Below are positions 1 through 64,000 of a DNA stretch of 64,000 nucleotides, piece by piece. Each line of letters starts with the position of its first letter. Within the stretch, counting starts at the first letter, position 1. The notes beneath the pieces are model-generated. The model searched no databases, was not told where the DNA came from, and saw only the letters and a program-made list of their open reading frames with translations. Source of the DNA: Pedobacter ureilyticus. Lineage in GTDB: Bacteria; Bacteroidota; Bacteroidia; Sphingobacteriales; Sphingobacteriaceae. The stretch spans positions 198,086 to 262,085 of the forward strand of contig NZ_SSHJ01000004.1 of NCBI RefSeq assembly GCF_005925345.1. The letters are read 5' to 3'. The position numbers and the translations under genes were made by a program.

Positions 1-1299
1 TATAGAGCGCAATCGCGATAGCGCTACATAAATTTGGCCCGGTGCAAAAGCATCGCCAATATCTACTATTGCTTTATCAAAAGTTAGGCCCTGGCTTTTA
101 TGCACCGTAATGGCCCAAGCCAATTTAATAGGATATTGCGTAAACGTACCAATCTCTTCCTCTTCAATTTCGTTGGTATGTTTGTTGGTGGTGTATCTGA
201 TATTTTTCCAAGCGTATTGCTCTAAACTAATCGGATACTTATTTCCCTCTGGCAACACCTCAATAAAATCACTTTTTAAATTGGTAACCACTGCTAACTT
301 TCCGTTAAAAAAACGTTGCTCGCCTTTCGGATCGTTTTTGATAAACATTACCTGCGCACCAATTTTAAGCTCTAAGGTTTTCTCTATCGGATAAGCGCTT
401 TCGGCAAACTCCTTTTCGATAACCGCATTGTAGAAATAAGACTTACCTTTTAACTCGGCTAAACTGGTGCGATTAAGTGCATCGGCTTTGCTATTATGGG
501 TAGTTAAAGTAATGTAGTTATCGGTTAAATTAGGTTGGTAGTTTTCTTGGTAGTGGCTTTTAAGCAGCGCAATGTCTTGCTCGGTAGCCATGTTATTTCG
601 CAGGTTGTTCAGTAAATCAACAAAGGTTTGATCAGACTGTCGGTAAATTTTATCTAACTCAATGTAAATCGGCGGATTGGTTTTTAGGCAAAGTGCATCA
701 AAGAAAAATGCACTTTGGTAGAACATGCTGAGCAGCGCTTGCTCTTGGTTTCTCACTACTGGCGGCAGTTGGTATAAATCGCCAATGAAAAGCACTTGCA
801 CGCCACCAAAATTTTCGTTATTTCGCCTCACGTAGCGTAGTACAAAGTCAATTGCGTCTAGCAAATCTGCCCTGAGCATACTTACCTCATCAATAACCAG
901 AAGTTCCATATCTAGCAAAATCCTGCGTTTAACGGCATTCATGCTAAGGTGCCTCACTAAACTCTTTGGTGTATTGTAAGGCACACCCGAAGGCAACTTT
1001 TGGTCTGGTGTAATACGAGGAACAAAGGTGCCAAAAGGTAGTTGAAACAACGAATGGATGGTAACACCCGCAGCGTTAATGGCTGCAATACCCGTAGGTG
1101 CAACAATTACGGCTCTTTTGTGAGTTTTGGTAATGATATTGCGCAAGAACGTAGTTTTCCCCGTTCCCGCTTTTCCGGTTAAGAAAATATGCCTTGAGGT
1201 TTGGTTAACAAATTTCGCAGCAAGCTCGGCAGGTTGTAGATGTTCGTTTTCTTCCAAATCGATTTTAATTTTGCTTGAGTTTAATAGCCCTATCGTCAA
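1..1299 (-). CDS. PIF1/RecD2-like AAA ATPase helicase (5' part, cut by window edge)
   Basis: Translating the minus strand gives one open frame with no stop down to base 1, about 433 residues. It carries a Walker A loop (FLTGKAGTGKTTFLR, near residue 40), a Walker B region (LLVIDEVSM), the motif GDLYQLPPV, a KSQGLTFD block and a closing VALSRLR motif VI. This order is that of the PIF1/Dda/RecD2 superfamily-1B 5'-3' DNA helicases, which unwind DNA in replication and recombination. Bacteroidota members usually continue into a C-terminal accessory or HTH region, which would lie outside the window. The frame is closed by a stop just upstream and has no ATG before the Walker motif, so a TTG start at 1297-1299 is the best choice. 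No other start fits as well. Confidence 0.88.
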   Translation of the reverse strand, partial: MTIGLLNSSKIKIDLEENEHLQPAELAAKFVNQTSRHIFLTGKAGTGKTTFLRNIITKTHKRAVIVAPTGIAAINAAGVTIHSLFQLPFGTFVPRITPDQKLPSGVPYNTPKSLVRHLSMNAVKRRILLDMELLVIDEVSMLRADLLDAIDFVLRYVRRNNENFGGVQVLFIGDLYQLPPVVRNQEQALLSMFYQSAFFFDALCLKTNPPIYIELDKIYRQSDQTFVDLLNNLRNNMATEQDIALLKSHYQENYQPNLTDNYITLTTHNSKADALNRTSLAELKGKSYFYNAVIEKEFAESAYPIEKTLELKIGAQVMFIKNDPKGEQRFFNGKLAVVTNLKSDFIEVLPEGNKYPISLEQYAWKNIRYTTNKHTNEIEEEEIGTFTQYPIKLAWAITVHKSQGLTFDKAIVDIGDAFAPGQIYVALSRLRSI

Positions 1300-1517
1300 T
1301 TTACAAATTTAGCTTTATTATTTACGAATCTGTATTTGCATGAATAGCTGCATTTTTATTTTTCGGATAAAGCCTATTTAGAATTTCGTTACCAACTGCT
1401 GCCTGTGGCTTACACGTCCAATTTTTTTAACGTAGCAATGCAACAAATACTAACAATCAGCAACTTATATCTATAACAATATTGTTAACAAAGGTTAAAA
1501 TTGTTAAAACATTTCAT

Positions 1518-1533
1518 AACTAAAATTTTAGTT
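1518..1533. repeat. 16-bp perfect AT-rich palindrome upstream of the barrel gene
   Basis: AACTAAAATTTTAGTT reads the same on both strands and lies 31 bp before the ATG at 1564. It could be a regulator site or a weak hairpin in the 5' leader. No partner copy was seen elsewhere in the window. Confidence 0.4.
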
Positions 1534-1563
1534 GTTATTTTAGCCGTTAATCAAACTATAAAC

Positions 1564-4371
1564 ATGAAGAAAACGTTACTCGCCGTGTTAACGACTTTGC
1601 TGCTTTCTTATTCAGCATTTTCGCAAACAAATTCCGCAAAAGGAACTATTGCCGACCTATCTGCCAATGCTAAACTGCACAATGCCACAATTAGTGTACT
1701 AAACGCAAAAGACTCTACGCTTTACAAGTTTACCAGAGCTGCAACAGATGGAAATTTTTCTTTTGGGCAAATGAAAAATGGAAGTTTCATCCTATTGGTA
1801 ACCTACCCTGAGTATGCCGACTTTGTTAATAAATTCACTCTAGATTCTGCCAATAAATCTATAGATTTTAAAGTGATAGACATGAAAACCAAAGCCAAGT
1901 TGCTGAACGAGGTAATTATTAAAGGACAGGCAGCGGCTATCAAAATTAAAGGAGACACTACAGAATTTAATGCTGCTGCATACAAAATACAGCCTAATGA
2001 TCGTGTAGAAGATTTGTTAAAGAAATTTCCGGGTGTAACGGTTGATGCCCAAGGCAAAATTACCGCACAAGGTAAAGCAGTGGAAAAAGTTTTAGTAGAT
2101 GGCGAGGAGTTTTTTGGCGATGACCCCACTTTGGTAACCAAAAACTTAAGAGCAGACATGGTTGATAAAGTGCAGCTATTTGAGAAAGCAAGCGACCAAG
2201 CTGCCTTTACAGGTGTAGATGATGGCGAGAAAAAACAAACATTAAACATTGTACTTAAAGAGGATAAAAAGCAAGGATATTTTGGCAAGGTTGACGCAGG
2301 TTATGGCACCGACGATTTTTATCAGATCCAGGCCATGATCAATAAGTTTAAGAACAAAGAAAAAATTGCCGCTTATTTCACGTCCAGTAACACTGGAAAA
2401 ACTGGCTTAGATTGGAATGATGCTGACAGATTTGGCGCCTCTAGCAACATGGAAATGACTGATGACGGAATGATATTCTTTAGCACCGGTGGCGACGAAC
2501 TTGATGGTGGTGGTAGATATTGGGGAGAAGGTATTCCAACGGCTCATAACGGTGGTATACATTACGAAAACAAGTGGAAAAACGATAAGCACTCCTTAAA
2601 TACAAACTATAAAGCTGGTTCGCTCAATGTGAAGACAGACAAAAACACCATTAATCAGAATAATTTAATTGGCGGGCTCATTGTAACCAATAGTGATGAT
2701 AACCGTGAAAGCGACCTCTTTAGACAAAAATTGGATGCTACCTACAACGTAAAACTAGATACCAGCTCCAATTTAAAAATCGTAATAGACGGCACGCTGA
2801 AAAACACTGAACTAGAAAGCACATTTGGTTCTGAGAGTAAACGTGGCGATCAAAGTTTAATCAATACCTCCGAAAGAATTACGGCTAACGAAGGAAGGCA
2901 ACAGCTGTTCAACTGGAATGCACTTTACACAAAAAAGCTGAAGAAAGCTGGAAGAAACTTTTCTATCAACCTGTCTCAAAACTATAGTAAAAACAACATC
3001 GACGGCAATTTATATTCTGTCAACAACTTTTATGACGAAGCTGGCTCTTTTGTAAGAAAAGAAGAAATTGATCAGTTAAATGACAATGATGTGGTGATGA
3101 ACAAGTTGGCCACCAACCTAACCTATACAGAGCCGCTTAGTAAATTTTTGAGCTTAGTGGCTAGCTACGGTATCAGTTTAAGTAGCAACGATGCGCATAG
3201 AAAAACTTATGATCGGGGTTTATCTGGCGATTACGATCAACTAAACACAACCTTCAGTAACAATTTCCAATCAGACCAACTTATCCATCAAGTTGGTGCC
3301 ATTTTCAATTATAAAAAAGGGAAGACCGTGGTTAACTTTGGTACAAAAACGAGTTTCGTCAACTTTGATCAAGTAGAGCAATACAGCAACCAAACTTTTA
3401 ACCGCAATTTTATCAATTGGTTGCCACAGGCGATGTATCAATATAAATTCTCCGCACAAAAATCATTTACTTTTAGATACAACGGATCTACTACGCAACC
3501 AACCGTAAACCAATTGCAGCCAGTAAGAACCAACGACGACCCACTAAACCTACCCGAAGGCAACCCTTTATTGAAACCCGCGTACAACAACCGCTTTAAT
3601 ATACGCTACAACACCTATAAGGTCATTAGCAGCCAAAATTTCTACATCAGTGCTAATGGTGGTTTCGTTAACAATGCTATTGTAAGCAGTAACGTCACAG
3701 ATTTAGAAGGTCGCACCATTTACAAGTCGGTAAATTTAGAAGATGCAACACCAGTGAACTACAATACCTATTTAGGTTTTTCTAGAAAACTGAAGTTTTT
3801 ATTTGATATCAATGCAGGATTGGAGCTAAGCTCGGGTGGTTCTAGCAATTACAACTATGTGTTCGATAATACGACCAATTTAACACAGCTGAACAAAACC
3901 AACAGCATCAACTTTGGTCCTTCCCTTAATTTAAGCAAATACGGAGAAAAAAATAGTTTCTATCTTTCGTTTGGCCCAAGGTACCGATCGCAAGTAGCTT
4001 CTCTACAAAAAAACCTAAGCAACCAAGGATGGGGATACAATGGCTATTTCGATGCACAATTGAAGTTGCCTAAGAAAATCCGATTCTCATTAAATTCGGA
4101 ATATACTTACCAACCTAGCACCCAATCTTTCGACAATAACTTAGAAAGGCTAATCATTAACGCCACCTTAACCAAAGCTTTCTTTAAACAAGAAAGTTTA
4201 AAACTATCGTTTAGCGCTAATGATATGTTAGACGAAAACAAAGGCTTTAACCGATATGCATCTGGAAGCTCGATTATCCAAACTACTTACAATAACATCG
4301 GGCAATATTTCATGTTCTCCATCATCTGGGATTTTAATAAAATGGGTGGCGGAACACCAAAAACAAACTAA
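1564..4371 (+). CDS. Outer-membrane beta-barrel protein, CarboxypepD_reg + plug-like + OMP_b-brl_3 type
   Basis: The 935-residue product starts with a signal peptide (MKKTLLAVLTTLLLSYSAFSQ). A CarboxypepD_reg-like beta-sandwich follows (about 25-110), then a plug-like segment with the family pattern GDTTEFNA...DRVEDLLKKFPGV...VLVDGEEFFGDDP (about 130-220), then a long barrel rich in alternating aromatic strands. The family resembles TonB-dependent receptors but usually lacks a TonB box, and the substrate cannot be told. The frame stays open upstream to a TTG at 1501, but the ATG at 1564 starts exactly at the signal peptide and is preferred. The next gene, 18 bp downstream, is a GLPGLI protein, a common partner of this family, so the two probably form one operon. 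Confidence 0.9.
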   Translation: MKKTLLAVLTTLLLSYSAFSQTNSAKGTIADLSANAKLHNATISVLNAKDSTLYKFTRAATDGNFSFGQMKNGSFILLVTYPEYADFVNKFTLDSANKSIDFKVIDMKTKAKLLNEVIIKGQAAAIKIKGDTTEFNAAAYKIQPNDRVEDLLKKFPGVTVDAQGKITAQGKAVEKVLVDGEEFFGDDPTLVTKNLRADMVDKVQLFEKASDQAAFTGVDDGEKKQTLNIVLKEDKKQGYFGKVDAGYGTDDFYQIQAMINKFKNKEKIAAYFTSSNTGKTGLDWNDADRFGASSNMEMTDDGMIFFSTGGDELDGGGRYWGEGIPTAHNGGIHYENKWKNDKHSLNTNYKAGSLNVKTDKNTINQNNLIGGLIVTNSDDNRESDLFRQKLDATYNVKLDTSSNLKIVIDGTLKNTELESTFGSESKRGDQSLINTSERITANEGRQQLFNWNALYTKKLKKAGRNFSINLSQNYSKNNIDGNLYSVNNFYDEAGSFVRKEEIDQLNDNDVVMNKLATNLTYTEPLSKFLSLVASYGISLSSNDAHRKTYDRGLSGDYDQLNTTFSNNFQSDQLIHQVGAIFNYKKGKTVVNFGTKTSFVNFDQVEQYSNQTFNRNFINWLPQAMYQYKFSAQKSFTFRYNGSTTQPTVNQLQPVRTNDDPLNLPEGNPLLKPAYNNRFNIRYNTYKVISSQNFYISANGGFVNNAIVSSNVTDLEGRTIYKSVNLEDATPVNYNTYLGFSRKLKFLFDINAGLELSSGGSSNYNYVFDNTTNLTQLNKTNSINFGPSLNLSKYGEKNSFYLSFGPRYRSQVASLQKNLSNQGWGYNGYFDAQLKLPKKIRFSLNSEYTYQPSTQSFDNNLERLIINATLTKAFFKQESLKLSFSANDMLDENKGFNRYASGSSIIQTTYNNIGQYFMFSIIWDFNKMGGGTPKTN

Positions 4372-4389
4372 ATCTAATTCTCTAAAAAA

Positions 4390-5178
4390 ATGAAGAAGTT
4401 AAATTATATCATAAGTGCATACCTATTGCTCGTAACCTTTCACTCAAATGCTCAACATGCCCGATTTGTAACCCAAGGAACTATAACATACGAAAAACGT
4501 GTGAATGCTTACGCCCTGATAAAGCAACAAATAAAAATCTGGGGCGGTGGTGATGATAGTTTTTATAAAGCAGCGTTTGAGAGCTATCAGAAAAACAATC
4601 CTCAGTTTAAAACTTCACAAAGCACCCTATATTTCGATAATGATGTCACAGCTTTTATTCCTACAGAAGATGCAATTGCCAGCACCAGTGGTTGGTTTGG
4701 TGACATGATAGAATTTAAACAGGCCAACCACATTTTAACAGATATTAAAGCTGGAACGAGCAAAACCCAAAAGAAAGTTTACGACGAAGCCTATATGGTA
4801 AGCGATAGCACGCGAAAAATAAACTGGAAGATTACCGATGAGTTTAGAGACATTGCGGGTTACCATTGCCGAAGGGCCAATGCTTTAGTGATGGATTCGG
4901 TTTATGTAGTTGCGTTTTACGCGGAAGAAATTGCAGTAAGTGGCGGGCCGGAATCTTTTAGTGGTTTACCCGGAATGATTTTAGGCCTAGCCTTACCACA
5001 CGACCATGTTACTTGGTTTGCAACTTCGGTAACAGATGCCACGGTACCAGCAGACAAGTTAAAAATACCGACAAAGGGGAAAGCAGTTAACAATAAGCAA
5101 CTTTACGACATCTTAAAATCAGCATTAAAAAGCTGGGGAAAATCGGCGCACCAAACTTTTAAATGGGCGATGATGTAA
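4390..5178 (+). CDS. GLPGLI family protein
   Basis: This 262-residue protein has an N-terminal signal peptide ending near HSNAQ. The family signature lies near residue 195 (SGGPESFSGLPGMILGLALP), preceded by the usual YEE-type block (GTITYEKRVN) and a central ITDEFRDIAGYHCRRA segment. TIGR01200/GLPGLI proteins are exported Bacteroidota proteins of unknown biochemical function, usually encoded beside CarboxypepD_reg/OMP_b-brl_3 barrel genes, as here (18 bp after the barrel gene). A role as periplasmic partner of that barrel is inference. A perfect 18-bp palindrome begins 9 bp after its stop, and a strong hairpin follows at 5215. Confidence 0.9.
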   Translation: MKKLNYIISAYLLLVTFHSNAQHARFVTQGTITYEKRVNAYALIKQQIKIWGGGDDSFYKAAFESYQKNNPQFKTSQSTLYFDNDVTAFIPTEDAIASTSGWFGDMIEFKQANHILTDIKAGTSKTQKKVYDEAYMVSDSTRKINWKITDEFRDIAGYHCRRANALVMDSVYVVAFYAEEIAVSGGPESFSGLPGMILGLALPHDHVTWFATSVTDATVPADKLKIPTKGKAVNNKQLYDILKSALKSWGKSAHQTFKWAMM

Positions 5179-5186
5179 TGAGGTTA

Positions 5187-5204
5187 TCCCGATAGCTATC
5201 GGGA
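5187..5204. repeat. 18-bp perfect palindrome, copy 1 of 3
   Basis: TCCCGATAGCTATCGGGA lies 8 bp beyond the GLPGLI stop codon. Identical copies sit at 36203-36220 and 38483-38500, and a shorter TCCCGA-N4-TCGGGA relative is at 25197-25212. All are outside genes and the three full copies lie 3' of one. It probably forms a 3'-end RNA hairpin; there is no U-tract after it. Confidence 0.75.
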
Positions 5205-5214
5205 GTTTAAACTG

Positions 5215-5257
5215 AAAAATCGGTTAACTGCTTTGGCTAGCGGTTAACCGATTTTTT
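5215..5257. terminator. Bidirectional hairpin terminator between convergent genes
   Basis: AAAAATCGGTTAAC (5215-5228) pairs with GTTAACCGATTTTT (5243-5256). It has a T-run on the plus strand and an A-run on the left that becomes a T-run on the minus strand. It lies between the convergent GLPGLI gene and the DUF6794 gene and covers the last codons of the latter. Confidence 0.75.
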
Positions 5258-5743
5258 AATATCCGCCTTTTTTAACGAATCCAAGTTTCTTTGTATTTTT
5301 CTTTGATATGAAGTATCAGTCTTAAGCCGCTCAAAATGTTCCTTTGATTCTTTCCAATAATTCTGATAGTATTTCACTTGATTTTCTAATGCTCTATCTT
5401 GTCCTTTTAGGTGTCTATAATACGAAGTTAGAACAATTCCCGACATGTCGTCAGGATGAAAAATGCCAATTGAATTGAAATATTTCGCAAGTTTCCCTCC
5501 ACCCCACAGTCGCCAATTATTTCTCATCCAAGTTCCCATACCAAAATGGGATCTCAAACCAAATTGGTCTTCTGTCATTCTTAAGATATTTCTTTTTGTT
5601 GTATCATGATGTAATTTTTCTAGTTGTAAAATTGCTTCATCAAGATTCTTAGGTTTATATTTTAAATCGGTCTTCGACGGATTTTGTCCAAAAACAGAAA
5701 TACAAGCTAAATATAAAACTATGGCTAGGATAACAACTTTCAT
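5237..5743 (-). CDS. DUF6794 domain protein, exported
   Basis: The 168-residue product has a signal peptide (MKVVILAIVLYLACISVFGQ). A helical domain follows with PKNLDEAILQLEKLH, a MTEDQF...HFGMGTWMRNNWRLWGG block and HPDDMSGIVLTSYYRHLKGQ, the pattern of DUF6794 proteins of Bacteroidota. Their function is unknown. The C-terminal 35 residues are charged and helical (KESKEHFERLK...SLKKADIKK). It stands alone, convergent with the GLPGLI gene, and shares the terminator hairpin with it. The domain name is from memory of the family pattern; the exported small helical character is seen directly. Confidence 0.7.
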   Translation of the reverse strand: MKVVILAIVLYLACISVFGQNPSKTDLKYKPKNLDEAILQLEKLHHDTTKRNILRMTEDQFGLRSHFGMGTWMRNNWRLWGGGKLAKYFNSIGIFHPDDMSGIVLTSYYRHLKGQDRALENQVKYYQNYWKESKEHFERLKTDTSYQRKIQRNLDSLKKADIKKSVNR

Positions 5744-5820
5744 TGCTTAATGTGAGTTTGATATAAGAAAATTCAGTTTGTCGCTAGCGATAGCCGTTCA
5801 AATCTCCGTTCAGCTAATTT

Positions 5821-5923
5821 TCGGTCTCTTATTTTTCGGCTTACGCCAATAAGCCAAAGCATTTACTTTAAAAGAAAAATAAGCAACCGAGAGTTTTTGT
5901 TACTTTTTGCGGCCAAAAAGTAA
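5821..5923. repeat. Compound palindromic intergenic element
   Basis: The region 5744-6042 holds no gene. An outer inverted repeat pairs 5821-5837 with 5874-5890 (TCGGTCTCTTATTTTTC against GAAAAATAAGCAACCGA, two mismatches). Inside it GGCTTA (5838-5843) pairs with TAAGCC (5850-5855). Directly after it TTACTTTTTG (5900-5909) pairs with CAAAAAGTAA (5914-5923). Three nested or adjacent hairpins in 100 bp suggest a mobile palindromic unit of the kind scattered through Bacteroidota genomes. Confidence 0.65.
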
Positions 5924-6042
5924 GAACCTAGCGGCAGCGACTTTCATAAAAATATTTTAAAATCCCTTAAGAAAATTTCAGAAATATCTTAAACTGGTTT
6001 ATATTAATTACTCGAAATCTAGTGTAACCGATTACCCAACGC

Positions 6043-6735
6043 TTAATTCACTACCAATTTATATCCTTTGCCGTGAACATTGATGATTTCTACTTTTGGA
6101 TCTTCTCTCAAATACTTGCGCAACTTACTTAAAAACACATCCATACTACGCCCGTTAAAGTAGTTATCGTCATGCCAAATATGTATCAATGCTTCTTCTC
6201 TGGTTAGCACGCTATTTTTCTTTAAGCATAGCAAACGTAATAACTCGGCTTCTTTGGTAGATAGTTTTTGCTGCGCCCCTTTAAAATGAATTAATTGCGT
6301 GGTATAATCAAAAGTATAATCGCCTATTTCAAATTGCTTCGGTTCTTCTTCTTGCACCGTTTGTACCGTAGAAACCCTTTTTAGCAAAGCATTGATACGA
6401 AGCAGAAGTTCCTCAATTCTAAATGGTTTAGTGATATAATCATCGCCGCCCAAATCATAAGCAGAAGCCTTATCTTCCATCATAGATTTTGCAGTGGCAA
6501 AAATAATGGGCACGTTCGGGTCAGATTTTCTGATATCTTTACCCAAAGTAAAACCATCCTTTTTAGGCATCATCACATCCAATATACAGATATCAAAAGG
6601 TTGTTTGCCAAAAGCTTTCAGACCTTCCTCGCCATCGGTACACAAAACCACCTCAAAATTACCTTTAATCTGTAGGTAGTCTTGCAACAACAGCCCTAAA
6701 TTCGGATCATCCTCAACCAATAGTATTTTCTTCAT
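6043..6735 (-). CDS. OmpR/PhoB-family response regulator (RprY-like)
   Basis: This is a 230-residue two-domain regulator. The receiver domain (1-120) has the acidic pair E8/D9-D10, phosphoacceptor D53 in CILDVMMPKKDG, T81 and K103 in TKPFR. The C-terminal winged helix (about 135-228) ends in the usual INVHGKGYKLVV. It is encoded 9 bp downstream of its histidine kinase on the same strand, so the two form a kinase-regulator operon. Sequence and layout resemble RprX/RprY of Bacteroides, but equivalence is not proven from this window. Its targets are unknown. Confidence 0.92.
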   Translation of the reverse strand: MKKILLVEDDPNLGLLLQDYLQIKGNFEVVLCTDGEEGLKAFGKQPFDICILDVMMPKKDGFTLGKDIRKSDPNVPIIFATAKSMMEDKASAYDLGGDDYITKPFRIEELLLRINALLKRVSTVQTVQEEEPKQFEIGDYTFDYTTQLIHFKGAQQKLSTKEAELLRLLCLKKNSVLTREEALIHIWHDDNYFNGRSMDVFLSKLRKYLREDPKVEIINVHGKGYKLVVN

Positions 6736-6744
6736 ATCGTTTGC

Positions 6745-8580
6745 TTAATTTATCGGTAAATGTATTACAAATGTAGTTCCTTTATCTTTTTCGCTCTGCA
6801 CCCTAATGGTACCATTCATTTGTTTAATGATGTCGTTTACATAGCTTAAACCTAAGCCAAAGCCTTTCACGTCGTGTAAATTCCCTGTAGGCACTCTATA
6901 AAACTGATCAAATATCCTTTTAGTTTGCTCCTTAGTCATTCCAATTCCCTCGTCCTGCACCTCTATACCAATTCCATTTGCCAGATTTTTGGTTTTTACA
7001 GTAATTTTGGGATTTTCTGGGCTGTATTTATTAGCATTATCAATCAAATTGTAGATCATGTTAGATAAATGCAGTTCATCGCCAATTACAACATCTGGAT
7101 CGGCATCCAAAACTAAAACCAGTTCGGCATTTTTCTTTTGCAACTGTAAACTTATGCTATCTACCACTAAGGAAATTAGCTCGTTCATTGCCACTGGGCT
7201 ACGGCCTAACTTAAGTTCTTTATTATCCAATTTGGCTACATTAAGTACTCGCTCAATGTGGCTACCCAGACGTACATTTTCATCGTAAATAATGCCTGCT
7301 AAACGGTTAACCCTTGCTTTATCAGGCGTTAGATCGGGATCTTTTAGGGCTTCGCTGGCAATCATGATGGTAGCAACAGGAGTTTTAAACTCATGTGTCA
7401 TGTTGTTAATAAAATCTGTCTTCATCTCAGAAAGTTTTTTCTGACGGATGATGGCATAAATGGTATAAGCAAAAATAGAAATGAGCACTAACAGCAAACC
7501 CACAGAAGACACCAAGGTTACGAACATGTTGTTAAAGATCAATGAGTTTTTACTAGGGAAGCTTATATACAGCATTCCAGGGTCTTTGGTCAGCAAATCG
7601 TTGCCAAAAATAACCTTGCTAAAAGTGTTTTTAGGCATTACATCTCCTGTTGGCAAAGATACATTTTGGTAAATGACCTTACCTGCGTTTCTGGATGGCG
7701 TTACCCAGTAATTATAGTCTAAATCAATATTCTTACTTAGCAATTCTGCCTTAATTAAGGTGTCTACAACTTCTTGACTGGGCATCCGATCTTTGAGTGG
7801 CACATCTTTATTGGCCATTTCTTTAGCCACATCCTGCAATAGCATTACATTTCTGCCATTGGCAAAAATATTCACGGTATCAGCGTAAAGGCGCTCCAAT
7901 TCTACTTTGTACAAGTGCTCTGCCTTGGCATCTTCCATCTTAAACCTAACTTTTAGATCGGGGTCTATAGAAGGCAACGTGATAAACTGCGGTCGTAAAT
8001 CAGTAGGGCTTAAAGCTAAATAAATGATAGAATCTGGCAGATTATTAAGCTTAATTACAGGCCTTTTTCTTACATAGCTAGAAGATAGCTGCCTACTTAC
8101 TACCCTGCCATCCTTGGTTCTTAACTCATTAATATTGTAGGTTAGGGTATTATCGTTTGGGTTGGGATTAGACAAGATAGCATAATCCTCTTCGCTAATA
8201 ATTTGCGGCTGCAAGTAATTAGCATTGATGATGCTGTCTTGAAAATTGAGGTAAGCTAAAATTTGTTGTTGTTGTTTAAGCTTACGTTGAATTTCGTTTT
8301 CCTTAAACTTAACCTTAAAAGATACAATACTATCCGTTTTACTTCTTATGCTACTAACCTCTAACTGCTTGAACTCATTATCTTTTTGATTAATGCGGTG
8401 GATGACGTTTTGCTTCTGTATTTTATTAACTACAGCAACTAGCGCTTGGTTTACATTTTGCTCAAACAGCTGAGATTTTAGATTGTACGACTCTCTGATG
8501 TAATACATCTGCATTACAAAAACACCCAACAATGCGAAAGTCATTAGGGCGGTAATTATCCAAAGGCTCTTCTTTTTCAT
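6745..8580 (-). CDS. Two-component sensor histidine kinase (RprX-like)
   Basis: The 611-residue membrane kinase has a transmembrane helix at about 8-25, a periplasmic sensor region of roughly 300 residues, and a second helix near 345-370. The HisKA domain contains NNMTHEFKTPVAT (phosphoacceptor H396), and the HATPase_c domain has the N box (NMIYNLIDNANKYSP), G1 (VQDEGIGM) and G2 (GFGLGLSYV). It autophosphorylates and should pass the phosphate to the regulator encoded just downstream. The sensor region matches no named domain I can recognise; it is rich in Gln/Lys coiled-coil-like sequence near 60-115. The ATG at 8580 begins a clean MKKKSLWIITALM membrane start. Confidence 0.92.
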   Translation of the reverse strand: MKKKSLWIITALMTFALLGVFVMQMYYIRESYNLKSQLFEQNVNQALVAVVNKIQKQNVIHRINQKDNEFKQLEVSSIRSKTDSIVSFKVKFKENEIQRKLKQQQQILAYLNFQDSIINANYLQPQIISEEDYAILSNPNPNDNTLTYNINELRTKDGRVVSRQLSSSYVRKRPVIKLNNLPDSIIYLALSPTDLRPQFITLPSIDPDLKVRFKMEDAKAEHLYKVELERLYADTVNIFANGRNVMLLQDVAKEMANKDVPLKDRMPSQEVVDTLIKAELLSKNIDLDYNYWVTPSRNAGKVIYQNVSLPTGDVMPKNTFSKVIFGNDLLTKDPGMLYISFPSKNSLIFNNMFVTLVSSVGLLLVLISIFAYTIYAIIRQKKLSEMKTDFINNMTHEFKTPVATIMIASEALKDPDLTPDKARVNRLAGIIYDENVRLGSHIERVLNVAKLDNKELKLGRSPVAMNELISLVVDSISLQLQKKNAELVLVLDADPDVVIGDELHLSNMIYNLIDNANKYSPENPKITVKTKNLANGIGIEVQDEGIGMTKEQTKRIFDQFYRVPTGNLHDVKGFGLGLSYVNDIIKQMNGTIRVQSEKDKGTTFVIHLPIN

Positions 8581-8654
8581 CGCAACTAATTCAAAAATAG
8601 CGAAGATAAACGCGAAAGCGGCTATGCTTTAACAATTTTTAACAGTACCTAAAC

Positions 8655-8684
8655 GCAAAAAAGCCCCAATTTTAAATCGGGGCT
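8655..8684 (-). terminator. Rho-independent terminator of the DUF3127 gene
   Basis: On the minus strand AGCCCCGATTT pairs with AAATTGGGGCT and is followed by six T residues. It lies 48 bp after the DUF3127 stop and just before the histidine kinase gene. Confidence 0.8.
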
Positions 8685-8731
8685 CATCAAATTATAAAGT
8701 GTTTTCTTAAAAAGCGATGCTAGAGAGCTTA

Positions 8732-9106
8732 TTAAAATGGCAAATCGTCATCTTCGCCAGCGGCAGTACTTACGTCTGCAGGTGCTGCATATTGCGGAGC
8801 CGCAGCTGGTGCTGCACCAGCTGTATTAGCCAAAGCAGTAACACGCCACACCACCAAACTGTTAAAATATGAGGTTACCCCTTCTTTGTTAGTCCAAGGG
8901 CGACCACGAAGATTGAAAGACACCTCAATCTCATCGCCAGCTTTTAAACTATCCAACAAAGCGGTTTTATCTTGTAATGCTTCAAACCTAATGTATTCTG
9001 GATACGTTGGATTTTCTGCGTATTCTATTATCAAATCACGTTTTTTAAACGTTTCACTTACTTGTTGTACTGCACCAATTTCGTGCACCTTACCTTTAAT
9101 TTCCAT
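8732..9106 (-). CDS. DUF3127 protein with SSB-like acidic tail
   Basis: The 124-residue product begins MEIKGKVHEIG and carries the DUF3127 core (KKRDLIIEYAENPTYPEYIRFEALQDK...GDEIEVSFNLRGRPWTNKEG...YFNSLVVWRV), which looks like a small beta-barrel of OB-fold type. After an Ala/Pro-rich linker it ends in GEDDDLPF, the same kind of acidic hydrophobic tip that single-stranded DNA-binding proteins use to recruit repair enzymes. The frame stays open upstream to 9190, but the ATG at 9106 matches the start of the conserved domain and is preferred. The gene diverges from the methyltransferase gene across 66 bp. A DNA-linked role is inferred from the tail only. Confidence 0.85.
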   Translation of the reverse strand: MEIKGKVHEIGAVQQVSETFKKRDLIIEYAENPTYPEYIRFEALQDKTALLDSLKAGDEIEVSFNLRGRPWTNKEGVTSYFNSLVVWRVTALANTAGAAPAAAPQYAAPADVSTAAGEDDDLPF

Positions 9107-9172
9107 ATCTGTACTATAATATTTCTCTTCCACCCAAATCTCTATATTTTTATTGATAACTTCGCAAATCAT

Positions 9173-10363
9173 ATGACACAAGTTTTCCACACCAAGAGTA
9201 AGGTAATCATTACCTGTAATAAAAGGCTATCAACCTACCTACAAGCAGAAGTAGAAGAATTGGGCTACACCATTGTAAGAAGTTTTTCTACTGGAGTTGA
9301 GCTAAACATTACCCTTAACGAGTGTATTAAGCTTAACCTAAACTTACGTTGTGCCAGCCAAATTTTGTACAGCCTAAAGAGCTTTACCGCAAAAAACCCC
9401 GAAGAATTATATACAGCCTTAGTAGCCATGGAGTGGGAAGAATTGCTAGATTTCTCTGGTTATTTCTCTGTTACGTCGAATGTAGATAACGCGTTTATCA
9501 CTACGCCTTTATTTGCTAATTTAAAAGTTAAGGATGCCATAGTAGATAGAATTAAAGATAAGAAAGGTATTCGCCCCAACACCGGATCTGATGCCAACAA
9601 GGCCGTTGTGCACTTATATTGGAAAGATAGCGATGCTGATGTTTTTATAGATACTAGCGGCGAAACCTTGAGCAAACACGGATACAGAAAAATACCTGGC
9701 AAAGCGCCAATGCTAGAAGCATTAGCTGCAAGCACCGTTTTAGCCACAAAATGGGATCAAAAATCTCCCTTTGTTAACCCAATGTGTGGTTCTGGCACTT
9801 TAGCCATAGAAGCCGCTTTACTAGCTACCAACCGCAGGCCTGGCTTATACCGCATGAATTATGGGTTTATGCACATTATAGGATATGATGAAGAAGTTTT
9901 TTTTGCCGAGCGTAGAGCTTTAAAAGATCAGGTAATTAAAAACATAGACTTACAAATTATTGCTACCGATATTTCTGAAGACGCCGTAGAAGTAAGCAGA
10001 AAAAATGCTAAAACCGCGGGGGTAGACCAGCTTATACAATTTGAAGTTTGCGACTTTGCGAACACCCATGTTCCAGAGGGCGGCAAAGGTGTTGTGGTGT
10101 TTAATCCCGAATATGGGGAAAGATTGGGGACACACAGCAACTTAGAGCTTACCTACAAACGCATGGGCGACTTTATGAAGACCAAATGCAAAGGCTATCA
10201 TGGATATATTTTCACGGGAAACCCCGATCTAGCAAAGAAAATAGGGCTTAAAGCTGATAGAAAGATAGAATTTTACAATGGCAAACTAGATTGCAGAATG
10301 TTAGAATATGAGCTGTATGATGGCAGCAGACGACCAGAAAACGAACGCCCCAACAAGCGATAG
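9173..10363 (+). CDS. THUMP-domain class I SAM-dependent RNA methyltransferase (RlmL/Trm14-like)
   Basis: This 396-residue protein has an N-terminal ferredoxin-like plus THUMP region (about 1-160) and a Rossmann methyltransferase. Motif I is FVNPMCGSGTLAIEAAL (about 200-216), an acidic motif follows (IIATDISEDAVEVSRKNA), and the catalytic motif reads VVFNPEYGERLG. Relatives methylate guanosine N2 in 23S rRNA or tRNA. The usual catalytic tetrapeptide is NPPY/DPPY; here it is NPEY. The frame is open back to 9062, inside the divergent gene, but the ATG at 9173 begins the family N-terminus MTQVFHTKSKVIITC. A near-consensus -7 box (TAACTTCG, 9157-9164) lies 8 bp before it. The exact target base is unknown. 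Confidence 0.88.
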   Translation: MTQVFHTKSKVIITCNKRLSTYLQAEVEELGYTIVRSFSTGVELNITLNECIKLNLNLRCASQILYSLKSFTAKNPEELYTALVAMEWEELLDFSGYFSVTSNVDNAFITTPLFANLKVKDAIVDRIKDKKGIRPNTGSDANKAVVHLYWKDSDADVFIDTSGETLSKHGYRKIPGKAPMLEALAASTVLATKWDQKSPFVNPMCGSGTLAIEAALLATNRRPGLYRMNYGFMHIIGYDEEVFFAERRALKDQVIKNIDLQIIATDISEDAVEVSRKNAKTAGVDQLIQFEVCDFANTHVPEGGKGVVVFNPEYGERLGTHSNLELTYKRMGDFMKTKCKGYHGYIFTGNPDLAKKIGLKADRKIEFYNGKLDCRMLEYELYDGSRRPENERPNKR

Positions 10364-10417
10364 CTAAAAAAGTTTTAAAAAATACTCCTCAATCTTAAAA
10401 GTTTTACTCACATGTGT

Positions 10418-10453
10418 TGTACTTGGCAAAATATTTGTATAGCTTCAAGTACA
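10418..10453. promoter_or_regulatory. Inverted repeat flanking the XRE gene promoter region
   Basis: TGTACTTG (10418-10425) and CAAGTACA (10446-10453) form a perfect 8-bp inverted repeat separated by 20 bp. It ends 13 bp before the start of the XRE regulator. The two half-sites look like paired operator halves for autoregulation, but a chance match is possible. Confidence 0.4.
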
Positions 10454-10466
10454 TTTAACTACCTAC

Positions 10467-10700
10467 ATGATGAACGAAACTTACAGAAAAGAGATGCAAC
10501 GCATCGCCTTAAGAATTAGAAAAGTACGCGAATTCAAAAATTTTTCGCAAGAGTATCTGGCTACTAAAATTGGTATTTCTCAAAATGCTTACAGCAAAAT
10601 TGAGTTAGGCTATAGTAAAATTACGCTAGACAGGCTTTTCCACATCGCTAAGCTACTTGATGTAGACACCTATGAATTACTGGCTTCAAAAAGAAACTAG
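10467..10700 (+). CDS. XRE-family helix-turn-helix regulator
   Basis: The 77-residue protein is essentially one HTH_3 domain: RIRKVREFKNFSQEYLATKIGISQNAYSKIELGYSKITLDRLFHIAKLLDVDTYELL, with recognition helix SQNAYSKIE. Single-domain XRE proteins of this size are usually dimeric repressors, often autoregulated. Start could be either of two adjacent ATGs (10467 or 10470). It stands alone, followed by a strong terminator at 10723, so no toxin or restriction partner is attached. An inverted repeat precedes it at 10418-10453. Confidence 0.85.
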   Translation: MMNETYRKEMQRIALRIRKVREFKNFSQEYLATKIGISQNAYSKIELGYSKITLDRLFHIAKLLDVDTYELLASKRN

Positions 10701-10722
10701 CAACAACAAGTCGCATAGCTTT

Positions 10723-10757
10723 AAGATGCTCGATAACCAATCGAGCATCTTTTTTTT
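10723..10757 (+). terminator. Rho-independent terminator after the XRE gene
   Basis: AAGATGCTCGAT (10723-10734) pairs perfectly with ATCGAGCATCTT (10740-10751) across a 5-nt loop and runs into T7. It is one of the clearest terminators in the window. Confidence 0.9.
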
Positions 10758-10846
10758 GCTTAGCAACCAAACTATTAGCGGAGGCCAATTGCTTTTTCTT
10801 CAACTCCGAGTCCCTCAACCAAAAGATATCGCATAACTTTACGCAC

Positions 10847-11494
10847 ATGCAAAATATCTTAACCCAAACCATCAACTTTGTTAAAAAAACTTTGGCCACT
10901 GCCGAAGCCGGACACGACTGGTTCCATATTGAGCGTGTTTATAAAACAGCGCAAACAATTAACAAAACCGAAAAAGCAGACGTGTTAGTAGTAGCCTTAG
11001 CTGCCTTGTTACACGACATTGCAGATAGTAAATTTAATGGTGGAGACGAAGAAATTGGCCCCCAAAAAGCGGGAGATTTTTTAGCGAGCATAGGAGTACA
11101 ACCAGAAATAATTAACGAGGTAAAATTGATCATTAAAAACCTATCGTTTAAAGCTAGTTTTGGCGAAATCAATTACGCTTCAAAAGAATTGGATGTAGTG
11201 CAAGATGCTGATAGGTTAGATGCCATAGGAGCAATTGGAATTGCCAGAGCATTTACATACGGGGGGTTCAAAAACAGGGTTTTGTACGACCCAGCTATCA
11301 AACCCAATCTACAAATGACCAAAGAAGAGTACAAAAATACCACCGCCCCTACAATCAATCATTTTTATGAAAAACTATTGCTGTTAAAAGATTTGATGAA
11401 AACCGAAACGGGTAAAGCAATGGCACAACAACGACATGACTTTATGCTTACCTACCTTGAGCAGTTTTATGCCGAATGGGAAGGAAAAAAATAA
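10847..11494 (+). CDS. HD-domain metal-dependent phosphohydrolase
   Basis: The 215-residue protein is a single HD domain: H27 (DWFHIERVY), the H56-D57 pair (LLHDIADSKF) and the distal D120 (VVQDADRLDAIGAIGIARAF), the metal ligands of the superfamily. It resembles YedJ/YpgQ-type small nucleotide or phosphate ester hydrolases; the substrate is not known. A near-consensus -7 box, TAACTTTA at 10834-10841, ends only 5 bp before the ATG, so the mRNA may have almost no 5' leader. The radical-SAM gene follows 50 bp later but has its own promoter. Confidence 0.88.
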   Translation: MQNILTQTINFVKKTLATAEAGHDWFHIERVYKTAQTINKTEKADVLVVALAALLHDIADSKFNGGDEEIGPQKAGDFLASIGVQPEIINEVKLIIKNLSFKASFGEINYASKELDVVQDADRLDAIGAIGIARAFTYGGFKNRVLYDPAIKPNLQMTKEEYKNTTAPTINHFYEKLLLLKDLMKTETGKAMAQQRHDFMLTYLEQFYAEWEGKK

Positions 11495-11509
11495 AACTAA
11501 AATTATTAG

Positions 11510-11538
11510 CTATTTTACTATATTTGTTAGTAAAATAG
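11510..11538 (+). promoter_or_regulatory. Perfect 11-bp dyad around a consensus -7 box of the radical-SAM operon
   Basis: CTATTTTACTA (11510-11520) and TAGTAAAATAG (11528-11538) are exact reverse complements separated by 7 bp. A full TAnnTTTG match, TATATTTG, occupies 11519-11526, overlapping the left arm and spacer. A protein bound here would cover the promoter. The dyad also starts 15 bp after the HD gene stop, but its very low GC and lack of a T-tract make a terminator less likely. Confidence 0.55.
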
Positions 11539-11544
11539 TTGAAT

Positions 11545-12801
11545 ATGTCTGAAAGGTTAAGGAAAAAACTAAACATATTGGCCGATGCGGCAAAATATGA
11601 TGTTTCATGCTCATCAAGCGGTAGCGATAGGAAAAACACAAATAAAGGAGTAGGAAACGGGCATCAATCTGGTATTTGCCATACTTATACTGAAGATGGA
11701 CGATGTGTTTCTTTACTTAAAATTTTACTGACCAACCACTGCATTTTTGATTGTGCTTATTGCGTTTCTCGAAGAAGTAATGATATTGAACGTGCGGCCT
11801 TTACAGTAGACGAAGTAGTAGAATTAACCATGAATTTCTACCGAAGAAACTATATCGAAGGGCTTTTCTTAAGTTCCGGCATATTTAAAAATGCTGATTT
11901 TACCATGGAAAGGTTACTTCGTGTGGTGAAAAAATTACGGCTCGAAGAAAACTACAACGGATACATCCATTTAAAAACCATTCCCGGAGCAAGCGACGAG
12001 CTAATTACAGAAGCTGGACTTTATGCTGATAGGATGAGTATCAATCTAGAAATGCCAACAGAAACCGGACTAAAACTCTTAGCTCCAGAAAAAAGCCATC
12101 AAGATGTAATTAAGCCATTAGGTTTTGTAAAAAATCAAATCATTCAATTTAAAGAAGAAAAAAAGCTAATTAAAAGTGTACCGAAGTTTGTACCTGCTGG
12201 CCAAAGTACACAAATGGTTATTGGTGCCACCCCAGAAACCGACAAGGAAATTATGTATACGGCTGCTAATTTCTACAAAAGTTTTTCACTAAAGCGAGTT
12301 TATTATTCTGGCTATATTCCTATTAGTAACGATAGTAGAATGCCAGTTTTGGGCACACAACCGCCTTTATTACGAGAAAACAGACTCTACCAAACCGATT
12401 GGCTCATGCGCTTTTACGGTTTCGATGTGCAAGAACTTTTGAACGATGCCAACCCGCATTTAGATACCGATATTGACCCAAAATTGAGTTGGGCGTTAAG
12501 GAACATGCACCACTTCCCTATTGATATCAATACTGCAGATTATAATACGATTTTACGTGTGCCAGGCATTGGTGTGGGCTCGGCGAAAAAAATTGTACAG
12601 GCCAGAAAATTCGGCAAACTTTACATCCATCAGCTAAAAAAAATAGGGATTGCTTACAATAGAGCAAAACATTTTATTACTTGTGCAGATACGCCATACC
12701 AATTAAAAGATTTTCAGGGTCACCAAATTAAGGGATTTATTTTAGCAGAAAGTCAAAGCAAGTACCTGAAAACGCCTAACAATCAAATGTTGTTGTTTTA
12801 A
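11545..12801 (+). CDS. Putative DNA modification/repair radical SAM protein (TIGR03916 type)
   Basis: This 418-residue protein binds a 4Fe-4S cluster through C66-x3-C70-x2-C73 (CIFDCAYC), the radical SAM signature. Further family blocks are GICHTYTEDGRCVSLLK, LFLSSGIFKN and HLKTIPGASDELI. Near the C-terminus a helix-hairpin-helix (INTADYNTILRVPGIGVGSAKKIVQARKFG) points to nucleic-acid binding. The TIGR03916 family is known to be encoded next to TIGR03915 proteins and sometimes uracil-DNA-glycosylase domains, but its chemistry is uncharacterised. The partner follows 100 bp downstream. ATG at 11545 is preferred over the in-frame TTG at 11539, which lies within a hairpin arm's flank. Confidence 0.9.
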   Translation: MSERLRKKLNILADAAKYDVSCSSSGSDRKNTNKGVGNGHQSGICHTYTEDGRCVSLLKILLTNHCIFDCAYCVSRRSNDIERAAFTVDEVVELTMNFYRRNYIEGLFLSSGIFKNADFTMERLLRVVKKLRLEENYNGYIHLKTIPGASDELITEAGLYADRMSINLEMPTETGLKLLAPEKSHQDVIKPLGFVKNQIIQFKEEKKLIKSVPKFVPAGQSTQMVIGATPETDKEIMYTAANFYKSFSLKRVYYSGYIPISNDSRMPVLGTQPPLLRENRLYQTDWLMRFYGFDVQELLNDANPHLDTDIDPKLSWALRNMHHFPIDINTADYNTILRVPGIGVGSAKKIVQARKFGKLYIHQLKKIGIAYNRAKHFITCADTPYQLKDFQGHQIKGFILAESQSKYLKTPNNQMLLF

Positions 12802-12901
12802 ACAGCCTCTCCCTACCCTTCCAAAGGAGGGGAGCTAGTAAAGCACCTATGCCAGGCGATCGATCTAGAACGATTAAACAGTTAAACGATTAACCACAAA
12901 G

Positions 12902-13657
12902 ATGATTTACATTTTCGATGGAAGTTTAGAGGGGTTACTAACCGCAGTTTTCGAATGGTTTGAACGAAAACCAGGTTTAACCAAGATTGTATCTGAAGAA
13001 AGACATCAACCTAATGTTTTTAGTCAATCGTTTGAAGTTTTAACAGATAGAGCCAAGGCCGATAGGGTATGGAACGGCTTGGCAAAGCGATTAGATAGAA
13101 ACTGGATGAGAAAGATATATTGCACTTACCTATCGGAAATCCCTGAAATGCATCAAGAAATTTTTGGTTTCTGCTGCTACATCTTTCAACATCAGGCGGG
13201 TGCCGAAAAAAATTATGGCAATGCACAGGTACTAAATATTACGCAAACAGCCAGAAAGGTAGAGCGTGAAAAACATAGGATGGAAGCTTTTATCCGCTTT
13301 CAAAAAACTGCTGATGGAATGTTTTATTGCGGCATCGATCCAGATTTCAATGTTATCCCGTTACTGGTTAACCATTTTAAAAATCGCTATGCCGACCAAC
13401 AATGGATCATCTACGATATTAAAAGACATTACGGCATTTATTACAACCTGCAAACGGTAGAAGAAATTAAAATTGATATAGACAAAAGCCTTATGAAAAA
13501 AGCTAACCAACATCTTTTAGATGAGCAGGAAACTTTATATGCTGATTTATGGAAAGACTATTTTAAGAGCACCAATATTGTAGCCCGTAAAAACACCAAA
13601 CTGCATACTCAACACGTGCCTAAACGCTATTGGAAATATCTAACCGAAAAATTATAA
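12902..13657 (+). CDS. TIGR03915-family putative DNA repair partner protein
   Basis: The 251-residue product starts MIYIFDGSLEGLLTAVFEWF and includes the conserved YxYLSE-like and HRMEAFIRFQ blocks (KVEREKHRMEAFIRFQKTADGMFYCGIDPDFNVIPLL) and WIIYDIKRHYGIYYN. These are the marks of TIGR03915, which occurs beside TIGR03916 radical SAM enzymes. In many bacteria the same module is fused to a uracil-DNA-glycosylase domain; at 251 residues this protein ends before any such domain. Joint action on DNA with the radical SAM protein is inferred from this conserved pairing. The pair is probably one transcript. Confidence 0.88.
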   Translation: MIYIFDGSLEGLLTAVFEWFERKPGLTKIVSEERHQPNVFSQSFEVLTDRAKADRVWNGLAKRLDRNWMRKIYCTYLSEIPEMHQEIFGFCCYIFQHQAGAEKNYGNAQVLNITQTARKVEREKHRMEAFIRFQKTADGMFYCGIDPDFNVIPLLVNHFKNRYADQQWIIYDIKRHYGIYYNLQTVEEIKIDIDKSLMKKANQHLLDEQETLYADLWKDYFKSTNIVARKNTKLHTQHVPKRYWKYLTEKL

Positions 13658-13665
13658 GCAAGCAA

Positions 13666-13699
13666 TTAACATTATCTTAACCTAATAGCTGTAATTTAG
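13666..13699 (+). promoter_or_regulatory. Candidate Pho box and -7 element before the PhoR-like kinase
   Basis: TTAACAT (13666-13672) and TTAACCT (13677-13683) are direct repeats with an 11-bp period, the spacing used by PhoB/PhoP dimers. Eight bp later TAATTTAG (13692-13699) matches the TAnnTTTG -7 box with one mismatch. The geometry is identical to the site at 14862-14895. Confidence 0.6.
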
Positions 13700-13717
13700 C
13701 AATATAAAAATTTATAA

Positions 13718-14770
13718 ATGAAGTTTAGCGTATTGGTTTTATTTACAGCTTTGGCTGTTGGGCTGTCCATTGGTTTGGTAAATTACCACTTTCAGGGCAG
13801 TTGGTATTATCTACTTATATCTTTCGGAATTTCATTTGGCACCAGTTTCCTCGTATTTTATTATCTACTAGAAAAATACATTTACAGTAAAATTAAGCTT
13901 ATTTACAAGCAAATACATAACCTCAAACTCGGCAAAGATTTAAAAGAAGCGCTTGGAGAATATGTAAGTGCCGACCCCATAAACGATGTACAACAAGAAG
14001 TGGAAGAATGGGCTGGAGCTAAGAAAAAAGAAATTGAACTGTTAAAAAAACAGGAACAGTTTAGAAGAGAATTTCTTTCGAACGTATCTCACGAATTTAA
14101 AACCCCCCTTTTTGCCATACAGGGATATATTGAAACCCTGCAAGATTGCCTGTTAGACGACCCTGAAATGGCTGTAAAGTTTTTAAAAAAAGCAGAAAAC
14201 AATGTTGAGCGGCTAAGCTACTTGATCAAAGATCTAGATTCGATTTCGAAATTAGAAACCGGCGAAATACCCATTAACTATGTAAGGTTTGATATTGTAC
14301 CTTTAGTAAAGGAGGTGCTCGACATATTGGAAGATAAAGCCCTATCTACACAAACAAAACTAATTTTTAAGGATAAATATACTGCGCCCACAATGGTGTA
14401 CGCAGATAGAGAAAAAATTAGACAGGTAATGATGAACCTCATCCAAAATTCTATCAAATATGGTAAAGAAAATGGCTCTACTTCAGTTAAAATATTTGAA
14501 CTGCACGACCAATACCTAATTGAAGTTACCGACGACGGCATGGGCATTGAAGAGAAACATTTGACGCGTTTGTTTGAGCGCTTTTACCGGATAGACTCCC
14601 ATCGTTCTAGAAAAGAAGGAGGAACAGGTTTGGGCTTAGCTATTGTAAAACACATTTTAGAAGCGCACCAACAAACTATTTCTGTACGAAGCACCCCAAA
14701 TATCGGAACTACATTTGCCTTCACGATCCAAAAATATCACGAACCTTTGTTAAACTACGGTAAAAAATAA
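13718..14770 (+). CDS. PhoR-like sensor histidine kinase
   Basis: The 350-residue kinase has two N-terminal membrane helices (about 3-21 and 29-51) with almost no periplasmic loop, a short linker, a HisKA domain with phosphoacceptor H125 (FLSNVSHEFKTPL), and HATPase_c with the N box (VMMNLIQNSIKYG), G1 (VTDDGMGIEE), the F box (LFERFYRID) and G2 (GGTGLGLAI). The lack of a sensor domain fits PhoR, which senses through transporter partners. It lies directly upstream of DUF47-Pit phosphate genes and behind a Pho-box-like promoter, so phosphate control is a reasonable inference. No response regulator gene is adjacent on either side. Confidence 0.85.
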   Translation: MKFSVLVLFTALAVGLSIGLVNYHFQGSWYYLLISFGISFGTSFLVFYYLLEKYIYSKIKLIYKQIHNLKLGKDLKEALGEYVSADPINDVQQEVEEWAGAKKKEIELLKKQEQFRREFLSNVSHEFKTPLFAIQGYIETLQDCLLDDPEMAVKFLKKAENNVERLSYLIKDLDSISKLETGEIPINYVRFDIVPLVKEVLDILEDKALSTQTKLIFKDKYTAPTMVYADREKIRQVMMNLIQNSIKYGKENGSTSVKIFELHDQYLIEVTDDGMGIEEKHLTRLFERFYRIDSHRSRKEGGTGLGLAIVKHILEAHQQTISVRSTPNIGTTFAFTIQKYHEPLLNYGKK

Positions 14771-14861
14771 ATACTGTTTTCGCCCTTTAAGACTAATATA
14801 AGGCATTTCAATTCACTAACGCAGCTAAACCATTAACAATCAAATAAAATTGTCGCAAAAG

Positions 14862-14895
14862 TTAACATTAACTTAACATTGCGACTTTACTTTTG
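14862..14895 (+). promoter_or_regulatory. Candidate Pho box and exact -7 element before the DUF47-Pit operon
   Basis: TTAACAT occurs twice (14862-14868 and 14873-14879) with an 11-bp period. Eight bp further is TACTTTTG (14888-14895), a full match to the Bacteroidota -7 consensus TAnnTTTG. The box sits where an activator would replace a -33 element. The start codon is 20 bp downstream. Confidence 0.68.
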
Positions 14896-14915
14896 CATCA
14901 TATTTAAATACGAGT

Positions 14916-15557
14916 ATGAGCAATATATTTAGCTTCTTTACACCTAAAGACAAAAAATTTCAGCCATTATTTGAGCAAGCTGGAAGTAATGTTAGAAAAA
15001 TCGCAGAAACACTTTTAATAGTAGTTACTGCTGATGATATCGAAAAAAGAAAAGAAGCCATTAAAGAGGTAGAACGCCTTGAGCATGTTGGCGATGATAT
15101 TACCCACACTATCTTTATCGAATTAAGTAAAAACTTTATCACACCGTTTGACAGGGAAGATATCCACTCGCTAGCTAGTGCTATTGATGATATTGCCGAT
15201 TATATCCACGCATCAGCAGGAAACATTGAACTTTACAACGTAACCAACATTGGCGAGCCAATGGTAAAATTAGCCGAGTTGCTGGTAGAAATGTGTACCG
15301 ACCTTGAAAAAGCGATTAAAGAACTAAGAAGCTTTAAAAACATTAGAGTAATTGCTGATGCTTGCGTGAGAATTAATAGTGCAGAAAACCAAGCAGACTA
15401 CACTTGCAACTTGGCTATTGCCCGTTTATTCGAATTTGAAACTAACGCGATAGAATTAATTAAGCAAAAAGAGGTGTTACAAACGCTAGAAATTGCCACT
15501 GATAAATGTGAAGATGCAGCAAATGTGCTAGAATCTATCTTGGTTAAAAACGCATAA
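14916..15557 (+). CDS. DUF47 (PhoU-like) phosphate transport accessory protein
   Basis: The 213-residue all-helical protein belongs to the DUF47/TIGR00153 PhoU-like family. Typical blocks are FTPKDKKFQPLFEQAG, RLEHVGDDITHTIFIELSKNFITPFDREDIHSLASAIDDIADYI and CVRINSAENQADY, including the metal-binding E/DxxxD repeats of PhoU bundles. Members are nearly always encoded next to Pit transporters and are thought to tune their activity. Here the Pit gene starts 7 bp after the stop, so the two are co-transcribed. The start has a TAnnTTTG promoter and Pho-box-like repeats 20-54 bp upstream. Confidence 0.92.
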   Translation: MSNIFSFFTPKDKKFQPLFEQAGSNVRKIAETLLIVVTADDIEKRKEAIKEVERLEHVGDDITHTIFIELSKNFITPFDREDIHSLASAIDDIADYIHASAGNIELYNVTNIGEPMVKLAELLVEMCTDLEKAIKELRSFKNIRVIADACVRINSAENQADYTCNLAIARLFEFETNAIELIKQKEVLQTLEIATDKCEDAANVLESILVKNA

Positions 15558-15564
15558 GATCATT

Positions 15565-16857
15565 ATGACCATACTTCTAATCATTATTGTTTTAGCGCTG
15601 ATCTTTGATTACATCAACGGTTTTCATGATGCAGCTAACGCAATTGCAACCATTGTGGCCACAAAGGTACTTACACCTTTCCAAGCTGTAGTATGGGCTG
15701 CATTTTTTAACTTTTTAGCCTATTGGGTGTTTGGTTTCGGTGTTGCCGATACCGTTGCTAAAACAGCAAACACCATGGAAATTAACCTCACGGTTATTTT
15801 GGCGGGAGTAATAGCAGCTATTATATGGAATTTATTAACCTGGTGGTTTGGCATCCCTTCCAGTTCATCGCATACCTTAATTGGTGGTTTTGCGGGGGCA
15901 GCAGTAGCCCACGCAGGCTTAGACGTAGTAAATTGGTATAAAGAAGGTAAGGCTGGCGAAATGCCAACAGGCGTTTTGGTAATTGTTGGCTTTATTGTAC
16001 TTGCGCCGCTTATTGGTGCAATTGTATCTTATTTTATTTCTATTTGGTTACTCCACTCTGCTAAGAAAAGTATTTGGCCCAAAGTATTTACGCTTTCGCT
16101 GATGATTGCAACTATTGTTTTTGTATACTTCCAAATGGTTCCCTATGATAAAATTTTAAAACCACGTTTCGAATCTGAATTTTGGAGTGTAGTTTTCGAA
16201 TCTCATAACATCAAATGGTTCTTAGTTGCTTTTATCGTATTAACGATCAGCTCTTTTTGTTTGATTTTTAGCTTCTTAAGTCATCATCAATCTACCAAAT
16301 GGCTTAGAAAAATGCAGCTACTATCTTCTGCCGCATTCAGTTTAGGACACGGTGGTAACGATTCGCAAAAAGTAATGGGAATTATTGCTGCTGCAGTTTT
16401 AGTTTATGTACACCAAAGCGGGGTTACTATGGAAAGTATGCCAGATTGGTTACACGTAGTATTACCCGGTAAAGATGCTAGTGGTAACGAAACAGCTGCC
16501 CACATGCCTGCTTGGATACCTTTAGCTTGTTATACCGCAATATCTGTTGGGACGTTAAGTGGTGGTTGGAAAATTGTTAAAACAATGGGTTCTAAAATTA
16601 CAAAAGTAACTCCATTTGAAGGTGTAACCGCAGAAACCGCAGGTGCTTTAACACTTTACTTTACTGAGCATTTAAAAATTCCGGTAAGTACCACACATAC
16701 CATTACAGGATCTATTATTGGCTCTGGCATAACCAAAGGAACTTCTGCCGTAAAATGGGGAGTAACCGTTAAATTGATATGGGCATGGGTTTTAACCATT
16801 CCTGTTTCGGCAGCTCTGGCAGCAATATTATATTATATTTTAGCTTTCTTTATTTAA
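15565..16857 (+). CDS. pit: Pit-family inorganic phosphate transporter
   Basis: The 430-residue integral membrane protein has about ten hydrophobic segments. The two family signatures are both seen: FDYINGFHDAANAIATIVATKVLTP near the N-terminus with GIPSSSSHTLIGG, and the second half copy FSLGHGGNDSQKVMGII with IPVSTTHTITGSIIG. These duplicated GxHDAAN/GGNDSQK and P-S/T-S-x-T-H-T motifs form the phosphate path in PiT transporters, which carry metal-phosphate with protons or sodium. It is the second gene of the DUF47-pit operon and ends in a strong terminator. Confidence 0.94.
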   Translation: MTILLIIIVLALIFDYINGFHDAANAIATIVATKVLTPFQAVVWAAFFNFLAYWVFGFGVADTVAKTANTMEINLTVILAGVIAAIIWNLLTWWFGIPSSSSHTLIGGFAGAAVAHAGLDVVNWYKEGKAGEMPTGVLVIVGFIVLAPLIGAIVSYFISIWLLHSAKKSIWPKVFTLSLMIATIVFVYFQMVPYDKILKPRFESEFWSVVFESHNIKWFLVAFIVLTISSFCLIFSFLSHHQSTKWLRKMQLLSSAAFSLGHGGNDSQKVMGIIAAAVLVYVHQSGVTMESMPDWLHVVLPGKDASGNETAAHMPAWIPLACYTAISVGTLSGGWKIVKTMGSKITKVTPFEGVTAETAGALTLYFTEHLKIPVSTTHTITGSIIGSGITKGTSAVKWGVTVKLIWAWVLTIPVSAALAAILYYILAFFI

Positions 16858-16874
16858 AGAAAGATTTAATCAAA

Positions 16875-16914
16875 CAGAGAAAGGCAGTTCGTTTGGGCTG
16901 CCTTTTTCTGTTTT
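16875..16914 (+). terminator. Rho-independent terminator of the DUF47-pit operon
   Basis: CAGAGAAAGGCAG (16875-16887) pairs with CTGCCTTTTTCTG (16898-16910) with one mismatch and a T-rich 3' arm. The left arm and loop (AAAGGCAGTTC) recur in the terminator at 55934. The rest of 16915-17123 holds no gene. Confidence 0.85.
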
Positions 16915-17123
16915 CGAGTATTTCAGTATTCGGTTAGACAAAATTCATCTCCCTACGCCATAAGCTTACAAAGCTAGAACTGGTCTATTAATAAGAACTT
17001 CAGCTTTTATAAAGGTTAATCATCTTCAAAACTTTGTTAAATTTCCGTTAACTATTTTATTATCTATAATATAATTTTAGATAGGTAACAGCGATTAAAC
17101 GAATGACCTGTAGTTTTCGCAGC

Positions 17124-17651
17124 TCATTCGCTGTAAATCAAGAAATTGTCAATTACCTCAACAGCGTTTTTAAATCGCTCTTCCCCTATTCCCGCAACTA
17201 CTCTATAGTTTGCACCAAGTGCTGTTAGTTCATTATGCCAAATTTCCATAAAATGCTCTCGTTGGTTTGGAAAGTCTCTTAGAGGATCATCTTCCCATGG
17301 CAAATCAATATCTAACAATACATAAAAGTCATAAGGGTTTTGCGGCAAAGCATCTAACACAATTTGGGGAGTTTCTCCAAAAAATGCATCGCTCCAAATC
17401 TTTACTGTTAAAAAAGTAGTATCGCAAATCACTAAATCTGTCTCAGTCATGGCCAAAACAGATTGCTCTAGCGCTAACTGTCCATGAAACATATTTACCT
17501 CGTCTTGTATAGTGCAGGGGTGCTTAAGGGCCAAACAATAATAACGCGAATATTCTGGCACCCAAGGCACTTGATAATATTTTGCAAGCTGTTTAGCAAT
17601 TGTAGATTTGCCAGTACTCTCTGGGCCAACAATAGCTATCTTTTTAATCAT
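17124..17651 (-). CDS. NadR-type ATPase, ribosylnicotinamide kinase domain only
   Basis: The 175-residue P-loop protein starts MIKKIAIVGPESTGKSTIAKQLA (Walker A) and continues with VPEYSRYY, ETDLVICDTTFLTVKIWSDAFFG and a DxPWEDDPLRDFPNQRE lid block, all typical of the C-terminal kinase domain of NadR. It should phosphorylate nicotinamide riboside to NMN. The adenylyltransferase and HTH domains of enterobacterial NadR are absent. An in-frame GTG lies 12 bp upstream, but the ATG at 17651 overlaps the pnuC stop by 8 bp (ATGATTAA), a normal coupling. The neighbour PnuC supports nicotinamide riboside salvage. Confidence 0.85.
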   Translation of the reverse strand: MIKKIAIVGPESTGKSTIAKQLAKYYQVPWVPEYSRYYCLALKHPCTIQDEVNMFHGQLALEQSVLAMTETDLVICDTTFLTVKIWSDAFFGETPQIVLDALPQNPYDFYVLLDIDLPWEDDPLRDFPNQREHFMEIWHNELTALGANYRVVAGIGEERFKNAVEVIDNFLIYSE

Positions 17652-18264
17652 CTTTTTGTTCACGATAAGTATCTCTCCAATCTAAATATCCTTTTAGAGC
17701 AATAACAACTAAAATAGCATACAGTAAAGCATATATATTTAAGTTTTTGTAGATCAATAAAGGCACGTAGCAAATATCTACCAAAATCCATAAAATCCAA
17801 TTTTCTAGTATTTTTCTTGTTAGCATAATTTGCGCTACCAAACTTACCGCAGTACAAAAACCATCTTGGTAAGGCACGTTACTTGGCGTGTATTTAGCTA
17901 ACAAGTATCCTAAAATTAAGGTGAGCAGCACTACAATAGTAATAACAATAAGCCAATGATGAGTTTTGATGCTAACTATAGGCCTTTCTTTTTCTTTCTT
18001 TTTAGTAAACCAAAACCACCACCCATAAAATGCGGTAAAGAGGAAGTAAAACTGTAATGCAAAATCGCCAAATAAATGGCTTTGAAAATATAAAACTGCA
18101 CTAATTATAATGCTTAGAATGGATATTGGCCAGTTAAGGATATTTTCTTTAGCTGCTAAATAAATGCAAGCAATGGTACTTACAAAGCCGAGCCATTCTA
18201 ACCAAGATGTTTGCTGAAGTTGTTGTATGAATTGATGCCAGCTTGCAGATTCGAGTAAAACCAT
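17644..18264 (-). CDS. pnuC: PnuC-family nicotinamide riboside transporter
   Basis: This 206-residue membrane protein has about seven hydrophobic helices. PnuC marks are WLEWLGFVSTIACIYLAAKENILNWPISILSIIISAVLYF at the N-terminus, the tryptophan-rich YGWWFWF loop and a final ILVVIALKGYLDWRD. PnuC proteins carry vitamin precursors by facilitated diffusion, trapped by phosphorylation inside. PnuC proteins beside thiamine genes are thiamine carriers; here the overlapping downstream gene is a NadR-type kinase, so nicotinamide riboside is the likely substrate. Confidence 0.9.
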   Translation of the reverse strand: MVLLESASWHQFIQQLQQTSWLEWLGFVSTIACIYLAAKENILNWPISILSIIISAVLYFQSHLFGDFALQFYFLFTAFYGWWFWFTKKKEKERPIVSIKTHHWLIVITIVVLLTLILGYLLAKYTPSNVPYQDGFCTAVSLVAQIMLTRKILENWILWILVDICYVPLLIYKNLNIYALLYAILVVIALKGYLDWRDTYREQKDD

Positions 18265-18294
18265 TAATCAAATATAAACCGTCTGATTATTTTC

Positions 18295-18436
18295 TAGCCA
18301 CAGATGCACAGATTTAATTTTTCAAAATTATCAAAAGTTATGAAATATCACTGATTATATAATGTTCATATCCTTTGCGCTTTGATGTCATTAAAATTAA
18401 GATATTATGCAGGACAAATCTGTGCATCTGTGGCTA
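18295..18436. repeat. 142-bp element with 21-bp perfect terminal inverted repeats
   Basis: The arms (18295-18315, starting TAGCCACAGATGCACAG, and 18416-18436, ending ATCTGTGGCTA) are exact reverse complements. The 100-bp interior is AT-rich and codes for nothing. Size and structure resemble a MITE or other small palindromic mobile unit. I see no clear target-site duplication and no second copy in the window. The surrounding region 18265-18853 has no certain gene. Confidence 0.6.
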
Positions 18437-18449
18437 AACAAAAGGTCTA

Positions 18450-18487
18450 AAAAAAAGAATTCCGGTAGGGAACAACCCCTACCGGAA
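18450..18487 (-). terminator. Strong hairpin terminator, minus strand
   Basis: TTCCGGTAGGG (18460-18470) pairs perfectly with CCCTACCGGAA (18477-18487). Eight A residues at its left end become a T-tract on the minus strand, so it should stop leftward transcription, for example from the sugar dehydrogenase gene that ends at 18854. Confidence 0.7.
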
Positions 18488-18508
18488 AATAAACCAAACA
18501 AACTATTT

Positions 18509-18595
18509 ATGAAGAATACCCTCTTTCGAGGATGTTTTAGATCAATTTTAATTGTTGTAGTGATCATCCAATCTGTAACAACAACATCTAATTAA
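18509..18595 (+). CDS. Candidate 28-codon leader-type ORF with a branched-chain residue run
   Basis: A short ATG-initiated frame encodes a 28-residue peptide containing ILIVVVIIQSVTTTS, eight consecutive Ile/Leu/Val codons followed by three Thr codons. That composition is typical of leader peptides controlling branched-chain amino-acid operons by attenuation. No ilv or thr gene follows on the plus strand: the next gene is convergent on the minus strand. There is no visible ribosome site. It may be a relic, an orphan leader or chance. Confidence 0.25.
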   Translation: MKNTLFRGCFRSILIVVVIIQSVTTTSN

Positions 18596-18853
18596 CTTCA
18601 ATTGTTTTCCTTTATTACAACATTGCTGCCAATAATTTTAAAACACCTTTTTCATGACGAAAACATGACCTTTATCCCCGCAACATCAAGCTTAATGTTA
18701 CAAAAAGCAGCACTTTTTTTCGGCCTTATGCATGCATGCCATTTTAGGTGTGTAAAAATGACACTTAGCTAGTCTTTTGAAAAGCCCTATAAAACAGACA
18801 GTGTACAAAAAAATATACAAAACTAAAGACGCTAAATATCAAATAGTTATGAC

Positions 18854-20179
18854 TTATTTAGCTACAAAAACACGCCAAATCACTCCACTTACATCATCTG
18901 CCACTAGCAATGCCCCATCTGTAGTTACGGCCACACCTACTGGCCTGCCATAAACTTCACTTTTTTGGCCGTCAGCAATAAAACCGGTCAAAAAATCTTG
19001 CATTGGCCCAGTAGGTTTACCATCTTTAAATGGAACAAAAGCAACTTTATAACCAGTAAGCTCCGATCTGTTCCACGAACCATGCTGACCAATAAAAGCA
19101 CCGCCTTGATATTTAGCCGGAAATTTATTGCTGGTATAAAACGCCAGGCCAAGAGAAGCCGTGTGCGAACCTACTGCCACATCTGGCACCAAAGTTTTCT
19201 TTACCAATTCTGGATTTACACCTTTTAGTCTTGGGTCTTCATGTTGACCAAAGTAAGCATATGGCCAACCGTAGAAACCACCATCTTTTACACTCGTGAT
19301 GTAATCTGGCACTAAATCATCTCCTAAACCATCTCTTTCATTTACGGCCGTCCATAACCTATTTGTAGTGGGTGACCAATCCATTCCTACTGGGTTACGC
19401 AAGCCGCTGGCAAAAGTTCTCTCGCCAGTACCATCTGGATTTACTTCTAAAATTGCAGCTCTTCTCACCTCGTGTTCCATTCCATTTTCGCCAACATTAC
19501 TGCCGGAACCTACAGAAATGTAAATTTTATCGTTCGCTTTGTTTACCAAAAGATTTCTAGTCCAGTGGTTGTTGTAACCGCCAGCTGGTAGGCTTAAAAT
19601 CTTCTTGCCTTCCCCAGTGATTTTGACATCGCCAGATTTATAAGGGAACATCCACAAACCATCAGTATTAGCTACATAAAATGAATTACCAATAAAAGCC
19701 ATTCCGTAAGGTTGATTTAAACCCGAAAGAAAAGTACTGGTTAGCTCTGGCTTTCCATCTTGGTTGGCATCTCTAAACAACATAATGGTATTTACACTTT
19801 TGCCCCCAACTTCAGATTTTGCTTTACCCGAAATAGCATTGGCAATCTTTTCCTTCGTGCTACGCTCCGAATTAGAAAGCGCCACCAAGATATCTCCATT
19901 AGGAGCAATGACGATATTTCGTGGGCTTTTCATTCCATCAGCAAATTTGCTTACTACAAAACCCGCTGGCGCTACGGGCATTTTATTGGCTGGCCAATCG
20001 ATAACTTTACTGAAGTTATTTTTAGATGCGGTGGTGTCTGGTGCTGGGAGATTTAAAGTATCTACACCGGTCTCCTGACGAACAGTATCAGCAGTTTGAT
20101 CGTTTTTATTAGCGCTGTTACAAGCGGCAAAGAGCGAAGCAGATAATGCCAATAGTCCTAAATATTTTGTTTTCATCAT
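18854..20179 (-). CDS. PQQ-type sugar (sorbosone) dehydrogenase, lipoprotein
   Basis: The 441-residue product has a lipoprotein signal with lipobox LFAAC (C20 from the first of two adjacent ATGs). A beta-propeller of the soluble aldose/L-sorbosone dehydrogenase type follows. Recognisable blades are SPRNIVIAPNGDILVALS, NQPYGMAFIGN, GGYNNHWTRNLLVN, GSGSNVGENGMEHEVRRAAILEVNPDGTGERTFASGLRNPVGMDW, DGGFYGWPYAYFG, GAFIGQHGSWNRS and GRPVGVAVTTDGALLVADD. Members oxidise sugars or sugar aldehydes with PQQ in the periplasm; the substrate here is not defined, and no PQQ synthesis genes are in the window. It is monocistronic. Confidence 0.87.
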   Translation of the reverse strand: MMKTKYLGLLALSASLFAACNSANKNDQTADTVRQETGVDTLNLPAPDTTASKNNFSKVIDWPANKMPVAPAGFVVSKFADGMKSPRNIVIAPNGDILVALSNSERSTKEKIANAISGKAKSEVGGKSVNTIMLFRDANQDGKPELTSTFLSGLNQPYGMAFIGNSFYVANTDGLWMFPYKSGDVKITGEGKKILSLPAGGYNNHWTRNLLVNKANDKIYISVGSGSNVGENGMEHEVRRAAILEVNPDGTGERTFASGLRNPVGMDWSPTTNRLWTAVNERDGLGDDLVPDYITSVKDGGFYGWPYAYFGQHEDPRLKGVNPELVKKTLVPDVAVGSHTASLGLAFYTSNKFPAKYQGGAFIGQHGSWNRSELTGYKVAFVPFKDGKPTGPMQDFLTGFIADGQKSEVYGRPVGVAVTTDGALLVADDVSGVIWRVFVAK

Positions 20180-20341
20180 TATTCTTTTTTAATAAATACT
20201 GCTTATGTAAACAGTTACAACAACAAGTTGTTTTGAACCTAATAATGCATCTAAATTCCTCCGGTATCTGCCAAAATAATTGCTTCTTAAAAAGCCTCAA
20301 TATTTTTTAAAATAATCATCCAAAAATTGAGCAGTAAATTG

Positions 20342-20349
20342 TATCTTTG
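20342..20349 (+). promoter_or_regulatory. -7 promoter element of carB
   Basis: TATCTTTG is an exact TAnnTTTG match about 100 bp before the carB start, which predicts a leader of about 95 nt. The leader has only weak pairing (TTGGGA with TCCCAG), so no riboswitch or attenuator is claimed. Confidence 0.5.
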
Positions 20350-20450
20350 CATCCCGACAGAGCAGTTGGGAATTTCATTTTATAGCAAGAGGAACTCTCC
20401 CAGCTATCGGTCAGTTAGACTATCACTTTAGACTTTTTTAAAAACCCACA

Positions 20451-23348
20451 ATGCCTAAAGACACTTCCATCAATTCAGTATTGATCATCGGATCTGGACC
20501 TATTATTATTGGACAAGCCTGCGAATTTGACTACTCTGGTTCTCAAGCCGCACTTTCTTTAAAAGAAGAAGGAGTTAAGGTTTCGATCATCAACTCCAAT
20601 CCGGCTACCATTATGACCGACAAGGTTATTGGTGACCACGTTTATTTAAAACCTCTAACACTCGAATCGATTGAGGAGATTTTAATTGAACACAAAAACA
20701 ACCCCAACTTACCTACTATTGATGCGGTTTTACCTACCATGGGTGGACAAACGGCGCTTAACCTTTGCGTTGATGCAGATGAAAGAGGTTTGTGGAAAAA
20801 ACATGATGTTAGAATTATCGGAGTAGACGTTGCCGCCATCGACAAAACTGAAAACAGAGAATCTTTCCGCCAGCTAATGGTGGATATAGGTGTTGGTGTA
20901 GCTACTTCAAAAATTGCCAACTCATTCTTAGAAGGTAAAGAAGCAGCACAAGAAATTGGCTTCCCATTGGTAATTCGCCCTTCTTATACATTAGGTGGTT
21001 ACGGCGGTGGCTTTGTACACAAAAAAGAAGATTTTGATGCAGCACTTAAACGCGGTTTAGAAGCTTCGCCAACCCACGAGGTTTTGGTAGAGCAAGCAGT
21101 TTTAGGCTGGAAAGAATATGAATTAGAGCTATTGAGAGATAGCAACGATAACGTGATCATCATCTGTTCTATCGAGAACTTTGATCCAATGGGTATCCAC
21201 ACCGGAGACTCGATTACCGTTGCACCTGCAATGACATTATCTGACCGTTGCTACCAAGAAATGCGTAATCAGGCCATCAAAATGATGCGTGCCATTGGTA
21301 ATTTCGCAGGTGGTTGTAACGTACAGTTCTCGGTAAACCCTGATAATGATGAGATTATCGCTATCGAGATCAACCCTCGTGTATCTCGTTCATCGGCCTT
21401 GGCAAGTAAAGCAACTGGTTACCCAATTGCTAAAATTGCGGCAAAATTGGCTATCGGTTACAACTTAGACGAGATTGAAAATCAGATTACCAAAACTACT
21501 TCGGCTTACTTTGAGCCAACTTTAGATTACGTAATTGTAAAAATACCTCGCTTTAACTTCGATAAATTTAAAGGCGCTAACATGGAGCTTGGTTTACAGA
21601 TGAAAGCTGTAGGCGAGGTTATGGCCATTGGACGTAACTTTATCGAGGCTTTGCAAAAAGCCTGTCAGAGTTTAGAGATTGGTCGTGCTGGTATTGGTGC
21701 AGATGGCCGCCAGAAACGTGACATTGAAGAGATTATGCATGGCTTACAGCACCCAAGCTGGAACCGTCTGTTCTTGATTAAAGATGCGATGAGTATGGGT
21801 GTGCCACTAGAATCTATCCGCAAGGTTACTAAGATCGACAAGTGGTTCTTAAATCAAATTCAAGACTTAGTAGCTTTAGAAACAGAACTAAAACGCTACT
21901 CGTTAACTAATATTCCTAGAGATTTCTTCTTCAACCTGAAGCAAAAAGGTTTCTCTGACGTACAAATTGCTTACGTGTTGGGCAATGTAACCGAAGATGA
22001 TGTTTACAATCGCCGCAAGGAATTGAACATCAGAAGAGCATATAAAATGGTAGACACTTGTGCTGCCGAATTTGCAGCCCAAACGCCTTACTTCTACTCT
22101 ACTTTTGAAGAATCACCACAACAAATTTCTTTGGTAAGTGGCGAGGTTTTATCTGATGGAGATGAGCTTGGCACTAACGAATCTGTAGTTTCTGATAGAA
22201 AGAAAGTAATTGTACTGGGCTCGGGTCCTAACCGTATTGGTCAAGGTATCGAGTTCGATTACTCTTGCGTACACGGTTTATTAGCCGCTAAAGAAAATGG
22301 CTTTGAAGCCATCATGATTAACTGTAACCCAGAAACGGTAAGTACAGATTTTAACATGGCCGATAAATTATATTTCGAGCCAGTTTTTTGGGAGCACGTA
22401 CGTGAAATCATTGATCTAGAAAACCCAATTGGTGTAATTGTACAGTTAGGCGGTCAAACAGCCTTAAAAATGGCTGAAAAGCTGCACGAAAACAACATCC
22501 GCATTATCGGTACTTCTTACGAGGATATGGATAAAGCAGAAGATCGTGGTAGTTTCTCAGATCTATTGAAAGACTTGGATATCCCTTATCCAAAATATGG
22601 TGTAGCAGAAAATGCTGAGGAGGCTATCAAAGTAGCTAACGAAGTAGGTTACCCAGTATTAGTTCGCCCTAGTTATGTATTAGGCGGACAAGGCATGAGC
22701 ATTGTAATTAACGACGAAGACCTAGAAACCGCTGTAGTTAAATTATTAGGCGACCTTCCGGGTAACCGTGTATTAATTGACCATTTCTTAGATAGAGCAG
22801 AAGAAACAGAGTCTGACTCAATTTGCGATGGAACTGACGTACACATTGTTGGTTTAATGGAGCACATTGAGCCTGCAGGTATCCACTCTGGAGATTCAAG
22901 TGCGGTTTTACCTCCATTCAGTTTATCTGACAAGGTAATTGCCGACATGGAAAATTACTCGAAGAAAATTGCAAAAGCACTTAACGTAATCGGTTTGTTG
23001 AACATCCAGTTTGCGGTTAAAGACGAAAAAGTATATGTAATTGAGGCTAACCCACGTGCTTCGCGTACCGTGCCATTTATCGCTAAAGCTTACGATGTAC
23101 CTTACATTAACATTGCGGCAAGGGTAATGTTAGGGGTAAATAAATTGAAAGATTTTAACATCGAGCGTAAGCTTAAAGGGTTTGCAATTAAAGAGCCTGT
23201 TTTCTCTCATAATAAGTTCCCAGAGATCACTAAAGAATTAGGCCCAGAAATGAAATCTACAGGCGAAGCCATCCGTTTCATCAAAGATTTGGAAGACCCT
23301 TACTTCTTGAAATTAGTGAAAGATAAATCAATGTATTTGTCTAAATAG
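20451..23348 (+). CDS. carB: Carbamoyl-phosphate synthase large subunit
   Basis: CarB makes carbamoyl phosphate from bicarbonate, glutamine-derived ammonia and two ATP for arginine and pyrimidine synthesis. The 965-residue protein shows the duplicated ATP-grasp structure: VLIIGSGPIIIGQACEFDYSGSQA at the N-terminus, with its repeat VIVLGSGPNRIGQGIEFDYSCVHG near 590, and paired grasp loops RPSYTLGGYGGG and RPSYVLGGQGMS. Escherichia coli CarB has about 1073 residues; this one ends soon after IRFIKDLEDPYFLKLV, so the C-terminal MGS-like allosteric domain is missing. The stop is clean and followed by a terminator, so it is not a frameshift. carA is not next to it. Confidence 0.95.
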   Translation: MPKDTSINSVLIIGSGPIIIGQACEFDYSGSQAALSLKEEGVKVSIINSNPATIMTDKVIGDHVYLKPLTLESIEEILIEHKNNPNLPTIDAVLPTMGGQTALNLCVDADERGLWKKHDVRIIGVDVAAIDKTENRESFRQLMVDIGVGVATSKIANSFLEGKEAAQEIGFPLVIRPSYTLGGYGGGFVHKKEDFDAALKRGLEASPTHEVLVEQAVLGWKEYELELLRDSNDNVIIICSIENFDPMGIHTGDSITVAPAMTLSDRCYQEMRNQAIKMMRAIGNFAGGCNVQFSVNPDNDEIIAIEINPRVSRSSALASKATGYPIAKIAAKLAIGYNLDEIENQITKTTSAYFEPTLDYVIVKIPRFNFDKFKGANMELGLQMKAVGEVMAIGRNFIEALQKACQSLEIGRAGIGADGRQKRDIEEIMHGLQHPSWNRLFLIKDAMSMGVPLESIRKVTKIDKWFLNQIQDLVALETELKRYSLTNIPRDFFFNLKQKGFSDVQIAYVLGNVTEDDVYNRRKELNIRRAYKMVDTCAAEFAAQTPYFYSTFEESPQQISLVSGEVLSDGDELGTNESVVSDRKKVIVLGSGPNRIGQGIEFDYSCVHGLLAAKENGFEAIMINCNPETVSTDFNMADKLYFEPVFWEHVREIIDLENPIGVIVQLGGQTALKMAEKLHENNIRIIGTSYEDMDKAEDRGSFSDLLKDLDIPYPKYGVAENAEEAIKVANEVGYPVLVRPSYVLGGQGMSIVINDEDLETAVVKLLGDLPGNRVLIDHFLDRAEETESDSICDGTDVHIVGLMEHIEPAGIHSGDSSAVLPPFSLSDKVIADMENYSKKIAKALNVIGLLNIQFAVKDEKVYVIEANPRASRTVPFIAKAYDVPYINIAARVMLGVNKLKDFNIERKLKGFAIKEPVFSHNKFPEITKELGPEMKSTGEAIRFIKDLEDPYFLKLVKDKSMYLSK

Positions 23349-23379
23349 AACAAGGATAGAAGAGCAAAGAATAAAGTTC

Positions 23380-23418
23380 AAGTCCCTTAGCGTTAGGTTA
23401 AGGGACTTTTTATTTTTT
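23380..23418 (+). terminator. Rho-independent terminator of carB
   Basis: AAGTCCCTTA (23380-23389) pairs with TAAGGGACTT (23399-23408), followed by a T-rich tract. The remaining 180 bp before the DUF3137 gene hold a degenerate repeat, listed separately, and no gene. Confidence 0.85.
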
Positions 23419-23424
23419 TGAAGA

Positions 23425-23510
23425 GCAAATGCAGTAGCACTATTTATTGGTAGTCCTGCCTTACGCTTTACTTGCCATTATATGGCTGCGTGTTCGCTCC
23501 AATCAGGTCT
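23425..23510. repeat. Degenerate intergenic repeat, related to 54770-54890
   Basis: The segment containing GTAGCACTATTTATTGGTAG and CTTACGCTTTACTTG aligns by eye with GTGCTGCTATTTTTCGTTGG and CATTCGCTTTACTG near 54785. A shorter relative (TTTATTGGTGGTCC) is at 48938. They share order and spacing over roughly 80 bp but have diverged strongly. Confidence 0.4.
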
Positions 23511-23599
23511 ATTTAATGAAAAACTATGCTAGAACTTTGTCAATCTTACCTGCAAATCGCCTATTAAGATTGACAGAGTTAACAGCTAAAAGCAACCCA

Positions 23600-24544
23600 C
23601 TACTCCTTCGTCCAAATCCTAGTGTTCAAATCTAATTCTTCTACCACATGGCGCATTAAACGCAGCATATTCAAATCCTTTTCTAAAACATCTGCATTTA
23701 GCAAAGATTTGAAAATTGGCGCTTCGAAATAGTTGTGATTTAACGGAAAGGCAATATATACGTTAGACCAAATGAACGATACCGAAATAGTAGAGTTGGC
23801 ATATTGGTTTAGCTCCAATAGCTTCTCCATTAACGACGGTGTTAAAATGTAACGAGCCTCAACTTGGTCGCCACTTTCGGTAATAAACATCTTATCGAAA
23901 TCTACATTTTCGAGTTCTACAATGTTCTTGTTGCCAAATACATTTTGAGAAAACCATTTACCGAATGCGCCTCCGAAACCTTTAGGCTTTACTACCGTAA
24001 TGCTACTAAAATGCTTATTGAAATCGGCACAAAAAATAATGCCTTTAAAGATATCATGCCAATGCGTTTGCTTCCCGTTTTTGGTACGGGTTTCAGTTTT
24101 GTACTCAGCATGCACCTCCGCAAAGTGGATTTGTGTTTTATCAATTTTGCCATGAACCAGGTCTTCCGTTTTATAGCGGTCGGGCGTTTGCGAGAATAAG
24201 CGACTGTCCATAAAATCTCGCTCACTTATCCCAGATTGAGGATTGATCTGTAAGTTTTCGCCTAACTCTCTTAATGCAGCGCCAATAACTTTATGTTTAA
24301 AATCAAGCTTGTAAGCACTGGTTTTACTTCCCACCAACGCAAGCATAATGAAACCAGTAATTAGCCCAATAATAACCAATACCACACCTACCTCTACCAA
24401 ACCAAAAAGAAAACCACCAAACAAACATGCTGCACCAATACCCATGCTCCAATAAGCTCTGGTATGTTGTTTGGCAATATGCAGTCGTGATGTTTCCAGT
24501 TCGTTAAAAACAGAAACCATTTCTGGCTGATTGTGCAAATCCAT
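23600..24544 (-). CDS. DUF3137 domain membrane protein
   Basis: The 314-residue protein has two adjacent hydrophobic helices near 32-72 (GIGAACLFGGFLFGLVEVGVVLVIIGLITGFIMLALV) and a cytoplasmic-looking C-terminal domain with the DUF3137 pattern: DLVHGKIDKTQIHFAEVHAEYKTETR...HDIFKGIIFCADFNKHF, then FDKMFITESGDQVEARYILTPSLMEKLLEL. Its function is unknown. The start overlaps the upstream LemA stop by one base (TAATG), so it is translationally coupled to LemA. LemA plus DUF3137 is a recurrent gene pair in bacteria, suggesting a joint envelope role. Confidence 0.87.
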   Translation of the reverse strand: MDLHNQPEMVSVFNELETSRLHIAKQHTRAYWSMGIGAACLFGGFLFGLVEVGVVLVIIGLITGFIMLALVGSKTSAYKLDFKHKVIGAALRELGENLQINPQSGISERDFMDSRLFSQTPDRYKTEDLVHGKIDKTQIHFAEVHAEYKTETRTKNGKQTHWHDIFKGIIFCADFNKHFSSITVVKPKGFGGAFGKWFSQNVFGNKNIVELENVDFDKMFITESGDQVEARYILTPSLMEKLLELNQYANSTISVSFIWSNVYIAFPLNHNYFEAPIFKSLLNADVLEKDLNMLRLMRHVVEELDLNTRIWTKE

Positions 24545-25101
24545 TAGCTATTGAATAATTCTTTTGCGCTAATATTTTTACGTTCTTCGGCTGGGGTTTC
24601 TAGCACTGGCATAGTTTGGTAGCCCAACATACCTGCAAAAATGCTGCTCGGAAACATCATTACCGCATTGTTATAAGTGGTAACTGCCGAATTGTAAGTT
24701 CTACGGGCAGCAGCAATTTGCTCTTCGCTTTCTGTCCAAGTGCTTTGCAGGTTTAGGAAGTTGGTGTTTGCTTTTAAATCTGGGTAGTTTTCTACGTTAA
24801 CCATTACTCCTTTTACAGCGGTATTCAATTGTTGATCTAGCTGTATTTTTTCGGCGTCGCTTAGGCTTCCCGTATTTCCCTGTGTACGCATTTGCGTAAT
24901 TTTGGTTAAAGTTTCGCTCTCATAAGTCATGTACTGCTTAATGGTTTCCACTAAATTAGGGATCAAGTCGTAACGCTTTTTTAGCATCACATCGATAGCA
25001 GAGAAGGCGTTGGTTACTTGGTTCTTTTTTCCGATAAGAGAGTTGTAAATACCGATACCTATTAGCAATACAACAATGGCGATAATTCCTAAAATAATCA
25101 T
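24544..25101 (-). CDS. lemA: LemA family protein
   Basis: The 185-residue protein has one N-terminal membrane helix (MIILGIIAIVVLLIGIGIYNSLIG) and the LemA helical bundle: NQVTNAFSAIDVMLKKRYDLIPNLVETIKQYMTYESETLTKITQMR, then NTAVKGVMVNVENYPDLKANTNFLNLQSTWTESEEQIAAARRTYNSAVTTYNNAVMMFPSSIFAGMLGY. LemA proteins expose the bundle outside the cytoplasm, with unknown biochemical function. It is the first gene of a two-gene operon with the DUF3137 protein, with which it shares a TAATG overlap. Confidence 0.94.
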   Translation of the reverse strand: MIILGIIAIVVLLIGIGIYNSLIGKKNQVTNAFSAIDVMLKKRYDLIPNLVETIKQYMTYESETLTKITQMRTQGNTGSLSDAEKIQLDQQLNTAVKGVMVNVENYPDLKANTNFLNLQSTWTESEEQIAAARRTYNSAVTTYNNAVMMFPSSIFAGMLGYQTMPVLETPAEERKNISAKELFNS

Positions 25102-25196
25102 AGTTAAGTTTGTTTTTTAACTCTAATATACGAGATTGGTGGGATTTTTAGGACGTTGAACGCAGAAACTTAAAATAACCATAAATTGACAGTTTA

Positions 25197-25305
25197 TCCC
25201 GATACTTCGGGAAAGAACACAAAGTTGAATTGTAAGCACTACATCCGTTCTTGTTGGCGTGCCCGACAAAGAGTAGCAACAGAGTTACTAAATCGTAAAC
25301 TATTA
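25197..25305. repeat. Palindrome remnant and degenerate repeat copy
   Basis: TCCCGATACTTCGGGA (25197-25212) is a 6-bp-arm relative of the 18-bp palindrome family. Immediately after, AAAGTTGAATTGTAAGCA (25221-25238) matches a piece of the 163-bp tandem unit, so a decayed copy of that unit precedes the array. Confidence 0.5.
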
Positions 25306-25721
25306 AAATCCTTTGCGAGACTTTGCGAAAACTTATAAAATCTTCGCGGTAAAATTAACCGCAAAGAAATAAAGAGTTACGCTAAGAACGCAAAGTTGAA
25401 TTGTAAGCATTTTGCCGGCGTCCCCTCCAAAAAGGCAAGTGGATTTCCTCAATTATAAAAACTATTTAAAATCCTTTGCGAAACTTTGCGAATACTTATC
25501 AAATCTTCGCGGTAAAATTAACCGCAAAGAAATAAGGATTTACGCTAAGAACGCAAAGTTGAATTGTAAGCATTTTGCCGGCGTCCCCTCCAAAAAGGCA
25601 AGTGGATTTCCTCAATTATAAAAACTATTTAAAATGCTTTGCGAAACTTTGCGAATGCTTATCAAATCTTCGCGGTAAAATTAACCGCAAAGAAATAAAG
25701 AGTTACGCTAAGAACGCAAAG
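25306..25721. repeat. Tandem array of a 163-bp unit, about 2.5 copies
   Basis: Copies start at 25306, 25469 and 25632 (partial, to 25721), with an exact 163-bp period and only a few substitutions. Each unit carries CTTTGCG/CGCAAAG heptamers, a GCGGT-N7-ACCGC hairpin, and a GC-rich patch (TTTTGCCGGCGTCCCCTCC). It encodes nothing. The near-identity implies recent duplication or gene conversion. It lies in the gene-free stretch 25102-26056. Confidence 0.9.
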
Positions 25722-25836
25722 ACTTTATCTCCAAATTGTCAGTCCTAAATATGCGATATGAAGGGCAAAACTGCCGCAGTTTATAGCACAATAGGTTGTT
25801 AATTAAATCCGATAGCAACGAAAATACTTTTTGATG

Positions 25837-25913
25837 CGTCATTTCGAACGCAGTGAGAAATCTGTTAGTTAATAATTCTATTTTACAGATTTCTCCCGAA
25901 GGTCGAAACGACG
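25837..25913. repeat. Inverted-repeat element (CGTCATTTCGA family), copy 1
   Basis: CGTCATTTCGAACGCAGTGA through AATCTGT (25837-25865) is the imperfect reverse complement of ACAGATTTCTCCCGAAGGTC through GACG (25885-25913), around a 19-bp AT spacer. A relative lies at 49043-49123. Such units are widespread between genes in Bacteroidota. Confidence 0.65.
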
Positions 25914-26044
25914 ACAACAGAAGACAAAAAAGATTGAAGTGTATAGCGGGGCTTTCGGAACCGAAGAACCACTACAACTGCTTTTCTAAATATAATCAAA
26001 TATGCTATACCCAATGATTAATTCTAAAATCGTAAATCTATTCG

Positions 26045-26052
26045 TATCTTTG
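26045..26052 (+). promoter_or_regulatory. -7 promoter element before prfC
   Basis: TATCTTTG is an exact TAnnTTTG match. It lies 93 bp before the prfC start and only 4 bp before the ATG of a 14-codon upstream ORF. Confidence 0.5.
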
Positions 26053-26056
26053 CGGC

Positions 26057-26101
26057 ATGAAACATCAATCAGCTATTTTATTCGTTTTAAGGTTTTTATA
26101 A
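26057..26101 (+). CDS. Candidate 14-codon upstream ORF in the prfC leader
   Basis: ATG at 26057 opens the peptide MKHQSAILFVLRFL and stops with TAA at 26099-26101, 43 bp before prfC. Its ATG lies about where transcription should start from the -7 box at 26045, so it would be translated without a leader. A regulatory role for a release-factor gene is attractive but unproven. Confidence 0.25.
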   Translation: MKHQSAILFVLRFL

Positions 26102-26144
26102 CCTGAGCTGAAAATACTTCCGTTTCAACAATTCCAAAACTTAT

Positions 26145-27725
26145 ATGCTACACCCAGAGATAGAAAAAAGAAAAACCTTTGCCATTATTAGCCACCCCGA
26201 TGCAGGAAAAACTACCCTTACCGAAAAGTTTTTGCTTTTTGGTGGTGCAATTAACACCGCTGGTGCTGTAAAACGTAACAAAGCTAACCAAAGTAATACT
26301 TCCGATTTTATGGAAATTGAACGCCAACGTGGGATCTCGGTAGCTACATCGGTAATGGGTTTCGAATATAATGGCAAACGCATCAATATTTTGGATACCC
26401 CTGGTCACAAAGATTTTGCGGAAGATACTTACCGCACACTATCGGCGGTGGATAGTGTGGTTCTAGTGGTTGACTGCGTAAAGGGTGTAGAGGAACAGAC
26501 CGAGAAACTGATGTCGGTTTGTAGGATGCGTAATACGCCTGTAATTATCTTCATCAATAAAATGGACCGCGAGGGTAAAGAGCCTTTCGATTTATTAGAC
26601 GAAATTGAGCAGAAACTGAACATAAGTTTATGTCCGCAGAGTTGGCCAATTGGCCAAGGACATACTTTTAAGGGAGTATACAGCATTTATCACAACCAAT
26701 TAAATCTCTTCCATTCAGATAAAACCAAAGTAACTGACTCTGTAGTAAAGGTAAACGACCTTAATGATGATGCCTTGCTAGATTATTTGCAAGAAAAAGA
26801 AGTTGGCACATTAAAAGACGAAACCGAATTGGTAAACGGTGTTTATGGCGATTTAGATATTTCGATGTACAAAGAAGGTTTGTTGGCCCCAGTGTTTTTT
26901 GGCTCGGCCATTAACAACTTTGGCATTAAAGAACTACTGGATACTTTCATTGAAATTGCACCTAGTCCGCGACACCGCGAGGCAGAGGAGCGAGATGTGA
27001 TGGTGGATGATAAGAATTTTAGTGGCTTTGTGTTTAAAATCCACGCTAACTTAGATCCAAAACACCGTGATAGGATAGCTTTTTTACGGATCTGCTCGGG
27101 CAAATTTGAGCGTAATAAATTTTACTACCATACCCGTCAGGATAAGAAAATGAAGTTTGCCAACCCTATGGATTTCATGGCCAACGAAAAAAGTTTGGTA
27201 GAAGAAGCTTGGCCTGGAGACGTTGTTGGTCTTTACGATAGTGGTAACTTTAAAATTGGAGATACGCTAACAGAAGGCGAAAAACTACATTTCAAAGGTA
27301 TTCCTAGTTTCTCGCCAGCTATTTTTAAAGAGGTAGAGAACATGGACCCGATGCGAACCAAACAGTTGGAAAAAGGTATCGAGCAATTGACTGACGAAGG
27401 TGTAGCCCAACTTTTTGTAATGCAACCCGGTAACCGTAAAGTAGTTGGTGCCGTAGGCGAATTACAGTTCGAAGTAATCAATTTTCGTTTAGAGCATGAG
27501 TACGGGGCAAAATGCCGTTTCCGTACCCTAACCTACAGCCGCTCGCGTTGGGTAACCAGCGATGACAAGAAGAAACTGGAGGAGTTTGTAAAACGCAAGC
27601 AACAACATATTGGCACCGATAAAGAAGGTAATCCGGTGTATTTATCAGACAATGATTTTATGATTGAAATGACCAAACGTGATTATCCGGATATTGAGTT
27701 TCATACTACGAGCGAGTTTAAATAG
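26145..27725 (+). CDS. prfC: Peptide chain release factor 3
   Basis: RF3 is the GTPase that recycles RF1/RF2 from the ribosome after peptide release. The 526-residue protein has the RF3-specific P-loop [14 protein letters not shown] (about 15-28), the switch II region [23 protein letters not shown] ([10 protein letters not shown]), and the RF3 C-terminal domain ending in YCRFRT-like and WVTSDD blocks. The length equals that of E. coli RF3 (529). It is monocistronic, with a terminator 23 bp downstream. Confidence 0.96.
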
Positions 27726-27747
27726 CCCTTTTAAACCATAAGATTTT

Positions 27748-27782
27748 TTAGCAGCGCAGATATTTTGTGCTGCTATTTTTTT
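27748..27782 (+). terminator. Rho-independent terminator of prfC
   Basis: AGCAGCGCA pairs imperfectly with TGTGCTGCT around a short AT loop and is followed by ATTTTTTT. A second hairpin (ATTGCGAG/CTCGCAAT, about 27793-27820) follows at once and probably serves the convergent barrel gene. Confidence 0.75.
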
Positions 27783-27823
27783 GTAATGTTAAAATTGCGA
27801 GGCTAGCGATAATCTCGCAATGC

Positions 27824-30800
27824 TTAAAAATATGCTCTTACTTGCATGTTGCCTGTGTGTACAGCGTTTACTGCTGGCGATTTACGCCCTTCGTAACTAA
27901 TATTAAGTTGTATACCGTTACCAATAGTTCTTTGCAAGCCCAAACCCCAAGTATAATTGTTGCCAGTCTGTAAACCCGATAGCATTTCGTAACCAATAGT
28001 GCTGTTACTTTCGCCAGTAAATTTATTGTTGATGTAGCTAACTTTACCCGTTAATACGCCCTTTTTTAATACGTTGTAACGAGTTTCGGTGGTAAAGGTT
28101 ACATTTTGGTTCTTTTCGCCGCCAAAGGTGGCTGCGTTTTTCTGATTGCCATACACACCTGCAAAAGTTACCCTCAAATCTGCATTGAATTGGTAATTTA
28201 ACTCTGGCAATACATCCAAGTAGCTAATCTGGTAATTGCGTTGTGCAAAAAGCTCGGAGGTGTAATTCTTACGTCCTTGGTTTAAAGTAAGGTTAAGGTT
28301 GGTACTTTTTATTGGAGCTGTCCTAATGCGCAGCCCTCGTTCGTTACGTTTTCTACTATCAAAACCGTTACTCAAAAAGCTTTTACCACCATCGGCCAAA
28401 TAATTAAAATCTATCCCAAACTTTGGATTATTACGGTTAAAGAAAAGCGTATTACGCAGAAAAGAAGCTAAAGAAATCAAATTTGCGGCATCTATGCCGG
28501 TATGAAAAGGGTTATAAACTTCTAGCCCATTACTTGCTAAAATTTTTCTATCTATTTTATAAGAAAGTTGATTGGTAAACCTACCTACAAACTTCTGCAA
28601 ACCTTTGTTTCCTTTTAAAATGGCACTTGGAGTAATACGGATACTCTGATTAACACCTGTAAAATTGGTACGCACATACTCGGTGCCTGCAGTAAAAATA
28701 CGGATGTACTTTGCTTGGTCTGGAAACCGCGATATTTCAAACTCATTCAATTCTTTAATGCCATTACCGTTATAATCGTTCCAGGCATAAATTCCCTGGC
28801 CGGGCAACACTTCCAAATAAGTGATTTCACGGCGAGGCTCTTGCCCATTTCCAACCTCATAATAAACAGAAGTATTGAGGAAACCTTTCATCGCATTAAG
28901 GTTATAATCTAATCTGCCCACCAAGCTTTCGTCACTATTTACCGAAGCAAATCCGTTCTCATATTCCGTTTTGCGGTAACCAGCTGTTAAACTCAACCTA
29001 GAGTTTACATTTTTGCTTAAATCTACGCCCACATTTACACTTTGCGAATGCGAACTGTTCAACAATTGCGTTCCTCTAGGCAATTGATCTTGCCTAAAGC
29101 TGTAATCAATTTTATAACGGTTACTCTCTGAGGCTTTGCTTTGCAGATAAAACTTATAAATATGGTACGAGAGGCTATTTCCAGTAAGCAGATCTGTTTG
29201 CTTATCTGTAGTAAGGTTATGCTGCTGCTCAAAAACAAACCCAGCCAAGAAATTGAAAATCTCTCTATTGGCATCTAAATAGTGTTTAAAGAAAGTTCCG
29301 TTATTAGCGGTAGCATCAGAATTTAGCAAACTACCATCGTACTTTAAGCCATATTTCCCTGCCTTAAATAAGCTTTTCACTCTGTGTAAATAACCTTGAT
29401 ATTGGCCCTCTCTTATAAATGTATTTAAGGTATAGCCGATATTTTGTTGATCGCTTTTAAACAACTGTAGCCCGGCAGTAAATAAATGCTCGGTTGCTGC
29501 TGTAGTTACTGCATCTAAGTTAAAATCTCGGTTAAACTCTACAGTGCGGTAACGTTCTATAGGCTTAAATGTTTTGCTTACATATTCGTAATTGGCAGAT
29601 GTGTTGAGCTTTAAGCCCTTATCATTCAATACAAACGGATGTAGCGCATCTAGCCTTAAGCCATAGCCAGATATATTGGCTACGCTTTTATCTGCGAACA
29701 GGTTAAGGTTATTGTTACTGACGGCAAATTCGCTACTAAAAAGTGTTTGTTTTCGAGGTTTAAAATCTGCGGCTAATGTAATTAACTGCTGCTGTTTTGG
29801 TGTAACGAGTAACGTAATAGGCTCATAACTTCCCTGCATTACACCTGCAACAGGTGCTACAAATTCGTAAACTTTTCCGTTTGCTGCCGATTGGCTATTG
29901 ATACGATAATTTCCCCGGCCTTCGCCTAAATAAGAAAAGCCAACACGAAATTTGGCCAAGGTCGGGTCGGTGCTGTACCGATAGTAATCTATACCACCTG
30001 GCGATGTTAACTTTTCGTACAAAATTTCATTTTCGCTAAATTCTACTTCTGTTACATTGGGATAATAAGCCTGCGAAATATCTCTTCCCAAGGTAGACAT
30101 GAATTGCTTTTGATCATCATTTAGGGTTTGCAAAAAGGGTTGGTTTCGGTTGTCCTTTTCGTTGTAATAGTTTAGCCTAAAGGCCAGTTTCTCGGTCTCT
30201 ATTCGTTGGTTTAAATAAGTAAGCGACCGAGAGTAGTTCTTATCAGAATACTCAAACTCTACCGATATTCTACTGTTAAGGTTAATAATTTGCTTAGCAG
30301 TAAAAGTAATTTCCGCAGTATTATAATCGATGATGTAGTCGTTATCTTGCCCACGCACCAAAGCAACACCATCAATAAAAACCCGTTCTGTTCCTGCAAT
30401 TACCACAATATAAGTTTCGCCATTGTTGCCCGTTAAACGGTAGGGGCCTTGGTTTCCTTCCTCACCAACAATAAGGTTACGGGCCGAGCGACCTTTTGCA
30501 ACCGCAGCGGCAACTGTTGTGCTGTAGCTAATTCCCTTCTCTGTTTTAAAATCATGACTAATCATAGCACCTTGCGTACGCTTATAAAAATTCATGAAGT
30601 AACTGTTTGGTCGTTTCAGTTCGTAATCTCCAGCGGTTAATGTGGTGCTGTCTCGCCTTAACTGTACAAAAACCCTGTCAAATTCGTTAAGTTGTTGCGT
30701 GTTTCCTTCGGGCTGTATGGGTAAATTATCATCAGAAATAGCGGCTAAAATCTCGATGTCATTCCCAATTTTTCCAGACATTTGTAACACCATGTTAGAA

Positions 30801-31270
30801 TTTACCGAAAGATTTTGGTTGTTACCAAACATGATCCCTCTGGAAATACTGCCACTTTTGTTTAAGCCTTTCATAGAAAAAAGGGTGTTCTCTACTGTTT
30901 GAGGCTTGTAATTATAAAAACTGCTATTATCTATGGCCAGCTCTTCAATCAGTTTTACATCTTTATGGAAATAGCTTTTAGAGAATAAAATTGGAAACAC
31001 TTTGTAGTTCAGCATCAGCTCTACCCCTTCTATTCCCTTCCATAAAAAGGTAGCTTTGGCATAGTTTATTTGATAGAGCGAACTATCTACAGGCAAATTT
31101 GTAGCGTATCGAATGTTAAGAGACTGAGGCACGATACTCAAACTATCTAGTGTAATCACCTTATTAGTAGCACTAAGCTTTTTAAATCGTTGATTTGTAT
31201 TTAGCTGTGCTTTTAATCCAGTATTTACCAAAATCACCAGAAGCGATATGAGGCCAACCCTAAACATCAT
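27824..31270 (-). CDS. Large outer-membrane beta-barrel protein of unknown function
   Basis: The 1148-residue protein has a signal peptide (MMFRVGLISLLVILVNTGLKAQ) and then alternating polar/aromatic strands to the C-terminus, which ends in phenylalanine (VRAYF) as outer-membrane barrels commonly do. Conserved-looking blocks are SISRGIMFGNNQNLSVNSNMVLQMSGKIG, DNLPIQPEGNTQQLNEFDRVFVQL, TLTAGDYELKRPNSYFMNFYKR and YIIDYNTAEITFT. I do not recognise a named family or a ligand. It shares TAATG with the upstream kinase gene, so translation is coupled. A function linked to that kinase (sensor partner or target) is inference from gene order only. Confidence 0.8.
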   Translation of the reverse strand: MMFRVGLISLLVILVNTGLKAQLNTNQRFKKLSATNKVITLDSLSIVPQSLNIRYATNLPVDSSLYQINYAKATFLWKGIEGVELMLNYKVFPILFSKSYFHKDVKLIEELAIDNSSFYNYKPQTVENTLFSMKGLNKSGSISRGIMFGNNQNLSVNSNMVLQMSGKIGNDIEILAAISDDNLPIQPEGNTQQLNEFDRVFVQLRRDSTTLTAGDYELKRPNSYFMNFYKRTQGAMISHDFKTEKGISYSTTVAAAVAKGRSARNLIVGEEGNQGPYRLTGNNGETYIVVIAGTERVFIDGVALVRGQDNDYIIDYNTAEITFTAKQIINLNSRISVEFEYSDKNYSRSLTYLNQRIETEKLAFRLNYYNEKDNRNQPFLQTLNDDQKQFMSTLGRDISQAYYPNVTEVEFSENEILYEKLTSPGGIDYYRYSTDPTLAKFRVGFSYLGEGRGNYRINSQSAANGKVYEFVAPVAGVMQGSYEPITLLVTPKQQQLITLAADFKPRKQTLFSSEFAVSNNNLNLFADKSVANISGYGLRLDALHPFVLNDKGLKLNTSANYEYVSKTFKPIERYRTVEFNRDFNLDAVTTAATEHLFTAGLQLFKSDQQNIGYTLNTFIREGQYQGYLHRVKSLFKAGKYGLKYDGSLLNSDATANNGTFFKHYLDANREIFNFLAGFVFEQQHNLTTDKQTDLLTGNSLSYHIYKFYLQSKASESNRYKIDYSFRQDQLPRGTQLLNSSHSQSVNVGVDLSKNVNSRLSLTAGYRKTEYENGFASVNSDESLVGRLDYNLNAMKGFLNTSVYYEVGNGQEPRREITYLEVLPGQGIYAWNDYNGNGIKELNEFEISRFPDQAKYIRIFTAGTEYVRTNFTGVNQSIRITPSAILKGNKGLQKFVGRFTNQLSYKIDRKILASNGLEVYNPFHTGIDAANLISLASFLRNTLFFNRNNPKFGIDFNYLADGGKSFLSNGFDSRKRNERGLRIRTAPIKSTNLNLTLNQGRKNYTSELFAQRNYQISYLDVLPELNYQFNADLRVTFAGVYGNQKNAATFGGEKNQNVTFTTETRYNVLKKGVLTGKVSYINNKFTGESNSTIGYEMLSGLQTGNNYTWGLGLQRTIGNGIQLNISYEGRKSPAVNAVHTGNMQVRAYF

Positions 31271-34200
31271 TACACTAATGGAAAAGTAAGGTAGAAAATG
31301 GTTCCATTATTCAATACTGAGGTAAAATCTACTTTTCCGCCAGCATTTTCTATGGCTTGCTTTACAAAAGCTAAGCCCAAACCAGTGCCCGAAGATTTTG
31401 TGGTAAAGTTGGCCCTAAATATACTGCTCTGCAAACTTGGCTCAATGCCTTTTCCATTATCTTCCACCTCAACAAAAACCTGTTTTTCGTCGTTTGCAAT
31501 ATGTATTTTAACCACACATTTTTCTTTCCCATCGGCAGCTTCTATGGCATTTTTTAACAAGTTATTAAACGAGCGCAATAGTTGATCTTTATCGCCAAGC
31601 ACTAATATTTCACGGTTGCTTCTGTTTAAAACATGTATTTCTACATGCTCCATTGAGCTAAACACCTCTTTAGCCTGTTCAATAATTGGCACCAATGTAA
31701 TGTGTTCCAATTTAGTATCGGGCATTTTAGCAAAATTAGAGAACTCTGACGCAATGGTGGCCAAGCTATCAATCTGCTCTACAAACGATTTATTAAACCG
31801 CTCAAACTTTTGCTCAAAATTAGGATCCTTTTCTTTCCAAGACTTTTCTAACAATTGCACACCCAGCTTTAATGGTGTTAAAGGGTTTTTAATTTCGTGA
31901 GCCACCTGCTTTGCCATTTCACGCCAAGCACTTTCGCGTTCGCTACGAGCCAATTTATTGGCACTTACCTCTAGTTCGGCAATCATTTTATTATACTCTT
32001 TGATGAGTACCCCAATTTCGTCCTGACGATGCCAAACCAACGGCTGATTTAACTGCCCCAGCTTGGTTCTACGTATGTTATCTTGTATAAAAGTTAGCGG
32101 ACTGGTAATTTGGTTGGCCAAGAAAACCGCTAAAACCCCAATCAATACGAACACAAGTGCATAAATATTAATTAGCGTATTGATAAAAAGTCCAATTCTG
32201 GCCTGGTAATCTTCTTCGTTTGAATAGTAAGGGATACTGATATAGGCTATTGTTTGGTTATCAGCATTTCTTACCGGAGCATAAGCTGCAGCATAACTAA
32301 ATTCGCCAATTTTTTCTACGGGGTTAATGTATTCAGATTTTTGTGCCGTAGCTAACTGCATGTAGGCCATTGGCCCCATTTTACGTCCAATGATACCCAA
32401 ATCGTATAACCTAGGCAAGGTAGTTAGGTACAAGTTGCCACTAATATCGTACAAATTAAGGTAAACGCCATTCACATCCGCAAATTGGTTAAACTCAAAT
32501 TGCGACTCGCTATTGTTGCTGATAGTACCTGCCAGGGCAATCTGCTTTTCATAAGCCAGTTGCACTTTTCGCAATTTTTCCCTCACCTGTTCGGTTTGTT
32601 GTTCAAGGTATTGGTGTTTGATATTGAAAAAGGTGGTCCACCCAACAATTACCAACGTAGCCACAACAGACAGTACAATAGAAAACTGTATACGGGTTTT
32701 ATAGAGAATTTTGTTGGCATTGATCATCAAATATTTATTGATGTTGAAGATACCACCTCTACTATCGCTAATGTTAACCGCCAGCCACACCACGATGTAT
32801 ACAAAAATGCCGAATATGATAAAGATGAGGAAGAAGAACGATAAAGTTGCCAAACGCACAGTAAATTCTACTTTCTCTAAACTAATAATTACTAAACGAT
32901 TGTTTGCCGGCTTATAAACCGCATGGCTATAAGAATAATTTGGGGCATACTCATTTATAAACTCAATACGGTCTCTTTCGCCTTTAAAGCTGGTGTTTAC
33001 CATTGGATAAACGTACTTTCCAGATTGGCTAAACAATTGGTTTTCTTTGTAAAATGCTAAAGAATATCTACTTAAATCTTCGTCGCTTTTAAGCTTACCA
33101 TCTATCAATAAATCAGGGAAAAGCGTATTATAATCATAAGGCCTAGAGGTAAGTTCTACTATCATGGTGCCTAACAGCTCGCCCGCATCAAATATTGGTA
33201 TAATACCGAAGTAATTTTGAAAACCAAAAGTATCGTTAACACGATAAAAGTAGTTTGCTTGTTGGGCTTTTACCGCACCAAATTTCACCAAATTCTTATA
33301 CTTAGCAATTGGCAAACTCTCAGCACTCTTTAAAGATCCGTCCTTATTATTGTATTCGAACATCTTATACTCGAAACGCGACAAGTAGCCATCTAGGTAA
33401 TTTTTAGAAATATAATTATGAAAATTAGTCGTCTGTATCAGTAAAGGATGCTTAAAATAACTTACCACTTGCGAATCTGCAGAAAGTCCATTTTCTAGCA
33501 GCTCAATAGCATTTATCACCTTCGGATCATCCTGATACATTAACTTATCGGCAATGCCGGCTCTGGTATTGCGCTCTTTAGTGTCTTCGAACCTAATGTA
33601 TTTAATTGAGGTATTAGTGGCCATACACAAGAAAACCACCGCTAGTATCGAAATAGAAAACTTACTGCCTTGGATGTAATTGTTGTAAGCAATCATAAAA
33701 ATTAGCAAAGCATACACCAAGTAAAACACCGTGTAGTCTGTTGCTAATTTATACACCGTAAAACCTAATACAATAAGCAAGAAAAGCCACAATTTTTCTT
33801 TGTTGCTTATTACAAATTGTTTCGTTAACACTAACATGGCGTTAACCATTAGATAAATGTTAAGCCAGGCTAAGCAAAGAATAACAATACTTATCCAACT
33901 TACCCACCCCAAGTTTATAATGTTACTAATGTTGAATTCTATCTTTGAATAGAAAACCAAACCAAAAAACAAATCTTCGGTTAAAAAAGCAATTACAGAT
34001 AATATTGCAGCGAAAAGCAAAAATAACAGGTAGTTTGCCACCCTTTTTGTAGCTATGCGCCTTGGCAACACGTAGACATTTCTATGAGCGTAAACAAACA
34101 CCAAAATCCACGTAAAAGCCAATACGTTTAATAGCAAATCTCCAAGTGAGGGAAGAAAATCGCTTTCTGCGTATATGGTTGGGTCAAATATCTTTAAATC

Positions 34201-34998
34201 AAACTGGTGGTTAAGCCAAAAATACTTTAAGTCTAGCAACCTAAAGGTTATAAAGTATGCCGCTATTAACAAAGTTCCAAGTAGCACTTTACCCTTACGG
34301 GCCAGCCACAAGCCACAAGAGTTTACAAATAAGCTTACAAACAAAATACCTATCGCCCAAAGCCATAGTTCTATAAAGGTAAAGATATTGTCTGTGTAAT
34401 TATTACTTAGTTTAACTGTAAAAAGATAATCTTTATCTAAGCTAAAAATCTCTGTAGTTTCTTTATCTGTAAAAGAAGCTATTTCTAGCGTATTGTTACT
34501 AAACAGCCCCGGCCAAATCTCATTCCGCAAATATTGATTTTCTATCGCAAACTGGGTTTTAACCGTTACAAGAAAAACAAACATGTATTCTCCAAGCGTT
34601 TTTTTTATGAGCTCGTAATACCCATTGGGCAGCAGAACGAAAGAAGTACCATCTTTTATCCTATCCACATTTTTGGGTATAGCTTTATAGGTACTCCAAT
34701 ATTCTAGTTCGCCTTGTTTATAAACCAATATATTGATACCACTGCTGCGATAGGTAGAAATAAACTCGCTAGATAGCTGATCGTCGACGCTAAATTTCTT
34801 TAGGTCTTCCAATCTATCGGGCATGGTAAGATAATCATAAATGATTCGCTCCCGGACTAATAAGTTTTCTTGAAGTTGATTTGCCTCATATTGCAACAGG
34901 TTTTTCTTAGTAATTGAGTTGCGCAAAGAAATGGCTGTTACAAAGCAACAAACACCTAATAGCAACATCAAAAATCTAATTTTTAGTCCTGTATTCAA
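31270..34998 (-). CDS. Large NtrY-like membrane sensor histidine kinase
   Basis: This is a 1242-residue kinase. It has one N-terminal membrane helix (about 8-26), an extracytoplasmic region, a block of many helices (about 210-470), a second large extracytoplasmic region, then more helices, a HAMP domain (TSPLTFIQDNIRRTKLGQL...QDEIGVLIKEYNKM), HisKA with H1034 in AKQVAHEIKNPLTPLKLGVQLLEKSW, and HATPase_c (NNLLKNAIEAADG, DNGKGIEP, GTGLGLAF). The HEIKNPLTP pattern is that of NtrY/NtrB-type kinases. It is far longer than usual because of two sensor regions and a polytopic block. No response regulator is adjacent; the next gene encodes an outer-membrane barrel. Confidence 0.88.
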   Translation of the reverse strand: MNTGLKIRFLMLLLGVCCFVTAISLRNSITKKNLLQYEANQLQENLLVRERIIYDYLTMPDRLEDLKKFSVDDQLSSEFISTYRSSGINILVYKQGELEYWSTYKAIPKNVDRIKDGTSFVLLPNGYYELIKKTLGEYMFVFLVTVKTQFAIENQYLRNEIWPGLFSNNTLEIASFTDKETTEIFSLDKDYLFTVKLSNNYTDNIFTFIELWLWAIGILFVSLFVNSCGLWLARKGKVLLGTLLIAAYFITFRLLDLKYFWLNHQFDLKIFDPTIYAESDFLPSLGDLLLNVLAFTWILVFVYAHRNVYVLPRRIATKRVANYLLFLLFAAILSVIAFLTEDLFFGLVFYSKIEFNISNIINLGWVSWISIVILCLAWLNIYLMVNAMLVLTKQFVISNKEKLWLFLLIVLGFTVYKLATDYTVFYLVYALLIFMIAYNNYIQGSKFSISILAVVFLCMATNTSIKYIRFEDTKERNTRAGIADKLMYQDDPKVINAIELLENGLSADSQVVSYFKHPLLIQTTNFHNYISKNYLDGYLSRFEYKMFEYNNKDGSLKSAESLPIAKYKNLVKFGAVKAQQANYFYRVNDTFGFQNYFGIIPIFDAGELLGTMIVELTSRPYDYNTLFPDLLIDGKLKSDEDLSRYSLAFYKENQLFSQSGKYVYPMVNTSFKGERDRIEFINEYAPNYSYSHAVYKPANNRLVIISLEKVEFTVRLATLSFFFLIFIIFGIFVYIVVWLAVNISDSRGGIFNINKYLMINANKILYKTRIQFSIVLSVVATLVIVGWTTFFNIKHQYLEQQTEQVREKLRKVQLAYEKQIALAGTISNNSESQFEFNQFADVNGVYLNLYDISGNLYLTTLPRLYDLGIIGRKMGPMAYMQLATAQKSEYINPVEKIGEFSYAAAYAPVRNADNQTIAYISIPYYSNEEDYQARIGLFINTLINIYALVFVLIGVLAVFLANQITSPLTFIQDNIRRTKLGQLNQPLVWHRQDEIGVLIKEYNKMIAELEVSANKLARSERESAWREMAKQVAHEIKNPLTPLKLGVQLLEKSWKEKDPNFEQKFERFNKSFVEQIDSLATIASEFSNFAKMPDTKLEHITLVPIIEQAKEVFSSMEHVEIHVLNRSNREILVLGDKDQLLRSFNNLLKNAIEAADGKEKCVVKIHIANDEKQVFVEVEDNGKGIEPSLQSSIFRANFTTKSSGTGLGLAFVKQAIENAGGKVDFTSVLNNGTIFYLTFPLV

Positions 34999-35078
34999 AT
35001 TTAACGGCTTTAAAATATAAATATACAGAAATGGGGCTGCGTAAAAAGCAAAATCTTTATTTCCAACGTATAAACACA

Positions 35079-35114
35079 GATAAAGTTGTAATGTGTTAGC
35101 AGTTACAACTTATC
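35079..35114 (-). terminator. Hairpin after fabD
   Basis: GATAAAGTTGTAA (35079-35091) pairs with TTACAACTTATC (35103-35114), one bulge. It lies 45 bp beyond the fabD stop on the minus strand. The T-tract is weak, so termination is likely but not certain. Confidence 0.5.
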
Positions 35115-35158
35115 TTGGATGATTGCTTTTAAACAGCCCCAATAACTATTTCAAAAAA

Positions 35159-36043
35159 CTAGGCGATACTTGCGCTGCTAGTTTGTACTTCTCTACTTAC
35201 TTTCTTAACCAAGCCTTGTAATACATTACCTGGCCCCACTTCTACAAATTCGGCGCCACCATCGGCTATCATATTAGTTGCGGTTTGTGTCCATTTAACC
35301 GCTCCAGTTAATTGAGCAATTAAGTTTTCCTTAATTATCGCAGGATCGCTAGTGGGTTGGGCATTCACATTTTGATAAATTGGGCAAACTGGTGCGTTTA
35401 TAGCTGTTGCTTCTATGGCAGCCTGTAATTCTACTTTTGCTGGTTCCATTAAAGGTGAGTGAAAAGCTCCACCTACATTTAATTTCAAAGCTCTTTTTGC
35501 ACCAGCAGCAGTTAATTGCTCACAAGCTTTGTCAATTCCCTCGATGCTACCAGAAATTACCAACTGACCAGGACAGTTGTAGTTTGCAGGAACAACCACC
35601 TCTTCTATGCCTGCACAAATTTGTTCTACCACTTCGTCTGCCAATCCTAAAATAGCTGCCATAGTACTTGGTTGTATTTCGCAGGCCTTTTGCATTGCGT
35701 TAGCACGAGCCATTACCAATTTCAAGCCATCTTCAAAAGATAACGCATTGGCAGCAACTAAAGCAGAAAACTCGCCCAAAGAGTGACCGGCAACCATTTC
35801 TGGTTTAAAATCATCGCCTAAAACTTTTGCTAAAATTACCGAGTGCAAGAAAATTGCAGGTTGTGTTACGTTAGTTTGTTTCAGTTCTTCATCAGTACCG
35901 CCAAACATGATATCGCTAATGCGGAAACCGATAATTTCATTTGCTTTTTCAAAAAGTTCTTTAGCTAGCGGGCTGTTTTCGTACAAGTCTTTGCCCATGC
36001 CTACAAACTGGGCACCTTGCCCCGGAAAAATATATGCTTTCAT
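35159..36043 (-). CDS. fabD: Malonyl-CoA:ACP transacylase
   Basis: FabD transfers malonyl from CoA to acyl carrier protein for fatty-acid elongation in the cytoplasm. The 294-residue protein has the N-terminal FPGQGAQFVGMG, the nucleophile S88 in AGHSLGEFSAL, the catalytic H195 in GGAFHSPLM, and the C-terminal EVGPGNVLQGLVKK. Length and motifs match the family. It is not next to fabH, fabF or acpP here; the nearest upstream gene is folE, 195 bp away, so it probably has its own promoter. Confidence 0.95.
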   Translation of the reverse strand: MKAYIFPGQGAQFVGMGKDLYENSPLAKELFEKANEIIGFRISDIMFGGTDEELKQTNVTQPAIFLHSVILAKVLGDDFKPEMVAGHSLGEFSALVAANALSFEDGLKLVMARANAMQKACEIQPSTMAAILGLADEVVEQICAGIEEVVVPANYNCPGQLVISGSIEGIDKACEQLTAAGAKRALKLNVGGAFHSPLMEPAKVELQAAIEATAINAPVCPIYQNVNAQPTSDPAIIKENLIAQLTGAVKWTQTATNMIADGGAEFVEVGPGNVLQGLVKKVSREVQTSSASIA

Positions 36044-36202
36044 TTTTTTAGATTTGAAGATATGAGTATTGAGATGTTAGACATCGATCTAACCTGCATA
36101 TCAAATATAAATTGTTCTATTGTTAAATTGATTTATTGTTGTGACTTACGAAATGCCGCACAAAACCTTTATAATTTCTGCAGTACCAAATCCTACTTCG
36201 TA

Positions 36203-36220
36203 TCCCGATAGCTATCGGGA
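36203..36220. repeat. 18-bp perfect palindrome, copy 2 of 3
   Basis: TCCCGATAGCTATCGGGA lies 18 bp beyond the folE stop on the minus strand, between folE and fabD. It is identical to 5187-5204 and 38483-38500. Confidence 0.75.
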
Positions 36221-36238
36221 CTAAAATCGTAAATCCCC

Positions 36239-36874
36239 TTAGTGTAAATCTGCCGTAATTAACCTTAAAAACTCTGCACGGGTTTTATCATTGTTCAAAA
36301 AACCACCGGTAAATGCCGATGTAGTTGTTACAGAATTTTGCTTCTGCACACCACGCATTGCCATACATAAGTGCTTACATTCCATTACTACGGCAACACC
36401 GGCAGGGTTTAACGTATCCTGGATGCAATCTCTAATTTCGTTGGTTAAACGTTCTTGCACTTGTAAACGGCGGGCAAAGGCATCAACCACACGAGGAATT
36501 TTGCTTAAACCAACAATGTGTCCATTAGGGATATAAGCGATGTGCGCTTTACCAAAAAATGGCAACATGTGGTGTTCGCACATTGAGAAAACCTCAATGT
36601 CTTTTACTACCACCATTTGGCTATATTCTTCCTTAAACATAGCCGAACGCAAAATTTCTTCAGGTTTAATATCGTAACCATGTGTTAAATATTGCAGCGC
36701 CTTGGCTACCCGCTCAGGTGTTTTTATTAAACCTTCACGCTCTGGATTTTCGCCCAGTTGTGTTAAAATATCTTTATAGTGTACCGCAACACCGTTAATT
36801 TTATCATCGTCATATCGTTCTATCTTTTGGTAGCCCAATAATTCATCATCATCGTGGTCGTGATTGTGTGCCAT
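36239..36874 (-). CDS. folE: GTP cyclohydrolase I
   Basis: FolE converts GTP to dihydroneopterin triphosphate, the first step of folate, biopterin or queuosine synthesis. The 211-residue protein has the zinc ligands C99, H102 and C170 ([28 protein letters not shown]), plus the [21 protein letters not shown] block. The N-terminus [11 protein letters not shown] is His/Asp-rich and unlike the catalytic domain. It follows the PTPS-like gene by 12 bp in one operon, so its product would be passed to that enzyme. Confidence 0.95.
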
Positions 36875-36886
36875 AGTTAGAAATTG

Positions 36887-37297
36887 TTAGCCGAAGTATT
36901 CGACATAGTTATTATCAGTTTCGTAAATTTTGATGCAATGTAGCTCTGCTCCACTTTCGTTCACATGAGGCTTTAAAATATCCCACACTGCAATTGCCAA
37001 GTTCTCTGTCGATGCCAATTTACCTTTCATAAAATCAACATCAAGGTTCAAGTTTCTGTGGTCTACTTTATCAATCACATGTGTATTGATTACCTGTTTC
37101 AACCACTTTAAATCTACCAAAAATCCAGTTTCAGGATTAACTTCTCCTTTAACTGTCACATACAACTGGTAGTTGTGACCGTGCCAATTTGGATTGGCAC
37201 ATTTACCAAAAACAGCTACATTTTCATCTTCTGTCCAATCTGGTCTAGCCAATTTATGTGCAGCGTTGAAGCTTTCTCTACGTGTGATATAAATCAT
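36887..37297 (-). CDS. 6-pyruvoyltetrahydropterin synthase-like protein (PTPS/QueD family)
   Basis: The 136-residue protein has zinc ligands H14 (FNAAHKL), H39 and H41 (WHGHNY), and catalytic C33 in GKCANPNWHGHNYQLYVTVKG, plus VDHRNLN and STENLAIAVWDIL. Bacterial QueD usually shows C-x3-HGH; here it is C-x5-HGHNY, the spacing of 6-pyruvoyl-tetrahydropterin synthases of eukaryotes. The substrate, dihydroneopterin triphosphate, is made by FolE from the next gene. The product may be tetrahydrobiopterin precursor or, as QueD, the queuosine precursor; the motif favours the first. Confidence 0.87.
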   Translation of the reverse strand: MIYITRRESFNAAHKLARPDWTEDENVAVFGKCANPNWHGHNYQLYVTVKGEVNPETGFLVDLKWLKQVINTHVIDKVDHRNLNLDVDFMKGKLASTENLAIAVWDILKPHVNESGAELHCIKIYETDNNYVEYFG

Positions 37298-37595
37298 TCT
37301 TAAAAAATAAAGTGCAAATATACAGATAATGAGATTAGCTGCACGGCTTAATGTAGCTACACTGTAAAAACATATAAAAATTTGAAAAGCAACTGTTGGT
37401 TTTCAGGGTTAGGCTTTTGTGCTGCCTTGTGCCATAAGCTTTTAGTTAGCCCTACATGCGTAATAATCATAAAACTCCGAATAAATCTATTTTAGTATTC
37501 AGGATAAGCCTTTATTAAATCATCAAATAAGTAGAGGTACTACTTTCCTCAAAACATCCGATTTTTGTAAATGATTATTTTTTAAGCACAAACGA

Positions 37596-37630
37596 AAATG
37601 CCTTGCAAGTTATTTACTCACAAGGCATTT
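37596..37630 (-). terminator. Hairpin terminator of psd
   Basis: AAATGCCTTG (37596-37605) pairs perfectly with CAAGGCATTT (37621-37630), 23 bp after the psd stop on the minus strand. The rest of 37298-37595 has no gene or strong structure. Confidence 0.7.
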
Positions 37631-37653
37631 CTCTTTATATCTTTAACTAAGAG

Positions 37654-38313
37654 CTAGCTCAATTCGCCCAGTACGGTAATACCACCTTTAACCACTTGAT
37701 TAAGTTCTAAGTTTATTTTAGTGCCTAATGGCAAATAAATATCTACTCTAGATCCGAATTTAATAAAGCCAAATTGCTCGTTCTGAGTTACTTGATCGCC
37801 TTCTTTTACATACCAAACAATACGGCGAGCTAAAGCGCCTGCAATTTGACGGAATAATACCGGTGCGCCATTTTTATGTTCTACCACTACCGTTGTACGC
37901 TCGTTTTCGGTACTCGATTTTGGGTTCCAAGCGGCTAAATATTTGCCTGGGTGGTATTTAAAAAACTTAACTACACCAGATATTGGGTTGCGGTTAATGT
38001 GCACATTAACTGGCGACATGAAGATGGAAACCTGCAAACGTTTATCTTTAAAATATTCTCCTTCTTCGGTTTCTTCTATCACCACTACTTTGCCGTCAGC
38101 AGGGCAAATGATTAGGTTATCGCCATTGGTAAATGTACGTTTAGGATTTCTAAAAAACTGTAATACGGTAAGGAAAAGCGCAAACGACAGAACATACACA
38201 AACCATCTTAGCACAAATGCATCAGCAAACCTATATTCTACAACAGCGTTGATAATGAATATAAAAAGTATGGTTAGGGCAATGGAGGTGTATCCTTCTT
38301 TATGTATGGTCAT
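37654..38313 (-). CDS. psd: Phosphatidylserine decarboxylase proenzyme, short form
   Basis: The enzyme makes phosphatidylethanolamine at the inner membrane. The 219-residue protein has two N-terminal membrane helices (about 9-25 and 32-53), the PADGKVVVIEE block, SIFMSPVNVHINRNPISG, and the C-terminal FIKFGSRVDIYLP. The G-S bond of FGSR is where short-form proenzymes self-cleave to create the pyruvoyl cofactor. Its length fits the short (archaeal/Bacteroidota-type) family. pssA is not adjacent. The hpt gene upstream is 303 bp away. Confidence 0.9.
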   Translation of the reverse strand: MTIHKEGYTSIALTILFIFIINAVVEYRFADAFVLRWFVYVLSFALFLTVLQFFRNPKRTFTNGDNLIICPADGKVVVIEETEEGEYFKDKRLQVSIFMSPVNVHINRNPISGVVKFFKYHPGKYLAAWNPKSSTENERTTVVVEHKNGAPVLFRQIAGALARRIVWYVKEGDQVTQNEQFGFIKFGSRVDIYLPLGTKINLELNQVVKGGITVLGELS

Positions 38314-38482
38314 TTTAATTTGCTAATTAAGGTTTTAGATTTACGATTTTATAACTATCCCGAGCGTTAAACACGAGAATGATCTTATCTAACTTTTATT
38401 TACCTGCAAAACTCGTAAAAATTTATCACTTTTTGTTTGTCTTTTTTAAGCTACCTGCATAGGTTTCGGCTAACTAAACCCT

Positions 38483-38500
38483 TCCCGATAGCTATCGGGA
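38483..38500. repeat. 18-bp perfect palindrome, copy 3 of 3
   Basis: TCCCGATAGCTATCGGGA lies in the 303-bp gap between hpt and psd, 117 bp after the hpt stop. No gene is seen in the rest of 38314-38616. Confidence 0.75.
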
Positions 38501-38616
38501 GAAATGGCATCCCAATTTTTTCATCGGGATAAAATGCAAAGCGGAACTATCGAAACGACAGATGTAGTGGCATTGCTTTTCAAAAATTTTCTAGCTGCGG
38601 TTGGTTTGATGTAAAG

Positions 38617-39156
38617 CTAAACTGCCCTGTAGATATGGTTCAGGTTTCTGCCCAAACCATCGTAATCTAGTCCGTAACCTACCACAAATTCATTAGGAAT
38701 TTCGAAACCTATATAGTTAAGCTCTTTAATTTCTTCCCTTAATGCCTCTGGTTTAAATAAAAGTGTACAAACGGCTACAGAGGCTGGTTCTTGCTCGTAA
38801 ATTTTAGCGAGAATGTATTTCATTGTTAGGCCGCTATCTATAATATCTTCGACGATAACAATATCTCTGCCTTTTAAATTTTGTGGCATCCCCAAGGCAT
38901 CTTTAACCGAGCCTGTGCTGTTTGTGCCATGATAAGAAGCAATCTTGATAAATTCAGTTTCACAAGCAAGATCAATCTCTTTCATTAAGTCTGCGAGGAA
39001 CAAAAAGCTACCGTTGAGTACGCCTATAAATAATGGATTTTTGCTTTCATAATCTACGTTGAGCTGTATGGCCATTAAACGAATACGTTTGGCAATGGTC
39101 TCGTCTTCTAATAAAAGTTCGAATTCTTTTTGGTGAACGCTGATATTAGTTTCCAT
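38617..39156 (-). CDS. hpt: Hypoxanthine phosphoribosyltransferase
   Basis: Hpt salvages hypoxanthine (and guanine) to IMP/GMP using PRPP in the cytoplasm. The 179-residue protein has the PRPP loop VEDIIDSGLT (102-111), the flexible-loop region KIASYHGTNSTGSVKDALG (about 71-89), and the purine-binding FVVGYGLDYDGLGRNL near the C-terminus. The gene start lies inside the last codons of the upstream transglycosylase gene (11-bp overlap), so the two are translationally coupled. Confidence 0.94.
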   Translation of the reverse strand: METNISVHQKEFELLLEDETIAKRIRLMAIQLNVDYESKNPLFIGVLNGSFLFLADLMKEIDLACETEFIKIASYHGTNSTGSVKDALGMPQNLKGRDIVIVEDIIDSGLTMKYILAKIYEQEPASVAVCTLLFKPEALREEIKELNYIGFEIPNEFVVGYGLDYDGLGRNLNHIYRAV

Positions 39157-41305
39157 TCTTTTCTTCTTCTTTTTGTCGTCGTCGCTCTTCGCGGCGCTCT
39201 TGCCTTATTTGTTTTTTGGTTTTTGTGGTATCGCTTGCAGATTGCACTTTGGTGGTGTCTTTTTTTGCGGCTCCACCAAATAACCTATCGAACAAGTTTT
39301 TAGATTGATCCTGCATCCCTTCGGGCGTCATCATGTCGTCTTCGCCAATATCAATAGCATTGGTATCTATGGTGGTAGAATCTGGCAGTAAGTATTGCCT
39401 TAAACCTTCACGTAAACGTACATCGTAAAAGCCATAGCCTGTACTGTCAGGCGTAGTTAGGCCGCGGCGAGCCATAATGTTGCCAATATATTTAAAGTAA
39501 GGCAGTAAATATCCTTTTAACGTACCGTTGCTCATAAATTTATACAATGCTACTTTGGGCTTAGGCACAATATTAGCCAAGAAAATGCCTTCACCTACAG
39601 TTAATTCTGATGGTGTTTTACCGAAATAATGCCGCGATGCCTCGCCAATGCCATATACATTATTACCCATCTCTATGATGTTGAAATAAACTTCGAGCAT
39701 TCTAGACTTGCTTACCAAACGATTGTTCTCAATTAGCCAAACAATTAAAATTTCTTCGGCCTTACGCACCAAAGTTTTCTTTCTGCTCAGGAAAACATTT
39801 TTAACCAGCTGCATAGAAATAGTGCTTCCGCCTCGTTTAAATTTTTTCTCTTTAAAGTTTACGGCAATAGATTTACGTATAGACTCTTCTACAAAACCTC
39901 TATGTCTAAAAAACGATGGATCTTCGGCAGTAAGCAAGGCATTTTTAAAGTTTGGAGAAATGTTTTCTAGCCGTGTAAAATTAGAGTTTGATGGGCCAAT
40001 GGTAATGTTTCGCATCGGCTTACCGTACTCATAAGGCGTGTAAATAAAGTCGGAGTTAATTTTGGTAAGATCCGTTTTGCCAAATTGAAGTACTTTAAAA
40101 TCTGTAGGTGTTAAAGTAGAGCTAAATCTTACGCTATCAGGAAGCGAGGTGTCCAGATGAAAGTCCAAACTATACTTTAATTTTCCTTGTACCTTAATGC
40201 CATCTAAAGATTCGAATAAACCCACAGGAAAAGAATTGAAAATGGACTGCGCATCTTGTTCTGGTGCGTTCAGTTTCATCTCGTAGATTTTGTTGGGCGA
40301 AAGCGTGTACTTTAAATACGGATGGATGGAAGCGTTGCGTAAATAAACAGTTGATGTACTATCTAAGCATACAAAATTTTCGCCAATAAGCATATCTGCT
40401 TCTACACGAGCATCGGGTACAATAATATCATCTGCGGAAATACGGGGCTGGTTAATCAGTAAATTTTTAATGGCCCAGGAGCCAGAAATTTTGTAGTCGT
40501 CGCCACTAAAACTGGCCTCTTTCATCTGCGTTTTTACCGTATCGAAGTTGATTTTAGTGTGGAGTTTGTTTTCCAGATAAGGTAGTTCCACTTTCTTCCC
40601 GTCGGCAAACAACATTACATCCAACTGTTTATCGCTGGGATCTAGATTGCCATTAATGTGCCAAACAGCAGCGGTATCATTTACTTGTATGGTCGATTTT
40701 AATTCTCCCCCATCAATAGTAGCGGTAGTGGTTAAAAATTTCACAAAAGCAGTATCGTTGTCGTTCAACTGCATCATGAAATTTTTGATCTCCATATCAT
40801 CAGGTATTTTGTAGAACACTTGATTTAGAAGATTACTAGCCAGCTCACTTAAATTAACTTTGCTCTTGGTAGTTGTACTATCTTTTTTCTTTCTCTTTAA
40901 GATAAAATCGATATTGGTTAATGTATCTCGCATTACCAAGTTTAGTTTACCTTCGGTTAGGGTAACTTCCGAAAGCTTAACATCACCAAATAACAAAGGG
41001 AAAAGCTTTACGCCTATAGTGATATCGCCTATGGTGGTTAAGGTATCTCTATCTTTTGGCACCACAGAAACTTTATTCATACGTACACTGCTTAGGCCAC
41101 TAAAGCCATATTCGCCAATTTTAACAGCTAGGCCATAATCTTTTTGGGCTTTATTAATGGCCTTTGCCACCATTTTGTTTAATAGGGCTTCTCTTTTGCT
41201 GTAAGCCACTGCGCCGCCCGCCAACAATACCAGCATTAGTATGCCTATTACCCAAGCACCAATTTTTACATATTTTTTAGGAATCCTAATTTTAGGTAAC
41301 TGCAT
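39146..41305 (-). CDS. GT51 peptidoglycan transglycosylase with AsmA-like N-terminal region
   Basis: The 719-residue protein has one membrane helix (about 13-32). A periplasmic region of about 400 residues resembles AsmA/DUF-type beta repeats (VRMNKVSVVPKDRDTLTTIGDITIGVKLFPLLFGDVKLSEVTLTEGKLNLV). Then comes a GT51 glycosyltransferase: catalytic E461 in TAEDPSFFRHRGF, RGGSTISMQLVKNVFLSRKKT, NIIEMGNNVYGIGEASRHYFGK. GT51 enzymes polymerise lipid II glycan strands. There is no transpeptidase domain. The tail is highly charged (RQERREERRRQKEEE). This fusion is longer than MtgA (about 240 residues). Confidence 0.9.
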   Translation of the reverse strand: MQLPKIRIPKKYVKIGAWVIGILMLVLLAGGAVAYSKREALLNKMVAKAINKAQKDYGLAVKIGEYGFSGLSSVRMNKVSVVPKDRDTLTTIGDITIGVKLFPLLFGDVKLSEVTLTEGKLNLVMRDTLTNIDFILKRKKKDSTTTKSKVNLSELASNLLNQVFYKIPDDMEIKNFMMQLNDNDTAFVKFLTTTATIDGGELKSTIQVNDTAAVWHINGNLDPSDKQLDVMLFADGKKVELPYLENKLHTKINFDTVKTQMKEASFSGDDYKISGSWAIKNLLINQPRISADDIIVPDARVEADMLIGENFVCLDSTSTVYLRNASIHPYLKYTLSPNKIYEMKLNAPEQDAQSIFNSFPVGLFESLDGIKVQGKLKYSLDFHLDTSLPDSVRFSSTLTPTDFKVLQFGKTDLTKINSDFIYTPYEYGKPMRNITIGPSNSNFTRLENISPNFKNALLTAEDPSFFRHRGFVEESIRKSIAVNFKEKKFKRGGSTISMQLVKNVFLSRKKTLVRKAEEILIVWLIENNRLVSKSRMLEVYFNIIEMGNNVYGIGEASRHYFGKTPSELTVGEGIFLANIVPKPKVALYKFMSNGTLKGYLLPYFKYIGNIMARRGLTTPDSTGYGFYDVRLREGLRQYLLPDSTTIDTNAIDIGEDDMMTPEGMQDQSKNLFDRLFGGAAKKDTTKVQSASDTTKTKKQIRQERREERRRQKEEEKNGN

Positions 41306-41503
41306 ATATCTCTATAGAAATCATTGCTTTAACAAACGTAAAAAGCAAATGTTTAGTTCATAATCTAATTGCCTGCTTTACCGCCCGTACCAAAGATTGG
41401 AAATTACATATCGTTTCTAACAGGTTGTTGTCAGCTACGGCTCATTTTGCGTTAAAAATACAACAAAAAGCTAGATACAAAATTATTTATAGCTTATGTT
41501 TAC

Positions 41504-41511
41504 TAATTTTG
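41504..41511 (+). promoter_or_regulatory. -7 promoter element of mrp, next to the start codon
   Basis: TAATTTTG is an exact TAnnTTTG match that ends 4 bp before the mrp ATG at 41516. Transcription would start at or within a base or two of the ATG, so a leaderless mRNA is predicted. Confidence 0.55.
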
Positions 41512-41515
41512 TTGC

Positions 41516-42595
41516 ATGATAATTACCGAGGAACAAGTTTTAGCAGCGCTTAGCCATGTGGAAGATCCAGATTTGAAAAAAGATTTGGTTACCTTAAATA
41601 TGATAAAAGATGTTAAAATTGAGGATAAAAAACTCTTTTTTACACTTGAATTGACTACTCCTGCATGCCCGATGAAAGACATGCTGAAGAATGCCTGTAT
41701 AAATGCAGTGAAACATTTTGTAAATGCAGAGGCTGAGGTAGAGATCAACATTACTTCGCGAGTAACCAAACCGATGGATACAAGCCAGCTGAAGGCCATA
41801 AAAAATATCGTTTTAATTTCTTCGGGTAAGGGCGGTGTTGGCAAGTCTACAGTGGCAAGCAATTTAGCGGTTACCCTAGCTGCCGATGGAGCTAAGGTGG
41901 GCTTGATTGATGCAGACATTTACGGTCCATCTGTACCCATTATGTTTGATTTGGTGGGGGCAAAACCAAGTGCCAAAGAAACTGAAGATGGCAAAACATT
42001 AATTCTTCCAATAGAGAAATACGGCATTAAACTACTTTCGCTAGGGTTTTTCTCCGATCCAGATCAACCAGTGCCTTGGCGTGGCCCTATGGCTTCTAAC
42101 GCAATTAAGCAGCTTTTTAATGATGCAGATTGGGGAGAATTAGATTATTTATTGATTGATTTGCCTCCGGGTACGGGCGATATTCACATTACCATTTGCC
42201 AGAGTTTTCCAATTGCGGGTGCGGTAATTGTAACCACACCACAGCAAGTTGCACTTGCCGATACCAGAAAAGGGTTAGCCATGTTTGGTATGCCGGGAAT
42301 TAATATTCCGGTATTGGGCGTAATAGAGAATATGGCCTATTTTACGCCAGAAGAACTGCCTGATAACAAATATTACCTTTTCGGTAAAGACGGAGGCAAA
42401 GAATTGGCGCAACGGTTTGAAGTGCCGTTTTTGGGAGAAATACCGCTAGTACAAGGTATTACCGAAGCTGGAGATCAAGGAGCGCCAATTTCGTTACAGA
42501 CCACCCATCCGCAAGCCATCTCGTTTAAAGAAATTGCAGGAAAAATAGCACAGCAGATTTCTATCCACAATGTGCAACAAATGGCTAATTGCTAA
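41516..42595 (+). CDS. mrp: Mrp/NBP35-family P-loop ATPase (Fe-S carrier type)
   Basis: The 359-residue protein has an N-terminal MIP18/DUF59 domain (about 4-80, TTPACPMKDML) and a deviant Walker A GKGGVGKST (104-112), followed by DADIYGPSVP, QPVPWRGPMAS and LIDLPPGTGDIHIT, as in ApbC/Mrp proteins that carry Fe-S clusters. The usual C-terminal CxxC that bridges the cluster between subunits is missing: after VIENMAYF comes TPEELPDNKYYLFGKDGG. The next gene encodes a NifU-type Fe-S scaffold 35 bp downstream, supporting a cluster-related role. C51 and C359 remain but are not in that motif. Confidence 0.92.
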   Translation: MIITEEQVLAALSHVEDPDLKKDLVTLNMIKDVKIEDKKLFFTLELTTPACPMKDMLKNACINAVKHFVNAEAEVEINITSRVTKPMDTSQLKAIKNIVLISSGKGGVGKSTVASNLAVTLAADGAKVGLIDADIYGPSVPIMFDLVGAKPSAKETEDGKTLILPIEKYGIKLLSLGFFSDPDQPVPWRGPMASNAIKQLFNDADWGELDYLLIDLPPGTGDIHITICQSFPIAGAVIVTTPQQVALADTRKGLAMFGMPGINIPVLGVIENMAYFTPEELPDNKYYLFGKDGGKELAQRFEVPFLGEIPLVQGITEAGDQGAPISLQTTHPQAISFKEIAGKIAQQISIHNVQQMANC

Positions 42596-42630
42596 ATTTT
42601 TATTACTTTTATATTTTAAAAAATTACAAA

Positions 42631-42876
42631 ATGGATTTAACAGCACGAGTAGAGGAAGCTTTAGAAACTATCAGACCTTATTTGATAGCTGATGGGGGAA
42701 ATGTAGCTATTGAAGAAATCACATCAGACAATATCGTAAAAGTGAAACTATTAGGCAACTGCGGTTCATGTAAAATGAGTTTTATGACCATGAAAGCAGG
42801 TATTGAACAGGCTATTATTAAGGCCGTTCCTGAAATTAAAGGAGTAGAAGCGGTTGATTTAGCTGAGCAAGCGTAA
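42631..42876 (+). CDS. NifU C-terminal domain Fe-S scaffold protein
   Basis: The 81-residue protein is a single NifU/Nfu domain: LETIRPYLIADGGNVAIEEITSDNIVKVKLLGNCGSCKMSFMTMKAGIE, with C44 and C47 of the CxxC that holds a 4Fe-4S cluster between two monomers. It likely delivers clusters to apoproteins. The frame is open further upstream to 42589, inside mrp, but the ATG at 42631 is the family start. It lies 35 bp after mrp and is probably co-transcribed. Confidence 0.93.
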   Translation: MDLTARVEEALETIRPYLIADGGNVAIEEITSDNIVKVKLLGNCGSCKMSFMTMKAGIEQAIIKAVPEIKGVEAVDLAEQA

Positions 42877-42918
42877 CACTTTTAACACATTTTAACCAAA
42901 TAGAAACTCGATAGCATA

Positions 42919-42926
42919 TACATTTG
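42919..42926 (+). promoter_or_regulatory. -7 promoter element before the CPD-like gene
   Basis: TACATTTG is an exact TAnnTTTG match, 19 bp before the ATG at 42946. It would separate this gene from the mrp-nifU unit. Confidence 0.5.
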
Positions 42927-42945
42927 TTATATTATTGTATTACAG

Positions 42946-43587
42946 ATGAGATATTCGTTAGCCCTCATATTATTATTGTTTGTTAGTTCGGTTTTTGGCC
43001 AAGATAAAAGCCCGCAAAACAAATTAGTTCAGTTTTCTGGTATTATTACAGATGCTGATAGCAATATTGTTGTGCCCTATGTTACCATTACCAATGTGAG
43101 CAATAAGCAGCAAAAATATGCGGCAAACTACCAAGGCTTTTTCTCTTTTGTGGCTAATCCTGGAGATACCGTAATGTTTTCTGCTGTTGGTTTTACCAGC
43201 AAAACTTTAGTGCTTCCTAAAACTATTACAGATAACAGGTATACGGCAATGGTTCAAATCAAATCAGAAATTGTTTACCTTAAAACCGTAAGAGTTAACC
43301 CATGGGCAACGGTAGAAGAGTTTAACAAAGACTTCCTTTCTCTAAAAGTAGCCGATGATGATATGGCCATAGCCAAGAAAAATCTTTCTCGCCAAAGTAT
43401 TAATGGAATGAAGCTGACCCTACCTCGTGATGGTGGAGAAATTGCCAACTCTAACTATCGTTATAATTTCGATAGGATGATGAATGTAAATATGCGCCAA
43501 ACCAATCCACTGCTCAATCCATTTGCCTGGGGTAAGCTAATGCAAGAAATCTTTAATGGCGATAAGGCTAGAAACTCGGACCAGTAA
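42946..43587 (+). CDS. Exported CarboxypepD_reg-like domain protein
   Basis: The 213-residue product has a signal peptide (MRYSLALILLLFVSSVFGQ) and one carboxypeptidase-regulatory-like beta-sandwich (FSGIITDADSNIVVPYVTITNVSNKQQKYAANYQGFFSFVANPGDTVMFSAVGFTSKTLVL, about 28-90). The C-terminal 120 residues are unrecognised and end in NPFAWGKLMQEIFNGDK. Such free-standing CPD-like proteins occur widely in Bacteroidota envelopes; function unknown. The next gene, an exported lipoprotein, starts 6 bp after its stop. Confidence 0.82.
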   Translation: MRYSLALILLLFVSSVFGQDKSPQNKLVQFSGIITDADSNIVVPYVTITNVSNKQQKYAANYQGFFSFVANPGDTVMFSAVGFTSKTLVLPKTITDNRYTAMVQIKSEIVYLKTVRVNPWATVEEFNKDFLSLKVADDDMAIAKKNLSRQSINGMKLTLPRDGGEIANSNYRYNFDRMMNVNMRQTNPLLNPFAWGKLMQEIFNGDKARNSDQ

Positions 43588-43593
43588 AAAATA

Positions 43594-44166
43594 ATGATGA
43601 TAAATAAACGCCTACTCTACTTCATCCCTATCTGTATCCTAACTTTAGGTTTACACGCTTGTAAAAAAGATAATTCGAAACCAACTACCTTAATTGGAAG
43701 CTGGGAATTAGAGAAGATCCATTTTATTGAGACAAATAAAACATATCCGCTAGATTCATTTAGAAATGTTATCTCAGCTAGCCTCACATTTAACTCAGAT
43801 TCTTCTTTTGCTAAAACAGATAATTTTGGACGTGTGCAGATATTACCCCTTACAGATCGATCCAATTTTTTAATTGAGTTGTATGACACACCTAGACATC
43901 GACAAGCTAGATTTATCATCTACAATGGATACATAGACCAACCAAATACGTCATCAAAATTTAGCGTTAAAGGAAACGTTATCAACTTCGAAACAGAATA
44001 TAAAGATGCTAATACTATTGTATCTAATAAATTCTTCAACCAATTCGAGCTTAAAAACAATGCAGAGTTAGAAATCAATAATGAAAATTCTTTGATCTAC
44101 AATCAACAGAGTAACTTATTTCTTGGCACTAAAATGAAGTTCCTTTACAAAAGGAAAAGCTTTTAA
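43594..44166 (+). CDS. Lipocalin-like lipoprotein of unknown function
   Basis: The 190-residue product has a lipoprotein signal with the cysteine in GLHACKKD (about residue 23), then TTLIGSWELEKIHFI, the GxW start typical of lipocalin-like small Bacteroidota lipoproteins, followed by beta-rich sequence (ASLTFNSDSSFAKTDNFG, NVINFETEYKD) ending in KMKFLYKRK. I do not recognise a named family beyond the general lipocalin-like pattern. It starts 6 bp after the CPD-like gene, so both are probably one operon. Two adjacent ATGs (43594, 43597) are possible starts. Confidence 0.72.
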   Translation: MMINKRLLYFIPICILTLGLHACKKDNSKPTTLIGSWELEKIHFIETNKTYPLDSFRNVISASLTFNSDSSFAKTDNFGRVQILPLTDRSNFLIELYDTPRHRQARFIIYNGYIDQPNTSSKFSVKGNVINFETEYKDANTIVSNKFFNQFELKNNAELEINNENSLIYNQQSNLFLGTKMKFLYKRKSF

Positions 44167-44286
44167 GGGCCTTCATCTATACTCTCAGAATTTATTTTTA
44201 TCTTTTTTCTTTTCTGGTGCAACAAAACAACTGCTTTGCCGACTATCATATAGTTGGCAACCAAAAAACTGTGTGCTATTATTTAA

Positions 44287-44892
44287 TTGCAGCAGTTTAA
44301 TAAATTAGTAGAAATAAGTTTTATACCCTTGCATCTAAGTATCTCTATAAACGAACAAGAATTGGTAAAGCAATGCCTAGCCGGCGAAGAAAAAGGCTAT
44401 GCTATGCTGTACAACAAATATGCGAAGCCCATTTATCATGCCGTTTTTAGGGTAATGGGCAACATTGCAGAGAGCGAAGACATTGTACAGGAAGCTTTTT
44501 GCACCGCTTTTGAACAAATTAGCAAGTTAAAAAACCAAAACAATTTTGAAGGCTGGGTAAAACGAATTGCGATTAACCAAGCCATATCTACCTTAAGAAA
44601 GAAAAAAATGGTTTTTGCGGATGAAAGCAAACTTGAGGCGGTTGCAGATGAAGAAGCAGATTTGGATGAAGAATTCTTGTTCCAATGTAGGGTAGATGAG
44701 GTTAAAGCAGCGATACAATCTTTACCAGACGGTTACAGAACCATAGTATCCCTACATTTATTTGAGGATATGGGGCAGGAAGAAATTGGAAACCTATTAG
44801 GTATTAGTCATGCAACGGTGCGTAGCCAATACCATAGGGCTAAGAAAAAGATTTTTACGGTATTAAAAGATAAAGCAAATTATGGAACCTGA
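44287..44892 (+). CDS. ECF-type RNA polymerase sigma factor
   Basis: The sigma70 region 2 (ELVKQCLAGEEKGYAMLYNKYAKPIYHAVFRVMGNIAESEDIVQEAFCTAFEQISKLKNQNNFEGWVKRIAINQAISTLRKKK) and region 4 (AIQSLPDGYRTIVSLHLFEDMGQEEIGNLLGISHATVRSQYHRAKKKI) are complete. No ATG precedes region 2 in this frame; TTG codons at 44287 and 44329 are the candidates, and the conserved part begins at about 44350, so the true start is uncertain. The anti-sigma-like gene overlaps its end by 11 bp. Confidence 0.88.
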   Translation: MQQFNKLVEISFIPLHLSISINEQELVKQCLAGEEKGYAMLYNKYAKPIYHAVFRVMGNIAESEDIVQEAFCTAFEQISKLKNQNNFEGWVKRIAINQAISTLRKKKMVFADESKLEAVADEEADLDEEFLFQCRVDEVKAAIQSLPDGYRTIVSLHLFEDMGQEEIGNLLGISHATVRSQYHRAKKKIFTVLKDKANYGT

Positions 44893-45652
44893 TTTTTTAA
44901 AGCGATATGTTGAGCAACATAAAGATGCTTTTGAAAGCGATGCTTTGCCTCCAAATATGCTAGGCAATATTTTGGGTAATTTAAAAGAACGCGAAAAAAG
45001 AAAAGCTAAAAAGGTACGTAAGCTAACCTATACTGGGCTAGCAGTAGCCTGCTCTTTATTGATGGCGGTTGGAGCTTATTTGTTTGTTTTGCAAGGTACT
45101 GATGAAATACAAAAAGACCATAGCAAGGTAGCAGCAAATAAAATAAAACCAGTAGCGCTGCCTACAATTTCTAAAGTAGAACAGCCAATAATTGAGAAAA
45201 AAGCTTCGGCTATGAAACCGCCAATTAGGCAATTTGCTGCTCATCAACCTAAGGCAAACCCGTATAAAGAAATATACGATGGTTTAAAAGATAGCCTCTC
45301 GGTTGCGAGTAGATTAGAAGCGATCATCAAAGTAAACGGCATGGCATCGCTCAGCGAAAAATTAAAAATAGAGCTTTGCAAAACATTTGATAAAGACGGA
45401 AATGATAATGTGAGGTTAGCAGCTTTAGAAGTGCTTTCTAAATTCTCAGGCGATACATATATCCATGAACAATTGGTAGCTGGATTGGGTAAACAAAAAG
45501 ATCCGGTGGTACAATTGGAATTGGTAAAGATAATGGGCAGCAACAGCAACCCAGAAACCACCAACAAACTGATTGCAATGGCCAACAATCCGTTTACGGT
45601 TAATGCTGTAAAAGAACAGGTATATTATGCCTTATTAACAAACGATAATTAA
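44882..45652 (+). CDS. Putative membrane anti-sigma factor with HEAT-like repeats
   Basis: The 256-residue protein has an N-terminal cytoplasmic part (MEPDFLKRYVEQHKDAFESDALPPNMLGNI), one membrane helix (about 48-68) and a C-terminal extracytoplasmic region with helical repeats of HEAT type (NVRLAALEVLSKFSGDTYIHEQLVAGLGKQKDPVVQLELVKIMGSN). It overlaps the sigma gene by 11 bp, the arrangement of a cognate anti-sigma factor. The family is not one I can name with certainty; the role is inferred from position and topology. Confidence 0.75.
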   Translation: MEPDFLKRYVEQHKDAFESDALPPNMLGNILGNLKEREKRKAKKVRKLTYTGLAVACSLLMAVGAYLFVLQGTDEIQKDHSKVAANKIKPVALPTISKVEQPIIEKKASAMKPPIRQFAAHQPKANPYKEIYDGLKDSLSVASRLEAIIKVNGMASLSEKLKIELCKTFDKDGNDNVRLAALEVLSKFSGDTYIHEQLVAGLGKQKDPVVQLELVKIMGSNSNPETTNKLIAMANNPFTVNAVKEQVYYALLTNDN

Positions 45653-45660
45653 ACAAACAA

Positions 45661-46674
45661 ATGAAAAAAATAATAATTATAGCTTCGGTAATGCTTTTAA
45701 CAGTAGGCCAAGCGTTTGCACAAAAAGAATATAAATTAGCTAAAAGTAGCGGTAAGTTGATCATCAACAATGTTTCTAAACTAGACGTTGAGGGGTACGA
45801 TGGTAAAGACATTATTTTTTTGGCCACCAGTAAACAAGAAAACACCGACGATCCCAGAGCGGCGGGTTTAAGCCCTTTGAGTAATGTAGGTTTCGATAAT
45901 ACGGGAATTGGAATTAGTGTAACCGAGAAAGAAAATCTAACCATCGTTTCTCCAATAGAAAGAGAGCTATCCTTAAAAGTAAAGCTGCCTAAAAATGTAG
46001 CGCTATCTTTTAAAACTACAGGTTTTGGCAATGGCGATTCAACGGTAATTGCGCTAAGTAATATCCAAAGCGAAATAGATGCCTCTACCCAATATGAACA
46101 TGTTTCGTTGAAGAATGTAACGGGTCCTATTAGCTTAAAAACACTCTATGGAAATATTGAGGGTAAATTAACACCGTCTTTTAAAGGCCCCATATCTTTA
46201 GTATCTGTGTACGGCTTTATTGATGTAACTGTACCAGATAATACGAAAGCGGATATGTCTATCAATACCACTTACGAGACTTTATATGCAGCTAAGGACC
46301 TCAAATTAGTAATGGATGAAACGCCTAGAAAGGAAAGTTCTTCATTTCCATCGATATCTGGGCTTGCATCGGGGCGAAATGCTCAAGTAATTACAATAGA
46401 CGGGACAAGGGCGGCAGTTGCTCCTCAAATTAAAGGTACTGGAAGCACTACAACTGTAGATGTTTTAACATCCACCACAACTAGCGGAAAGCCAGCTCAA
46501 GCGAAATCCAAGGCATCTACAGTAACTGGAGATTTGGCTTTTGCTTATACCATAGACGCTCCTATTTCTACAATTTTTTCGAGCAGAGGCACCACAGTTA
46601 ATGGTAAATTAAATGGTGGCGGCGAGAAAGTTATCCTAAAATCTACCTATGGTAAAATTTATTTGAGAAAATAA
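45661..46674 (+). CDS. DUF4097-like exported beta-strand repeat protein
   Basis: The 337-residue product has a signal peptide (MKKIIIIASVMLLTVGQAFAQ) and repeated short beta strands typical of DUF4097/adhesin-like solenoids (GPISLKTLYGNIEGKLTPSFKGPISLVSVYGFIDVTVPDNTKADMSINTTYETLYAA; KVILKSTYGKIYLRK). It starts 8 bp after the anti-sigma gene, so sigma factor, anti-sigma factor and this protein form one operon. A Ser/Thr-rich linker interrupts the repeats near 235-285. It may be a target or part of the signal for the sigma system, but this is inference. Confidence 0.82.
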   Translation: MKKIIIIASVMLLTVGQAFAQKEYKLAKSSGKLIINNVSKLDVEGYDGKDIIFLATSKQENTDDPRAAGLSPLSNVGFDNTGIGISVTEKENLTIVSPIERELSLKVKLPKNVALSFKTTGFGNGDSTVIALSNIQSEIDASTQYEHVSLKNVTGPISLKTLYGNIEGKLTPSFKGPISLVSVYGFIDVTVPDNTKADMSINTTYETLYAAKDLKLVMDETPRKESSSFPSISGLASGRNAQVITIDGTRAAVAPQIKGTGSTTTVDVLTSTTTSGKPAQAKSKASTVTGDLAFAYTIDAPISTIFSSRGTTVNGKLNGGGEKVILKSTYGKIYLRK

Positions 46675-46693
46675 ACCACACAAATTACACACG

Positions 46694-46727
46694 AAAAGCC
46701 AACATTGAAAATAGTTGGCTTTTTTTG
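46694..46727 (+). terminator. Rho-independent terminator of the sigma/anti-sigma operon
   Basis: AAAAGCCAAC (46694-46703) pairs with GTTGGCTTTT (46714-46723) across a 10-nt loop and ends in T7. Confidence 0.9.
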
Positions 46728-46796
46728 TTAAATATTGTTGCGCAAAATTGCAGGTTTTTGCTTAGCTTTAATTAAACAACCTAACCAAAACCGCAT

Positions 46797-48890
46797 ATGA
46801 GAAAAATTTTACTCTTTTCAGCTATTTTTTTACTGCAAATTACCGCATTTTCACAAAACCCTAAAAGAGAAGTTAGGGCAGCTTGGATCACCACACACCT
46901 CAGCCTAGATTGGCCCGCACCAGCAGATGCCATCGCAACCAAGCAAACAAAGTTGCTCGCCATTCTAGACAACCTAAAAGGACTGGGTATTAATACTATT
47001 TATTTTCAAGTTAGGAGTGTTGCAGATGCTTTTTACCCGAGCACTATAGTACCTTGGTCCAACCGATTAACGGGCACCTATGGCGCCGACCCAGGATGGG
47101 ACCCACTCGCTTTTGCCGTAAACGCATGTCATGAACGTGGCATGGAGATACACGCATGGTTAAACCCTTATAGAGCCGCTACAGACGAGCCCCTTATCAA
47201 TAGTTATAGCGCTACTCATAAAGCAAAAACAAATCCAGAATGGTTACTAGAGCAGGTTTCTGGATCTGTAAAACTAAAGTATTTCAATCCAGCCCTAGCT
47301 GCAGTTAGAAACCACATTAATGATGTAGTTTCTGAATTAGTGTCTAATTATGATTTAGATGGCATTCACTTTGACGACTACTTTTACTACTCTGGTATCG
47401 GAACTCAAGACGCAAGCAATTTTTCTTCCGATCCGCGTGGATTTTCCAATATTAATGATTGGCGAAGAGACAATGTTACACTATTAATTCAACAACTGAG
47501 CACGTCTATTAAGACGTTAAAACCTTGGGTTAAATTTGGCATCTCACCGTCGGGTATATACAGAAATTTTACTGTTCCAGGTTCAAGTCCATCTGTTACT
47601 ACTACGGGTTCGGAGCATTATACTACCCAATATGCCGATACTAAGAAGTGGATGGAAGAAAGTTTGATAGATTATTTGGCACCGCAAGTTTATTGGGCAT
47701 TTAGTCAGGTTAGCGGTAACGCCAAATTTAATTATGTTACCGATTACTGGAACCGTCAAAATTTTACAAGACATTTAATTATTGGCCTTGCTACTTATCG
47801 AACCAACGATGGCACCGGTTCTCAGTATACTGCAGATGAAATCAAAAATCAACTTAATTATTTAAGGGCCAATACACCAAATGTTTTGGGAGCTGCACAT
47901 TTTAGAGCGGCGCATACAATAATAAGCTCTACTGCAACCAAACCTACTATGGAATATGTTAGAGATAACCAATACAGCACTCCTGCAATTATTCCAGCAA
48001 TGACTTGGATTGATGCCGTTGCCCCAGCAGAACCTACCAATCTAACACCAAGCTTGGTTGCTGGCAAAACACAACTAACTTGGACGGCTCCAGCAAGTAC
48101 TACAGATGAGCTGCAAAAAGTAGTGAGATACGCTGTTTACCGTGCTACAACGCCAACCATAGATTATAATAGTTCGGCAAACTTAATTGCCATCTTACCG
48201 AGTACCGCTGTTACCTATACTGATAATGCGGTAACGCCAGGTACTGGCACTTCTTATTATTACGCAGTAGCCTCTTTAGACCGTATGAGTAACGAAAGCA
48301 TAGCTAGTAATGTGGTGCCAGATGCCGTTACTCTTCCTGTTAAGTTAATTAACTTTGCTGCTAAAAAGGATAACAACAGGGTAAAAATTGAATGGGCTAC
48401 CGCAAACGAAACCAATAGTGATTATTTTTTGGTTGAGAAAGCCGGAGCTGATGGTGTTTTTAGCTATTTGGATAAGCAAAACTCCAGTTCACAAAATTCG
48501 ACCACTGTTAAAAACTATGTAACTTTTGACATCAATCCGTTTAATGGAGTAAACTATTATAGGCTAACTCAGTTCGATAAAAATGGCGACGTATCTAAAC
48601 CAGAATTTACTTCGGTAGAGTTTAACGAATTGATTATTGTAAGTGCCAAAGCTTTTCCAAATCCAACTCAGAAAGAAATCAATTTCAGTTTAGAGAATTT
48701 TCAAGGTAAATCGATTAAAACAAAGTTGATCAACTTGTACGGACAGTTGGTGCATGAAGAAGAATTTAGCACACAAACGGGCACTGGCAAATATCAACTT
48801 AGTTTAAGAAATGATTTGCCTAAAGGACAGTATATTTTAACCTTATCAGATCAAACGTTCAAGAAAAATATTAAACTAATTGTGCTATAA
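46797..48890 (+). CDS. GHL10/DUF187 family glycosidase with T9SS sorting domain
   Basis: The 697-residue product has a signal peptide (MRKILLFSAIFLLQITAFSQ) and then the GHL10 (glycosyl hydrolase-like 10) domain: KREVRAAWITTHLSLDWP, LGINTIYFQVRSVADAFYPS, GMEIHAWLNPYRA, DLDGIHFDDYFYY and DYLAPQVYWAF. Relatives include E. coli DigH, which cleaves denuded peptidoglycan glycan strands. A fibronectin-III-like module (about 415-500) and a C-terminal type A type IX secretion signal follow (AFPNPTQKEINFSLEN...NLYGQLVHEE...LPKGQYILTLSD). It should be secreted to the cell surface. It is monocistronic after a terminator. Confidence 0.9.
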   Translation: MRKILLFSAIFLLQITAFSQNPKREVRAAWITTHLSLDWPAPADAIATKQTKLLAILDNLKGLGINTIYFQVRSVADAFYPSTIVPWSNRLTGTYGADPGWDPLAFAVNACHERGMEIHAWLNPYRAATDEPLINSYSATHKAKTNPEWLLEQVSGSVKLKYFNPALAAVRNHINDVVSELVSNYDLDGIHFDDYFYYSGIGTQDASNFSSDPRGFSNINDWRRDNVTLLIQQLSTSIKTLKPWVKFGISPSGIYRNFTVPGSSPSVTTTGSEHYTTQYADTKKWMEESLIDYLAPQVYWAFSQVSGNAKFNYVTDYWNRQNFTRHLIIGLATYRTNDGTGSQYTADEIKNQLNYLRANTPNVLGAAHFRAAHTIISSTATKPTMEYVRDNQYSTPAIIPAMTWIDAVAPAEPTNLTPSLVAGKTQLTWTAPASTTDELQKVVRYAVYRATTPTIDYNSSANLIAILPSTAVTYTDNAVTPGTGTSYYYAVASLDRMSNESIASNVVPDAVTLPVKLINFAAKKDNNRVKIEWATANETNSDYFLVEKAGADGVFSYLDKQNSSSQNSTTVKNYVTFDINPFNGVNYYRLTQFDKNGDVSKPEFTSVEFNELIIVSAKAFPNPTQKEINFSLENFQGKSIKTKLINLYGQLVHEEEFSTQTGTGKYQLSLRNDLPKGQYILTLSDQTFKKNIKLIVL

Positions 48891-48901
48891 GGTAGATTTT
48901 T

Positions 48902-49006
48902 AGACTTGCGAAGTTTTTTAATGAGCAACCTGTGCCAGTTTATTGGTGGTCCTCAACTTTACCATTTTAAAGAAATAAAAAAAGCAAAGTTGAACTTCGT
49001 AAGTCT
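48902..49006. repeat. Inverted AGACTTnCGAAGTT repeat pair
   Basis: AGACTTGCGAAGTT (48902-48915) and AACTTCGTAAGTCT (48993-49006) are inverted copies with one mismatch, enclosing 77 bp. The same 14-mer family forms the pair at 55978/56009. Confidence 0.65.
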
Positions 49007-49018
49007 TCCATAAAACAA

Positions 49019-49154
49019 AAAGAAGCTGTCTCAAAAGTCACTCGTCATCTCGAACGCTAGAGAGAGATCCCCACAGAAGTACTTCTGAAAAAGATTTCTC
49101 CTCCTTCGATCGTCGAAATGACGGCATTATTTCACTTTTGATACAGCCTCTTTC
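49019..49154. repeat. Nested inverted-repeat element (CGTCATTTCGA family), copy 2
   Basis: Outer arms (AAGCTGTCTCAAAAGTCAC near 49023 and CACTTTTGATACAGCCTCTT ending 49154) enclose inner arms CGTCATCTCGAACGCTAGAG (from 49043) and TCGATCGTCGAAATGACG (to 49123). It starts right after the def stop on the minus strand and may act as its terminator. Related to 25837-25913. Confidence 0.65.
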
Positions 49155-49155
49155 A

Positions 49156-49713
49156 CTATCTCTTTTTGTTTTGTCTAGGAAATTTCATCTTGTAATCGCC
49201 CCTAATTTCCCCTTTAGAAATTTTATCTAGTTTGCTTTTGATGAGTTGCTTGCGCAGTAGATTTATTTTCTCGGTAAACAGTTTTCCTTCAATATGGTCG
49301 TATTCGTGCTGTATTACCCTAGCTGCGAAGCCAGAAACTTGTTCTTCGTGCTTTTGCCAGTCTTCGTCGTAATAACTAATCAATACATTTGGCTTGCGAA
49401 AAACCTCTTCCCTAATTTCTGGAATACTTAAACAACCTTCGGTAAAACCCCAAGGTTCACCGGTTTCTTCTAAAATTTGAGCATTGATAAACACTTTCTT
49501 GTAACGCGGCTCGTCATCGTTATCACCAGTATCAACTACAAATAAACGAATTGGCAGGCCCACTTGTGGTGCCGCTAAACCTACACCACTGGCATTGTAC
49601 ATGGTTTCCCACATATTTGCTATCAATTCATTCAGGTTCGGATAGTTTTCGTCTATAGGTGTACAAACTTTTTTTAATACCGGATCGCCATAGGCTACAA
49701 TTGAAAGTTTCAT
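49156..49713 (-). CDS. def: Peptide deformylase
   Basis: Def removes the formyl group from nascent proteins. The 185-residue protein has the three family motifs: GVGLAAPQVG (43-52), EGCLSIP (92-98, metal ligand C94) and QHEYDHIEG (135-143, H136, catalytic E137, H140). The length and charged C-terminus (KMKFPRQNKKR) are usual. It stands alone; the next gene upstream, an M16 peptidase, is 126 bp away on the same strand. Confidence 0.96.
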   Translation of the reverse strand: MKLSIVAYGDPVLKKVCTPIDENYPNLNELIANMWETMYNASGVGLAAPQVGLPIRLFVVDTGDNDDEPRYKKVFINAQILEETGEPWGFTEGCLSIPEIREEVFRKPNVLISYYDEDWQKHEEQVSGFAARVIQHEYDHIEGKLFTEKINLLRKQLIKSKLDKISKGEIRGDYKMKFPRQNKKR

Positions 49714-49839
49714 TGGTGTTTTTTGTTTTTTCTAATAACTGATGAGTAACTATCTCCTCTTAAAGGATAAAATCATCAAGCTTAATGCTACAAAGGTACA
49801 AAATTAAGGTTTAAGGTAAAAGGTGTAGGGTTTAAGGAG

Positions 49840-51069
49840 CTAATCTACCGGATTAAATAGCAGGCTTGTCCATTTACTTTCGTCAAAAACCTCGTTAATA
49901 ATTTGAGACATATCCTTAACGCTTACTTGTCTTATTTTTTGAAATACGGTCTCCAAACTATCTATATGGTTATAATCTAACAGACTTTTGGCCATGGCTA
50001 TAATTAGGCCAATTCTATTTTCTTCGCCAAGCGCAATTTGGCCAATAAATTTGTTTTGCGCTTTGTGCAGTTGTACTTCTGTTAAAGGTTTTTGCTTTAG
50101 CTTATTCATCTCCTTGCGGATCAATTGCATGGCTTTTTCAGATTTTTCCTTATCTGTGCCAAAGTAAATGGCAAAGATACCCGTATCAGAAAGTGGGCTA
50201 TAGGCAGACTCTATAGTGTAAGCGATACCATATTTTTCCCGAAGTTGAAGGTTTAGGGTAGAACTCATTCCATTGCCGCCAAATAAATTGTTTAGCAACA
50301 GTAACCCGGTTTTATACGGATGGTACAGCGAATAGGTTTGCGTACCCATCATACAATGGCTTTGTGCAATCTGCTTATCTACAATTTGGTGTAATGAAGG
50401 ATTAGCAAGAGGCGCAATTCGGTTAACTGAGCTTGTATTTTCGGGTACATTGGCAAAGTACTTCTCTCCAATTTTAGCCAGTTTTTTTAATGTGTAGTTG
50501 CCAATAACCGCTATAATAATTTGGTCGGTACGATAGTTCGTTTTGATAAAGGAATGGATGTCGGTTTTGGACAAATTGCTAACCGTTTCCGGAGTTCCCA
50601 ATATATTTCTGCCAAACGAATGCCCTCTAAAAAGAAGGTCTTCAAAATCATCATTAATGGCTTCTTCTGGTTGGTCTAAATAAGAAGAGATCTCGTCTAA
50701 AACTACGCCTTTTTCTTTTTCCATTTCGTCTTCTGGGAAAGTGGAGTGGAAAACGATATCGTTAAAGAGCTCCAGTGTTCTATCCAAATAAGGATGGAGA
50801 AATGAAGCATGAATGCAAGTATATTCTTTAGTGGTATAGGCATTTAGGTCGGCGCCCACACTTTCTAGCCGATTTAAAATTTGCGTTGTTGAACGCTTTT
50901 CGGTGCGTTTAAAAATTAGATGTTCTATAAAATGCGCCAAGCCCATTTGCGCATCTTCTTCGTCGCGAGAACCGGCATTTACTAAAATACAAGCGTGAGA
51001 AATTGCCGATGCAGCCGGAACATGCAATATGCGTATGCCGTTTTTAAGTGTATGTACGTTGTACTCCAT
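49840..51069 (-). CDS. M16-family zinc metallopeptidase
   Basis: The 409-residue protein carries the inverted zinc motif HFIEH (H46, E49, H50; LAHFIEHLIFKRTEKRS) with the distal glutamate in EKEKGVVLDEISSYLDQPEE. The C-terminal half has the inactive-type GGNGMSSTLNLQLREKYGIAYTIES block. This is the soluble PqqL/YmxG-like single-protein form of the pitrilysin family, which often pairs with a second subunit; none is encoded nearby. There is no signal peptide, so it is probably cytoplasmic. The substrate is unknown. Confidence 0.93.
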   Translation of the reverse strand: MEYNVHTLKNGIRILHVPAASAISHACILVNAGSRDEEDAQMGLAHFIEHLIFKRTEKRSTTQILNRLESVGADLNAYTTKEYTCIHASFLHPYLDRTLELFNDIVFHSTFPEDEMEKEKGVVLDEISSYLDQPEEAINDDFEDLLFRGHSFGRNILGTPETVSNLSKTDIHSFIKTNYRTDQIIIAVIGNYTLKKLAKIGEKYFANVPENTSSVNRIAPLANPSLHQIVDKQIAQSHCMMGTQTYSLYHPYKTGLLLLNNLFGGNGMSSTLNLQLREKYGIAYTIESAYSPLSDTGIFAIYFGTDKEKSEKAMQLIRKEMNKLKQKPLTEVQLHKAQNKFIGQIALGEENRIGLIIAMAKSLLDYNHIDSLETVFQKIRQVSVKDMSQIINEVFDESKWTSLLFNPVD

Positions 51070-51157
51070 TGAAGCGCCAAAGATACGTATTGTTTTATTG
51101 TTAAAACGTTGAAATAATGTAAGGTTATGAAGATTTGAGCACTAAAATAATTTGTAT

Positions 51158-51385
51158 TTACTTTTTCATAAACCGCTCAATGATACTGCCAAGATCTTCT
51201 ACTTCGTCATTTTCTTCAATCACAGGCTCGTCGGTTTTATAATCAATGCGCACCCATTTTTTACCTCTAAGTTTGGTAATGAGCAGGTATTCTTCTCCCA
51301 TTTTAAAAATGGTAAAGGTGTTGTCCTCTTCTGCAACCACCTCGTAAATTTCTCCGCGAAGTTTAAAGTGAAACGATTCGTCCAT
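51158..51385 (-). CDS. Small acidic protein, tandem paralogue B
   Basis: The 75-residue product begins MDESFHFKLRGEIYEVVAEE and contains NTFTIFKMGEEYLLITKLRGKKWVRIDYKTDEPVIEENDEVEDLGSIIERFMKK. By my ungapped alignment it is identical to the neighbouring upstream protein at 26 of 67 positions. The frame extends upstream through the neighbour, but the ATG at 51385 lies one base after the neighbour's stop and is the natural start. I do not recognise a named family and there is no signal peptide. Confidence 0.75.
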   Translation of the reverse strand: MDESFHFKLRGEIYEVVAEEDNTFTIFKMGEEYLLITKLRGKKWVRIDYKTDEPVIEENDEVEDLGSIIERFMKK

Positions 51386-51386
51386 C

Positions 51387-51644
51387 TTAATTCTCCTCCT
51401 CGTCTTCTTCCTCTTCTTCAGGTTCCTCTTTGTAAGCCTCAATTAGCTTGCCTAAGGTATTCACTTCTTCATCAATCTCAAAAATAGGCGTTCCTGTTTC
51501 GCCGTCAAATTTAATCCATTGTTCGCCATCATCTTTTTGTATCTGAAGATATTCTTTGCCATTTTTATAAATGGTGTAAGTCTCGTTTCCCTCTGGAAAA
51601 ACTGCGTAATTAATGTTGTTAAGTTCTAAATCAAAAGGTTGCAT
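51387..51644 (-). CDS. Small acidic protein, tandem paralogue A
   Basis: The 85-residue product starts MQPFDLELNNINYAVFPEGNETYTIYKNGKEYLQIQKDDGEQWIKFDGETGTP and ends in a run of Glu/Asp (EEPEEEEEDEEEN). It shares a common core of about 67 residues with the next gene, indicating a tandem duplication. It lies 38 bp downstream of the SNF2 helicase gene on the same strand, so helicase, paralogue A and paralogue B may form one operon. Function unknown; the acidic tail could bind a basic partner. Confidence 0.78.
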   Translation of the reverse strand: MQPFDLELNNINYAVFPEGNETYTIYKNGKEYLQIQKDDGEQWIKFDGETGTPIFEIDEEVNTLGKLIEAYKEEPEEEEEDEEEN

Positions 51645-51682
51645 GATAAGTTGTATGTTATAAGTAATAAGTTTTACGAGGT

Positions 51683-54646
51683 TTACGCCAAAAGGTCTCT
51701 AATATCGTCTTTACTTAAAGATTTAAAGAAACTCTCTTCCGTAGTAATTAACGAACTCGCCAATGATTTTTTACGGCGCTGCAAAGCCAAAATCTTCTCT
51801 TCTACGGTATCTTTAGAAATAAATTTATAGATAAAAACCTTCTTTTCTTGTCCAATACGGTGGGTACGGTCAATGGCCTGCTGCTCAATGGCTGGGTTCC
51901 ACCACGGGTCGAGGATGAAAACATAGTCGGCCTGGGTTAGGTTTAAACCTACACCACCCGCTTTTATAGAGATCAAGAACACCTTTAAATCTTCGTTCTG
52001 CTGAAACTCTGAGACAATCTCTCCTCTATTTCTGGTCCCCCCATCTAAATAAGCATAGCTGATTTGTTCCTTTTCCAGATGCTTTCTAAAAATATCCAAG
52101 TGCTTCACAAACTGAGAAAAAATCAACACTTTATGACCGCCTTTGAGCACATTATCCAGTGTGTGCATTACATTTTCGAACTTTCCGGAATCAGATGTAT
52201 ATTCATCATCAATCATTACTGGATGGTTTGCCAACTGACGCAAGGCTGTTAATCCTTGTAAAATTTGAATTTGCTTTTTGGCATAAGTACCATTGTCCAT
52301 ACTGCTTAGCAAATCGTTGCGATAGGCCGATTTGGTCTTTTCGTAATAGGCAGCTTGGTCTTCGCTCATATTACAATAGAAAATATGCTCTGTTTTTGGT
52401 GGAAGCTCTGCCGCCACTTGTTCTTTAGTTCTGCGTAGCACAAAGGGTTTAATAATGGCTTGTAATTTCTTCGCCTTATCTTCATCCTTTCGTTTTTCTA
52501 TGGCCTGTACATACTCTTCATTAAAAAAGGCTTGGGTACCCAACAAACCCGGGTTAAGAAAGGTGAGCTGTGTCCATAAATCACTTACCGAGTTTTCTAT
52601 AGGTGTACCACTTAGCACCAACTTGTGTCTCGATTTCAGCATCCGCACTGCTTTAAAAGACTTAGAAGAAGGGTTTTTGATATTCTGACTTTCGTCTAAA
52701 ATGATGTAGTTGAAATAAAAGCCCTGTAACAAGTCGGCATCTACACGGGTAACGCCGTACGTAGTAATTACTACATCATATTTATCGAAATTAGCAACGT
52801 CCTTATTTCTATTGGTGCCGGTATGCGAAAGAATTTTTAGCGAAGGCGTAAACTTTTTAGCCTCATTAATCCAGTTATAGATTAAAGAAGTAGGCATCAC
52901 AATTAGCGAGGTACTGTGCCTGTCTTGTTGTACATCTTCTTCTTTCATTTTTTGGAGCATGGCCAGAGTTTGGATGGTTTTACCCAAACCCATATCGTCA
53001 GCCAGGCAGCCACCAAAATTGTATTCGCGTAAAAAGCTGAACCAATTGTAGCCTGCTTTTTGGTAATGACGCAAATCGCCTTTAAAATTTACTGGCATCG
53101 AAAAATCATCAATCTGCTCAAAATCGTTCAGTTTTTGCAGTTTACGGTCCAGCGTAACGTTAGCAATACTGTCTTCGGCTAAATCGTTGATTAGCCCGAT
53201 GTGGTACTTCTTCAATTTCAGCTGCTTTCCGCTATCTGCCAAACTAAATAGACTGCTATATTGCGTAAACCATTTTTCGGGGATAATGGCAATGTCGCCG
53301 TCTGGCAAAACAAATTCCCTTTTTTTATGCAGGATGTGTTGTTTCAAGGCAATAAAAGGAATGGGATGGATACCGAAATACACAATAGCGTTGATATCGA
53401 ACCAGTCGTTGTCTTCCTTAATTTCGAAATCAATTTTATTGCTGCCCAACACAAAGCGTTTAGCGCTGTTGGCCTGTTCAACTTCAAATCCCTGTTCTTT
53501 TAGCACGTCAATATGCTCATTTACCCAACTAATAATGGCATACGAAGCATCGTAACCTTCGTTAACAATAGGTAGCTCCAAATTATGGAAAAGCGCACTT
53601 ACTTTTTGCAATCCTAAACCTGTTAAAAAGCGGAATTGTTGTTTTTCCCAATCGATATTCCTCTTAATGCGGTGAAAAGTATAATTGACGCTTTCTGCAA
53701 TTTTAGGTTCGTCATGGCCCACATTCTGCGCAGTTGTATTATCTACAATTTCTGCAACGCTCTTGGTTAGCCTAACGGTAACTTTATGTTCGTTGCCCAT
53801 GGCAAAAGAGTAAGCACCGTATTTAAAATAAAGCTGTATCTGGGAAATGCCATTTTCTACATAAATCACTTTTATTGTGGCCTTAGGATCGTGTTTTTCG
53901 GTTTTAATCTCGAAACCTTCGGCATACACGTGGTATTTCTCAATCAGCGGAGCTACAAATTTCTCGAAATAAGTTTCTTCCGTAGCTTTGGGTATGGTAA
54001 TGTATCGCTTATTAAGAAACGGTGTGAGCTTCTTGCCCTCAAAATCTTGCTCAAAAAAGTACATCACATCGTTTAGCAACAACCAAGCCGGCTGATTGCA
54101 GATCACCTGAGCGTCCTTAAACATAAAGTCGATACGTAATCCTTGATATTTGATGGTCGGGAAATAGCGTGTCTCTACTTCGTTTCGGCGGAAATGAAAT
54201 AAAATGGTAGCTGCTTCGGTAGCCAATTCTATTTTTCGCTCTGCTGGCCAACCATCTTTGTCCATCAAATATAAGCCGCCTTTAGTTTTCAGCGTCTCCA
54301 AAACTTCTACCAGCTTTTTCTCAATTTTGGGCCTTACAGAGTCGAAAAACTTCTGATCGTAAAACTTGCTAAAAAACTCGAATGGCCTAATGGCTTTTTT
54401 ATGATACTTTTTGATGATGAAATCTTGTTCGGTTTCATCTAAGATCTTAATCAGTTTAAAATCTAAGTCTGTTAAATGTTTGGCAAATTCTTGCGCCGTA
54501 TGCGTAAATAAGCGTTGGTAGGTTAAAGAGAAATCGCCCTGCGGATTGAGCTGAACAATGTGCGGTTCAATTAAATAGCCCAAATAATCGTGCTTGCACA
54601 AGGAATACACAATTTGACAGGGTGCAGAACTATTTACTCGTAACAT
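51683..54646 (-). CDS. SNF2-family DEAD/DEAH helicase
   Basis: The 987-residue protein has an unassigned N-terminal half (about 1-520) and a full Swi2/Snf2 ATPase: motif I ADDMGLGKT, Ia VMPTSLIYNW, II DESQNIKNP, III LSGTPIENS, then in the second RecA lobe VLIFSQFVKHLD, ISIKAGGVGLNLTQAD, and VI DRTHRIGQ. Such proteins move or remodel protein-DNA complexes; the target here is unknown. The frame stays open to a TTG at 54721, but the ATG at 54646 (MLRVNSSAPCQIVYSLCKHDYLG) is the likely start. Two small acidic genes follow. Confidence 0.9.
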   Translation of the reverse strand: MLRVNSSAPCQIVYSLCKHDYLGYLIEPHIVQLNPQGDFSLTYQRLFTHTAQEFAKHLTDLDFKLIKILDETEQDFIIKKYHKKAIRPFEFFSKFYDQKFFDSVRPKIEKKLVEVLETLKTKGGLYLMDKDGWPAERKIELATEAATILFHFRRNEVETRYFPTIKYQGLRIDFMFKDAQVICNQPAWLLLNDVMYFFEQDFEGKKLTPFLNKRYITIPKATEETYFEKFVAPLIEKYHVYAEGFEIKTEKHDPKATIKVIYVENGISQIQLYFKYGAYSFAMGNEHKVTVRLTKSVAEIVDNTTAQNVGHDEPKIAESVNYTFHRIKRNIDWEKQQFRFLTGLGLQKVSALFHNLELPIVNEGYDASYAIISWVNEHIDVLKEQGFEVEQANSAKRFVLGSNKIDFEIKEDNDWFDINAIVYFGIHPIPFIALKQHILHKKREFVLPDGDIAIIPEKWFTQYSSLFSLADSGKQLKLKKYHIGLINDLAEDSIANVTLDRKLQKLNDFEQIDDFSMPVNFKGDLRHYQKAGYNWFSFLREYNFGGCLADDMGLGKTIQTLAMLQKMKEEDVQQDRHSTSLIVMPTSLIYNWINEAKKFTPSLKILSHTGTNRNKDVANFDKYDVVITTYGVTRVDADLLQGFYFNYIILDESQNIKNPSSKSFKAVRMLKSRHKLVLSGTPIENSVSDLWTQLTFLNPGLLGTQAFFNEEYVQAIEKRKDEDKAKKLQAIIKPFVLRRTKEQVAAELPPKTEHIFYCNMSEDQAAYYEKTKSAYRNDLLSSMDNGTYAKKQIQILQGLTALRQLANHPVMIDDEYTSDSGKFENVMHTLDNVLKGGHKVLIFSQFVKHLDIFRKHLEKEQISYAYLDGGTRNRGEIVSEFQQNEDLKVFLISIKAGGVGLNLTQADYVFILDPWWNPAIEQQAIDRTHRIGQEKKVFIYKFISKDTVEEKILALQRRKKSLASSLITTEESFFKSLSKDDIRDLLA

Positions 54647-54769
54647 TGCTTGATGGAAAAATTTATTAAAAGGTACGCTGATAAAAATTTCTAAACTTAC
54701 GCCAAATAGTTGTTTTTTCAAAGGAAAAGCAAAAAACGATAGATGATTTTATAGTGCATAGATTATTTG

Positions 54770-54890
54770 AAAAGCAATAGGGGTGCTGCTATTTTTCGTT
54801 GGTCCCGCCATTCGCTTTACTGCGGGGCAAACACTCAGATTTGCCCCTACGTGCTCGCTACTGTCGGGTTTAAATTGCAAGTGTTCTGCA
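54770..54890. repeat. Degenerate intergenic repeat, related to 23425-23510
   Basis: GTGCTGCTATTTTTCGTTGG, GCCATTCGCTTTACTGCGGG and ACGTGCTCGCTACTGTCGGG follow in the same order as in the 23425 copy. The whole stretch 54647-55230 has no convincing gene; short open frames there lack starts or family features. Confidence 0.4.
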
Positions 54891-55230
54891 CAGGTTCAAG
54901 TTTCCCAAACCCGATTGAAGTGGAATACTTTTTTGTGTGCACAGTCCGAAAATAAGCATGACAGTAGTAACCAAAAAAGATTTTAACGAAAAACGGGGCT
55001 GCATTTGCCAAGAAATACTGACATTCTTTTCCTAAAAACTAAACATCTACACGAAAATCGTTAAAAAATTGTTGCCCGTTGGTCGAAAAATTACAGGCGT
55101 TGGTCTAGGGTTAATTGCTTGTGGTATAAAACGGCAAGAAGCAGTGCAACGTTTTTGTTTTCTCGCAGTCTTATATTCGAAAGCTTTCCAAAATGGATGG
55201 CAATAAACAGGAAATCAAAAAGATAAAAAT

Positions 55231-55899
55231 ATGAAAACTTCTATTAAAAATTTATTCGTAGTGGCATTAGGTTTAGTAACCATTTCTACATCAGCATTTG
55301 CAAATGATAACAAAGAAAATGCAAAAAACAATACAAGCACTAACAAAGTAACCATCTTAAACGAGGTAAAAAACATCAACAAAATTGTAGCTTCAGGCAA
55401 CGTAGAAGTGTTTGTAGTACAAGCACCTACAGAAAGCGTAAAAGTGCATGACACCTACTATGCAAAAAATGCTTTGGTACAGCAAAAAGATGGTGTATTG
55501 CGCATCAGTTCTTTTGAAGCAGCGCCGTTAACAGTAACCGTTTATGTTCGTAACATCTCGGCTATTGAGGCAAACGATAACGCCACGGTAAAAACTTACG
55601 GAAAAGTGAACTTTTTAAGCTTAGATGTGGTTTTGAAAGACAAAGCTAAGGCAGATATTAATGCCAATACTGTGAGCCTTTACACTTCGGTGAAAGACCA
55701 AGCTAGCTTAAACTTGGGTGGCGCTACAGAAACACATTACGCTTTAATGGGCACAGCAGCAAAAATGACAACGGGAAATTTTGTGGCGGGCACTTCAGAC
55801 GTGAAATCTATTTCTCCTGCTTATAGGGCACAGGCTAAAGTGGTTGCCAAAACTTTAGAGGCGATTGCCGCAAATGATGAGATGCTTTTGAGTAAATAA
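55231..55899 (+). CDS. GIN-domain (DUF2807) exported protein
   Basis: The 222-residue product has a signal peptide (MKTSIKNLFVVALGLVTISTSAFA) and a repeated right-handed beta structure of the DUF2807 "GIN" type (NKIVASGNVEVFVVQAPTESVKVH, ISAIEANDNATVKTYGKVNFLSLDVVLKDKAKADINA, SLYTSVKDQASLNLGGATETHYALM). Such domains are called putative auto-transporter adhesin heads, though their role is unknown. It is monocistronic with a strong terminator. It resembles in type, not in position, the DUF4097 protein at 45661. Confidence 0.85.
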   Translation: MKTSIKNLFVVALGLVTISTSAFANDNKENAKNNTSTNKVTILNEVKNINKIVASGNVEVFVVQAPTESVKVHDTYYAKNALVQQKDGVLRISSFEAAPLTVTVYVRNISAIEANDNATVKTYGKVNFLSLDVVLKDKAKADINANTVSLYTSVKDQASLNLGGATETHYALMGTAAKMTTGNFVAGTSDVKSISPAYRAQAKVVAKTLEAIAANDEMLLSK

Positions 55900-55933
55900 A
55901 ATCCGCTCCCGTAATAGGGCTCTATATAAATGT

Positions 55934-55966
55934 AAAAGGCAGTTCAATGGGTTGAGCTGCCTTTTT
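55934..55966 (+). terminator. Rho-independent terminator of the GIN gene
   Basis: AAAAGGCAG (55934-55942) pairs with CTGCCTTTTT (55957-55966). Its left arm and loop start (AAAGGCAGTTC) match the pit terminator at 16880-16890, including the first three loop bases. Confidence 0.85.
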
Positions 55967-55977
55967 GGTTTTTTATA

Positions 55978-56024
55978 AAGACTTACAGAGTTTACTTCGC
56001 CGTTTCACAAACTTCGTAAGTCTT
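55978..56024. repeat. AAGACTTACGAAGTTT inverted repeat pair
   Basis: AAGACTTACAGAGTTT (55978-55993) and AAACTTCGTAAGTCTT (56009-56024) are inverted copies with two mismatches and a 15-nt loop. It sits just after the ALDH stop on the minus strand and could terminate that gene. Same 14-mer family as 48902/48993. Confidence 0.6.
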
Positions 56025-56031
56025 AAATCAT

Positions 56032-57573
56032 TTATAAATCAAACTTTATCCCCTGCGCTAACGGCAAAGTATTTGAATAGTTAATCGTATTCGTTTGTCG
56101 GCGCATGTAAGCTTTCCAAGCGTCAGAGCCACTTTCTCTACCGCCGCCAGTTTCTTTCTCGCCACCAAAAGCGCCACCAATTTCAGCACCAGAAGTACCG
56201 ATGTTTACATTGGCAATACCGCAATCAGAACCTTGCGCAGACAAGAACTGCTCTGCTTCACGCAAGTTCAAAGTCATAATAGCCGAAGACAAACCTTGTG
56301 GTACTGCATTTTGTAAAGCAATTGCTTCTTCCAAATCGTTATACTTAATTAAGTAAAGAATTGGTGCAAAAGTTTCGTGTTGTACAATGTCGTAGTCGTT
56401 TTCTACCTCGGCAATGCAAGGTTTTACATAGCAACCCGAGCTGTATTCGTCGCCTGCTAAAACCCCTCCTTCTACAACAAATTTGCCCCCTTCGGCTTTG
56501 CATTTTTCTATAGAAGCGAGGTAAGCGTTAACCGCATCTTTATCAATCAGCGGACCAACATGGTTATTTTCGTCTAAAGGATTGCCAATGCGTAATTGCC
56601 CATAAGCTTTTACCAATTTAGCTTTAAAAGTTTCGTACACACTTTCGTGGATGATGAGCCTACGTGTGCTGGTGCAACGCTGGCCAGCAGTACCTACGGC
56701 ACCAAACACCGCTCCAATTAAGGCCATCTCTAAATCGGCATCTTTTGAGATGATAATCGCATTGTTGCCGCCCAGCTCTAAAATAGTTTTGCCCAAACGG
56801 TTGGCCACCTGCATGGCCACCGCTTTGCCCATGCGGGTAGAGCCCGTAGCAGAAACTAGCGGCACACGGGTATCTGCACTCATTAGTTTTCCAATTTCGG
56901 CATCGCCAATAATTAAACAAGAAACGCCCTCTGGAATATCGTTGGCAGCAAAAACATCTTCCGCTATGCGCTGACAAGCAATGGCAGTAATCGGTGTTTT
57001 TTCGGATGGTTTCCAAACGCAAACATTACCGCAAACCCAAGCTAAAGCGGCATTCCAGCTCCAAACTGCTACAGGGAAATTAAACGCAGAAATAATACCA
57101 ACTACGCCCAACGGATGCCATTGCTCCATCATTCTATGGCTCGGGCGCTCGCTGGCAATGGTTAAACCGTATAACTGACGCGACAAACCTACTGCAAAAT
57201 CGCAGATATCTATCATTTCTTGTACTTCGCCCAAACCTTCTTGTAGGCTTTTGCCCATTTCGTAGCTTACTAACGTGCCCAAAGCATGCTTCTTTTTCCG
57301 CAAAGCCTCACCAAACTGACGTACAATTTCGCCACGTTTAGGAGCCGGCACCTTATTCCAAACTTGATAAGCCTCTTGCGCAGTGCTAATCACATGGTCG
57401 TACTCTTTCATAGAAGCCGCAAAAACTGAGGCAATTTTTTCGCCATCTACCGGCGACATGCTGTGGATATGCTCACCATCGGCCGCATGGCTCCATTTGC
57501 TACCCGTGCTGTAAGATGGGTTAAAGCCGGCAATACCTAATTGTGCTAAAATTGAACTAATATCTGGTTTCAT
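56032..57573 (-). CDS. ALDH7-type aldehyde dehydrogenase (alpha-aminoadipic semialdehyde dehydrogenase)
   Basis: The 513-residue enzyme has E266 in LELGGN and catalytic C300 in GTAGQRCTSTRRL. The long C-terminal block NVNIGTSGAEIGGAFGGEKETGG continuing into GRESGSDAWKAYMRR is distinctive for antiquitin (ALDH7A1) and bacterial AmaB, which oxidise alpha-aminoadipic semialdehyde/piperideine-6-carboxylate in lysine degradation using NAD. The NFPVAVWSWNAALAW cofactor block agrees. No other lysine-degradation gene is in the window, so the pathway assignment rests on the family motif. Confidence 0.92.
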   Translation of the reverse strand: MKPDISSILAQLGIAGFNPSYSTGSKWSHAADGEHIHSMSPVDGEKIASVFAASMKEYDHVISTAQEAYQVWNKVPAPKRGEIVRQFGEALRKKKHALGTLVSYEMGKSLQEGLGEVQEMIDICDFAVGLSRQLYGLTIASERPSHRMMEQWHPLGVVGIISAFNFPVAVWSWNAALAWVCGNVCVWKPSEKTPITAIACQRIAEDVFAANDIPEGVSCLIIGDAEIGKLMSADTRVPLVSATGSTRMGKAVAMQVANRLGKTILELGGNNAIIISKDADLEMALIGAVFGAVGTAGQRCTSTRRLIIHESVYETFKAKLVKAYGQLRIGNPLDENNHVGPLIDKDAVNAYLASIEKCKAEGGKFVVEGGVLAGDEYSSGCYVKPCIAEVENDYDIVQHETFAPILYLIKYNDLEEAIALQNAVPQGLSSAIMTLNLREAEQFLSAQGSDCGIANVNIGTSGAEIGGAFGGEKETGGGRESGSDAWKAYMRRQTNTINYSNTLPLAQGIKFDL

Positions 57574-57722
57574 AATACTGTATTTTAATGGGACGTATAC
57601 AAATCAACAAAAAAATAAATAGATAATTCGTTTCTTGTTGTTAGTTTTTCGTTTTGTGGTTGCTCTCTTTGTACGTGCAAACAGCCTTGCCCTATAGTCT
57701 TTGTTTTTTAGTCTTTGCTCTT

Positions 57723-58184
57723 TCAATTACAATTTTCCTTCCTTCTTGTGTCTATCAAATACACGATTTTCCAATTGTCGCCAACTTTTACCAATTGAAA
57801 CGAATTTACACCGCAGTGATTAAACCTATCGCCAATATAAAACTTGTAATCCGTCCAAACGCTGGCCAAGTTATCGTCTATCAATATCTTGGTAAATACA
57901 ATTCTTTCGTCGTAAACAGCTGGATGGGGTTTGGCAATGCTAGTGATAAACGAATCTAAATCAGCACCTTTAACCAAGGCTGTCCCCTCTTTTGTTTTAG
58001 CAATGGTTTGCAAAATGGCACCTTCACTAAACGCTTGTTTAACTAAACTACTATCTGCCTTTCGCATGCCATCAAATAATTGGTTAATGGTTTTCTTAAT
58101 GGCTTCTTCTTCTTTGTTTTGGGCAAATGCCGATATCGTTATTGCGCAACAAAGCATTACCAATAGCATTTTGAGTTTATTCAT
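57723..58184 (-). CDS. Exported NTF2-like (SnoaL/DUF4440-type) protein
   Basis: The 153-residue product has a signal peptide (MNKLKMLLVMLCCAITISAFAQ) and a small alpha/beta cone fold typical of the nuclear transport factor 2-like superfamily: EEEAIKKTINQLFDGMRKADSSLVKQAFSEGAILQTIA, then DERIVFTKILIDDNLASVWTDYKFYIGDRFNHCGVNSFQLVKVGDNWKIVYLIDTRR. Members are often enzymes or binding proteins; nothing here tells which. It stands alone, 150 bp from the ALDH gene on the same strand. Confidence 0.8.
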   Translation of the reverse strand: MNKLKMLLVMLCCAITISAFAQNKEEEAIKKTINQLFDGMRKADSSLVKQAFSEGAILQTIAKTKEGTALVKGADLDSFITSIAKPHPAVYDERIVFTKILIDDNLASVWTDYKFYIGDRFNHCGVNSFQLVKVGDNWKIVYLIDTRRKENCN

Positions 58185-58424
58185 GACTTTGATGTTACTA
58201 TTTTAAAGCTAAATATACCGAAATTTGTAATTAATTGAACAAGAGCTCCTGCCAAGCGGCCACCAATACATCCACACCTTATTTTACCTAAATCTTTTAT
58301 TTATAAACATTTGAGTGTTGCATTGTGTGTATGTTGATAATTATTTTGTGCCTCTTTTTAATATTTGGCGTAAACTTATGATGTATTAAAGCAACTAGGG
58401 CTGTTCTTTTAAATATTCAAAAAC

Positions 58425-59828
58425 ATGGAAGAAGAATTTGAATTTGATTTTAATGAAGATGCGCAAAATTCTGTAGAACGTTATGAAGAGATGATCCGTA
58501 ACGAGGATCAGTATTTTTTTGATGCGCAAGCTTTTGAATATATTATTGATAATTATATTGAAAAGAACGATCCGGTAAAGGCATTGGAGGTAATCGATTT
58601 TGCCCTTAATCAGCATCCTTATGCGGCGGTTTTTCTGGTTAAACAGGCGCAACTATTATTGTTTACTAACGAAGTTGACCGGGCTTTTGCCGCTTTGGAA
58701 AAAGCTGAAATGCTGGAAGCTTCTGAAGCGGACATATATGTGCTAAGGGGAAATATCTACCAAAACATGGATCGACATGCCGAGGCTTTAGAAAACTACG
58801 AAAAAGCACTTACGCTAGCAGAAACTACAGATGAAATTTTATTGCAAATTGCCTACGTGTATCAAAACATGCACGATTATGAAAATGCAATTGTTTACAT
58901 CAAGCGTAGCTTAGAGCAAAACATGGAGAACAAAGACGGACTTTATGAGTTAGCTTTTTGTTATGATATTTTAGATAAGCAGGAAGAAAGCATCCAGTTT
59001 TACCAAGAATATATTGATAGCGACCCCTATTCTTATGCGGCATGGTACAATCTGGCAAATTCGTTCCATAAATTAGAACTTTATGAAAAGGCAATCGATG
59101 CTTATGATTATGCAATTTTAATTAAAGAGAATTTCTCTTCTGCGTATTTCAATAAAGGTAATGCCTTGGTACAGCTAGATAAGTATCAAGAGGCCATTGA
59201 AGTGTACAAGCAAACTTTCGAATATGAACCACCTAATGCAGATACCTATTGTGCCATTGGCGAATGCTATGAAAAATTGGAGCAAATGGGAGAAGCTAGG
59301 TCGTACTACAAAAAATCTGTAAAGATGGATCCCAAAATGGCCGATGCCTGGTTTGGGATTGGCGTAACCTTAAATTTCGAAGAACGCTATTTCGAGTCGT
59401 TGCATTTTTATAAGAAGGCTTTAGATTTAGATAACGAAAATGCGGATTTTTGGTTTGCTATGGCCGATGCGTACTATAAATTAGGGCAAATTGACGAATC
59501 AATCGAAGCTTATTATAAAGTGTTGGAGTATAATCCAGTAGATGTAGAGGCTTGGCTAGATTTCTCTACCGTTTTATACGAGCAAGGCAGATTGGTAGAA
59601 GCCTCTGAAACCATGTTAGATGCCATTAAAAACAACCCAGATGCTGCCGAATTATACTATAGAATGGTTGCTTATATGTTTGCTTTGGGCAAAGTACAAG
59701 AAGGGGTTGAGTATTTACAAACAGCTTTGCAGATAGATCCGGATAAGCATTATATTTTATTTGAATACCTGCCCCAGTTACAAAATAACAGCACAATTGT
59801 GGCAATAATAAGCAACTACATCAAATAA
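58425..59828 (+). CDS. Tetratricopeptide repeat protein
   Basis: The 467-residue protein starts with an acidic segment (MEEEFEFDFNEDAQ) and is then filled by about ten to eleven TPR units (for example AEALENYEKALTLAETTDEILLQIAYVYQNMHDYENAIVYIKRSL; AWYNLANSFHKLELYEKAIDAYDYAI; AWFGIGVTLNFEERYFESLHFYKKALDLD). There is no signal peptide or membrane helix, so it is a cytoplasmic scaffold. The partner is unknown. The phosphosulfolactate synthase gene follows 51 bp downstream with its own promoter element. Confidence 0.92.
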   Translation: MEEEFEFDFNEDAQNSVERYEEMIRNEDQYFFDAQAFEYIIDNYIEKNDPVKALEVIDFALNQHPYAAVFLVKQAQLLLFTNEVDRAFAALEKAEMLEASEADIYVLRGNIYQNMDRHAEALENYEKALTLAETTDEILLQIAYVYQNMHDYENAIVYIKRSLEQNMENKDGLYELAFCYDILDKQEESIQFYQEYIDSDPYSYAAWYNLANSFHKLELYEKAIDAYDYAILIKENFSSAYFNKGNALVQLDKYQEAIEVYKQTFEYEPPNADTYCAIGECYEKLEQMGEARSYYKKSVKMDPKMADAWFGIGVTLNFEERYFESLHFYKKALDLDNENADFWFAMADAYYKLGQIDESIEAYYKVLEYNPVDVEAWLDFSTVLYEQGRLVEASETMLDAIKNNPDAAELYYRMVAYMFALGKVQEGVEYLQTALQIDPDKHYILFEYLPQLQNNSTIVAIISNYIK

Positions 59829-59864
59829 AAGGCATATAGGTACTTAAAAAAACGCAGAGTTTTT

Positions 59865-59872
59865 TAACTTTG
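59865..59872 (+). promoter_or_regulatory. -7 promoter element of comA, next to the start codon
   Basis: TAACTTTG is an exact TAnnTTTG match ending 7 bp before the ATG at 59880. The predicted 5' leader is at most one or two bases. Confidence 0.55.
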
Positions 59873-59879
59873 CAGCGAT

Positions 59880-60641
59880 ATGAATTATACGTTAAACAAT
59901 ATTCCTGAACGTACAGTTAAGCCTCGACAAAAAGGTTTAACCATGGTAATGGACAAGGGCTTAAGTTTAAGACAGGTTGAAGATTTCTTAGAAGTTGCTG
60001 GTACGCACACAGATATTGTGAAATTGGGTTGGGCAACTTCGTATGTTACCCCAAATTTAAAAGAAAAGCTGGCTTTATACCGCAGTGCAGGTATTCCTGT
60101 CTACTTTGGCGGTACTTTGTTCGAAGCATTTGCTATCCGTAACCAGTTTGAAGATTACCAAAGAGTATTAGATGAATTTGGGATGGAATACGCCGAAGTT
60201 TCTGATGGATCAATGGATATTGTTCACGAAGAAAAATGTGAATACATTGCTAAGTTAGCTAAACAAGTGACGGTAATTTCTGAAGTTGGTTCTAAAGATG
60301 CCACTAAGATTTTTGCCCCGTATAAATGGATCCAGTTAATGAAAGCAGAAATTGAAGCGGGTTCGTGGAAGGTAATTGCCGAAGCAAGAGAAGGCGGAAA
60401 TGTGGGTATTTATCGCGGTACAGGCGAAGTGAGAGAAGGATTGGTAGATGAGATTTTAACCCAAATACCTGATGAACGTATCATTTGGGAAGCCCCACAA
60501 AAAGAGCAACAAGTTTGGTTTATCAAACTAATTGGTAGTAATGTAAATTTAGGCAACATTGCTCCAGCCGAAGTAATTCCTTTAGAAACCATTCGACTAG
60601 GCTTACGTGGCGATACTTTTGATTATTTCTTAAATAAATAA
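59880..60641 (+). CDS. comA: Phosphosulfolactate synthase (ComA)
   Basis: ComA adds sulfite to phosphoenolpyruvate to give (R)-phosphosulfolactate, the first step of coenzyme M synthesis in methanogens. The 253-residue protein has family blocks KPRQKGLTMVMDKGLSLRQVEDFLEVAGTHTDIVKLGWATSY, GIPVYFGGTLFEAF, VSDGSMDI, VISEVGSKD, EAREGGNVGIYRG and RLGLRGDTF, consistent with its TIM-barrel. Bacteroidota do not make coenzyme M; a role in cysteate/sulfonolipid supply is a plausible inference. comB and comC are not adjacent. aroE follows 58 bp downstream. Confidence 0.88.
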   Translation: MNYTLNNIPERTVKPRQKGLTMVMDKGLSLRQVEDFLEVAGTHTDIVKLGWATSYVTPNLKEKLALYRSAGIPVYFGGTLFEAFAIRNQFEDYQRVLDEFGMEYAEVSDGSMDIVHEEKCEYIAKLAKQVTVISEVGSKDATKIFAPYKWIQLMKAEIEAGSWKVIAEAREGGNVGIYRGTGEVREGLVDEILTQIPDERIIWEAPQKEQQVWFIKLIGSNVNLGNIAPAEVIPLETIRLGLRGDTFDYFLNK

Positions 60642-60699
60642 TAACCGATATTTTTAACAGTCCATGCCCTACCCGCATGGATTGTTGTGCTTTTACGAT

Positions 60700-61449
60700 A
60701 TGAGAACTTTTGGTTTAATTGGCTTTCCGCTTTCTGCATCTTTTTCTAAGCAATTTTTTGCAGATAAGTTTAAAGCAGAAGGAATTACAGATTGCAGGTA
60801 CGAACTGCACCCTATTCCGCAGGCTAAAGAATTGCTAGACTTAATTGAGGCCGACCCTAAGCTTTGTGGAATTAACGTGACTATTCCGCATAAGGTAAGC
60901 GTATTGCCTTTTTTAACTGAATTGGACGATGCGTCTGAAAAAATTGGTGCTGTAAATTGTATTGCAATTGATCAATCTGGAGAGAAACCCTACTTAAAAG
61001 GATACAATACAGATGTTTATGGTTTTGAAGAATCGCTGAAACCTTTGTTAAAACCACATCATACTAAAGCTTTAATTTTTGGAGATGGTGGCGCCGCCAA
61101 AGCAGTAAAATATGTTTTTAACCAATTAAATATTCCATTTATATCTGTGGTTAGAAATGCACAACCAGATGCCGTACTGTATTCTAGTGTTACCAAAGAG
61201 GTTTTGGAAGAATACACTGTTTTAGTAAATACCACGCCATTGGGGATGTTTCCTAATGTAGATTCTTTCCCACCAATTCCTTACCAACATTTAAGTGAAA
61301 AGCATTTGGCCTACGATTTGGTTTACAACCCAGAAGAAACCGCATTTTTAACCAGGGTAAAGGAGCAGGGTGGAACCATAAAAAATGGTTTAGAAATGCT
61401 ACATTTACAAGCAGAGCGTTCTTGGGATATTTGGAACGAGCAAATTTGA
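60700..61449 (+). CDS. aroE: Shikimate dehydrogenase
   Basis: AroE reduces 3-dehydroshikimate with NADPH in the chorismate pathway. The 249-residue protein begins MRTFGLIGFPLSASFSKQFF (the S-x-S substrate site), with the catalytic lysine in NVTIPHKVSVLPF, the aspartate in KGYNTDVYGFEESL, the nucleotide loop FGDGGAAKAV and NTTPLGMFP. An in-frame ATG exists at 60664, but the one at 60700 matches the family N-terminus. The substrate-site signature and length are normal. Confidence 0.93.
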   Translation: MRTFGLIGFPLSASFSKQFFADKFKAEGITDCRYELHPIPQAKELLDLIEADPKLCGINVTIPHKVSVLPFLTELDDASEKIGAVNCIAIDQSGEKPYLKGYNTDVYGFEESLKPLLKPHHTKALIFGDGGAAKAVKYVFNQLNIPFISVVRNAQPDAVLYSSVTKEVLEEYTVLVNTTPLGMFPNVDSFPPIPYQHLSEKHLAYDLVYNPEETAFLTRVKEQGGTIKNGLEMLHLQAERSWDIWNEQI

Positions 61450-61458
61450 TAATTAGTA

Positions 61459-61572
61459 GATGCGATGATTATTGGATGCGATAATTGGTAAATGTGACGA
61501 TTAGCCAATGTGATTGGCCATATGCTTAACAGATCATCATATAATCACATCATCAAATTAACACATTAATAT
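61459..61572. repeat. 16-bp degenerate tandem repeats facing an inverted copy
   Basis: Four units of about 16 bp (GATGCGATGATTATTG, GATGCGATAATTGGTA, AATGTGACGATTAGCC, AATGTGATTGGCC) occupy 61459-61519. The following 61529-61572 reads as the reverse complement of the same theme (ATAATCACATCATCAAATTA). It fills the gap between aroE and gldD. Confidence 0.55.
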
Positions 61573-62167
61573 GGGTAGATCACTTCGAAATTTTTTTCTA
61601 GTTTTTGTTCTTGCATTGTCAGCTTGCAACAACGAAAAAGTTTCTACACCAAAACCTAAAGGCTACTTCCGTATCAACTTCCCAGAGAAAAAATATCAAG
61701 TTTTTAATGAAGGCTGCGCTTACAGTTTTAACTATCCTACTTACGCTAAATTAGAGGCCGATACAGATAAAAATGCCGCACCTTGCTGGAAGAATTTAAA
61801 CTTTCCGCAATTTAATGGGGTGTTGCACATTACTTATTATGATGTTTTTTCTCCTCGAACCTACAATGAAATGACCGAGAATGCCCGTACTTTGGCCATG
61901 AAACACACCATTAAAGCCGATGCCATCGACCAACGTATCATCAATTATCCTGACAAAAAAGTTTATGGTATATATTACAGCATTGCGGGCAATACAGCGT
62001 CTTCTGTCCAGTTTTTTTTAACCGATAGTGTAAACCATTATTTACGTGGTGCGCTGTATTTTAACGAGCGTCCGCAATATGATTCTATACAGCCAGTAGT
62101 TAAATTTATTAAACAAGATATCGATAAGCTGATAGAAACCTTTCAGTGGAAGAAAGAAAAGTTGTAA
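61571..62167 (+). CDS. gldD: Gliding motility lipoprotein GldD
   Basis: The 198-residue lipoprotein has lipobox ALSAC (C19) and the GldD signature KPKGYFRINFPEKKYQVFNEGCAYSFNYP, then PCWKNLNFPQFNGVLHITYYDVF and a C-terminal SSVQFFLTDSVNHYLRGALYFNERP. GldD is needed for gliding in Flavobacterium and occurs widely in Bacteroidota with type IX secretion. No gldE or other gliding gene is adjacent here. An extracellular T9SS cargo is encoded at 46797, consistent with a working secretion system. Confidence 0.92.
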   Translation: MGRSLRNFFLVFVLALSACNNEKVSTPKPKGYFRINFPEKKYQVFNEGCAYSFNYPTYAKLEADTDKNAAPCWKNLNFPQFNGVLHITYYDVFSPRTYNEMTENARTLAMKHTIKADAIDQRIINYPDKKVYGIYYSIAGNTASSVQFFLTDSVNHYLRGALYFNERPQYDSIQPVVKFIKQDIDKLIETFQWKKEKL

Positions 62168-62259
62168 GTTTTACGTTTGAGTAGCGCCTAAACTAACTAA
62201 ATGCAAAGACTTACATTTTTCATACACTTATTACGTTTAACTTAAAACTTACAACTCAA

Positions 62260-62901
62260 ATGATTAACCTACAGCAATTTACTTTCAATCCCTACCAAGA
62301 AAACACCTACGTTTTGTATGATGAAACTGGAGAATGCGTAATTATAGATCCGGGAATGTACGAAGGGTTTGAACAAAATCAATTGGTAAGTTTCATTAAA
62401 GAAAAAGGTTTAACCCCAGTTTTGTTGTTGAACACACACTGTCATCTCGACCACGTATTGGGCAACAAATTTGTTTTCGACCAATGGGGATTAAAGCCGC
62501 AATTCCACAGAGGCGAGCTGATTTTGCTACATCGAGTGGTAAGTTATGCCCCACAAATGGGTTTCAACTATCAAGTTTCGCCAGGACCGGAAGTATTTTT
62601 GGAAGAAACCGGAACGGTATCCTTTGGCAATAGTGAGCTAGAATTAATTTTTGCGCCGGGTCATTCGCCAGCACATTTGTGTTTTTACGCTAAGCAAGAG
62701 AATTTTTTAATTGGTGGCGATGTACTGTTTTTCCGTAGCATTGGTCGTACAGATTTGCCAGGAGGTAACCACCAACAACTCATAGAAAGCATTAAAACCA
62801 ACATTTTTGCCCTACCAGATGATTGCGAGGTTTTCCCGGGGCACGGGCCAAGTACCACTATTGGTTACGAAAAGGTGAATAATCCGTTTTTGGTGGGGTA
62901 A
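62260..62901 (+). CDS. Metallo-beta-lactamase fold hydrolase (glyoxalase II-like)
   Basis: The 213-residue protein has the binuclear metal motif THCHLDH (H60, H62, D64, H65), the later ligand histidine in FAPGHSPAHLCFY, the aspartate in LIGGDVLFFRSIGRTDLPGGNHQQL, and VFPGHGPSTTIGYEK. This set is that of small glyoxalase II/YcbL-like thioester hydrolases. The true substrate cannot be read from the sequence. It is 92 bp downstream of gldD and could share a transcript; the next gene is convergent, 2 bp away. Confidence 0.92.
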   Translation: MINLQQFTFNPYQENTYVLYDETGECVIIDPGMYEGFEQNQLVSFIKEKGLTPVLLLNTHCHLDHVLGNKFVFDQWGLKPQFHRGELILLHRVVSYAPQMGFNYQVSPGPEVFLEETGTVSFGNSELELIFAPGHSPAHLCFYAKQENFLIGGDVLFFRSIGRTDLPGGNHQQLIESIKTNIFALPDDCEVFPGHGPSTTIGYEKVNNPFLVG

Positions 62902-62903
62902 GA

Positions 62904-63794
62904 TTATAAAGTTTCTATAATCTTTGCCTGAAACTGATATTCTGTATTCCTGTCCAAAAACCATCTTCTACTCCTTGGCGACATCGTTATGCTATAGTTA
63001 TCCTTATTATAAGCTTTGGGAAAAGTAGTTGCACCGAATTGAGGGATTTGGTTTACGTAAGATCCGAATGACTTTACCAATTTACCGCTGTAATATTCTT
63101 TACCTAATATTTCAACAACAATAAAAAATCCCTCTTCAGGTACCTGAATACCCAAGTGAGATAAATCAATATTAAACCATCGCTTTTTTTTAACATTTTG
63201 CACAATCATTGGCTCCATTAGTTCTGACTTCGGAAAGTTTTCCCCTGGTTCTTTTTTATACAGCCTTAACCTAAACGGCATTTCTATACCATCAGCACGA
63301 TCAAACATCCTAACATTAACTGCTTTGATGAAGCCCATTGTTTTATTTTTATTATTGATGTAAAGCCCCAAACTACTTTTGTAATAAACTCCTGCACTAG
63401 TAATAGTAAAGGCTTGTGTGCCAACAGTTATCTCCTTTGTTTTTTTTATGCGTTTAGAAATCTCTACTTCTTTAAGGTGATAGCTTATCGGTGTCAGCTT
63501 GAGCACAAGGGGTAAATTATTTTTATCGCTAGTAAATAAGCTTAATACATTATAACCCATGCAACTCACAAATATGCTATCGCCATCGTTAATTTTATCT
63601 AAAGAGATATTGGCTATGCCATTGCTATTAATTGGATAGTCGATTTTTTTATTGATAGATATATTGGCTGTTTCTAAGGGAATAGAGGTTGATAAATCTA
63701 TAATTTTGGGCTGCCAATAACCAATATTACTTTGAGCAAAAGCTTGCCCCAAACTTATTAAATAAATAAAGTGGTAGATGCTGCATTTTTTCAT
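62904..63794 (-). CDS. Exported CarboxypepD_reg-like protein of unknown function
   Basis: The 296-residue product has a signal peptide (MKKCSIYHFIYLISLGQAFAQ) and a CarboxypepD_reg-like N-terminal domain (PKIIDLSTSIPLETANISINKKIDYPINSNGIANISLDKINDGDSIFVSCMGYNVLSL). The rest (about 110-296) is a beta-rich domain, FRLRLYKKEPGENFPKSELMEPMIVQNVKKKRWFNIDLSHLGIQVPEEGFFIVVEIL, reminiscent of jelly-roll carbohydrate-binding modules. I cannot name the family. It ends 2 bp from the convergent MBL gene and contains no transmembrane helix after the signal. Confidence 0.75.
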   Translation of the reverse strand: MKKCSIYHFIYLISLGQAFAQSNIGYWQPKIIDLSTSIPLETANISINKKIDYPINSNGIANISLDKINDGDSIFVSCMGYNVLSLFTSDKNNLPLVLKLTPISYHLKEVEISKRIKKTKEITVGTQAFTITSAGVYYKSSLGLYINNKNKTMGFIKAVNVRMFDRADGIEMPFRLRLYKKEPGENFPKSELMEPMIVQNVKKKRWFNIDLSHLGIQVPEEGFFIVVEILGKEYYSGKLVKSFGSYVNQIPQFGATTFPKAYNKDNYSITMSPRSRRWFLDRNTEYQFQAKIIETL

Positions 63795-63895
63795 TAGAAG
63801 TAAATAATCAGACTTTAAAAGAAATACTTCTTATTTGGATTTGCAAATTTTCTTCAACGATTTAGTCTTGTACCAGGGAAATCGCTTTTAACATT

Positions 63896-64000
63896 TTAGC
63901 CAGCGATGAGTTTGCTTCTAAACTCGTCGTCCAAAGCAGCCCGTTTTCGTTTCTGTGGTTTGCTGCTTTTCGATTCTGTTTCCCTTTCGATGATATTCAA
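63896..64000 (-). CDS. C-terminal fragment of a gene running off the window
   Basis: The minus strand has an open frame of 34 residues reaching the window end. It closes with KPQKRKRAALDDEFRSKLIAG and a TAA at 63896-63898. The tail is very basic and then helical, as found at the ends of nucleic-acid enzymes, but the family cannot be told from 34 residues. The gene body lies beyond base 64000. Confidence 0.5.
   Translation of the reverse strand: MNIIERETESKSSKPQKRKRAALDDEFRSKLIAG

Follow-up and report, generated by a model that had tools for sequence, protein, structure and literature searches.

For PhoB/PhoP-type regulators, the Pho box consists of two 11-nt direct-repeat units, each with seven conserved and four less conserved bases (PMC4415409). 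In Escherichia coli, Bacillus subtilis and Streptomyces these units lie just upstream of the core promoter, before phosphate genes and the regulator's own gene, and the unit reads CTGTCAT in E. coli and GTTCACC in Streptomyces coelicolor (PMC4415409).

For the Bacteroidota, a half-site has already been published. DAP-seq with PhoP of Riemerella anatipestifer gave a motif from 583 peaks, with TTTAACA as its most conserved bases and a likeness drawn to the ArcA motif, and EMSA placed the protein upstream of its own operon; as far as the accessible text goes, neither an 11-bp pair nor a -7 geometry is stated there, and the named targets are mostly not phosphate genes (PMC9603813). In Flavobacterium johnsoniae, phoB and phoR form one operon together with a TonB receptor (pf07715, pf13715, pf14905) and a lipoprotein that are strongly induced by phosphate depletion; pstS occurs in only 26 of the 102 genomes considered there, and the word "motif" is absent from the main text (PMC8115612). 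The promoter core of the same species is described as a -7 element spanning -12 to -5, with a TTTG element at -33 (PMC6847099). Searches of open-access papers showed no Pho-box geometry for Sphingobacteriaceae. We take the PhoP boxes of B. subtilis to be TTAACA-like, a point for which the literature search found no paper.

Direct reading of the window (the whole 64-kb stretch of Pedobacter DNA analysed here, G000:C34:198086-262085) showed that two promoters share the architecture TTAACAT-N4-TTAAC(A/C)T-N8-(-7 box). The full reading is TTAACAT-TATC-TTAACCT-N8-TAATTTAG before the kinase gene and TTAACAT-TAAC-TTAACAT-N8-TACTTTTG before DUF47-pit, with 26 bp from the first repeat to the -7 box in both (Table 1). 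The earlier note on this DNA had described the same 11-bp period, 8-bp spacer and 26-bp distance, with one -7 mismatch before the kinase and none before DUF47-pit, and its reading proved exact. At the scan threshold, no third site was found on either strand of the 64-kb window. An inverted repeat, GTCGCAA/TTGCGAC, that surrounds the pit box (14852-14885) was rejected as a candidate element, being lost even in the close relatives L049-L053. The genome is Pedobacter-like: its DUF47 protein shares 98% identity with the P. chitinilyticus counterpart and 99% with that of L098, a record labelled Flavobacteriaceae; the other near relatives are Pedobacter.

Table 1. Positions and properties of the promoter elements, genes and RNAs (window numbering unless a contig or locus is named).
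Feature	Position	Strand	Details
RprXY-like two-component pair	6043-8580	-	Regulator: top NCBIfam match RprY, 306 bits, cut-off 370
Pho-box repeat 1, kinase promoter	13666..13672	+	TTAACAT
Pho-box repeat 2, kinase promoter	13677..13683	+	TTAACCT; TTAACTT in several close relatives
-7 box, kinase promoter	13692..13699	+	TAATTTAG, 1 mismatch to TAnnTTTG
Predicted start, kinase promoter	around 13704	+	By the -12..-5 numbering in the accessible part of PMC6847099
PhoR/PnpS-like histidine kinase, 350 aa	13718..14770	+	HisKA, HATPase_c
Pho-box repeat 1, DUF47-pit promoter	14862..14868	+	TTAACAT
Pho-box repeat 2, DUF47-pit promoter	14873..14879	+	TTAACAT
-7 box, DUF47-pit promoter	14888..14895	+	TACTTTTG, exact TAnnTTTG
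Predicted start, DUF47-pit promoter	near 14900	+	By the -12..-5 numbering in the accessible part of PMC6847099
DUF47 / PhoU-divergent protein	14916..15557	+	PF01865, 84.1 bits, cut-off 24.4
Pit-type phosphate transporter	15565..16857	+	PF01384, 300.8 bits, cut-off 33.7
Orphan PhoB-like regulator	G000:C1:229930-230616	-	The only one of nine without an adjacent kinase among neighbouring ORFs
Small RNA copy 1 (outside window)	G000:C49:94022-94104	-	~80 nt
Small RNA copy 2 (outside window)	G000:C23:236548-236629	-	~80 nt
~70-aa predicted membrane protein	L226, L228, L230, L242, L252, L253, L264, L268, L271, L276, L279, L282, L284, L286		

Both sites are very probably PhoB-type Pho boxes, at which a PhoB-like regulator would, under phosphate shortage, act together with RNA polymerase at the -7 box. 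They belong to the known design: two 7-bp direct units repeat with an 11-bp period immediately upstream of the core promoter. With the F. johnsoniae -7 element numbered -12 to -5, one repeat would cover roughly -38 to -32 and the other roughly -27 to -21, the place of the -33 element. Unlike the E. coli and Streptomyces boxes, the unit here is TTAACAT, and it stands 8 bp from a Bacteroidota -7 box, TAnnTTTG. The TTTAACA core reported for the same phylum, likewise with a site upstream of the regulator's own operon, resembles it.

A scan of the 4.98-Mb genome for the pattern including the -7 box, with at most two mismatches, returned 11 matches and none for the reversed pattern. When the -7 box was left out of the pattern, the repeat pair was not enriched in this genome (158 versus 140 reversed), and a looser W-version with three mismatches was hardly enriched (24 versus 19); the signal therefore resides in the repeats and the -7 box jointly. 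Seven of the 11 matches fit the phosphate reading. They lie before pit, before the PhoR-like kinase, before a PhoA-family alkaline phosphatase (PF00245), before a TonB receptor at G000:C49 that is followed by a 452-aa protein resembling a lipoprotein by eye, before a 76-aa protein (translated by hand) and before two small RNA copies. As in F. johnsoniae, this receptor carries the three Pfam domains named above, among five in all, ahead of its lipoprotein-like partner. The remaining four precede genes with no evident phosphate link, named by eye from their translations: two sigma-factor genes, one SusC-like receptor gene and obg. The 76-aa protein, to which no function is assigned, sits directly behind a near-perfect Pho box (G000:C1:524480, minus strand; also L260), and its mRNA may be leaderless, since the gene begins so close to the -7 box.

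Broader scans gave the same picture. Across 60 Pedobacter genomes, with at most one mismatch allowed, there were 101 matches versus one reversed, and every genome had at least one (99 matches outside the own genome plus its own two, with four duplicate loci, L288 and L290 among them, excluded). These matches precede DUF47 genes (59), a ~70-aa predicted membrane protein (14), the small RNA (8), the 76-aa protein (2) and other genes (18); the last group comprises one PBP/PstS-type gene, seven sigma-factor-like and five SusC-like genes, named by similarity cluster and eye, and five without assignment. Many of the 18 have no known phosphate link. The ~70-aa protein had no Pfam match in the one locus tested (L253), and its promoters mostly show CATNTTTG where the -7 consensus would stand. 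Among 296 genomes of the phylum, 28 matches were found in 24 genomes, versus two reversed. Outside the own genome, these 26 fall before eight DUF47 genes (two checked with Pfam, six by translation), three PBP/PstS-type genes, three Porin_O_P-like genes (two over the cut-off, one just under), six TonB receptor genes and six others, namely one DUF2490, one beta-propeller and one TetR gene and three without assignment. Matches thus concentrate before phosphate genes, mainly DUF47-pit and then pstS-type and porin genes.

The earlier note had argued that the matched architecture speaks against chance and had proposed a scan of the complete genome for clustering before phosphate genes such as pst, phoX and phoB. 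The claim stands, and such clustering is seen for phosphate genes generally, within this genome as across genus and phylum, with phased repeats also at the PhoB-like gene; the expected pst genes are largely absent, and 4 of the 11 own-genome matches, like many of the 18 other genus matches, do not fit. The shared geometry of the two promoters is not due to chance. Coincidence in AT-rich DNA could draw on the commonness of the repeat pair alone, yet the excess that appears once the -7 box is included, in the genome, the genus and the phylum alike, leaves this explanation extremely improbable.

Conservation among relatives argues in the same direction. The 80 loci with the most similar DUF47 proteins were compared, and in 76 a repeat pair with at most one mismatch lies upstream of DUF47, compared with 8 of 16,000 shuffled upstreams. 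Within these 80 loci, the spacer is 8 bp before an exact -7 box in 58 and before a -7 box with one mismatch in another 10, and 9 bp before an exact box in 4; thus in 68 the pair holds a fixed place upstream of the core promoter, where a -35/-33 element would otherwise stand. In 70 DUF47 upstreams aligned on the repeats, these and the -7 box are near-invariant and the outer flanks variable. Such persistence amid diverging flanks makes chance very unlikely for the pit promoter, and among the closest relatives of the kinase promoter no loss of the box was seen, which argues against chance there too.

The two promoters differ in how far their boxes extend. A kinase homologue is present in 70 of the best 80 loci, and the box score was reached in 15 of the 69 with an aligned gene start, including the clade around P. 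chitinilyticus. In 14 of these 69 loci no -7 candidate lay close to the assigned kinase start; three of them (L050, L051 and L098) do have the box further upstream, the assigned start being off. The pit box is therefore widespread, kept in nearly all related loci, and the kinase box confined to a minority. Alternatively, the pit box alone could be a genuine Pho box and the kinase box weak or non-functional, given the latter's absence from most relatives scored and its off-consensus -7 box. We regard this as unlikely, because the kinase repeats, their spacing and the -7 box are kept in its own clade and neighbours (L049-L054, L056-L059, L092, L098, L112) while the flanks change. Two Pho boxes, the kinase one limited to a minority of relatives that includes this Pedobacter clade, remain our preferred reading.

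The phase of the repeats relative to the -7 box was determined in sets of promoters collected with a protein or an RNA model. In these sets TTAACAT matches are concentrated at 11-bp steps (-15, -26, -37 and -48). In the DUF47 set the peaks are at -26 and -15, where 55 of 75 distinct promoters pass; in the small RNA set they are at -37, -26 and -15, and 44 of 46 distinct promoters (from 47) carry the repeats at -26 and -15, a pass there being a summed match of at least 10 of 14 at these two positions. The regulator set peaks at -48, -37 and -26, and of its 29 promoters just 9 pass at -26/-15, the -15 unit being degenerate (mean 3.6 of 7 matches). When both positions were slid from -10 to +8, no promoter passed in the small RNA and regulator sets, and up to 13 of 75 did in the DUF47 set, at +6, a signal that likely comes from the TAAC within the spacer. 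The small RNA result is largely independent of the motif, because 38 of the 47 promoters were not matches of the box pattern.

A candidate for the protein that reads these boxes is encoded elsewhere in the genome. Eight of its nine OmpR-type regulator genes have an adjacent histidine-kinase gene, and the ninth is the orphan of Table 1, present in 59 of the 60 Pedobacter genomes. Its receiver and winged-helix DNA-binding domains score over their cut-offs (PF00072, PF00486), and its best two NCBIfam families are both PhoB, with scores under the cut-off (TIGR02154, 227.1 versus 296.2 bits; NF053854, 218.6 versus 270). The kinase has PnpS as its best NCBIfam match, at 258 bits against a cut-off of 400, and falls below the cut-offs for PhoR (TIGR02966, 237.7 versus 334.2; NF053855, 168.3 versus 500). 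As these curated cut-offs are not reached, the two are termed PhoB-like and PhoR-like only; the name "PhoR-like" given earlier to the kinase is sound as a resemblance and goes no further. No response-regulator gene is among the neighbouring ORFs listed around the kinase. Since both are orphans, they are likely partners.

The regulator gene itself carries TTAAC repeats. In 30 of the 59 upstreams, which were read by eye, TTAACAATTTGTTAAC occurs in 28 and TTAACAATTTCTTAAC in two, most of them followed by a third TTAAC-like unit at the next 11-bp step, and the repeats share the 11-bp phase of the pit and small RNA promoters. A palindrome, TTAACAATTTGTTAA, overlies the direct repeat in 28 of the 30 (the L130 promoter on G000:C1 and relatives L167-L195); as a reading of the site it was set aside, being broken in L168 and L194 while the direct repeat persists (by eye). 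The box thus stands before phosphate-uptake genes and before the regulator's own gene, as in described Pho systems, and the forecast that it is the Pho box of this lineage gains support from these repeats together with the matches, at the level of sequence.

Regulators of the OmpR class characteristically use tandem sites, and the RprY-like regulator encoded at 6043-8580 lies only about 7 kb away, so the repeats might be the site of that or another OmpR-type protein. This is quite improbable: matches precede phosphate genes across the phylum, phased repeats occur at the PhoB-like gene, and by eye no clear array stands in the 100-180 bp before the other eight regulator genes (operon promoters may be more distant). 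Under the preferred assignment to the PhoB-like regulator, we infer that this protein, phosphorylated probably by the kinase at 13718-14770, binds the tandem repeats at low phosphate and brings the housekeeping RNA polymerase of the Bacteroidota to the -7 box. The regulon would include DUF47-pit, the kinase, the regulator gene, the PhoA-family alkaline phosphatase, the TonB receptor with its lipoprotein, the 76-aa protein and the two small RNA copies; the kinase itself would be under a box in this Pedobacter clade.

Phosphate sensing here may depart from the classical Pst-linked arrangement. No protein of this genome (99.98% complete) reaches the PstB cut-off (best 155 bits versus 343), which 13 of 14 control genomes pass, and a complete PstSCAB is accordingly wanting on PstB. 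One PstS-like protein was found, with neighbours that look like TonB and ExbD by eye. Whereas F. johnsoniae keeps phoB and phoR in one operon, kinase and regulator are apart in this genome, and because the kinase adjoins DUF47-pit, it is a fair guess that kinase, DUF47 protein and Pit form one phosphate-sensing unit.

Several box matches lead straight into a conserved stretch without evident reading frame that begins TAAATATTTGGTTAGTATTTA and ends in a terminator-like hairpin. A model built from 10 sequences found via the box gave 129 matches. They are spread over 57 of the 60 Pedobacter genomes, each of which has between one and six, at least one of them reaching 69 bits. When 159 genomes of the class were searched, only the two from the genus gave strong matches; seven non-Pedobacter genomes had matches of 40-46 bits, which were not counted as members, and a third own-genome match (C1:512445; 44 bits, no Pho box) was dropped. 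Fifty of the 129 matches were read, 20 of them, the two own copies included, by selection, and 47 were retained after L355, L373 and L374 (weak, no box) were left out. The latter two scored 51-52 bits; they have the same GTTTGGTTAG loop as the small RNA and its GGAT terminator loop, L373 apparently lies just past a tRNA (by eye), and the two may represent another RNA family with this loop in common.

The structure of the RNA is supported by covariation. Of the 47 strong copies read, 34 were aligned on sequence alone, and the structure was carried over from an earlier fold. On this alignment 13 of 22 pairs changed on both sides, and 95.3% of cells paired, versus 45-52% when slid; none of 500 shuffles reached the covariation score, and 10 of 500 equalled the tally of additional pair types. 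By the F. johnsoniae numbering, the predicted start lies no more than one or two bases from the first hairpin (by eye). With a predicted promoter of its own, a conserved structure with terminator and no conserved reading frame (by eye), it appears to be a stand-alone RNA. Rfam found nothing at gathering score in six small RNA loci or in the window, and the comparison of BTnc231 (Rfam) with the small RNA gave 16.8 bits against a gathering score of 80.4. In kind it resembles BTnc231 and Rfp18 (PMC9723704), which are likewise short stand-alone structured transcripts. Searches of open-access papers showed no Pho-controlled or phosphate-response small RNA of Bacteroidota. We regard this apparently undescribed, structured ~80-nt RNA as a candidate phosphate-starvation small RNA. 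At L039:6171-7928 a two-domain acyltransferase gene (PF19576 + PF13444), with a domain arrangement as in the OlsF type of ornithine-lipid synthase, converges on the small RNA, and a similar convergent neighbour is seen by eye in several other Pedobacter.

An unpaired stretch, GUUUAGGUU(U)AGUUGAU, is near-invariant in the RNA. Its reverse complement, with at most three mismatches, has no clear overall excess in the own genome (94 versus 73 reversed). Among the 28 best of 92 non-self loci, eight are followed by an ATG in the next 30 nt, in every case at 7-12 nt, against a baseline of 53 of 521 for permuted patterns on own-genome stretches; for a narrower 5-14-nt range the baseline was 100 of 2750, this range being chosen post hoc and its P value not trustworthy. 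Of the seven sites with two mismatches, four precede an ATG by 7-12 nt (also post hoc), and by eye their genes include two SusC-type receptors (L391, L393) and one predicted lipoprotein (L388). Pairing near the start codons of receptor and lipoprotein mRNAs is only a lead. A fuller scheme is possible and on balance doubtful: a genus-wide, multi-copy trans small RNA of ~80 nt, driven by the Pho box in phosphate starvation, would pair through this stretch before start codons and shut down outer-membrane receptor and lipoprotein mRNAs, with the PhoR-like kinase, DUF47 and Pit sensing and importing phosphate without Pst.

For the Sphingobacteriaceae, these results give a usable and testable Pho-box definition: an 11-bp TTAACAT pair, 8 bp and TAnnTTTG. 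A blind genome scan with this box recovers DUF47-pit, pstS-type and phosphate-selective-porin-like genes across the Bacteroidota and also uncovers a structured RNA apparently under the same control. Phosphate regulons could thus be deduced from genome sequence in a phylum that matters for phosphorus turnover in soil.
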